Of a DNA stretch of 40,887 nucleotides, positions 1 to 40,887 are shown piece by piece (positions within the stretch are counted from its first letter, which is position 1; each line of letters starts with the position of its first letter). The translations under genes and the position numbers were made by a program. The stretch is from Gammaproteobacteria bacterium RIFCSPLOWO2_12_47_11 (GTDB taxonomy: Bacteria > Pseudomonadota > Gammaproteobacteria > Eutrophobiales > Eutrophobiaceae), in NCBI GenBank assembly GCA_001801885.1, contig MGYU01000096.1, positions 29,460 to 70,346 on the forward strand, read 5' to 3'. A model generated the notes under the pieces. That model saw only the letters and a program-made list of their open reading frames with translations, was not told the DNA's origin and made no database searches.

Positions 1-1038
1 AAACCCGGGGAAAGAAAAATTGCGTTATCCACCCGGATTGTCAATTTCCTTGAATTGACCGGTTTAACCTGGGGAATCCCCATCACAAAACTGTGTGCCG
101 GTGATGATCCTGCCGGACAGATCAGGGAACTCTGGAAGATCATGGGCATTCCCGTTATTGCGTTTGTTGTTTTCCTGGTGATCTGGGACTGGTCGGCCGC
201 CAAGGTGCAAACCAGTCTTGGGGCCATTCCGGGTCCCGCCGCAATCTGGAGTGAAGCCGTAAATTTGCTGGATGAGCATTATACGGAACGGGGAAAAGAA
301 ACCGGCTTTTACGATCGGCAGAAGCAGCGTAATACGGAAATTCTGGCGAAGGATCCCGGTGCTGAAGTCAGAATCCGGCCCTATACCGGCAAACCGACTT
401 ATCTTGATCAGATACTCACCAGTCTGTGGACGGTATTTACCGGATTCTTTCTAGCCTCCATTATTGCAATACCGGTAGGTGTGCTTTGCGGGCTCAGCAG
501 CACAGTCAATACCGCGCTCAATCCGTTGATTCAGATTTTCAAACCGGTATCGCCTCTGGCGTGGCTACCGATCGTGACACTGGTGGTGAGTGCGGTGTAC
601 GTGACCGAAAACCCGATGTTCCAGAAAGCATTCATTACTTCTGCCATCACGGTCACTTTATGTTCGTTGTGGCCGGCATTGATTAATACCGCAGTCGGTG
701 TGGCCTCTATCGACAAGGACCTCATGAATGTCTCCCGCGTATTGCAACTCAGCTGGTTCAAAACAGTGACAAAGATCGTTTTGCCCAGTGCATTGCCGCT
801 CATCTTTACCGGTTTGCGTCTGTCACTGGGCGTGGGCTGGATGGTGCTGATTGCCTCGGAAATGCTTGCCCAGAATCCCGGTCTCGGAAAATTCGTCTGG
901 GATGAATTCCAGAACGGCAGCTCGCAATCGCTGGGCCGGATTATGGTTGCAGTATTTACCATCGGTGTTATCGGCTTTCTGCTGGATCGCATCATGATGA
1001 CCCTGCAGAAATTCTTCTCCTTTGGCAAAACCCTGTAA
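1..1038 (+). CDS. nrtB: Nitrate/sulfonate-type ABC transporter permease (NrtB-like), 5' partial at window edge
   Basis: Frame 1 is open to the left edge upstream of the listed start ([18 protein letters not shown]...). Multiple TM segments and a BPD_transp-type stretch ([15 protein letters not shown]). Directly followed by an ABC ATPase gene and nirBD/nasA. Confidence 0.85.
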
Positions 1039-1051
1039 GGAAAAAATAAAT

Positions 1052-2728
1052 ATGACATTTCTTGCAGTCAGAAATCTTTGTAAAACCTACGGTAGCGGTA
1101 AAGACAAGACATCCGTACTCAAGGACATCAACCTGGAAATCAATGAAGGAGAGTTTGTTGCCATTGTCGGATTTTCCGGCAGCGGCAAGACTACCCTGAT
1201 CTCTGCTATTGCCGGGCTCATCTATCCCGACAATGGTGAAATCCTTAAAAAAGGCAAACCCATAAAGGGACCGGGACCGGATCGGGGGATTGTGTTCCAG
1301 AGTTATTCCCTCATGCCGTGGCTGACGGTTTACGGCAACATTGCCCTGTCAGTTGATGCTACCTACAAGGGCTGGAGCAAAGCACAACGCAAGGCACACG
1401 TTGAAAAATACATCGAACTGGTGGGCCTCTCACATGCCACACACCAGCGCCCGGCGGAATTGTCCGGTGGTATGCGTCAGCGAGTCAATGTGGCGCGGGC
1501 ACTGGCGGCCAGTCCGGATGTGTTGTTGCTGGATGAACCGTTGAGTGCACTGGATGCACTGACCCGCGCCAACCTGCAGGATGAAATCATCCGTATCTGG
1601 GAACAGGATCGTAAAACTGTGATCCTGATTACTAATGATGTGGACGAAGGGCTGATCATGGCAGACCGCATCATTCCATTGAATCCCGGCCCAAACGCAA
1701 CATTCGGGCCGGAATTTGTTATTGATCTGCCGCGGCCACGTGATCGTACGGCCATTAATCATAATGAAAAATTCAAGCAACTGCGTAGCGATATTACCCA
1801 GTACTTAATGAGCGTCGGCATCAAGGTTGAAACAGATAATCAGGATAATGTGATCCAGTTACCAAACGTGCAACCTCGTACTGCGAATACTGAACAGAAA
1901 GAAATAGAAACACCAGAGGCGATTAAATCCTATCAGGAACATCTGGGTGATCCGAAATATCTCGAGTTTTATAACGTCACCAAGAAATACCCGACGCCCA
2001 AGGGACCGTTGACCGTTGTTGATGGATTTGAATTGAATATGCGCAAAGGCGAATTCGTATCCATTATCGGTCACTCGGGTTGCGGCAAATCCACTGTGCT
2101 CTCCATGACCGCCGGCCTGAATGATATCAGCGATGGCGGCATTGTGCTGGATAAAAAAGAAATCTGGTCAGCCGGACCTGACCGTGCCGTGGTGTTTCAG
2201 GCCCCCAGCCTGTTTCCATGGATGACTGCTTATGAAAATGTCTCTCTCGGTGTGGAAAGTGTTTATCCACACGCCACCGCAAAGGAACGCAACGATATTG
2301 TGGAATATTATCTGACCCGTGTCGGCCTGGCCGATGCCATGCATAAAAAAGCCACGGAGCTTTCCAACGGCATGAAACAGCGCGTGGGTATTGCCCGCGC
2401 CTTCGCCCTGTCGCCCAAACTACTGCTGCTCGATGAACCCTTCGGCATGCTGGATTCACTCACCCGCTGGGAATTGCAGGAAGTCCTGATGGAAGTCTGG
2501 ACCAGGACCCAGGTCACCGCAATTATCGTGACCCATGACGTGGATGAAGCGATCCTGCTTGCGGATCGCGTCGTCATGATGACCAATGGCCCGCATGCAA
2601 AAGTCGGCAAGATCATGGAAGTCGATCTGCCTCGTCCGCGCAGCCGTAAAGCTTTGGTCAATCATCCGGATTATTACACACTCCGCGAGGAACTGATTTC
2701 ATTTCTTGCTGAATGTGAGAAACATTAA
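1052..2728 (+). CDS. Nitrate ABC transporter ATP-binding protein with two NBDs in tandem (NrtC/NrtD-like)
   Basis: Two Walker A motifs ([18 protein letters not shown]), two signature motifs (LSGGM, LSNGM), two Walker B/D-loops ([22 protein letters not shown]). ATG at 1052 preferred over the TTG at 1022 that overlaps the permease gene. Confidence 0.9.
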
Positions 2729-2757
2729 TCCCCGGAAATAATTATTTGAGCACTCTT

Positions 2758-5223
2758 ATGAACAAAGAAAAACTGATCCTGATAGGCAACGGCATGGCTG
2801 GAGTGCGTACAGTGGAAGAACTGCTGAAACTCGCACCGGAGAAATATGACATCACTGTTTTTGGTGCCGAACCTTATGGCAATTATAACCGCATTCTGCT
2901 GTCACCTGTCCTCGCGGGTGAAAAGACAGTTGATGAGATCATGATTAATACTGAAGAGTGGTACGCTGAAAATAACATCACGCTACTGAAAGGAAAGACT
3001 GTTACGAAGATCGATCGTGTCAACAGGAAAGTAGTTGCAGAAGATGGGACTCACCGTGAATACGATCGCATTATTCTGGCCACCGGATCCAATCCATTTG
3101 TGATCCCGATTCCTGGCAAAGATCTTCCCGGCGTGATTACCTTCCGGGACATTCATGATGTCAACGCCATGCTGGAAACTTCGGCAAAACATAAAAACGC
3201 CGTGGTGATTGGTGGCGGCCTGCTGGGTCTTGAAGCTGCCAATGGTTTGATGAAGCAGGGAATGAGCGTGATCGTTGTACATCTGCTCGATTGCCTGATG
3301 GAACGGCAACTTGATAAACCTGCTGCTGAATTATTGCGGCTGTCACTGGAAGATCGCGGCATGAAATTTTTTATGGAAAAACAGACTGAAACCATAGTTG
3401 GTGAAACTCATGTTACCGGCGTGCGTTTCAAGGACGGTATGGAAATCGGGACCGATCTGGTGGTGATGGCAGTAGGTATCCGGCCAAATACCGTACTTGC
3501 CAGAAATTCCGGTCTATATTGTGAACTCGGGGTCATCGTAACTGATACCATGCAGACCTTCGACCCGCGTATCTATGCTGTCGGCGAATGTGTACAGCAT
3601 CGCGGCACAACTTACGGGCTGGTCGCACCATTGTTCGAACAAGCCAAAGTATGCGCCAATCACCTCGCGGAATATGGCATTGCACGTTACGAAGGATCGG
3701 TGACATCAACCAAACTCAAGGTCACCGGCATCGATCTGTTCTCGGCGGGAAACTACCTGGGAGACGATGACACCGAAGACTTGATCTACCAGGACTCATC
3801 ACAGGACATCTACAAAAAACTGGTGATCAAAAACAATAAAATCGAAGGCGCTGTGTTGTATGGCGATACAATTGACGGTTCCTGGTATTTCCAGTTGATG
3901 CGTGACGGGACGGATATATCCGATATACGGGAGAACCTGTTATTCGGGCAGGCACATATCGGTGATTCCGGCCATGGCAGTACCAGTCACACGGCCTCGT
4001 TGCCGGACAATGCAGAAATATGCGGCTGTAACGGTGTGTGCAAGGGAACAATTGTCAAGGCCATCATCGAAAAAAATCTGTTCACACTGGACGATGTACG
4101 GGCGCATACCAAGGCCTCAAGTTCTTGCGGCTCCTGCACAGGACTGGTTGAAGACTTGCTGGCATCGACAGTAGGTACAGACTATACACAAACCGGCAAG
4201 AAACCTTTGTGTCCCTGCACGGAATTCACTCATGAAGAAATACGCAAGGGCATTATCGAACACTCATTAAAAACAATGTTGGTCATACGGTATTTCTTCG
4301 AATGGAAAACACCGGATGGATGCCATGCCTGCCGCCCTGCCCTGAATTATTATTTGATCAGTGCCTGGCCCGGAGAATATCAGGATGATGCGCAGTCGCG
4401 TTTTATCAATGAACGCGCCCATGCCAACATCCAGAAAGACGGCACCTATTCCGTGATACCACGCATCTGGGGTGGTGAAACCAATCCGGCAGAATTACGT
4501 GCCATTGCGGATGTTGCGGAGAAATACAAAATTCCTACAGTCAAAATCACCGGCGGCCAGCGTATCGATCTGCTTGGTGTGAAAAAGGAAGACCTGCCCA
4601 AAGTCTGGGGTGATCTCAGCAAGGCCGGATTCGTTTCCGGTCACGCCTATGGCAAAGCACTCAGAACAGTGAAAACCTGCGTGGGGTCTGAATGGTGCCG
4701 CTTCGGTACACAGGATTCGACCAGCATGGGTATCGCACTTGAAAAAATGACTTGGGGCGCATGGACACCACATAAATTCAAGATGGCTGTTTCCGGTTGC
4801 CCGCGTAATTGCGCCGAAGCAACAATCAAGGACTTTGGAGTCGTCGCTGTAGATTCCGGTTGGGAATTACATGTCGGCGGCAATGGTGGAGTCAAGGTCA
4901 GGGCCACCGATCTGCTCTGCAAGGTAACCTCAACGGATGACGTAAAGGAATACTGTGCCGCTTTCATGCAACTTTATCGTGAAGAAGGACGTTATCTGGA
5001 ACGTACTGCACCCTGGATCGAACGTGTCGGCCTTTCTTACGTAAAGGAAAAAATTGTATACAATGTGGAAGGCCGCAAGGCACTTGCAGCCCGTTTTCAT
5101 GAGTCACAGCAACATGCACAGGTTGATCCCTGGTCATTAATCGCCAATGTGCAGGACCTGCGTGAGTTCATGCCCATCAAACAAATCAGTTCTGATAATG
5201 CGCGTACCGTGAGCAAGGTTTGA
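2758..5223 (+). CDS. nirB: Assimilatory nitrite reductase [NAD(P)H] large subunit
   Basis: N-terminal FAD/NAD(P)-binding domains (LILIGNGMAGVRTVEEL), central BFD-like CxC...CxxC (CGCNGVC...SSSCGSC), C-terminal sulfite/nitrite reductase siroheme/4Fe4S motif (CVGSEWCRFGTQDS...SGCPRNCAEA). Alternative TTG start at 2746. Confidence 0.97.
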   Translation: MNKEKLILIGNGMAGVRTVEELLKLAPEKYDITVFGAEPYGNYNRILLSPVLAGEKTVDEIMINTEEWYAENNITLLKGKTVTKIDRVNRKVVAEDGTHREYDRIILATGSNPFVIPIPGKDLPGVITFRDIHDVNAMLETSAKHKNAVVIGGGLLGLEAANGLMKQGMSVIVVHLLDCLMERQLDKPAAELLRLSLEDRGMKFFMEKQTETIVGETHVTGVRFKDGMEIGTDLVVMAVGIRPNTVLARNSGLYCELGVIVTDTMQTFDPRIYAVGECVQHRGTTYGLVAPLFEQAKVCANHLAEYGIARYEGSVTSTKLKVTGIDLFSAGNYLGDDDTEDLIYQDSSQDIYKKLVIKNNKIEGAVLYGDTIDGSWYFQLMRDGTDISDIRENLLFGQAHIGDSGHGSTSHTASLPDNAEICGCNGVCKGTIVKAIIEKNLFTLDDVRAHTKASSSCGSCTGLVEDLLASTVGTDYTQTGKKPLCPCTEFTHEEIRKGIIEHSLKTMLVIRYFFEWKTPDGCHACRPALNYYLISAWPGEYQDDAQSRFINERAHANIQKDGTYSVIPRIWGGETNPAELRAIADVAEKYKIPTVKITGGQRIDLLGVKKEDLPKVWGDLSKAGFVSGHAYGKALRTVKTCVGSEWCRFGTQDSTSMGIALEKMTWGAWTPHKFKMAVSGCPRNCAEATIKDFGVVAVDSGWELHVGGNGGVKVRATDLLCKVTSTDDVKEYCAAFMQLYREEGRYLERTAPWIERVGLSYVKEKIVYNVEGRKALAARFHESQQHAQVDPWSLIANVQDLREFMPIKQISSDNARTVSKV

Positions 5224-5225
5224 AT

Positions 5226-5579
5226 ATGGACTGGATAGAAGTGGGGCACATTGATGACATCCCCAGACTCGGTGCGCGAGTAGTAAAAACAGACAACGGT
5301 AATATCGCTGTATTTCGCAATGCGACTGATGAAGTTTTTGCCCTGCTGGACAGTTGTCCGCACAAGGGTGGCCCTTTGTCACAGGGCATTGTTTACGATC
5401 GGCGTGTCACCTGCCCGTTGCACAATTGGGTCATTTCCCTGGAATCCGGAGAAGCGACCGGCCCTGATAGCGGTTGCACAAATCATTATCCAGTTCGCAT
5501 TGAAGAGAACATGATTTATGTATCGCTGGATAAACCGGAATCACAACCTGTTGTATACAAGAAAACCGCTGAAGTCTGA
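5226..5579 (+). CDS. nirD: Nitrite reductase small subunit, Rieske-type
   Basis: NirD-type Rieske motif (CPHKGGPLSQG...CPLHNWVISLESGEATGPD). ATG at 5226 just after the nirB stop. Confidence 0.95.
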   Translation: MDWIEVGHIDDIPRLGARVVKTDNGNIAVFRNATDEVFALLDSCPHKGGPLSQGIVYDRRVTCPLHNWVISLESGEATGPDSGCTNHYPVRIEENMIYVSLDKPESQPVVYKKTAEV

Positions 5580-5581
5580 TC

Positions 5582-8284
5582 GTGTCTGCCTTTTCAGGTC
5601 CCGGAAATACCACTCAATCCACCCGCACCACCTGCCCCTATTGTGGTGTCGGGTGCGGAGTCATCACAACTGTAAAAAATAATGGGGCAATTGAGATCAA
5701 GGGTGACTCCGAACATCCGGCCAACTTCGGTCGTCTCTGTTCCAAAGGATCGGCCCTCGGTGAAACACTTGATCTGGAAGATCGCCTGCTTTATCCGGAA
5801 ATCAACGGCAAACAAACAGATTGGAATAAGGCACTTGATTATGTCGCAACAACCATCACAGAAAGTATAGAAGTCTACGGTCCTGAATCCGTTGCCTTCT
5901 ATGTTTCAGGCCAATTACTCACCGAAGATTATTACGTCGCCAACAAACTGATGAAGGGGTTTATTGGAACTGCGAATATCGACACTAATTCACGCCTGTG
6001 CATGTCCTCCGCCGTTGCCGGATACAAACGCGCATTTGGTGCGGATTTCGTGCCCTGCAGCTATTCCGATCTGGAACAGGCGGATCTCATTGTGATTGTC
6101 GGCAGCAATACCGCGTGGTGTCACCCGGTAGTGTATCAACGCATTGTCCAGGCCAAAGAAGATAATCCCGCTTTGAAAATTGTCGTGATCGATCCCCGCA
6201 AAACAATGACGTGTGATTTTGCCGATCTGCATCTGCCAATCAAAGCCGGTACGGATGTGGCCCTGTTCAATGGTCTGTTGAATCACATGCGCCGCGAAGA
6301 TGCCCTTGACTGGAAATTTCTCGAAGATCACACAGAAGGATTTGCCGCTGCCATACAAACCGCCAAAGAGGATACACCATCAATTCCACATCTTGCCCGT
6401 GTATGTGAATTGAATGAACTGGATGTGGCGGAATTTTTTCGCCTGTTTTCCCGTATCAATAAAACAGTTACGCTATTTTCACAGGGCGTTAATCAATCCA
6501 GCCAGGGTACGGACAAGGTCAATGCTATTATTAATTGTCATCTGGCTACCGGCCGTATCGGCAAACCAGGCATGGGACCCTTCTCCATTACCGGACAACC
6601 GAATGCCATGGGTGGCCGTGAGGTTGGCGGACTCGCCAATCAACTCGCTGCCCACATGGATATAGAAAATCCGCAGGATGCAGATCGTGTGCGAAGGTTC
6701 TGGGATGCATCCACGATAGCGGACAAACCCGGTTTCAAGGCCGTGGAATTATTTGATGCAGTACATCGTGGCGAGATCAAGACAGTATGGATCATGGCCA
6801 CCAACCCGGTAGTCAGTTTGCCGGTTGCTGACAGGATATGTGATGCACTCAAAACATGTGGGACTGTAATCATTTCAGATTGCATCCGGCATACGGATAC
6901 CAACCGATATGCAGATGTCCTGTTGCCAGCGCTCGCCTGGGGTGAGAAAGATGGCACTGTGACCAATTCGGAACGGCGTATTTCGAGGCAACGAAAATTT
7001 CTGGATACACCCGGTGAAGCCAAACCGGACTGGTGGATAGTTACGCAAGTGGCGCAGCGTATGGGGTTCGAAAAAGCCTTTGCCTACAACACCCCCGCAG
7101 ACATCTTTCGGGAACATGCGGCCCTGTCCGGTTTTGAAAACAAGGGACAACGTGATTTTGATATTTCTGCACTGGCCGATCTGGATGATGAACAATATGA
7201 CCGGTTTGAACCTGTGCAATGGCCGATCAAGGTTAACCGGTATGCCGGGCAGCATACTATATCTGATGGTGTCTTTTTTCATGAAAATGGCAAAGCCAGG
7301 TTCATTGCCGTCACATACCAGGCTCCGTTTAATCCGGTGGATATTGAATATCCCTTCATTCTGAATACCGGCCGTGTGCGCGACCACTGGCATACGCTTA
7401 CCCGTACCGGCAAGTCACCACGCTTGTCGCAACATATCAGCGAACCCTTTGCGGAAATACATCCGGTTGATGCCGCACGGATGCAAATTACAGATCGCCA
7501 GCTTGTGCAGGTAACCAGCCGCTGGGGTTCAGTGATCGTCAGGAGCAGAACTATTAATGAACAACGCCGGGGCAGTATATTCATCCCTATCCACTGGAAC
7601 GATCAATATGCATCACAGGCACGGGTCAACAGCATCGTCAATCCGGTCACCGATCCGATCTCCGGCCAGCCGGAATCCAAACATACCCCGGTCAATATCT
7701 CGCCATTAAATATGGCGTGGGAAGGTTTTCTGATAACACGTGAGCCATTAATGACGCCACCGGATACTTACTGGGTGAATTATCGCGGTGACAATTACTG
7801 GCATTATGAACTTGCCGGGAAAAACATCCCGGAGGACTGGCAAGATTGGGCTCACTCACTCATGCAGTTTCATCATGAGTCTTTAGACTGGCTGGAATAC
7901 AGCGATGCCAGCATAGGCCGCTACCGTGCGGCCGATATACGGAACGGCAAACTGGAAAGTTGTCTGTTCATTGCCAAAGACCAGTCACAATTACCGGACA
8001 GAAACTGGTTACAGAGTCTATTCAGGGAAAAGACCCTCGAGAAAATCCAGCGGGCCTGCCTGCTCGCAGGAAAATCTGCAGACAAATCACAGGATACCGG
8101 CCCTATAGTCTGTTCCTGCTTCAGCGTGGGCCGCAATACCATTACCAGGACTATCTTTGAAAAAGGCATCTCAAATATCACTCAAATTGGTGAATATTTA
8201 CAGGCTGGCACCAACTGTGGCTCCTGCATCCCGGAACTCAAGCAACTACTGTCATCCAGAACTACCGCTTCTGACGCAGCCTAA
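5582..8284 (+). CDS. nasA: Assimilatory nitrate reductase catalytic subunit with C-terminal BFD-like [2Fe-2S] domain
   Basis: N-terminal 4Fe4S Mo-bisMGD motif (TTCPYCGVGCGV), molybdopterin oxidoreductase core (GVNQSSQGTDKVNAIINCHLATGRIGKPG), C-terminal IVCSCFSVGRNTI...GTNCGSCIPELKQLL. GTG start. Confidence 0.95.
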   Translation: MSAFSGPGNTTQSTRTTCPYCGVGCGVITTVKNNGAIEIKGDSEHPANFGRLCSKGSALGETLDLEDRLLYPEINGKQTDWNKALDYVATTITESIEVYGPESVAFYVSGQLLTEDYYVANKLMKGFIGTANIDTNSRLCMSSAVAGYKRAFGADFVPCSYSDLEQADLIVIVGSNTAWCHPVVYQRIVQAKEDNPALKIVVIDPRKTMTCDFADLHLPIKAGTDVALFNGLLNHMRREDALDWKFLEDHTEGFAAAIQTAKEDTPSIPHLARVCELNELDVAEFFRLFSRINKTVTLFSQGVNQSSQGTDKVNAIINCHLATGRIGKPGMGPFSITGQPNAMGGREVGGLANQLAAHMDIENPQDADRVRRFWDASTIADKPGFKAVELFDAVHRGEIKTVWIMATNPVVSLPVADRICDALKTCGTVIISDCIRHTDTNRYADVLLPALAWGEKDGTVTNSERRISRQRKFLDTPGEAKPDWWIVTQVAQRMGFEKAFAYNTPADIFREHAALSGFENKGQRDFDISALADLDDEQYDRFEPVQWPIKVNRYAGQHTISDGVFFHENGKARFIAVTYQAPFNPVDIEYPFILNTGRVRDHWHTLTRTGKSPRLSQHISEPFAEIHPVDAARMQITDRQLVQVTSRWGSVIVRSRTINEQRRGSIFIPIHWNDQYASQARVNSIVNPVTDPISGQPESKHTPVNISPLNMAWEGFLITREPLMTPPDTYWVNYRGDNYWHYELAGKNIPEDWQDWAHSLMQFHHESLDWLEYSDASIGRYRAADIRNGKLESCLFIAKDQSQLPDRNWLQSLFREKTLEKIQRACLLAGKSADKSQDTGPIVCSCFSVGRNTITRTIFEKGISNITQIGEYLQAGTNCGSCIPELKQLLSSRTTASDAA

Positions 8285-8347
8285 ATCGGTAGCAATTCAA
8301 TTTATAATTGAGTCAGAACGGATTTAATTTCTCCTATAATTACCACC

Positions 8348-8812
8348 ATGAAACTCTATCTGGTTCAGCATGGTGCATCTGTTTCAAAGGAGATTGATCC
8401 TGAGCGGCCCTTGAGTACGCAAGGCGAACGTGATGTCAAACAGGTCGCGGGTTATCTGCAGCAGGCGGGTGTATCTGTTGGCCAGATTAAACACAGCGGC
8501 AAGACGCGCGCCCGGCAAACGGCGGAAATACTGGCAAAGGCATTGCTAAATAACGGTAAAAACGATGCAATCGAAGGAATAGCACCGAATGATCCGGTGG
8601 ATCCCCTTGCAGAATCGATCTCCGGATTGGATACCAATACCATGATTGTTGGACATCTGCCCTTCATGGCGAAATTGGTGTCTTACCTCATCACCGGAAA
8701 AGATGATCATTCCCTCCTGACTTACCGGCCGGGAAGTATCGTGTGCCTTGAACGGGATGAAAATCATCCCTGGCAAATCCAGTGGATGATCAGGCCGGAT
8801 TGCCTGCCATAG
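8348..8812 (+). CDS. sixA: Phosphohistidine phosphatase SixA family
   Basis: MKLYLVQHGASVSKEIDPERPLSTQGERD (histidine phosphatase RHG-type QHG), later IVGHLPFM. 154 aa, typical SixA size. Confidence 0.85.
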   Translation: MKLYLVQHGASVSKEIDPERPLSTQGERDVKQVAGYLQQAGVSVGQIKHSGKTRARQTAEILAKALLNNGKNDAIEGIAPNDPVDPLAESISGLDTNTMIVGHLPFMAKLVSYLITGKDDHSLLTYRPGSIVCLERDENHPWQIQWMIRPDCLP

Positions 8813-9012
8813 CATCCAGATAAAATTCATGACCTGGTAATGTCATGCACATGATTAGTACAAATATTTAAATTTTATCTCACGCTTTGTCTCCCGGTGA
8901 TCACCATATCATCGTGTCATTCGTGAGTTTCCTTACGCAACAATGCATTCGCGGCACTTGCCTACTATTCATCGTCCCCGCATATCATTCTATAACTTCT
9001 ATAATTATTATT

Positions 9013-9774
9013 ATGATATCTGGCGTATTACTGGATTTGAGTGGTGTGCTGTATGTGGGGAATAAACCACTGCCCGGCGCAATACAGGCCGTGCAGCAAC
9101 TGGCTGATGCCGGACTGCCCTTGCGTTATATCACCAATACCACACGCAAAACCTCAGATTCGATCCTGAAACAACTCGCTGACATGCAGATTCATATCCG
9201 GCCTGATGAATTATTCACTGCGCCCATCGCAGCTAAAGATTATCTGAGAAAAAATAATCTCATCCCGTATTTACTGATCCATCCGAATCTCGAACCGGAA
9301 TTTGCAGAATACAAACAAAACTCTGAAATTAATACTGTGCTTGTGGGTGACGCCGGTGATGGATTTACCTACGATAAGATGAACGCAGCTTTCCGGTACA
9401 TTCGTGCTGGCGCCACTTTCCTCGCCTTGGGTGTGAATCGTTATTTCAGGGACGGCGAGCAGTTCAGCCTGGATGCCGGGCCTTTCGTCCAGGCACTGGA
9501 ATTTGCAACCGGCCAACAGGCTACAGTGATCGGCAAACCCGCCGTTGAATTCTACATGAGCGCCGTCAATGCCATGCATTGCAAACCTGAAGAGGTGGTG
9601 ATGGTGGGTGATGATGTGGAGGCAGATGTGATTGGTGCGGTAAATGCCGGATTACAAGGCATACTGGTGCGCACAGGGAAATATACCAAAGGAGATGAAG
9701 AAAGGTTGGACAAGAACACGCACAGTGAAGCAAACATTTTTGCTGCAGTTGAATATATCCTGAAAAACTGCTGA
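9013..9774 (+). CDS. HAD-superfamily hydrolase, subfamily IIA (HDHD2/LHPP-like)
   Basis: ATG at 9013: MISGVLLDLSGVLYVGNKPLPGA...YITNTTRK...VIGKPAVEFY...VMVGDDVEADVIGAVNAGLQGILVRTGKY. The N-terminal extension from 8887 has no plausible homology. Confidence 0.85.
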   Translation: MISGVLLDLSGVLYVGNKPLPGAIQAVQQLADAGLPLRYITNTTRKTSDSILKQLADMQIHIRPDELFTAPIAAKDYLRKNNLIPYLLIHPNLEPEFAEYKQNSEINTVLVGDAGDGFTYDKMNAAFRYIRAGATFLALGVNRYFRDGEQFSLDAGPFVQALEFATGQQATVIGKPAVEFYMSAVNAMHCKPEEVVMVGDDVEADVIGAVNAGLQGILVRTGKYTKGDEERLDKNTHSEANIFAAVEYILKNC

Positions 9775-9908
9775 TGCTTTTGCCTGAACTCAATCGGGAG
9801 TATGATTTGATTTCAAAATAATCTGGAAAAATAAAAAAATTGTCATTTCTCCATACAGCTGAAATGACACTATCGACTAATTAGAAATTTCTATACATAA
9901 AATCAATT

Positions 9909-10772
9909 ATGAAACTTGCTACTGTTTTGCATAATAATAAAATTTTAGTGGGTGCAGTTATTGATGATCAATTTGTCCCTTCTGATGATCATAATAATAT
10001 GATTGCATTGCTTTCCGGTGACAAACAAAGCCTTGCCAATCTGATTGAAAAGATTTATGCCGATAAAGACCGCCTTGATCTTGGCGATGTCGAACTGCTT
10101 GCGCCTGTGCCCCGTCCGGGAAAATATTTTGGCGTAAGTCTTAATTACATCGATCATATTGAAGAGACCGGAAAGGAACAGCCGGAATTTCCAACCTTCT
10201 TCAACAAACAAACTACTTGTGTCATAGGGCCGGGAGCTGCAATTCATCGGCCGCGTGTTTCTGAAAAACTGGATTATGAAGGAGAACTGGGGATCGTGAT
10301 TGGTAAACGCTGCCGGCATGTGGCCAAAGAACAGGCAAAATCCGTCATTGCAGGTTTTACTGTCTGTAATGATGTGTCGGTACGTGACTGGCAGATGCGC
10401 TCACATACCTGGACGTTGGGAAAATCATTTGACACGCACGGACCGGTTGGCCCGTGGATCGTAACACCGGATGAGATTGGTGATCCGCATAATCTGAATA
10501 TCAGGACCTGGGTGAATAAGGAACAACGCCAGTCGCATAATACCAGCCAGATGATTTTCGATTGTTATTTTCTCGTGGAATATTTGTCCACGGTGATGAC
10601 TCTGGAACCGGGTGATTTGATCGCTACCGGTACCGGCAGCGGCGTCGGTGTAAAAATGAACCCACGCGGCTATATGCAGCCCGGTGATGTAGTACGTGTA
10701 GAGATAGAAAAGATCGGCGTGCTGGAAAATCCGGTGATTGAAGAACCGGAAGGTACTGTGTTTATAGATTAA
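9909..10772 (+). CDS. Fumarylacetoacetate hydrolase family protein
   Basis: FAH motifs: KYFGVSLNYIDHIEETG, DYEGELGIVIGKRCRHV, DWQMRSHTWTLGKSFDTHGPVGPWIVTPDEIGDP, GDLIATGTGSGVG. Confidence 0.9.
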   Translation: MKLATVLHNNKILVGAVIDDQFVPSDDHNNMIALLSGDKQSLANLIEKIYADKDRLDLGDVELLAPVPRPGKYFGVSLNYIDHIEETGKEQPEFPTFFNKQTTCVIGPGAAIHRPRVSEKLDYEGELGIVIGKRCRHVAKEQAKSVIAGFTVCNDVSVRDWQMRSHTWTLGKSFDTHGPVGPWIVTPDEIGDPHNLNIRTWVNKEQRQSHNTSQMIFDCYFLVEYLSTVMTLEPGDLIATGTGSGVGVKMNPRGYMQPGDVVRVEIEKIGVLENPVIEEPEGTVFID

Positions 10773-10837
10773 GAAAATCCTGAATATTTGTTATCGTGAG
10801 AACCACATGTTACGGAACAGATGATCTGATGCGAATG

Positions 10838-10933
10838 CGTCATCACGAGGCGCTGCAAGCGCCGTAGTGATCTCTCTTTAATTTATGAACATTTACAACA
10901 GATTGCCACACACCTCCGGTGCTCGCAATGACA
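10838..10933. repeat. Dispersed intergenic repeat of the 'CATTGCGAGG...GGCAATCT' type, imperfect inverted
   Basis: Left part cgtcatcacgaggcgctgcaagcgccgtagtgatct; right part gattgccacacacctccggtgctcgcaatgaca resembles its reverse complement. Internal hairpin ggcgc-tgcaa-gcgcc. Confidence 0.55.
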
Positions 10934-11010
10934 TGTTCGGTGTCAGATGGCCTACTAGCCTGGCTGTGCTTCGCGATCATGATAACAATCATAAATTAAT
11001 CAGAGTTTGC

Positions 11011-11604
11011 TTAATTGTTGAATTGATCAACTGTGAATCCATGCAACATCGTCTGGATCTGCTGCAAGCGCTGCAGGGGATCATCAAGTTCCAGTAGCAT
11101 CTGTTTCTCATCAAGATCAAACGGCAATAATTCGGCAAGCCGGCAACCCACCCAGTTGGCATCCAGGTATTTTGCGTGTTCGGACAAGTGGGCCAGTTTG
11201 AATTTATCTGCAATCTGCCTTAACAAATCAGAGAGCAATTGATATTCGACCGGTAATTCCTCATCCTCGTTATCATCGATGATCTCGACATCGCCTTCCA
11301 TTAACCGGTTCTTGCGGATGCGTGTATGCAGGATACGGAAGCGTTTACCGCCTTGTACAGTAATCCCCAACAGGCCATCATCGCCCTTCCCCCAATCTAC
11401 GATGTGGGCAAACGTGCCGATCTCGTGACATTCGGCCGGCACACCCATCTCATGCCCTTTGCTAATCAGACAGATACCAAAGGCAGATTGGGTACGTAAG
11501 GATTCACTGACCAAATCCAGGTAGCGTGTCTCGAAAATACGCAAGGGCAACACACCTTCCGGAAAGAGGACGGTGTTAAGCGGGAACAACGGGATAGAAT
11601 TCAA
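11011..11604 (-). CDS. LON peptidase substrate-binding (N-terminal) domain protein
   Basis: MNSIPLFPLNTVLFPEGVLPLRIFETRYLDLV...FGICLISKG: typical stand-alone LON_substr_bdg domain without ATPase/protease domains. Confidence 0.9.
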   Translation of the reverse strand: MNSIPLFPLNTVLFPEGVLPLRIFETRYLDLVSESLRTQSAFGICLISKGHEMGVPAECHEIGTFAHIVDWGKGDDGLLGITVQGGKRFRILHTRIRKNRLMEGDVEIIDDNEDEELPVEYQLLSDLLRQIADKFKLAHLSEHAKYLDANWVGCRLAELLPFDLDEKQMLLELDDPLQRLQQIQTMLHGFTVDQFNN

Positions 11605-12962
11605 CCTGGCTCCTGTAACTGCTTGATTAATTTTTGCTGGATGCCACCAAAACCACCATTACTCATGAAGACGATATGGTCGCGGGGCTTTGCCATTTTG
11701 ACCATATTCTCAACGATATTATCAATTTCATTGAATATCTCGCGCTTCTTGCCGAGGCTGAAGGTCTGTTGTTTGAGATCCCAACTGATATTTTCCGGTT
11801 GAAAAAACAATATATGGTCAGCATCGCTGAATGAATCCGCCAGTGCATCGCCATGCACACCCATACGCATGGTGTAGGAACGGGGTTCCATGATCGCAAT
11901 GATCCTGTTTTCTCCCACTTTAGATCTCAGTGCATTCAGGGTGGCCCGGATTTCCGTGGGGTGGTGGGCAAAATCATCATAGAGGGTGATGTCATTAATC
12001 ACGGCGAGAAGTTGCAGCCGCCGCTTTACGCTCTTGAAACTGGACATGGCCTCGCAAACTTCACCGGCAGTCAGGCCCAGATGTCCTGCAGCCGCAGCTA
12101 CCGCCAGGATATTATGTGCATTATGTTGCCCGATCAGGTCCCAGCGCATGATTCCACCCGGCTGGTTACCCACCAGGATTTCAAATTCGCTGTAATCGTT
12201 CCGCAGCGGCCTGGCCTGCCAGCGGGAATCCTCGCCCCCGAAATATTCCACCGGTGTCCAGCAACCCATCTGCAGCACCTTGGCTATCTCCGGATCACCC
12301 GCCAAAACCACGATCAGGCCATGATCGGGCATGATCCTGACCAAATGATGGAATTCACGTCTGATAGCAGCAATATCGGCGAAGATGTCAGCATGATCGA
12401 ACTCGATATTGTTAATGATCAGCGTCTTGGGCCGATAGTGGACAAATTTTGACCGTTTATCGAAAAAGGCGGTGTCATATTCGTCCGCCTCAATGACAAA
12501 ATAATCCGGGTCACCGAGTCTTGCCGAAATGCCGAAGTTTTCCGGGATGCCGCCCACCAGAAAGCCCGGTTTGAGTCCGGCGACTTCCAGAGTCCAGGCC
12601 AGCATGGAGGTGGTGGTGGTTTTGCCGTGTGTTCCGGCTACGGCCAGCACATGCCGCCCCTGCAATATATGCTCATGCAACCATTGCGGACCGGAGGTAT
12701 AACGCGTTCCTGCATTAAGAATATGTTCCACGCAGGGATTGCCCCGGGTCATGGCATTGCCGATGATGACAAGATCCGGTGCCGGGTCAAGTTGGGCCGG
12801 ATCATAACCTTCAATCAGGGTGATACCCTGCTCCATGAGTTGGGTGCTCATCGGAGGATAGACATTGACATCGGATCCGCTCACTTCATGTCCCAGTTCA
12901 CGCGCCAGTAGCGCGATCCCGCCCATGAATGTGCCGCAGATACCCAGGATATGGATTTTCAT
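11601..12962 (-). CDS. mpl: UDP-N-acetylmuramate:L-alanyl-gamma-D-glutamyl-meso-diaminopimelate ligase
   Basis: MKIHILGICGTFMGGIALLARELGHEVSGSDVNVYPPMST, AGTHGKTTTTSMLAW, YDDFAHHPTEIRATL: Mur ligase family, Mpl-type. Confidence 0.95.
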   Translation of the reverse strand: MKIHILGICGTFMGGIALLARELGHEVSGSDVNVYPPMSTQLMEQGITLIEGYDPAQLDPAPDLVIIGNAMTRGNPCVEHILNAGTRYTSGPQWLHEHILQGRHVLAVAGTHGKTTTTSMLAWTLEVAGLKPGFLVGGIPENFGISARLGDPDYFVIEADEYDTAFFDKRSKFVHYRPKTLIINNIEFDHADIFADIAAIRREFHHLVRIMPDHGLIVVLAGDPEIAKVLQMGCWTPVEYFGGEDSRWQARPLRNDYSEFEILVGNQPGGIMRWDLIGQHNAHNILAVAAAAGHLGLTAGEVCEAMSSFKSVKRRLQLLAVINDITLYDDFAHHPTEIRATLNALRSKVGENRIIAIMEPRSYTMRMGVHGDALADSFSDADHILFFQPENISWDLKQQTFSLGKKREIFNEIDNIVENMVKMAKPRDHIVFMSNGGFGGIQQKLIKQLQEPG

Positions 12963-13507
12963 TCAACCACTATCCTGGAAATGAGCGCTCCGATTAATAA
13001 CGATGTAATGAGGATATAGAAGATTGCAAATACGACGCCCACTCCCATCGTGGTATCCAGTGCATGTCTTAATATGTGGCCCATGATGGCCAGGCTCCAG
13101 ATAATTAATATTAAATAAAGTATAACAAACAACCCCTGCAAAAAATCTCCCGTATTCAACAGAAGCGCGCCAGTAAATAAAGGCAAGGCCAGAATTCCAA
13201 GTATGCAGCCCGTGCCGGCCAGGGCTGTCAGTGTCTGTACCCAGCGCTCAGGATGGCGATTCAATTTGAGTATGACCAGGGTAATGACTGCCACCAGAAA
13301 AGTTTCGAGCACACCGGACAGGATTGCGTAGCCCGGTGTGGTCGTCGTGAAAGCCAACAGAGAATTGATGGATGCGTACAGAAACAAACAGACCAGCAGC
13401 AGATCATAGGACGATGGCAGGTCCTGCGGTCTGCTTTTCAACAGACAGATATTGAAAAAAGCCCTGAACAGGGTAATGACTGCCTGACTTATCCCGCCAG
13501 ACTTCAC
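12959..13507 (-). CDS. Predicted integral membrane protein of unknown function (182 aa)
   Basis: Several hydrophobic segments; ATGA overlaps with both neighbours support it being a real gene. Confidence 0.7.
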   Translation of the reverse strand: MKSGGISQAVITLFRAFFNICLLKSRPQDLPSSYDLLLVCLFLYASINSLLAFTTTTPGYAILSGVLETFLVAVITLVILKLNRHPERWVQTLTALAGTGCILGILALPLFTGALLLNTGDFLQGLFVILYLILIIWSLAIMGHILRHALDTTMGVGVVFAIFYILITSLLIGALISRIVVE

Positions 13508-14676
13508 AACCGGTCCCGGTAATGTTTATATTCGAAATTCAATTCCTGTTTAATCTTGCCTGATCTGCCTAATGCATATATTGCCGGCAGGTTGATGCCA
13601 TTGAACATATTGGCCTTGACCAGCATATAGGCACCCACATTGGCGAATATGATCCTGCTGTTGATCTGCAATTCCTTGTCAAAGTTATAGTCACCGAACA
13701 GATCACCACTCAGACAACTCGCGCCGGCAAGACAGTAGCTGTATTTACCTGTCGCAGACTCCTGCAGCACGGCAGGCTTGAACTGATATTCAAATACCTC
13801 GGGTAAATGGTTCACCGTAGTATCAAGCACCGCCACTGTTTTCCCGCCGGAATCAAAAATGTCTATAACGCTGGCAACCAGATAACCCGCATGATTGACG
13901 ATGCCCCTGCCCGGTTCAAAAAATATCTCCAGATCATATTGCTGTTTCAGTGAGCAGGCGATTTTATTTAATATATCCAGTTGAAATGGATCATTAATAT
14001 AATATCCACCACCAAAATTCAGCCATCGCATCCTTGCAATAAGGTCGCTGCATTGATCTATAAGCAGGTTAATGCTTTTTTCAAGTTGGTGATAATCATC
14101 TGCTGCGCAATTATTATGAATGTGCAGTCCGCTGATACCATCGAGCAGATCACTGTCTGTCCTGATGTCTTGCAATTGTGCAAGTGGCACACCCAGCTTG
14201 GACCACGGTCTGCACGGATCATAACGTTCGTCCTTTACATAGGATAAACCCGGATTGATGCGCAGACCGCATTGCCTGTGCATTGCATACGGTTTGCAAC
14301 GTTGCCATTGGGATAATGAATTGAAACTCAGGTAATCGCAGTATTCCGCAATTTCCGGCAAATCGGATGTCCCGATGCCGGGGCTGGTCAGGTGAACAGT
14401 ACCATTGTCCTTGATTATCTCTCTCGCCAGCCTGGCTTCGAATAACGAACTGACCGAGAAACCATCAACATATTCAGCAATGGTTTTTAATACACTGGCG
14501 AATGATAGCGCCTTTATTGAATAAAGCACCCGGCAACCGCTTTGTTCGTGAACTATATCGAGTAATTCAAGTCTATCCGTTATCTGCAGCTCATCGTAAA
14601 CGAAGGCGGGAGTAACAAGCTTATCGTCTGTCCATAGCGGCAGAAGACGATCATCAAACTGTTGGGCACTGGTCAT
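13504..14676 (-). CDS. nspC: Carboxynorspermidine decarboxylase-like PLP enzyme
   Basis: TPAFVYDELQITDRLELL, VLYSIKALSF, GLRINPGLSYVKDERYDPCRPWSKLGVP, LHIHNNCA, FGGGYYI, FFEPGRGIV, CLAGASCLSGDLFGDY: NspC-type alanine racemase-fold decarboxylase. Confidence 0.85.
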   Translation of the reverse strand: MTSAQQFDDRLLPLWTDDKLVTPAFVYDELQITDRLELLDIVHEQSGCRVLYSIKALSFASVLKTIAEYVDGFSVSSLFEARLAREIIKDNGTVHLTSPGIGTSDLPEIAEYCDYLSFNSLSQWQRCKPYAMHRQCGLRINPGLSYVKDERYDPCRPWSKLGVPLAQLQDIRTDSDLLDGISGLHIHNNCAADDYHQLEKSINLLIDQCSDLIARMRWLNFGGGYYINDPFQLDILNKIACSLKQQYDLEIFFEPGRGIVNHAGYLVASVIDIFDSGGKTVAVLDTTVNHLPEVFEYQFKPAVLQESATGKYSYCLAGASCLSGDLFGDYNFDKELQINSRIIFANVGAYMLVKANMFNGINLPAIYALGRSGKIKQELNFEYKHYRDRL

Positions 14677-14764
14677 TATCGGTTCTGTCCAAATAGTAGT
14701 ATTGACTCCGGATCCATTTGCCGGGTAAGGTACGCCCTCGCATTATTACATTGATTATAAAATT

Positions 14765-15220
14765 ATGAACTTTCCTTTTATAAAATATGCAGCCCGGATT
14801 TTGTTTGTTTCCCTGTTATCCACGATGCCTTTTCATATTGTGGCAGATGAATTACCTGAAATACCTGCTCTACCACAGGTCGAATACCTGACTCCCGATA
14901 AAATGGCCCAGGCAGATTATGATTTGCTTAATGAATATTCAGGCAATTATAACGGTTGCCTGTCGGATACCTCCATTGAGCGAATGAACAGCCAGCCTGA
15001 TCCGCGACATGTAGTGGATTTCGCCATGAAACACTGCGCTGGCATACTGGAGGAACTCAATCAGAAGATGGCGGAGAAAAATTTCGACCCTGATTTCCGC
15101 CAGGGTTATATCCAAAGAGTCAGCAATCGAGCGGCGAATAGTATGTTACGTATGGTGATGATGGGAATGGCAACCCGGCAATCTGCGGATGAAGCTGAAT
15201 CCCAGTCTGTACCGCAATAA
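14765..15220 (+). CDS. Hypothetical protein with predicted signal peptide
   Basis: 151 aa; N-terminal hydrophobic stretch (ARILFVSLLSTMPFHIVADE); no family recognised. Confidence 0.55.
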   Translation: MNFPFIKYAARILFVSLLSTMPFHIVADELPEIPALPQVEYLTPDKMAQADYDLLNEYSGNYNGCLSDTSIERMNSQPDPRHVVDFAMKHCAGILEELNQKMAEKNFDPDFRQGYIQRVSNRAANSMLRMVMMGMATRQSADEAESQSVPQ

Positions 15221-15226
15221 AAAACA

Positions 15227-15709
15227 TCAACTGAATTTGGGGAAGATATAGGGCGCAAGCTGCTTGAGCGCCTGCTCATAGACATTTCGTTTGAACGCAA
15301 CTACCTGCTCTGCCGGATCCCAGTAATCAATCCAGCGCCAGTTATCAAATTCAGGGTTTTTGGATACATCAAGCCTGACCTGGCTGTCATCTGCGATCAA
15401 TTTTAATAAAAACCAGATTTGTTTCTGGCCTATGCACAGCGGGAATATGTTCTGCCTGATAAACCGCTTGGGTAGCCAGTATTTCAGCCAGTCATCCGTG
15501 CTGGCTATCACTTCAACGTGTTCAGGTAACAGGCCTATTTCCTCCCTGAGTTCGCGGTACATGGCTGTTTCGGCATCCTCATCGGGTTTGATTCCACCCT
15601 GCGGGAATTGCCACGCATCCATACCGGCACGCCGGGCCCAGAACAGTTGCCCGTCCTGATTACACAGCATAATTCCTACGTTGGCGCGAAAGCCTTCAGA
15701 ATCAATCAT
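15227..15709 (-). CDS. rppH: RNA pyrophosphohydrolase (Nudix)
   Basis: [68 protein letters not shown]: RppH start and Nudix box. Start placed at the internal ATG (15709) rather than the ORF start at 15724. Confidence 0.95.
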
Positions 15710-15781
15710 TGTTGCAAAACTCAAATATTCGAATTATGGGAATTCTTCCAAAAAAAGCTGATAACCGCAATCTGAACCATA

Positions 15782-15863
15782 GAATTCAGGAGCCAGAATT
15801 CAGAAGTCAGAAGGAAAACATCATACTGAATTCTGGCTCCTGACTCCTGACTCCTGTATCCTG
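15782..15863. repeat. Inverted repeat with tandem TGACTCC units (dispersed 'gaattc(t)ggctcctgactcc' type repeat)
   Basis: Perfect 16-bp inverted repeat aggagccagaattcag (15788-15803) / ctgaattctggctcct (15826-15841), followed by tandem tgactcctgactcctg. Confidence 0.85.
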
Positions 15864-15871
15864 CCGCCCCC

Positions 15872-16525
15872 ATGAAACTGGCCATATTCGACCTTGACAA
15901 TACCCTGTTAGGCGGTGACAGCGATTACCTGTGGGGTGAATTTCTGGCCGAACAGGGTCATGTGGATGGTGCTATCCGGCAACAGCAAAACCGCCATTAT
16001 TATGCGGAATACAAGGCCGGCCGGCTGGATATACACGACTTTCTGAATTTTCAACTGCAACCACTGGCTGGTGTCGATCCGGAAATACTGAATCAACGCC
16101 GTGCACAATATATTGAGGGAAAGATCCGGCCCATATTGCTGGAAAAATCCAGGGAGTTGATTGCCGATCACCGGCAGCAGGGACATACCTTATTAATCAT
16201 TACTGCAACCAACCGGTTTATCACCCAACCGATTGCAGAACTGTTTGGTGTCAGTAATCTGATCGCATCAGAAGCCGAGATTAAAGACGGGCGCTATACC
16301 GGCAAGGCTGCGGGAATTCCCTCTTATGCCGGAGGCAAAGTGACCCGGCTGAATTCGTGGCTCAAGGAAAATAATTACCAACCGGATGAAACCTGGTTTT
16401 ACAGCGACTCACACAACGATCTGCCTCTGCTTAGGATTGTGGACCATCCTTTGGCCGTCGATCCGGATGACATCCTGCGCGAAGAAGCCACAAAACAGGG
16501 TTGGCCGGTTATCAGCTTGAGATAA
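15872..16525 (+). CDS. HAD-IB family (SerB-like) phosphatase
   Basis: MKLAIFDLDNTLLGGDSDYLWGEFL (DxDxT), TLLIITATNRF, GKVTRLNSWL, FYSDSHNDLPLL. Confidence 0.9.
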   Translation: MKLAIFDLDNTLLGGDSDYLWGEFLAEQGHVDGAIRQQQNRHYYAEYKAGRLDIHDFLNFQLQPLAGVDPEILNQRRAQYIEGKIRPILLEKSRELIADHRQQGHTLLIITATNRFITQPIAELFGVSNLIASEAEIKDGRYTGKAAGIPSYAGGKVTRLNSWLKENNYQPDETWFYSDSHNDLPLLRIVDHPLAVDPDDILREEATKQGWPVISLR

Positions 16526-16584
16526 CCAGCTTCACATCAGCGGAAATCTTCCTATACTTCATAAGAACTTCATTCAAAATTCAT

Positions 16585-16622
16585 CACCCCTCCCCTCGCG
16601 GGAGGGGATTAAGGGGAGGGGG
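16585..16622. repeat. Imperfect palindromic C/G-rich repeat (cacccctcccctcgcgggaggggattaaggggaggg)
   Basis: cccctcccctcgcgggagggg stem followed by ttaaggggaggggg; similar short repeats occur dispersed in many bacterial genomes (from general knowledge). Confidence 0.6.
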
Positions 16623-16700
16623 CTGGTCCTTGAACAGATTCAGGGATAAATGGTATTTGATGAACATCTACGAAATCCAAAAAGTTCATGTTTTTTATGC

Positions 16701-16757
16701 TATACGAACGCCGCATAGTATGAAATTAAGCGGCATTCGCATAATCAACTGTTAGGC
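16701..16757. other. Candidate integron attC-like site (3' half: inverted repeat plus GTTAGGC core)
   Basis: tatacgaacgccgc (16701-16714) / gcggcattcgcata (16730-16743), 12/14 complementary, then GTTAGGC (16751-16757), fitting GTTRRRY. The matching RYYYAAC is not evident. Confidence 0.4.
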
Positions 16758-16786
16758 CTTCGTATGCTCCGGAATATTTTTTTTAA

Positions 16787-17551
16787 ATGAGAGCAGATTT
16801 ATCCAAACCAGGTGAGCGGGCAATCGGGCCGACCAGCCCGATACAGAAGTCATTACGCATAATGCACGAATTTTTTAATACTCAACCTTCACCCGATATA
16901 TCAACTGATGCATCAAGAAATACTGGGCTATTAATTTCAAATCATCTTTTTTCTTTAATTGAAGCTTGTGGCCAACTGAATGGATCAGGTATGCATTCAC
17001 CAGCAGTAGTATTATTAAGATCGTTAGAAGATGCTCTTGATGTCTTTATTGCTGTCACAAGCGTACCAGGCGCTGCTGAACGTTGGGAGAAAAATGAATT
17101 AAAACCAAGTGATGCAGCAAAGCTATGGGTTGAATTGCGAGGTAATCCTCATATATCGAATGGAAAGACACTTTCAGATTATCGTAAAGGGCTTCGACAT
17201 GCTTTTAATAAATATTCTCATGCATCCTATCAACTTTGCCTATGGGATCTTTATTTTCAACCTCGTAAAAAAACAAAAAAAGGGGAAGGAGCTTCTGGTA
17301 CAGTCGAAATAAATTATCCACGACATGTAATAAATTCCAATGCACATTCTATAGATGCTCATCTCACTGCACATCATCTAGAGTTTATTGACGCAGTCAA
17401 AAATTCTTATTTTTCTACCATTAACAAATTTGAAAGAGTTAATGAATTGAATGAATTAGAAGATGAAATAATTCTAATAATGAAAAAACATGATTCACAT
17501 GGTTGTCAAAATGTACAAGAGCCAGCAGAATTACGTAGGCTTCATAATTAA
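16787..17551 (+). CDS. Hypothetical protein (254 aa), AT-rich, possibly DUF5677/HEPN-like; gene-cassette-like context
   Basis: Single ORF between attC-like half-sites; AT-rich codon usage unlike neighbours. Motifs ...LLRSLEDALDVFIAV... and ...LRHAFNKYSHASYQ... loosely suggest a helical DUF5677-type protein (weak). Confidence 0.6.
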   Translation: MRADLSKPGERAIGPTSPIQKSLRIMHEFFNTQPSPDISTDASRNTGLLISNHLFSLIEACGQLNGSGMHSPAVVLLRSLEDALDVFIAVTSVPGAAERWEKNELKPSDAAKLWVELRGNPHISNGKTLSDYRKGLRHAFNKYSHASYQLCLWDLYFQPRKKTKKGEGASGTVEINYPRHVINSNAHSIDAHLTAHHLEFIDAVKNSYFSTINKFERVNELNELEDEIILIMKKHDSHGCQNVQEPAELRRLHN

Positions 17552-17556
17552 CATAA

Positions 17557-17590
17557 GCCTAACAAGGGCCTTCACAAGGATCGCCGCAAC
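17557..17590. other. Candidate truncated attC 5' arm (GCCTAAC...)
   Basis: gcctaacaagggccttcacaaggatcgccgcaac begins 5 bp after the ORF stop; GCCTAAC fits RYYYAAC. No complementary 3' arm found within about 200 bp. Confidence 0.4.
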
Positions 17591-17640
17591 AAAAAAATGG
17601 GCCGGAGTGATTTATTTTTAACCAGCCAGATTGAAAAACA

Positions 17641-17667
17641 AAAAAGCCGCTGAAACAGCGGCTTTTT
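17641..17667. terminator. Rho-independent terminator-like hairpin (copy associated with the mdh 3' remnant)
   Basis: aaaaagccgctg-aaa-cagcggcttttt with A/T tracts on both sides. Confidence 0.8.
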
Positions 17668-17689
17668 TGTTACTTCAGTTTCTTTTCCG

Positions 17690-17734
17690 TTATGTCAAAA
17701 TTTTCGCGACGGCATCCCGTTCTTCTTCGAACTT
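17690..17734 (-). pseudogene. Remnant/duplicate of the mdh 3' end
   Basis: Minus strand reads [14 protein letters not shown], versus native [13 protein letters not shown]. 29/30 nt identity between 17699-17728 and 18428-18457. Confidence 0.85.
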
Positions 17735-17824
17735 AAAAGGGCCGGAGTGATTTATTTTTGAACAATTTATAAGTTTGGCCTAGAATTATAGTTAATCAAC
17801 CCAATAATACTGAATAAACCAGAC

Positions 17825-18058
17825 ATGACTATCAAGGAAATAGAAAAAGAGTTTCTCAACCTCAGCGATGCTGAAAAGCGGGAGGTTCTCCGTTTGCTTA
17901 TTGCTGATCTTGAGATGGAAACAGATGAGAATGTTGAGCGTGCATGGCTTGAGGAAGCACAGCGGCGATATAAAGAATTGAAAGACGGGCTGGTTGAAGC
18001 AGTTCCAGCCAATGAATCCATTGCAAAAGCCAAGGAAAGGCTGAGAGATGTTCGTTAA
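17825..18058 (+). CDS. Putative addiction module antitoxin (TIGR02574-like)
   Basis: 77 aa acidic/helical MTIKEIEKEFLNLSDAEKREVLRLLIADLEMETDENVERAWLEEAQRRYKELKDG, overlapping the downstream toxin gene by 11 bp. Confidence 0.85.
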   Translation: MTIKEIEKEFLNLSDAEKREVLRLLIADLEMETDENVERAWLEEAQRRYKELKDGLVEAVPANESIAKAKERLRDVR

Positions 18059-18344
18059 ACTTCATCCGGAAGCAGAATCAGAATTAATCGAAAACGCTAT
18101 CTACTACGAATGTGAAGTAGAAGGACTCGGTTACCGGTTTATTGAAGAGATTGAGCGCGGAATTGAAGTACTGATTGCACAACCACGATTAGGCCAGCCA
18201 TTAAACGAACAATTACGAAGTTTTGTCCTGGGTGGATTCCCCTTTTCACTAATTTATAGTCTCGAACAAGACAAAATATGGATCGTAGCTATTGCTCATC
18301 AAAAACGTCGTCCAGGCTATTGGCGTAAACGAATCAGCCGTTAA
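18048..18344 (+). CDS. RelE/ParE-family toxin
   Basis: MFVKLHPEAESELIENAIYYECEVEGLGYRFIEEIERGIEVLIAQPRLGQPLNEQLRSFVLGGFPFSLIYSLEQDKIWIVAIAHQKRRPGYWRKR: typical ParE fold motif set. Confidence 0.9.
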   Translation: MFVKLHPEAESELIENAIYYECEVEGLGYRFIEEIERGIEVLIAQPRLGQPLNEQLRSFVLGGFPFSLIYSLEQDKIWIVAIAHQKRRPGYWRKRISR

Positions 18345-18368
18345 TAAGGACATTTTAATTATTAAAAC

Positions 18369-18397
18369 AAAAAAGCCACTCAATGAGTGGCTTTTTT
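18369..18397. terminator. Bidirectional terminator between toxin gene and mdh
   Basis: aaaaaagccactcaatgagtggctttttta, flanked by convergent genes. Confidence 0.85.
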
Positions 18398-18418
18398 ATT
18401 ACTTCAAAAATAATTTTA

Positions 18419-19399
18419 TTATTTCAGAATTTTCGCTACGGCATCCCGTTCTTCTTCCAGTTCCTTTTGCGTCGCGGCCATCTTGGCCTTGCTGAATTCA
18501 TCAATCTTCAGCCCCTGCACGATCTGGTAATCGCCATTCTTGCAAGTGACGGGGAATGAATACATCAGCCCTTCGGGAATACCATAACTGCCGTCACTGG
18601 CTACAACCATACTGGTCCAATCATCATTCGGTGTGCCCAGTACCCAGTCATGCATGTGATCGATGGCGCCGTTTGCCGCGGAGGCCGCACTGGATGCTCC
18701 GCGTGCGGCAATGATCTTGGCACCGCGTTTGGCTACACGCGGAATAAATTCATTTTCATACCAGCCGCGATCGACCAGGCTGGCCGCCGATTTGCCGGCA
18801 ATTGTAGTATTGCTGATGTCCGGATATTGCGTGGTGGAATGATTGCCCCAGATGGTCATCTTTTTAATATCACTGACTTTTGCATTGGTCTTTGCCGCGA
18901 GTTGCGCCAGTGCCCGGTTATGATCCAGCCGGGTCATGGCCGTGAAATTACGCGGATTCAAATCCGGTGCGCTCACCATTGCGGTATGGGCATTGGTATT
19001 GGCGGGATTGCCCACCACGATCACTTTTACGTTGCGATCGGCATTATCATTGAGTGCCTTGCCCTGTACTTTGAAAATACCGCCATTCGCTTCCAGCAAA
19101 TCGCTGCGTTCCATGCCGGGGCCGCGCGGTTTCGCGCCAACCAGCATCGCATAGTTCACGTCCTTGAAGGCTTTATTGACGTCATCTGATAATACACAAC
19201 CCGCCAGCAATGGATATGCGCAGTCTTCCAGTTCCATGGCCACGCCTTCCAGTACCTTCATGGCAGGTGTAATTTCAAGTAATTGCAAAATGACGGGTTG
19301 ATCATTGCCAAGCATTTCGCCGGTGGCGATACGGAACAGCAGTGAATAGCCGATCTGCCCTGCGGCGCCGGTGACGGCTACACGTACTGGTTTTCTCAT
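18419..19399 (-). CDS. mdh: Malate dehydrogenase
   Basis: [31 protein letters not shown]...[11 protein letters not shown]...TRLDHNRA...[12 protein letters not shown]: Mdh of the NAD-dependent type 2 family. Confidence 0.97.
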
Positions 19400-19462
19400 A
19401 TATTCAGGTCTCCGTTAGTTCTTGTTGTTGCATCTTCGGGATCCCTGATATGAATACACGAG

Positions 19463-20758
19463 CTAACTGCGCTTGTCCATTGGCACATAATCCCTTTGCT
19501 CGGAACCAATGTATAACTGCCGCGGACGGCCGATGCGGAAATCCGGATCTTCCATCATCTCCAGCAACTGGGATATCCAGCCCGCAGATCGCGCAAGTGC
19601 AAACATGACCGTATACATGGCTGTTGGTATCCCCAATGCCTTGAGAATAATGCCGGAATAAAAATCCACATTCGGATAAAGCTTGCGTTCAATGAAATAA
19701 TCATCCTTGAGTGCAATCTCTTCAAGTTGCATGGCAATATCAAACAATGGCTGATCGACAGTATCCACCTCAGCCAGTAAATCATGGCAGGCCTGCCGGA
19801 TAATGGTCGCCCGCGGATCATGGTTTTTATAAACACGATGGCCGAAACCCATCAACCGGAACGGATCGTTCTTGTCCTTGGCCCTGGCGATGTACTGCGG
19901 AATATTTTTCGGGTCTTTGATCTCACCCAGCATCCTCAGCACAGCCTCATTGGCACCGCCATGTGCCCTGCCCCAGAGCGTGACGATACCTGCGGCAATA
20001 CAGGCAAAGGGATTAGCCTCGGCACTGCCCGATAAACGTACTGTTGATGTTGAAGCATTCTGTTCATGATCGGCATGGAGAATCAATAACAGATCCAGCG
20101 CACGTTTTGCCGTCTGGTTCGGTATGTAAGCCCGGTTAGGCAACGAGAACATCATGTTGAGGAAGTTTTCCACGTAACCCAGATCATCCCTGGAATAGAT
20201 AAACGGATGACCCATGGCATGTTTGTAGCAATGTGCCGCCAGTATAGGCATCTTGGCAATCACTCGTTTTGCTGTAATGTCCCTGTCCTCCGGATCATTA
20301 ATATCCAATGCCTCGTGATAATAAGAAGACAACGCCCCGGTAATACCGACCAAGATCGCCATTGGGTGTGCATCATAACGATAACCGGTATAAAAACGTT
20401 CCAGATGTTCATGCACCATATTGCGCTTGTTCAGATCTGCGCGGAACTGCTCAAATTGATTGTGGGCCGGAAGTTCTCCGTAGAGCAGCAGATAACAGAC
20501 TTCGAGATAAGTGCTGTGTTTGGCCAGTTGTTCGATCGGGTAACCCCGGTGCAACAGTATGCCCTTTTCCCCATCCAGATAAGTAATGGCACTACGGCAG
20601 GATGCTGTAGTGAAATATCCGGGATCGAAAGCGAATATCCCTAATTCGCTATACAAGGATTTTGTATCTATGACAGGGGCCCCATAGGTACCGCGCAGCA
20701 CCGGACATTCAATCTTTTTGCCCGTCTTGTTGTCGATAATGGTTACAGTATCAGACAT
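19463..20758 (-). CDS. gltA: Citrate synthase (type II)
   Basis: [40 protein letters not shown]..., [48 protein letters not shown]. Confidence 0.97.
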
Positions 20759-21057
20759 GACATAATCTCCCTTCTCGGGTTATTAGACGTTTTATAAACT
20801 TTTTTAATAGTAATGCCCGAAGAATACAGCCCAATATGGCATTGCAGCAAGGCTATATCGTATGATAGAAACGTTATAAATTGCTGTTACATGACAAAAT
20901 CAAGGTATCGTCTAAACTTGTAACAATTATTAACAAAACAACTTAAACTGCCGGGTACTAGTCGTTGAGTGATGGGGAAATTTAACCGTTAATTGCATGA
21001 TTTTGGTGCATATTCCATCTGTCACATCAACACAGCACGAATAATCAAGGTTTTGAT

Positions 21058-23916
21058 ATGGATAAAATCAGTACATCCTGTCTTTACAGCGGAAATGCAT
21101 GGTTCATCGAAGATCTTTACGAGGCCTGGCTCGCCAATCCGGCCAGTATAGCTCCTGAGTGGCGCCAGTATTTCGATACATTGTCGAAAAACGACCCTGA
21201 CCCCGGCAAGGATATCGCGCACTCACCCATACAACGGGCATTCCTTGAGTCCGCCAGACAGACAACCAGTGCAGCAAAAGTCAAACCTGCCGGGAGTTCC
21301 ACTGTCGATCCTCAAAAACAGGTCGCCGTCCTGCAGTTGATCAATGCCTATCGTTTTCGTGGCCACCGGCAGGCGGACCTCGATCCGTTGAAACAATATG
21401 AGCGCCCGGTCGTGCCTGAGCTTGATCCTGCCTATCACGGTCTGACGGATGCCGATCTGGATAAAAAATTCAATACCGGCTCATTGCAATCTACCGATGC
21501 CGAGAACAGCCTGCGTGAAATTCTGGAGATCATTCAGACCACTTATTGCCGCACCATTGGTGCGGAATACATGCACATCAATGAGACCGAACAGAAACGC
21601 TGGATACAGCAACGGCTGGAACCCTGCCGGGCAACACCGGAATTCAGCAAGGACAAAAAATTACGCATCCTTGAGCGCATTATTGCCGCCAATGCACTTG
21701 AGGAATATCTGCATACAAAATATGTCGGCCAGAAACGCTTCTCGCTTGAAGGTGGAGAACCGCTGATCCCGTTACTGGACGAATTGATCCAGGACAGCGG
21801 TAACAGGCAGGTAAAAGAAGTTGTCATCGGTATGGCGCATCGTGGCAGGGTTAATGTACTGGTAAACACCATCGGCAAACTTCCCAGCGATCTGTTCAGC
21901 GAATTTGAGGGCAAGGGCAAGGCCAATGAAAACAGTTCCGGCGATGTGAAATATCATCTCGGTTATTCATCAGATATAGAAACACCAGGCGGCCCGATAC
22001 ATCTGACCTTGTCATTTAATCCATCACATCTGGAAATCATCGACCCGGTAGTAGAGGGTTCAGTACGCGCCCGTCAGGACCGGCGCAAGGACCATGCGCG
22101 TAACCAGATATTGCCGGTACTGCTCCATGGTGATGCGGCTTTCGCCGGACAGGGTGTGGTGATGGAGACATTCAATCTGTCGCAGACCAGAGGTTATACC
22201 ACGGGCGGCACAGTGCATATCATCATTAACAACCAGATCGGTTTTACCACCAGCGATCCACTGGATTCACGTTCCACACTCTATTGCACAGATGTTGCGA
22301 AGACGGTGCAGGCACCTATCTTTCATGTGAATGCCGATGATCCGGAAGCGGTGGTATTCATCGCCAAACTGGCACTCGATTTTCGCATGGAGTTCAACAA
22401 GGATGTCGTTATCGATATGGTGTGCTATCGCAAACATGGTCACAGCGAAGCAGATGAACCTGCGGCGACACAACCCGTTATGTACAAACAAATCAGGAAA
22501 CACCCGGGTGCGCGCAAACTGTATACAGAAAAACTCATCAGTGAAAATATCATCACGCCGCAGGACCCGGACAGACTGCTCGATAACTACATTCAGTCAC
22601 TGGAAAACAACCGCGCGGTTGCAGGCCCGCAGGCAACCAATGTCAGCCGGGATTTTCTAATCGATTTTTCGCCCTACAAAGGCACGCGCTGGGACATGGT
22701 GATCAATTCCAATATCAACAGTGAAACCCTGAAACGGCTGGCGGAACGTATTACCTGTATTCCTGATAATATAAAGTTACACCCGACCGTACAGCGCATT
22801 ATCGAAAGTCGTATCAAGATGAGCACGGGTGAATTACCTATGGATTGGGGATTTGCCGAAACCATGGCCTATGCCTCATTGCTGGATGCAGGTCATCCGA
22901 TAAGATTATCCGGACAGGACAGCGGACGTGGTACGTTTTTTCACCGGCATGCCGTTATACATGATCAGGAAACCGGCGACACTTACCTGCCCTTGCAGCA
23001 TATCCGCGACAAGCAGGCCAATTTCCTGGTAATCAATTCCACACTTTCGGAAGAGGCCGTACTGGCTTATGAATATGGATACAGCAGCGCCGAACCCAAC
23101 TCACTGGTGATCTGGGAAGCGCAGTTCGGTGATTTCGCCAACGGTGCCCAGGTGGTCTTTGACCAGTTCATAAGTTCCTGTGAAGCCAAATGGGGACGTT
23201 ATTGCGGACTGGTGGTACTCCTGCCGCATGGTTATGACGGCCAGGGGCCGGAACATTCCTCCGCAAGGCTGGAACGTTATCTGCAACTCTGCGCCGAAGA
23301 AAATATGCAGGTATGTGTACCAAGCACAGCAGGTCAGATGTTTCATATGTTACGGCGCCAGGTCATGCGGCCCTATCGTAAACCGCTCATTGTCATGAGC
23401 CCCAAGAGCCTGCTCCGGCACAAACTTTCCACCACACCTATCGATGACATTCTCACCGGAAGATTCCAGACTGTGATCGATGAGATTGATAATATCGATC
23501 ATTCTGCAATTACACGGCTGCTCTTCTGCAGCGGCAAGGTCTACTATGATTTGCTGGAGGCACGCAGGGGAAACAATATACAGAACATTGCCATTGCCCG
23601 TATAGAACAGCTGTTCCCCTTCCCTGCTGATGCAGTCAAGCGGGTGATAAGCCAGTATGAAAATCTGCAAGAAATTGTCTGGGTGCAGGAAGAACCGAAA
23701 AATCAGGGCAGCTGGTATTACATGCAATCACGCGGCACGATGATCGGCTGCATCAATGAACATCATACCTTCGGATATGCCGGCCGTTTCTATTCTGCCT
23801 CACCTGCGGTAGGCTATATGTCCAAACACCTGGAACAACAACAGCAACTGGTTGCCAATGCCTTGCAGATCGACAAACTGGAGGTTACACACAGGAAAAA
23901 TGTCCTCCATGCCTGA
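21058..23916 (+). CDS. sucA: 2-oxoglutarate dehydrogenase E1 component
   Basis: MDKISTSCLYSGNAWFIEDLYEAWLANP...VNVLVNTIGKLPSDLFSEFEGK...SQDSGRGTFFHRHAV-type sequence, HSSARLERYLQLCAEENMQVC. 952 aa. Confidence 0.98.
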   Translation: MDKISTSCLYSGNAWFIEDLYEAWLANPASIAPEWRQYFDTLSKNDPDPGKDIAHSPIQRAFLESARQTTSAAKVKPAGSSTVDPQKQVAVLQLINAYRFRGHRQADLDPLKQYERPVVPELDPAYHGLTDADLDKKFNTGSLQSTDAENSLREILEIIQTTYCRTIGAEYMHINETEQKRWIQQRLEPCRATPEFSKDKKLRILERIIAANALEEYLHTKYVGQKRFSLEGGEPLIPLLDELIQDSGNRQVKEVVIGMAHRGRVNVLVNTIGKLPSDLFSEFEGKGKANENSSGDVKYHLGYSSDIETPGGPIHLTLSFNPSHLEIIDPVVEGSVRARQDRRKDHARNQILPVLLHGDAAFAGQGVVMETFNLSQTRGYTTGGTVHIIINNQIGFTTSDPLDSRSTLYCTDVAKTVQAPIFHVNADDPEAVVFIAKLALDFRMEFNKDVVIDMVCYRKHGHSEADEPAATQPVMYKQIRKHPGARKLYTEKLISENIITPQDPDRLLDNYIQSLENNRAVAGPQATNVSRDFLIDFSPYKGTRWDMVINSNINSETLKRLAERITCIPDNIKLHPTVQRIIESRIKMSTGELPMDWGFAETMAYASLLDAGHPIRLSGQDSGRGTFFHRHAVIHDQETGDTYLPLQHIRDKQANFLVINSTLSEEAVLAYEYGYSSAEPNSLVIWEAQFGDFANGAQVVFDQFISSCEAKWGRYCGLVVLLPHGYDGQGPEHSSARLERYLQLCAEENMQVCVPSTAGQMFHMLRRQVMRPYRKPLIVMSPKSLLRHKLSTTPIDDILTGRFQTVIDEIDNIDHSAITRLLFCSGKVYYDLLEARRGNNIQNIAIARIEQLFPFPADAVKRVISQYENLQEIVWVQEEPKNQGSWYYMQSRGTMIGCINEHHTFGYAGRFYSASPAVGYMSKHLEQQQQLVANALQIDKLEVTHRKNVLHA

Positions 23917-23976
23917 TAATGAATATATCCACTCATAATTATCTAACGAACATCACACAGACTTGAGGAGAATAAA

Positions 23977-25293
23977 GTGGCCGTCGAAGTGAAAGTTCCC
24001 GTGCTTGCAGAATCAGTGGCTGAAGCGACTTTAATGAAGTGGCATAAAAAGGTTGGTGACAAGGTCAGCCGTGGTGACAGCCTGATCGACATTGAGACAG
24101 ATAAAGTGACACTGGAAGTAGCTGCACCGAATGACGGAATACTCAATGAAATACTGAAACAGGATGGAGAAGAAGTAAAAAGCAACGAGGTGATTGCACG
24201 GATTGAAACTGAGGTATCCGCCACCCATAGTCCAACATCACAGCCTGCAGAAAAGTCCGCACAAAAACCTGAACAACAAAATCTGATAGAACCGGCACCC
24301 AGAAAGGATGAGCCCAAACTCAGTCCGTCGGTTCGCAATCTGCTGCATGAACATAAAATTGATCCGAAAGAGGTCAAAACCGGCAGCGACCGCGTCACCA
24401 AGGAAGATGTACTGAAACATATCGGTCAACCAGTGACTGCTGAAATTGTTAAAAAAGAACCGGAACCTGCACTAGTATCAGCACCTGAACCCACCGCGCC
24501 TGTAGCAGAAACTAAAACTGAATCGAAACCTGTGGCTGTTCCTGCCAGCGCACCGAAACCGGTATCACCTCCTCCATCAGTAAAAACTGATGGCCGTCCT
24601 GAACAACGCACACCCATGACACGCCTGCGCAAACGTGTGGCAGAGCGCCTCTTAAGCGCACAACATGATAATGCGATCCTGACCACGTTCAATGAAGTTG
24701 ATATGCAGCCCGTAATTGAACTGCGCAACCGTTACAAGGGTGAATTTGAAAAGACACATGGTGTAAAACTTGGATTCATGTCTTTCTTCACCAAGGCCAC
24801 TGTTGAAGCCCTGAAAAAATTTCCTGTCGTCAATGCTTCAATTGACGGAGTAGACATTATTTATCACGGCTACTTTGACATAGGCATTGCCGTCAGTTCA
24901 CCACGCGGTCTGGTGGTCCCCATTGTCCGCGATGCAGACACCCTGTCCTTCGCCGGTATCGAAATCAAGATCAGGGAACTCGGAGAAAGGGCCCGCGATT
25001 CAAAACTGACAATTGAAGAACTCAGTGGCGGTACTTTTACCATCACCAATGGCGGCGTCTTCGGCTCATTGCTGTCCACGCCGATCATCAATCCCCCGCA
25101 AAGCGCGATCCTGGGCATGCACAAGATGCAGGAACGTCCGGTGGCAGAAAACGGTCAGGTCGTGATCCGGCCGATGATGTATCTTGCGCTGTCTTATGAT
25201 CACCGCATCATCGACGGCCGCGAGGCGGTGCAATTCCTGGTGGCCATCAAGGAACAGATTGAAGACCCCACACGTCTCCTGTTACAGGTCTAG
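23977..25293 (+). CDS. sucB: 2-oxoglutarate dehydrogenase E2, dihydrolipoyl succinyltransferase
   Basis: GTG start; lipoyl domain ([11 protein letters not shown]), Pro/Ala linker, peripheral-subunit-binding domain ([15 protein letters not shown]), catalytic [18 protein letters not shown]. Confidence 0.97.
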
Positions 25294-25300
25294 GAAATAA

Positions 25301-26728
<1,428 letters not shown>

Positions 26729-26828
26729 AAAAATACACATCCCTGTGTACAAATACTCAGTGAATACTTCCTAATAGAGGAGGAGATCGTAATTTCACTG
26801 ATAAGGGAAGGTAATCATCAGGAATGAA

Positions 26829-26852
26829 GAACCCCTGAGTGATCAGGGGTTC
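26829..26852. terminator. Terminator-like hairpin between convergent lpdA and SnoaL-like gene
   Basis: gaacccctga-gtga-tcaggggttc perfect 10-bp stem. Confidence 0.7.
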
Positions 26853-26865
26853 CTGTGCAGCAAGT

Positions 26866-27303
26866 TTAATTCCAGCTTTGCAGCTTGATCTTCCAGGTGC
26901 CATCTTTCTGGCGCTCCAGCACGTTGGACATGTTGCCATTAAACTGGATGACGTTGCCGTCTGCCGCGTTCCGGGTGGCATCCCACAGAACAGTCTGGTA
27001 GGCCGTGTCACCGTCAATACGCAGGTCTACTGTACTGATCGCATAAACATCAATACCTACCTCGCGCAGGTTATCCCAATAATTCTTGATCGCACCGCGA
27101 TCAGACAGGATCTCGCTGCTCGGTGGCATCATGACTGCATTGTCCACATAGAGACTGGCCAATTGCATGGTGTCACCCTGATTAACAGCGGTATCCCACT
27201 TGATATTCAGGGCATTGATCGCAGTCGCCTCATCCGCCACGGCATTCGCAAGGCCTGAGACCGACACAGTAATGAGCAATAACATCGTGATAAGTTTTTT
27301 CAT
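26866..27303 (-). CDS. SnoaL-like/DUF4440 (NTF2-fold) secreted protein
   Basis: MKKLITMLLLITVSVSGLANAVAD signal peptide, then EATAINALNIKWDTAVNQGDTMQLASLYVDNAVMMPPSSEIL...AIKNYWDNL. Start at internal ATG 27303. Confidence 0.8.
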   Translation of the reverse strand: MKKLITMLLLITVSVSGLANAVADEATAINALNIKWDTAVNQGDTMQLASLYVDNAVMMPPSSEILSDRGAIKNYWDNLREVGIDVYAISTVDLRIDGDTAYQTVLWDATRNAADGNVIQFNGNMSNVLERQKDGTWKIKLQSWN

Positions 27304-27371
27304 GGCTAAATACCTCAAGTAATCAAATTTAAAATCTGTGGCACGGGTCATGGGTCATCACAAGCCATGAT

Positions 27372-27386
27372 TTGTGCAATGCACAA
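27372..27386. promoter_or_regulatory. Palindromic TGC-rich site ttgtgcaatgcacaa (candidate PhaR-type operator)
   Basis: Near-perfect 15-bp palindrome between divergent SnoaL-like and LysR genes; shares TTGTGCANTGCA with other sites in the PHA locus. Confidence 0.5.
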
Positions 27387-27466
27387 AGACTACATATGAT
27401 CTTAATAATGTACAATAACTACTTTATTGATATATTGTTTCTTATTATGAAACAGTTGGTGGGAAT

Positions 27467-28384
27467 ATGGATAAACTGACAAGCATGAAGGTGTTCGCTG
27501 CAGTGGCCCGTCTGGGCAGCTTTACAGCAGCGGCAGAGGAATTGGGTATTTCCCGGGCGATGGCATCCAAATATATGAACTATCTTGAAAACAATCTGGA
27601 TGTCAGGCTCTTGAACAGGACTACTCGCCAATTAAGCCTGACTGAAGTAGGCAGCACCTATCAGGAGAGAATCAATAACATCCTGGCCGAGATTGAGGAA
27701 ACCGAACAAGCCATCACACAACTGCAAACCGAGCCCCGTGGCACCTTGAAAATCATGGCACCACCCTCCTTTGGCTCGTTCCACCTCGCCCGTATTCTGG
27801 GTAGGTATAAGGAACGTTATCCCCGTGTGGTCATCGAAATGATCCTGACCGACAGGGCACCGGATCTGTTTGAAGAAGGTCTGGATCTTGCCATCTGGAT
27901 AGGAGAGCTTGAGGATTCAGACCTGATTGCAAGGAAATTGGCCACCTCCCGGAGTGTGGTGTGTGGTTCACCGGAATATTTTGTGCGTAACGGGATACCA
28001 CAGACCCCGGCTGACCTTGAGCAGTATAACTGCCTGACTTTCTCCACTCGTACGCCTTTCTCCGACTGGAAATTCATGATAAACGGAAAACTCACTACCC
28101 TGCATCCAACTGGAACCTTCAGGTCCAATAGTGCTGATCCGCTAAGAATCGCGGCAATTAACAATTGCGGTCTGGTACAGCTACCCTCCTATATCGTCGG
28201 CCTGGATATTCAATCCGGCCGTCTGCAACCGGTACTCAAAAAGTATGAGCCGGAGCCGTTGGTAATCAATGCCGTCTATATCCATCGACGGCACCTCTCG
28301 ACCAAGGCTCGGACCTTTGTGGATTTCATTTCTGAGCAGTTCCAACCCGTACCGTACTGGGAAAAATGGATAGATGAAAATTAG
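27467..28384 (+). CDS. LysR-family transcriptional regulator
   Basis: MDKLTSMKVFAAVARLGSFTAAAEELGISRAMASKYMNYLENNLDVRLLNRTTRQLSLTEVG: HTH LysR, with LysR substrate-binding domain. Confidence 0.95.
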   Translation: MDKLTSMKVFAAVARLGSFTAAAEELGISRAMASKYMNYLENNLDVRLLNRTTRQLSLTEVGSTYQERINNILAEIEETEQAITQLQTEPRGTLKIMAPPSFGSFHLARILGRYKERYPRVVIEMILTDRAPDLFEEGLDLAIWIGELEDSDLIARKLATSRSVVCGSPEYFVRNGIPQTPADLEQYNCLTFSTRTPFSDWKFMINGKLTTLHPTGTFRSNSADPLRIAAINNCGLVQLPSYIVGLDIQSGRLQPVLKKYEPEPLVINAVYIHRRHLSTKARTFVDFISEQFQPVPYWEKWIDEN

Positions 28385-28495
28385 ACCATCCGCCCATTCG
28401 AGCCTGATTATGTATTGATTCATGATGCCATTATCAGCCATGAAAACACTGCTACTGGAGTCCCCGGAAAGATTCTGATACCATCTCTCAATAAT

Positions 28496-28508
28496 TTGTG
28501 CAGTGCAA
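28496..28508. promoter_or_regulatory. TGC-rich site ttgtgcagtgcaa upstream of phaA (candidate PhaR-type operator)
   Basis: Matches TTGTGCANTGCA; 55 bp upstream of the phaA ATG. Confidence 0.5.
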
Positions 28509-28562
28509 CGTAAAACTAGAAAATACCAGGCGCCTCGATGCTTCCGGGGAGGAGAAAATTTT

Positions 28563-29744
28563 ATGTCTAACAATGTAGTTATCGTAGCTGCCGGCCGCAC
28601 TCCGGTGGGCAGTTTTGGCGGTATGCTCTCCGAGATCCCGGCTGCGCAGCTGGGTGCGAAAGTCATCGCCGGCCTGTTGAAAAATACCGGGATAAAACCG
28701 GAATTGATCGATGAAGTTATCCTGGGCCAGGTGTTGACCGCTGGCGTCGGGATGAACCCGGCCCGCCAGGCGGCCATCTATGCCGGACTGCCGGATACCA
28801 TACCCAGCATGACTATCAACAAGGTGTGTGGCTCCGGCCTCAAAGCCGTTGCCCTTGCTGCACAAGCTATACGTTCAGGTGATGCCGAGGTGGTAATTGC
28901 CGGTGGCCAGGAGAACATGAGTCTCGCCCCGCATGTGTTGCCAAAATCACGCACTGGCAACAAAATGGGTGACTGGCCGCTCAAGGACCACATGATTAAT
29001 GAGGGTCTGACAGACGTCTTCAATAATTACCACATGGGTATTACCGCCGAGAACATCGCCAAGAAGTACGGCTTCACCCGTGAGGCACAGGATCAATTTG
29101 CAGCTGCTTCCCAGCAAAAGGCCGAGGCGGCACAGAAGGCCGGTAAATTTGATGAGGAAATCATCCCGGTTGAAATACCGCAGCGCAAGGGCGATCCGAT
29201 CATATTTGCTAAAGATGAATATCCACGCGCCGGCACGACAGCCGAGTCATTGGGAAAACTCAGACCTGCCTTCGAGAAGGAAGGGTCGGTCACCGCCGGC
29301 AACGCTTCCGGAATTAACGATGGTGCTGCTATTGTGATTGTTATGAGCGAAAAGAAAGCGAAGGAACTCGGATTGACTCCGCTGGCGATGATCAAGGCTT
29401 ATGCCAGTGCCGGTGTTGATCCGCAGATTATGGGTACAGGCCCTATTCCTGCCACGCAGCGATGTCTCAAAAAAGCCGGCTGGACAGTAACAGACCTGGA
29501 CCTGGTTGAAGCCAATGAGGCCTTTGCCGCGCAGGCTATGTCAGTCGATAAAGAGTTGGGTTGGGATACCAGCAAGGTTAACGTCAATGGCGGTGCTATA
29601 GCGATCGGCCATCCAATCGGGGCCTCCGGTTGCCGTGTATTAGTGACTTTACTCCACGAAATGAAGCGCCGTGATGCCAAGAAAGGCCTGGCCACCCTCT
29701 GTATCGGCGGCGGTCAGGGTGTGGCACTGGCTGTAGAAAGATAA
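28563..29744 (+). CDS. phaA: Acetyl-CoA acetyltransferase (beta-ketothiolase)
   Basis: [104 protein letters not shown]. Start at ATG 28563. Confidence 0.97.
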
Positions 29745-29749
29745 AAATC

Positions 29750-30496
29750 ATGGCAAACTTGAAAGGAAAAGTGGCTCTGGTGACGGGCGGTACCGGCGGT
29801 ATTGGTGCAGCCATCTGTTTACGACTGGCAGATTCAGGCGCGAAAGTGGCCACCAACTATCGTAACGAAGAGAAGGCGCAGCAATGGCTGAAAGAGGTCA
29901 AGGCCAAGGGTTATGACATCAAGATCTACCAGGCCGACGTTTCCGATTTTGAGGCCTGTACGGATCTGGTTAAAAAGATTGGGGCCGAACTGGGGCCGGT
30001 TGATATCCTGGTGAACAATGCCGGTGTGACCAAAGACGGCACCTTCCGCAAGATGAGCAAGGAACAATGGGACACAGTAATGAAGATCAATCTGGACAGC
30101 CTCTACAACGTGACCAAACAGGTCGTGGAAGGGATGATGGAGCGTGGCTGGGGCCGCATCATCAATATCTCATCCATCAACGGCCAGAAAGGCCAGCTGG
30201 GACAAACCAACTATTGCGCTTCCAAAGCCGGCATGCATGGTTTCACCATGGCGCTTGCACAGGAAGTTGCACGCAAGGGTGTCACAGTCAATACTGTTTC
30301 CCCCGGTTATATTGCCACCGAAATGGTAATGGCCGTTCCAGAAGATATCAGGAAACAGGTCATTGCCAGCATACCGATAGGCCGTCTGGGCACACCTGAA
30401 GAAGTTGCCGCAATGGTGGAATTTCTGACTTCTGATGAGTCAGGATTCACCACCGGAGCTGATTTCTCCATGAATGGCGGCCAGCATATGATGTAG
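29750..30496 (+). CDS. phaB: Acetoacetyl-CoA reductase
   Basis: KVALVTGGTGGIGAAICLRLADSGAKVATNYRNEEKAQQWL...NISSINGQKGQLGQTNYCASKAGMHGFTMALAQEVARKGVTVNTVSPGYIATEMV. Confidence 0.96.
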   Translation: MANLKGKVALVTGGTGGIGAAICLRLADSGAKVATNYRNEEKAQQWLKEVKAKGYDIKIYQADVSDFEACTDLVKKIGAELGPVDILVNNAGVTKDGTFRKMSKEQWDTVMKINLDSLYNVTKQVVEGMMERGWGRIINISSINGQKGQLGQTNYCASKAGMHGFTMALAQEVARKGVTVNTVSPGYIATEMVMAVPEDIRKQVIASIPIGRLGTPEEVAAMVEFLTSDESGFTTGADFSMNGGQHMM

Positions 30497-30593
30497 GTAA
30501 TACAATCTTTATCGTTACAGGATTCAGGTGACGGTACAGCATTGGATATAAAATAGTTGCATAACTTGATTATTTAAAGATGGGACAAACCTG

Positions 30594-31049
30594 ATGAGCG
30601 CGACAAGAATCATTAAGAAATACCCTAATCGCAGACTGTATGATACAGAAGACAGCAAATACATTACTCTGGATGATGTAAAAAAACTGGTACTGAACGG
30701 TGTTGATTTCATCGTCAAGGATGTCAAAACAGAAGAAGATCTGACCCGGAATATCCTGTTGCAGATCATCTCTGAACAGGAACATGATGGAGAACCATTT
30801 TTCTCAACCGAGCTCCTCATACAGATTATCCGCTCTTATAGAGATTCACTACAGAGCATGGCCGGTGATTATATCGAAAAGAGCATGCAGTTGTTTGTCG
30901 AACAGCAAAAACAGTTTCAGGAAGCCATGTCATCAAATCCACTGACAGCTATGTCTGAACTGACAGACAAGAACCTGAAGATGTGGCAGGAAATGCAGAA
31001 TAATCTTTTCAAGGCAGCGGGATTAAAAACAGACAACAATTCAAAGTAG
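30594..31049 (+). CDS. phaR: Polyhydroxyalkanoate synthesis repressor PhaR
   Basis: RIIKKYPNRRLYDTEDSKYITLDDVKKLVLNGVDFIVKDVKTEEDLTRNILLQIISEQEHDGEPFFSTELLIQIIRSYRDSLQSMAGDYIEKSM: PHB/PhaR N-terminal domain. Confidence 0.96.
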   Translation: MSATRIIKKYPNRRLYDTEDSKYITLDDVKKLVLNGVDFIVKDVKTEEDLTRNILLQIISEQEHDGEPFFSTELLIQIIRSYRDSLQSMAGDYIEKSMQLFVEQQKQFQEAMSSNPLTAMSELTDKNLKMWQEMQNNLFKAAGLKTDNNSK

Positions 31050-31100
31050 TGCAAATGTTTCTGCATAAAATAATAATATTAACCTTGCGAGGATCATTCC

Positions 31101-32123
31101 ATGCGCAAATCAGTACCTGAATTTGCTTTACAGAATATGTTTATAGAATTTTCCGGCTTTATGCAGAATGCCCAGAATAATATGTTCAAAATACATAATC
31201 CTGTTGAATATGCCTATGATTCAATTTTCCGGTTATCCGAATTTACCAGTAATGCCTTTGATCACCTCGTGCGCCACCATAATGATGCCATCGATTTTTA
31301 TCTGGCTCCTCATGCAGACCATGTAACAAGCCAACCAGTTAATAAATTCGAGTCAGTAAAATCCGGTCGTATCGAAACAGGTTACGTAGCTGTCGTGACC
31401 GGTGGTATTGGCGGTATAGGATCGGAAATATGCAAGCGACTTTACAATGACGGGCACCAGGTCATTGCAACCTACATTACATTTGAAAAAGACCTTGCAA
31501 AAATATGGCAAACAAATCAAGGGAAAGATGGTTATGAAATCGATATCATCGAATGTGATGTTACTGATTTTGAATCCTGCAAAAAAATGAGTACGAAACT
31601 GGAGTCCACATATCACAGGATTGATATCCTGGTAAACTGTGCAGGGATTACCCGTGATGCCACGTTAAGAAATATGGAACAGGATAAATGGCATGCTGTA
31701 CTCGATACCAACCTGGACAGTGTTTTTAATGTCACACGGAATTTTATCAATGGCATGATCCATCGTGGCTATGGACGCATTATCAACATTTCATCCGTCA
31801 ACGGCCAGAAAGGCCAGTTTGGCCAGACCAATTACTCAACAGCCAAGGCCGGGACCATCGGCTTCAGCAAATCACTGGCACTGGAACTGGCTGACAGCGG
31901 TATCACTGTCAACACGGTATGCCCGGGTTATGTTGGGACCAGTATGGTTGAAACACTCCCTGAAGAGATAAAGAACAGTATTATTGCCAAGATCCCGATG
32001 GGACGTTTGGCGAAACCTGCAGAGGTTGCAGCGGCAGTCGCATTCCTGGCTGATGAAAATGCCGGGTACATTACCGGCTCCGATATCTCGGTCAATGGTG
32101 GTCTCTTTACCGGCGTAGCCTGA
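31101..32123 (+). CDS. Acetoacetyl-CoA reductase paralogue with about 85-aa N-terminal extension (possibly phasin-like)
   Basis: C-terminal SDR domain from about residue 95 (GYVAVVTGGIGGIGSEICKRL...NISSVNGQKGQFGQTNYSTAKAGTIGFSKSLALELADSGITVNTVCPGYVGTSMV) parallels phaB; the N-terminus (FIEFSGFMQNAQNNMFKIHNPVEYAYDSIFRLSEFTSNAFDHLVRHHNDAI) is absent from ordinary PhaB. Confidence 0.85.
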   Translation: MRKSVPEFALQNMFIEFSGFMQNAQNNMFKIHNPVEYAYDSIFRLSEFTSNAFDHLVRHHNDAIDFYLAPHADHVTSQPVNKFESVKSGRIETGYVAVVTGGIGGIGSEICKRLYNDGHQVIATYITFEKDLAKIWQTNQGKDGYEIDIIECDVTDFESCKKMSTKLESTYHRIDILVNCAGITRDATLRNMEQDKWHAVLDTNLDSVFNVTRNFINGMIHRGYGRIINISSVNGQKGQFGQTNYSTAKAGTIGFSKSLALELADSGITVNTVCPGYVGTSMVETLPEEIKNSIIAKIPMGRLAKPAEVAAAVAFLADENAGYITGSDISVNGGLFTGVA

Positions 32124-32278
32124 ATTCAACACAGCATTATGCAGAACCAAGCCTGTTGAACTCACAGAAGAAAATGCACGTGGCCAAAAGATGCCCTCTT
32201 AAACAGATGCGTTTTAGCGTCTTGATATTCAAATTTTTACCGTAGTAATTCTATAAAAATCAATAAGTTACTAAATGC

Positions 32279-32333
32279 TTGACAAAGCCCATGGATTTTC
32301 CTACGCTGCAATGCAATATTGTGCATCGCACAA
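32279..32333 (+). promoter_or_regulatory. Phasin promoter with overlapping TGC-rich operator
   Basis: TTGACA (32279-32284), 17-bp spacer, TACGCT (32302-32307), overlapping tgcaatgcaatattgtgcatcgcacaa (32307-32333). Confidence 0.6.
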
Positions 32334-32368
32334 TCCGTTTGCAACTATATTTTAATGAGGAGAATGCA

Positions 32369-32749
32369 ATGAATACCGCTAACTATGATCAGATTAACAA
32401 ACTCGGCATGAGCACTTACGATACTTTGAAGCAGCTCTACACGATCAACACAAATACCGTCGAACAATTGATTGAGCAGCAATTTGCACTGGCCGCTCTC
32501 GGTGTTGAATATGTTACCAGCCAGATGAAACTTGCCGGCACCGCCAAAGGCTATAAGGATATAATCAGCGCCCAGACGGATATTGCAGGAGAAATCAGCA
32601 GCAAGATGCAGGGGATAGCCCGCAATACCCTGGACATCATGACTGAATCCAAGGATGAGATCAGCACCTGGTTTGAAAAATCCGTCAAGGAAGCCGAGAA
32701 GGGTATCAAGGAAGTGACCAAGGTTGTGCCAGCGGTCAAGGCTGCCTGA
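32369..32749 (+). CDS. Phasin family protein
   Basis: MNTANYDQINKLGMSTYDTLKQLYTINTNTVEQLIEQQFALAALGVEYVTSQMKLAGTAKGYKDIISAQTDIAGEISSKMQ; start after AGGAG at ATG 32369. Confidence 0.92.
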   Translation: MNTANYDQINKLGMSTYDTLKQLYTINTNTVEQLIEQQFALAALGVEYVTSQMKLAGTAKGYKDIISAQTDIAGEISSKMQGIARNTLDIMTESKDEISTWFEKSVKEAEKGIKEVTKVVPAVKAA

Positions 32750-32781
32750 TTATTTTAAATTATTTGGTTTGGCCTCCTCTG

Positions 32782-32809
32782 AACCGTATCCTGGCAATAG
32801 GATACGGTT
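32782..32809 (+). terminator. Rho-independent terminator-like hairpin after phasin gene
   Basis: aaccgtatcc-tggcaata-ggatacggtt followed by ttat. Confidence 0.75.
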
Positions 32810-32835
32810 TTATAAACTATCGAAGGTGATGACAG

Positions 32836-33201
32836 ATGATTAACAACGACATGACAGAGAATTGGAACAACATTGCCAAAACAGCGATGAATTCCATAAA
32901 GGAGCTCGGTAATATCAATGTACGTGTTATCGAGAAACTGACCGAACAACAACTGGCGGTGTTGAATACCTGCCTCGAAGCCAGTCAGAAAGAGATTGAT
33001 CTGGCCAGCAAGACCAGAAACCCCGAAGATATTATCAAGATGCAAGCTGAATTGATTGCCGAATACAATACCAAGCTGATGGGTATACTTCAGAATACCG
33101 GTGCCATATTGAGCAGTTGTAACTCAGATATTACATCGTGGGCTGAAAAGAGTGTTACCGCTACAACACCCAAAGCTGTGAATCCCGGGAAGAGCAAATA
33201 A
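32836..33201 (+). CDS. Phasin family protein (second paralogue)
   Basis: NNIAKTAMNSIKELGNINVRVIEKLTEQQLAVLNTCLEASQKEIDLASKTRNPEDIIKMQAELIAEYNTKLMGILQNT. Confidence 0.85.
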   Translation: MINNDMTENWNNIAKTAMNSIKELGNINVRVIEKLTEQQLAVLNTCLEASQKEIDLASKTRNPEDIIKMQAELIAEYNTKLMGILQNTGAILSSCNSDITSWAEKSVTATTPKAVNPGKSK

Positions 33202-33281
33202 GCAGCACTTGCCTTTAAGGGTTTACCCTTCCTTGTACCCGTGTCCCCTGCTGAAGGAATACGGGCTTTTTATATTCCAGA

Positions 33282-34346
33282 TCAGGTTCTCTTGTCCAGC
33301 CACTTACCTACGGTAGGCGGGATCATTTTCTGTGCCTTGTTGCTGACGTAGATACCAATATGTCCACCCGGAAATTCGAGTTCCGTATAGTCTTTGCTGC
33401 CAACACATCCCTGCAGGGCTTTGGATGAATCCGGCGGTACCAGATGGTCGGAAGCGGCATAGATATTCAGTAACGGTACAGTGATATTTCCCAGGTCGAC
33501 AATCTGATTACCGATTTTTACCGTCCCTTTGACCAGTCCGTTGTCCTGGTAAAATTGCCTTGTAAATTCCCTGAATGCCTCACCGGCCTGATCCGGACTA
33601 TCAAAGATCCACTTCTCCATGCGCATAAAATTCTTTGCCTGTTCTTTATCATCCAGAAGATTGACCAGATCCATATATTTCTGTCCAACCAGGCGAAATG
33701 GTTTGAGAGACAGATATATCATATTCAAAAGTTCACCAGGAATATTGCCCAGGGTATCAACGAGGAGATCAATATCAACATTTCTTACCATTTTACTTAA
33801 CAGATCATCCTTGGTATGGAAATCTACTGGTGTCACTGTTGTGATGAGGTTCCTTACTTTCTCAGGATGCAGTGAGGTATAACAAAGACTGAATGTTCCG
33901 CCCTGACAGATACCAAGGATATTGATTTTTTTCAGCTTATGTTTCTTGCAGATCAAATCCACACAACGGTCAATATAACCGTTGATGTAATCGTCCAGTG
34001 TTAAATACCGATCCGCACTGTCAGGATAGCCCCAGTCGATAAGGTATACATCCAGTCCGGCATTCAGCAGCCCCTGAATCATTGAACGTCCATCCTGCAA
34101 ATCAGCCATATAGGGACGATTAACCAGCGCGTATACAATCAATAACGGAACAGGGTTGGTTTTTTTGACGCGTGGCTCAAACCGGTAAAGCACCATCTTG
34201 TCTTCCTGATAGACAGGTGTTTTTCTGGATACGCCAACCTCTATGTCACCGATTTCAGCGAGTGTATTTATACCTTGTGCAAGCTTTGCATTAAACTGGT
34301 TTACTTCGTGCAAAATTTCATCAGGTCTTATCTGAAAAGGTATCAC
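33282..34346 (-). CDS. phaC: Class III poly(3-hydroxyalkanoate) synthase subunit PhaC
   Basis: 355-aa-class size; lipase-like box GICQGG; YALVNRPYMADLQDGRSMIQGLLNAGLDVYLIDWGYPDSADRYLTLDDYINGYID; paired with phaE. Confidence 0.96.
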   Translation of the reverse strand: MIPFQIRPDEILHEVNQFNAKLAQGINTLAEIGDIEVGVSRKTPVYQEDKMVLYRFEPRVKKTNPVPLLIVYALVNRPYMADLQDGRSMIQGLLNAGLDVYLIDWGYPDSADRYLTLDDYINGYIDRCVDLICKKHKLKKINILGICQGGTFSLCYTSLHPEKVRNLITTVTPVDFHTKDDLLSKMVRNVDIDLLVDTLGNIPGELLNMIYLSLKPFRLVGQKYMDLVNLLDDKEQAKNFMRMEKWIFDSPDQAGEAFREFTRQFYQDNGLVKGTVKIGNQIVDLGNITVPLLNIYAASDHLVPPDSSKALQGCVGSKDYTELEFPGGHIGIYVSNKAQKMIPPTVGKWLDKRT

Positions 34347-34367
34347 AGCAAGCGCTCCTTTATATTA

Positions 34368-35555
34368 TTAGATCTTGATAACTATCACGTTGTCTTTTTT
34401 GTTGCCCTTCTTTCCTGATTTTTTTCTTGCAGCTGTCTTTTTATCTGCACTCATGTAAACAGTTTTTTTGTCAGATTTTCTTTTATAAACAGTATTAATT
34501 TTTAACTTGTGGGCAGTTGCAGCAGGCTTTCTGTTAGTATCACTGCCATTACCAGCCATTGATTTCTTCAATGCAGCTATTTCATCCTGCATTTGTTCAA
34601 TCATTCTGGATGTTTCCTTGTTGTCACGGCGCATATCCTGCTGGCGTTTCTGCAGGGTACTCATCCCGCGGCGGGTAGGCATATTCAGGGCACTCTGAAT
34701 TTCATCGACGATATTTCGGCCATGTTGTTTGACCGCCATCAATGCATTGGTCAGCCGTCCATATAGATCAGAAAAATCTTTAGTTTGGGTAAATTCAGCA
34801 TATGCCTCTTCACCGCAGTCCACCAGCAAATCATATATCTCACGCAGACTGTTAATTTCCTTGCCATGTTTTGCCATGTCAATAATCTTCATACGCATGG
34901 TATCCAGCGCTTTCAGACTGACGGTAGTCATCGCATGGTTGTATTCCATATTTACTTTCTGATAAATATTCCAGAGTTTGATGCCTTCTTGTGCCTGTTC
35001 CTGTGATTCACGGGTATAACCTACGCCGGGTATAGATAAAAATTTATCAGTGGCCCTTTCCAGATTTTCCGGTTTCAGATCTTCAAGAAAATCTCCTGGC
35101 AATAACGTGGCCGAGGAAAAAGACCGTTGCAGAGTGTCTATAGGCAGCATATGCCAGGCACCTAATATTCCAGGCAGACCCTCTTTAGTACTGCCGCGGA
35201 TAAATATTTTTTTCATCTCTTCAAATTGGTCATTCAATGCCGCCTGCCAATCTTCTGATGTCTTGCTGATTTCATTGATGTTCTTGAGCAATTTGGAAAA
35301 TTGCTCGCTCAGGATGTAATACACCTTGCCTTGTTCCAGCATTTTCGTAACAAACTCAGTACTGCTTTCAGGCATGGAAGAGGACACTGATTTCCACCAG
35401 TATTCCATGGCTTCGGTGAGTGGATTACTGTCTTTTTTGCCAGTGACCGGAGCTTTAGGCATGAACTGACTGAATGCCTGCCACGCATCCAGATACTGGC
35501 GTTGTGATTCCAGCCAGTCAGTATTCCAGTATGGGTTGGGGATTTTATTGCTCAT
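34368..35555 (-). CDS. phaE: Class III PHA synthase subunit PhaE with Lys/Arg-rich C-terminal tail
   Basis: Directly upstream of phaC; NTDWLESQRQYLDAWQAF..., GVGYTRESQEQAQEGIKLW... typical PhaE; start at internal ATG 35555. Confidence 0.92.
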   Translation of the reverse strand: MSNKIPNPYWNTDWLESQRQYLDAWQAFSQFMPKAPVTGKKDSNPLTEAMEYWWKSVSSSMPESSTEFVTKMLEQGKVYYILSEQFSKLLKNINEISKTSEDWQAALNDQFEEMKKIFIRGSTKEGLPGILGAWHMLPIDTLQRSFSSATLLPGDFLEDLKPENLERATDKFLSIPGVGYTRESQEQAQEGIKLWNIYQKVNMEYNHAMTTVSLKALDTMRMKIIDMAKHGKEINSLREIYDLLVDCGEEAYAEFTQTKDFSDLYGRLTNALMAVKQHGRNIVDEIQSALNMPTRRGMSTLQKRQQDMRRDNKETSRMIEQMQDEIAALKKSMAGNGSDTNRKPAATAHKLKINTVYKRKSDKKTVYMSADKKTAARKKSGKKGNKKDNVIVIKI

Positions 35556-35625
35556 CTGTATCTTTCCGGTTAATGCTAAACAGCTTTGATCGGCCGTGAT
35601 CTTCAATTAATGGATAATCCTATCA

Positions 35626-35645
35626 TGCACTATATTGCACTGCAA
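35626..35645 (-). promoter_or_regulatory. TGC-rich site upstream of phaE (candidate PhaR-type operator)
   Basis: tgcactatattgcactgcaa; minus strand reads TTGCAGTGCAATATAGTGCA, similar to the phasin promoter sites. Confidence 0.5.
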
Positions 35646-35672
35646 AATAAACCCTGATTGCCATCAAAAAAA

Positions 35673-35700
35673 TACCCGTATTCCGGAAAGAATACGGGTA
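35673..35700 (-). terminator. Rho-independent terminator of the minus-strand phasin gene
   Basis: tacccgtattc-cggaaa-gaatacgggta perfect 11-bp stem; followed on the minus strand by a T-run. Confidence 0.85.
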
Positions 35701-35736
35701 AATTATTTAATAGAGGTGAAGTGTCAAAAATTCTAA

Positions 35737-36120
35737 CTAAGTCACAGTTGACTTTTTGGGGATGCGTTTTACCGGCGCCTTTACATTTACTTCTGCTGAT
35801 TCAAAACCCTTTTCCAGCCAGGAAACAATTTCATCACAAGAATTAGACATAATTGACGCGGCCTGCTTGGTGAAGTCTATTGCCTTGGTGCTGCACTCGC
35901 CGGCAATTTCTGATTCTGCCGACAGGTAATCTTTGTAATTCGTGGTGCTGGTCAGAAGCTTTGTCTGCTCAATACCTGTTTCAATATTAAATGAGGCATA
36001 TTTAAACTGTAAATCCATCAGTTTCTGCAGGGCCTTGGTGTTGATGGCGCCCAGTTTCTGAAGTGATGCAAAGGAAGTCTTGCCGACTTTGGTCAGTTGT
36101 TCTACATAATCGTTTTGCAT
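35737..36120 (-). CDS. Phasin family protein (third paralogue)
   Basis: MQNDYVEQLTKVGKTSFASLQKLGAINTKALQKLMDLQFKYASFNIETGIEQTKLLTSTTNYKDYLSAESEIAGECSTKAIDFTKQA, alignable with the phasin at 32369. Confidence 0.92.
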   Translation of the reverse strand: MQNDYVEQLTKVGKTSFASLQKLGAINTKALQKLMDLQFKYASFNIETGIEQTKLLTSTTNYKDYLSAESEIAGECSTKAIDFTKQAASIMSNSCDEIVSWLEKGFESAEVNVKAPVKRIPKKSTVT

Positions 36121-36187
36121 AGGGGTACTCCTCCTTTTTGCTTAAATCGTAGCGGTTACAGGGTTAATAAAACGCCCCTCAAAATAA

Positions 36188-36243
36188 TTGTGCGGCGCAA
36201 TATTATTGCAATGCAACATAACTGAATAGCCATGGTATGTCAA
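36188..36243 (-). promoter_or_regulatory. Phasin promoter with overlapping TGC-rich operator
   Basis: Minus strand: TTGACA (36243-36238), 17-bp spacer, TATGTT (36220-36215), overlapping ttgcattgcaataatattgcgccgcacaa (36216-36188). Confidence 0.6.
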
Positions 36244-36402
36244 CCTTTTCGAAGTGAAATATTTATACACTGGGCAGAAGGTTGGGAAAGGCAGGCTACC
36301 CGGCTCAGCTGGCAACTATCAATCTTGCGTAACTTATTGTAAATAATGATATTATATTACCGGATGAAGCCCTTGGGCTGGATAAAATCTGGCACACATG
36401 GG

Positions 36403-38973
36403 CTATGTTTGACTGATGTTGCACAACAATTGACTAATGGGCAGCGGCTTGCCAAAGTAATAACCCTGTATGGAATGGCAGCCGTTATCCCGCATATAGA
36501 TAAATTGTTCCTGTGTTTCCACGCCTTCTGCTACCACCTTCAGATTCAACTGATGGCCTATGGCGATAATCGCTTCACAGATGGCCGAGTCACTCTGGTT
36601 AGTATGCAGGTCACGGACGAAGGATTTATCGATTTTAATTACATTAATAGGAAACTGCTTGAGGTAGGCCAATGATGAATAGCCGGTGCCAAAATCGTCC
36701 AGTGACAACTTTACACCGAGCTTACTGAGTTCGGTCAAAAGCATCAGGCTACGTTCAGTCTCCGTCATCATGATAGTTTCTGTGATTTCTATAACCAGTT
36801 GATCCGGTGAAACCCCCGTTTCTTCCAGGATTAATCTGATCCTGTCTACAATCGAATGATCCACAAATTGCCGGGCGGAAAGATTGATTGAGACGCTTTC
36901 GAAATGTTTGTTCATGGCAGACATCTGTCTGATATCAATACAGGCGCGCCGCATTATCCAGTCACCCACTGGTACTATCAAGCCGGTATCCTCCAGTAAT
37001 GGGACAAACTGATCCGGAGAGACCAGGCCGGTTTCCGAATCATGCCAGCGTATCAATGCCTCATAACCTGTGATGTGGAGTGTTTTTGTATCGACCTGTG
37101 GCTGGTAGTACAACATGAATTGATCAAATTCCACGGCCCTTCTTAATCTGTTTTCCCGGTCCAGGCGCAGTCGTGCCTCCGCATTCATTTCCTGTGTGTA
37201 ATACTGGTAGTTATTGCGGCCTTTGGATTTGGCGTGATACATCGCTGAATCAGCATTTTTCATTAATGATTCAATTTCCTCTGCGTCGTCGGGGAAAATA
37301 CTGACACCGATACTGGGACTGATATTTACTTTTTCACCATTCAGATTAAATGAATCATTCATCACCATTAAAATTTTTTCAGCTACCTTGCCCGCATCAC
37401 TAATATCCTGCATTTCCGGAAGTATGATAGTGAATTCATCACCACCCAGCCGGCAAACTGTATCTGAATTTCTTACACATTCAAATAATCTGCCGGCGAC
37501 GCATTTTAATAATTCATCACCGATGGTATGGCCCATGGAATCATTTATTATTTTAAACCGGTCAAGATCAATATAAAGCAGGCCCAGTAAACTATCCTGC
37601 CTCCTGGTACGCCCAATGCCCTGTTCAAGACGATCGATAAACAATGAACGATTGGGCAATCCGGTCAGTGAATCATAATTGGCAAGGCGCAATAGTTCCT
37701 CTTCCGAGCGTTTACGCTGGGTGATGTCCTCAAACAGCCAGATAATCCCTTCTTCCCTGGTCTTTTCGGAAATTGATTTTGCTGAAACGGCACACCAGAA
37801 AATTGTTCCATTCTTGTGTTTCATCTTCCATTCGCCCTGATAGGTTTCATCATTGGCAAGTAAACTGGCAGCTGCTTCATTGATAGCCTTGTGGGTATCG
37901 TCCGAGGGATAAAGTATTTCCTTGCGCATGCCCTGGATCTCCTCGCGTTCGTACCCGAATATTTCTTCAAATTTCCGGTTCACCGCAACAATATTGCCAT
38001 CTATGACATGTGCTATACCTACCAGGGCATTTTCCAGAATAGCGCGGACTCTTTTTTCACTGTTTTCCAGAGCGGTATTCGCTGCAATTACTTCATTAAA
38101 GAGTGATTGCAAACGTTCCGCAAAACGATTGAAGTCAACGGTTAACTCGGAAAACTCGTCCTTGATGTCATCGCTGACCTCGAGCCTTCTTGACATATCA
38201 CCAGAAGAGAGATCATGCATGGCCACACGCACTTTATAAAGCGGGTCATCGATACGATATATAACCAGTGAAATACCGGCGATGATCACTGATATGACCA
38301 GTAAACTTACAGTGACAATAACTGCAAGGCTTATCTGACTGAGATCATGGGATAAAGTGGAATGCGCATTGATCTTTTCAGCAGCGAGATTGGATATCCT
38401 TTTCAGGGAATTCCCCAGACTGCCACTGCTTTCATTCAAACTGGTAACGATACCGGATAGTGTTGTGGTATCGCATGTACCGGAACCCGCATCCGGCTTT
38501 ACCGGCGATTGAGAGATTATCTTCGCGAGGCAGTTTACAAATTCAGCGTCTTGTAACAGATATTCCTTGTACCTGTCCTGTAACCCGGGCACAACAGTAT
38601 TCAAAACTTCAATATTTGTCGTGAGCAGAGAGAGTTGTAACAGGTAATTAGTTATAACCTGTTTCTTGATATTTGCGTCACGATATTTTTTAAGTCCTTC
38701 CGGAGTTTTTATAACCAGTAACTCCTGTCTGAGTATTTCAGAATCACTCAAAAACTGTTCCAGGTTCCTGACGATATTGGCGCTGGGGACCAGTTTTTCT
38801 TCCAGGATTCTCTGTTTGGATGAAATGATATCATTCGTGATCAATGCAGTGAGCGAGAGCAGAATAACAGCTGAGGCGCAGATCACCGCCCAGTATTGCA
38901 ACAACTTCCGGACAGAAAGATTATTGAGAAATCTGGAATGCTTTAAATAATCTGGCAGATCAATATTATGCAC
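36403..38973 (-). CDS. Membrane-bound sensor with HAMP-like, PAS, GGDEF and EAL domains (cyclic-di-GMP turnover)
   Basis: Two N-terminal TM segments flanking a helical periplasmic region; PAS (VRAILENALVGIAHVIDGNIVAVNRKFEEIFGYEREEIQGM); RNSDTVCRLGGDEF; YEALIRW...EITETIMM...LDDFGTGYSSLAYLKQFPINVIKIDKSFV. Confidence 0.95.
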   Translation of the reverse strand: MHNIDLPDYLKHSRFLNNLSVRKLLQYWAVICASAVILLSLTALITNDIISSKQRILEEKLVPSANIVRNLEQFLSDSEILRQELLVIKTPEGLKKYRDANIKKQVITNYLLQLSLLTTNIEVLNTVVPGLQDRYKEYLLQDAEFVNCLAKIISQSPVKPDAGSGTCDTTTLSGIVTSLNESSGSLGNSLKRISNLAAEKINAHSTLSHDLSQISLAVIVTVSLLVISVIIAGISLVIYRIDDPLYKVRVAMHDLSSGDMSRRLEVSDDIKDEFSELTVDFNRFAERLQSLFNEVIAANTALENSEKRVRAILENALVGIAHVIDGNIVAVNRKFEEIFGYEREEIQGMRKEILYPSDDTHKAINEAAASLLANDETYQGEWKMKHKNGTIFWCAVSAKSISEKTREEGIIWLFEDITQRKRSEEELLRLANYDSLTGLPNRSLFIDRLEQGIGRTRRQDSLLGLLYIDLDRFKIINDSMGHTIGDELLKCVAGRLFECVRNSDTVCRLGGDEFTIILPEMQDISDAGKVAEKILMVMNDSFNLNGEKVNISPSIGVSIFPDDAEEIESLMKNADSAMYHAKSKGRNNYQYYTQEMNAEARLRLDRENRLRRAVEFDQFMLYYQPQVDTKTLHITGYEALIRWHDSETGLVSPDQFVPLLEDTGLIVPVGDWIMRRACIDIRQMSAMNKHFESVSINLSARQFVDHSIVDRIRLILEETGVSPDQLVIEITETIMMTETERSLMLLTELSKLGVKLSLDDFGTGYSSLAYLKQFPINVIKIDKSFVRDLHTNQSDSAICEAIIAIGHQLNLKVVAEGVETQEQFIYMRDNGCHSIQGYYFGKPLPISQLLCNISQT

Positions 38974-39104
38974 AGGCCTTCTATCCCCGGAGCCTTTATA
39001 GTTAAGATGGATGAATTATAAATACATGTTGTTTACTTATCCTTAAGTTTGTCACTTAAATTTGGGGGAAATCTAAAAATATCGCTTACAGACGCACCAC
39101 TAAA

Positions 39105-39653
39105 CTAGAAATTCAGTTTTTCGGGGGATTTTGAATAACGTTCCAGCGACTCGGATATTTCCTGCCTGGCTGCTTCAGCATCCTGCCAGCCATGCACTTT
39201 CACCCACTTATTGGGTTCAAGATCTTTATAGTGCTCAAAAAAATGAGTAATTTGATCCAGCAAAGCCGGCTGCAGATCCTGATATGAGTTTACGTCACGA
39301 TGAAATTTTGAGACCTTGTTGATGGGTATTGCCAGTACCTTGCTGTCATCTCCGGCTTCATCGGTCATTTCCAGCAATCCGATAGGATGGCAACGCATCA
39401 CCGCACCATGAATAATCGGCATGGGTGTCGCTATCAGCACATCGACCGGATCGCCATCCAGCGCCAGGGTCCGGGGTATATAACCATAATTGCAGGGATA
39501 GACCATGGAGGTATTCAGATAACGGTCTACAAACAGCGCACCGGTCTCTTTATCGAGTTCATACTTGACCGGCTCGCCATGGATGGGTATCTCAATGATG
39601 ACATTGATTTCTTCCGGCGGATTACTGCCTGGTCCTACTCTGTCCAGATTCAT
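39105..39653 (-). CDS. ppa: Inorganic pyrophosphatase (family I)
   Basis: VIIEIPIHGEPVKYELDKETGALFVDRYLNTSMVYPCNYGYIPRTLALDGDPVDVLI. Confidence 0.97.
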   Translation of the reverse strand: MNLDRVGPGSNPPEEINVIIEIPIHGEPVKYELDKETGALFVDRYLNTSMVYPCNYGYIPRTLALDGDPVDVLIATPMPIIHGAVMRCHPIGLLEMTDEAGDDSKVLAIPINKVSKFHRDVNSYQDLQPALLDQITHFFEHYKDLEPNKWVKVHGWQDAEAARQEISESLERYSKSPEKLNF

Positions 39654-39707
39654 CGATTATTTTCCTGAATTTAATTTATAGGGAATTTCAGTAAAACCGT
39701 GCATCTC

Positions 39708-40887
39708 TTATTTTATTGCCCGGTTGCTGACCAGATTATCCACAACGGATGGATCCGCCAGGGTACTGGTATCACCGAGTGCATCTACTTCATTTGCAGC
39801 AACCTTGCGCAATATACGGCGCATGATCTTGCCGGAACGGGTTTTAGGCAGACCCGGCGCCCACTGGATAATATCCGGGCTGGCAATCGGTCCAATCTCC
39901 TTGCGCACATGTTGCACCAGTTCCTTACGCAATTCCTCAGTTGGTTCGACACCTGCCATCAGTGTGACATAGGCATAAATTCCCTGCCCCTTGATATCAT
40001 GCGGATAGCCAACAACAGCCGCTTCAGCCACTGCCTCATGTAAAACCAGCGCACTCTCCACTTCGGCCGTACCCATGCGATGACCAGAAACATTGATAAC
40101 ATCATCAATCCGGCCAGTGATCCAGTAATAGCCGTCCTTGTCTCTGCGTGCGCCATCACCGGTAAAATATTTACCCGGAAACATCTTGAAATAAGTATCA
40201 ATAAAGCGTTGGTGATCACCATAGACTGTACGCATCTGTCCAGGCCAGGGCCGTTTAATACAAAGTGCCCCTTCAGCCACACCTTCAAGTTCATTACCTT
40301 TGTCATCGACGATGCATGGCTCTACACCAAAAAATGGCACTGTGGCCGCACCCGGTTTTAATGCTGTGGCACCAGGAAAGGGAGTAATCAAATGGCCGCC
40401 CGTTTCCGTCTGCCACCAGGTATCCACGATCGGGCAATGGTCTTCACCAACAACATGGTAATACCATTCCCATGCCTCCGGATTGATCGGCTCACCCACA
40501 GTACCCAGGATGCGTAAACTGCTGCGGTCGTGTTTTTTGACAAATTCATCTCCTTGTCCCATCAGGGCGCGGATGGCGGTCGGTGCAGTGTAAAAAATAT
40601 TCACTTTATGCTTGGCCACGACCTCCCAGAAACGTCCGGCATCGGGATATGTCGGCACACCCTCAAACATTAACGAGATTGCACCGTTACATAATGGACC
40701 ATAAACAATATAGGAATGCCCGGTGACCCAGCCTACATCCGCAGTACACCAGAAAATATCACCATCATGGTAATCAAACACATACTTGTAAGTGATTGCA
40801 CAATACAACAAGTATCCACCTGTGGTATGCAATACACCTTTGGGTTTGCCGGTTGAGCCGGACGTATAAAGGATAAATAGTGGATCT
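39708..40887 (-). CDS. acs: Acetyl-CoA synthetase, C-terminal part (5' end beyond window)
   Basis: Frame stays open to the right edge ([65 protein letters not shown]), ending ...[19 protein letters not shown]. Confidence 0.97.

Follow-up and report, generated by a model that had tools for sequence, protein, structure and literature searches.

The window analysed here is a stretch of 40,887 nucleotides from contig MGYU01000096.1 of Gammaproteobacteria bacterium RIFCSPLOWO2_12_47_11. Between a HAD phosphatase gene and mdh it carries an AT-rich ORF with integron-like sequences at both ends, followed by a repeat phrase, a partial duplicate of the mdh 3' end and two small ORFs. The features, with the crossover in the attI core marked by a slash, are:

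16679 to 16757, plus strand: putative attI-like site, assigned from five copies in the genome, the intI-linked copy on contig C82 and homologues in genomes G005 and G340
16679 to 16699, plus strand: 5' extension of the attI-like site, common to the C31 copy
16701 to 16714 and 16730 to 16743, plus strand: arms of the palindrome of the attI-like site, TATACGAACGCCGC and GCGGCATTCGCATA
Ending at 16757, plus strand: core of the attI-like site, CAACTG/TTAGGC, with the crossover expected between 16751 (G) and 16752 (T)
16752 to 17587, plus strand: body of a single gene cassette, running from the crossover to where the surviving attC 5' arm ends, assigned from the layout and the GC content of the ORF
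16787 to 17551, plus strand: cassette ORF of 254 aa, without a known family and with distant relatives in two other genomes
17557 to 17587, plus strand: truncated attC, 5' arm (R'' = GCCTAAC plus L''), the sole match of the attC arm model in the window; the loop, L' and the R' half are absent
17600 to 17619, plus strand: dispersed repeat phrase GGCCGGAGTGATTTATTTTT, shortly past the point where the attC is truncated, again at 17740-17759 and on contigs C35 and C98
17635 to 17728, minus strand: diverged partial duplicate of the mdh 3' end and terminator, from pairwise alignment; the original lies at about 18364-18457
17825 to 18344, plus strand: two overlapping small ORFs (77 aa and 98 aa) in the same inserted block, family assigned by eye

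The inverted repeat upstream of the ORF, the GTTAGGC motif at 16751-16757, 29 bp before the ATG at 16787, and the 3' element GCCTAACAAGGGCCTTCACAAGGATCGCCGC, which begins at 17557, 5 bp past the stop, were all found where the original prediction had placed them. Its compact layout of a single-ORF cassette is confirmed, with an attC arm coming next after the stop. The ORF had also been described as AT-rich and different in composition from neighbouring genes, and its GC content is indeed 36.2% versus 48.4 +/- 3.6% for the neighbouring ORFs (z = -3.4). The 254-aa protein belongs to no Pfam, NCBIfam, PADLOC or PHROGs family, and its structure, predicted from the single sequence, reached a pLDDT of 36, too low to be of use. 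In samples spanning the class and the phylum we detected just two distant relatives, one in genome G164 (235 aa, 26% identity, pairwise E 2e-9) and one in G587, and none in the genome contig, viral contig or plasmid sets. Integron cassette genes are usually orphans of this kind. Rfam gave zero matches in the window at gathering thresholds, and a promoter scan of the region found sites no more numerous than in shuffled sequences.

In seven relatives the gene order nudix, HAD phosphatase, mdh and next gene (citrate synthase-like by eye) is kept, and the HAD and mdh genes are only 15-174 bp apart versus 1.9 kb here; the block between them is thus an insertion. These relatives have the flanking genes as close neighbours without the cassette protein, which is absent from the other genomes of the family (53 searched, own included), and the syntenic orthologues between the same flanks that the original prediction had named as evidence against a cassette did not appear. 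The inserted block also contains the diverged mdh duplicate and the two small ORFs, a probable ParE/RelE-type toxin-antitoxin pair assigned by eye, at the end of which no attC was seen with the structural attC model. The pair sits between the two copies of the mdh 3' end (17635-17728 and 18364-18457). In genome G018 the same gap is filled by a membrane-protein-like ORF, which is unrelated to the cassette of the window and has no attC. This different insert suggests that the place between HAD and mdh is open to insertions.

The upstream element, a palindrome of about 60 bp plus CAACTG/TTAGG (16700-16757), occurs five times in its own genome. The search of the assembly (2.35 Mb, 115 contigs, 92% complete) with positions 16640-17700 as the query, repeated with the C104 copy as the query, detected four further sites, on contigs C31, C55, C104 and C82, with E values of 3e-11 to 1e-19. 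When aligned from the crossover, the five copies are alike up to CAACTGTTAG (TAACTGTTAG on C55) and then diverge, and in the window the cassette begins at the attI crossover G/TTRRRY. The sequence GCCTAACAAGG occurs once in the window versus 0.01 expected by shuffling; GTTAGGC alone is not significant (4 seen versus 2.8 expected).

The C82 copy is separated by about 140 bp from the start codon of a 508-aa integron integrase that is read divergently, the position of an attI, and on the side away from intI it is followed by cassettes with eight tandem attC sites. In G005, of the same family and a different genus, CATGCTATACGGATTCCGTATAATA...GGATTCCGTATAATCAACTGTTAGG was detected on contig C208 about 150 bp upstream of an intI encoding a 464-aa protein that shares 54.5% identity with the C82 IntI. 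In G340, a genome from outside the family, GACGGCCGTATAATTC...GAAGCCGTCCGTATAATTAACTGTTAG, an attI type consisting of the palindrome and CGTATAATTAACTGTTAG, adjoins an intI whose product is 42.6% identical to the C82 IntI. The copies of C82, G005 and G340 occupy the attI position between intI and the first cassette; the window copy is without intI. Because the same element lies beside intI on C82 and its homologues lie beside intI in other genera, the upstream element is by its sequence an attI site, not an attC half-site. A pattern search of 369 genomes of the class gave, outside its own genome, only three single matches: beside intI in G340, after attC-like sequence in G025, and probably by chance in G392. 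In the window copy the loop of the palindrome is shortened, and the folding is just a little better than that of shuffled sequences (z -1.1, 30/200 shuffles as good), suggesting that this copy may be degenerate.

For the downstream end, attC sites of the C82 and C18 arrays and of relatives were gathered by fold and box. Model R1 describes the attC 5' arm by sequence only (24 arms), and model R2 covers the complete site, with its R and L boxes paired (12 sites). R1 has a single match on the two strands of the whole window, at 17558-17580 on the coding strand (9.3 bits, E 0.13); the chance that a random position falls on the right strand and no more than 50 bp past the stop is about 6e-4. The arm is modest by its score, with this E value taken over the window, and it is the placement just past the stop on the coding strand that makes it convincing. 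R2 recovers the C82 and C18 sites, several of them outside its training set, and detects a complete, untrained attC where the C31 cassette ends (30.8 bits, E 1.5e-4). It detected no complete attC anywhere in the window, further downstream included, and at the 3' end of the cassette the 5' arm alone survives. Past GCCGC (17587) the attC runs into the dispersed repeat phrase GGGCCGGAGTGATTTATTTTT, which places the cut at 17587. The phrase is found at 17600-17619 and about 17739/17740-17759 of the window, at about 3536 of L025 (C35) and at about 2060 of C98. A candidate attC on C104 (L023 9338-9401) was picked by eye and is unconfirmed by R2.

The original prediction had called for attC models to be run on this region and had proposed attC-like half-sites, neither of them complete, at both ends. 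The models gave the arm and no complete site, in agreement with the second part of the proposal; the half-site stands downstream, as an attC 5' arm, but upstream it is replaced by attI.

Two intI genes above the model cut-off were found in the genome, on C82 and C18, in the genome-wide search that the original prediction had proposed, and both are damaged. Its statement that neither intI nor a second cassette is present holds for the window but not for the genome, where C82 has its intI with eight attC and C18 an intI fragment with three attC. The 508-aa C82 protein scores 365-383 bits against TIGR02249 (cut-off 265); it reads STTMIVSPS where others have STTMIYTHV, so that the catalytic tyrosine nucleophile is lost, and carries some 40 additional residues ahead of the last catalytic segment. 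The C18 IntI begins at model position ~118-121 and its N-terminal half is absent. The G005 IntI is near-full-length with the tyrosine kept. The assembled genome yielded no intact intI, and none of the assembled copies looks functional from its sequence, while about 8% of the genome may be missing. No significant IntI match was detected in the window or on the fetched stretches of C31, C55 and C104, and the window attI is thus without the adjacent intI of a complete integron.

The integrases of L019 (10239-11765), L092 and L094 have an extra N-terminal region of ~150 residues ahead of the part matched by TIGR02249. On C82 (L019 9146-9361) we also detected a MITE-like element of ~216 bp with the terminal inverted repeats GAAGCTGTAGAAAAA, directly after CGTT of an attC R' box and bordered by GTTAGGC at its far end; on C18 a similar end follows CGTT of an attC (L020 around 6085). 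The element looks like one that targets the attC crossover.

The identity of the attI, the cassette start at the crossover, the attC arm after the ORF, the insertion between neighbouring genes and the lack of an intact intI suggest that the locus is very probably an integrase-less integron remnant with an attI, one gene cassette and a truncated attC. The idea of a stranded integron cassette was largely right, with the upstream element corrected to attI: decay and a single cassette are upheld, and the decayed or single-inserted cassette is recast as a remnant anchored at attI, one of five attI copies. A long-form IntI, from C82 or an ancestor of it, would have recombined a circular cassette into the window attI. 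The attC would then have lost its 3' half next to the dispersed repeat, and the cassette would therefore no longer be excisable in the normal way. As the intI genes of C82 and C18 are broken too, the gene would be fixed in place like an ordinary chromosomal gene. The window attI copy itself would most likely go back to the duplication of either a whole integron or just the attI region.

Three other readings of the locus were considered. The ORF is flanked by GTTAGGC and GCCTAAC, as expected if both ends were attC half-sites of a decayed array without attI, but no clear R'' (RYYYAAC) box stands to the left of the upstream element, whose sequence is conserved, unlike that of attC sites, and which lies in the attI position beside intI in this and other genomes. 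Such an array is therefore very improbable. We consider it just as improbable that IntI inserted the cassette at a chance attG-type genomic site and not at an attI copy: off-target insertion is on record (Loot et al. 2024, as cited in PMC12444791), but on the left the cassette is flanked by 60-80 bp copied from the genome's own attI, and not by a bare GTT-type site. Dispersed repeats abound in the genome, and the palindrome could be an unrelated one (REP- or MITE-like) with a chance resemblance to attC at the 3' end; however, it has only five copies, each ending at the integron crossover, one of them is beside intI with homologues beside intI in other genera, and the attC arm sits 5 bp past the stop, so that this reading is the least credible of all.

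The unusual feature belongs to the genome as a whole, which has several attI copies, at least two of them inside contigs without an adjacent intI, each followed by different DNA. The C31 and window copies lie inside contigs; C55 ends 250 bp after the attI and C104 1.6 kb after. On C31, C55 and C104 a sequence like the intI leader, CATGTGCTAATC (reverse of the intI RBS and ATG), lies beside the attI without intI; it is similar to the ribosome-binding site and start codon of intI read as reverse complement (GGAGGTTAGCACATG on C82). One common foreign sequence is fused near the intI start codon in place of intI on these three contigs, which therefore look like copies of a single unit from which intI was already gone. 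The relatives G015, G017, G024 and G062 have attI-like sites, accompanied by attC-like sites in G017, G024 and G062, and no integron integrase was detected in the four genomes at E 1e-28; the G024 contig ends beside its site. G005 has a second attI, on C157 (L084 about 6250-6323), identical over 73 bp to its intI-linked attI. It lies near the contig end, behind a short-chain dehydrogenase-like gene ending 77 bp before the core, has no intI leader and could be a strain variant or an assembly join.

Two explanations of the attI multiplicity were compared. Whole integrons may have been duplicated or acquired several times and lost intI later, so that no use of attI in trans would be needed, an account that is compatible with the integron remnant and that we consider somewhat probable. 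It agrees with the leader-like sequence retained beside the intI-less attI of C31, C55 and C104, with the attI-like sites, some with attC, in the four relatives without a detectable integrase, and with attC clusters lacking an integrase being common elsewhere (PMC9024848; PMC12444791); however, the three contigs look like copies of one unit and not like three independent losses. Alternatively, the attI could be a dispersed docking module of ~75 bp that was copied to a number of chromosomal loci, where one integrase would load it in trans. The five copies with different DNA from the same crossover onward, the intI-less upstream junction shared by three of them, and G005, where an IntI with the tyrosine coexists with a second leaderless locus of identical attI, are consistent with such loading, which we regard as possible but doubtful. 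Duplication or acquisition with loss of intI is ranked the more likely of the two.

The locus shares with sedentary chromosomal integrons, such as that of C82 in the same genome with its eight attC, an attI with a GTTRRRY core, an AT-rich orphan cassette ORF and a canonical attC arm, but it has neither intI nor a complete attC, and the genome has five attI copies. With the CALIN of IntegronFinder (cluster of attC sites lacking integron integrase), regarded as a degraded integron (PMC9024848), it shares cassette DNA without a neighbouring integrase; however, a CALIN has at least two attC and no intI, whereas the locus keeps its attI and the window holds no complete attC. For this lack of a complete attC, IntegronFinder and other standard integron callers would probably miss the locus. 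CALINs and inactivated intI are well described (PMC9024848; available text of PMC12444791). According to the same available text, about half of Xanthomonas genomes carry CALINs away from intI, and the dispersed Xanthomonas CALINs resemble the present case in having cassettes at several chromosomal places away from intI and frequent intI inactivation; they are described there by attC sites and flanking genes, and the available text makes no mention of a recognisable attI per locus. Fragments of attI inside cassettes are reported in the accessible part of PMC12901181. In these Delta-attI-type cassettes of mobile integrons, attI sequence is likewise joined to cassettes away from its intI, but there the fragment lies downstream of the ORF and replaces attC, whereas in the window attI precedes the cassette on the 5' side, as is usual.

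The usual description of an integron has a single attI adjoining a single intI. We found no description of several attI copies in one genome in the literature searched, from which subscription papers were mostly absent, and this is no proof of novelty. Five attI copies with no intact integrase, together with relatives that have attI and no detectable intI, show cassettes becoming fixed chromosomal genes. If loading in trans were true, the picture of one integron with one entry point would need changing for this group. The palindromic attI is a marker for integron relics that attC-based software would miss. Shorter integron integrases of the same family (L061/G021 and L091/G061) likewise carry a palindrome immediately ahead of an attI core with the form AATAAACTGTTA, suggesting that a palindrome adjoining attI may be a wider feature.
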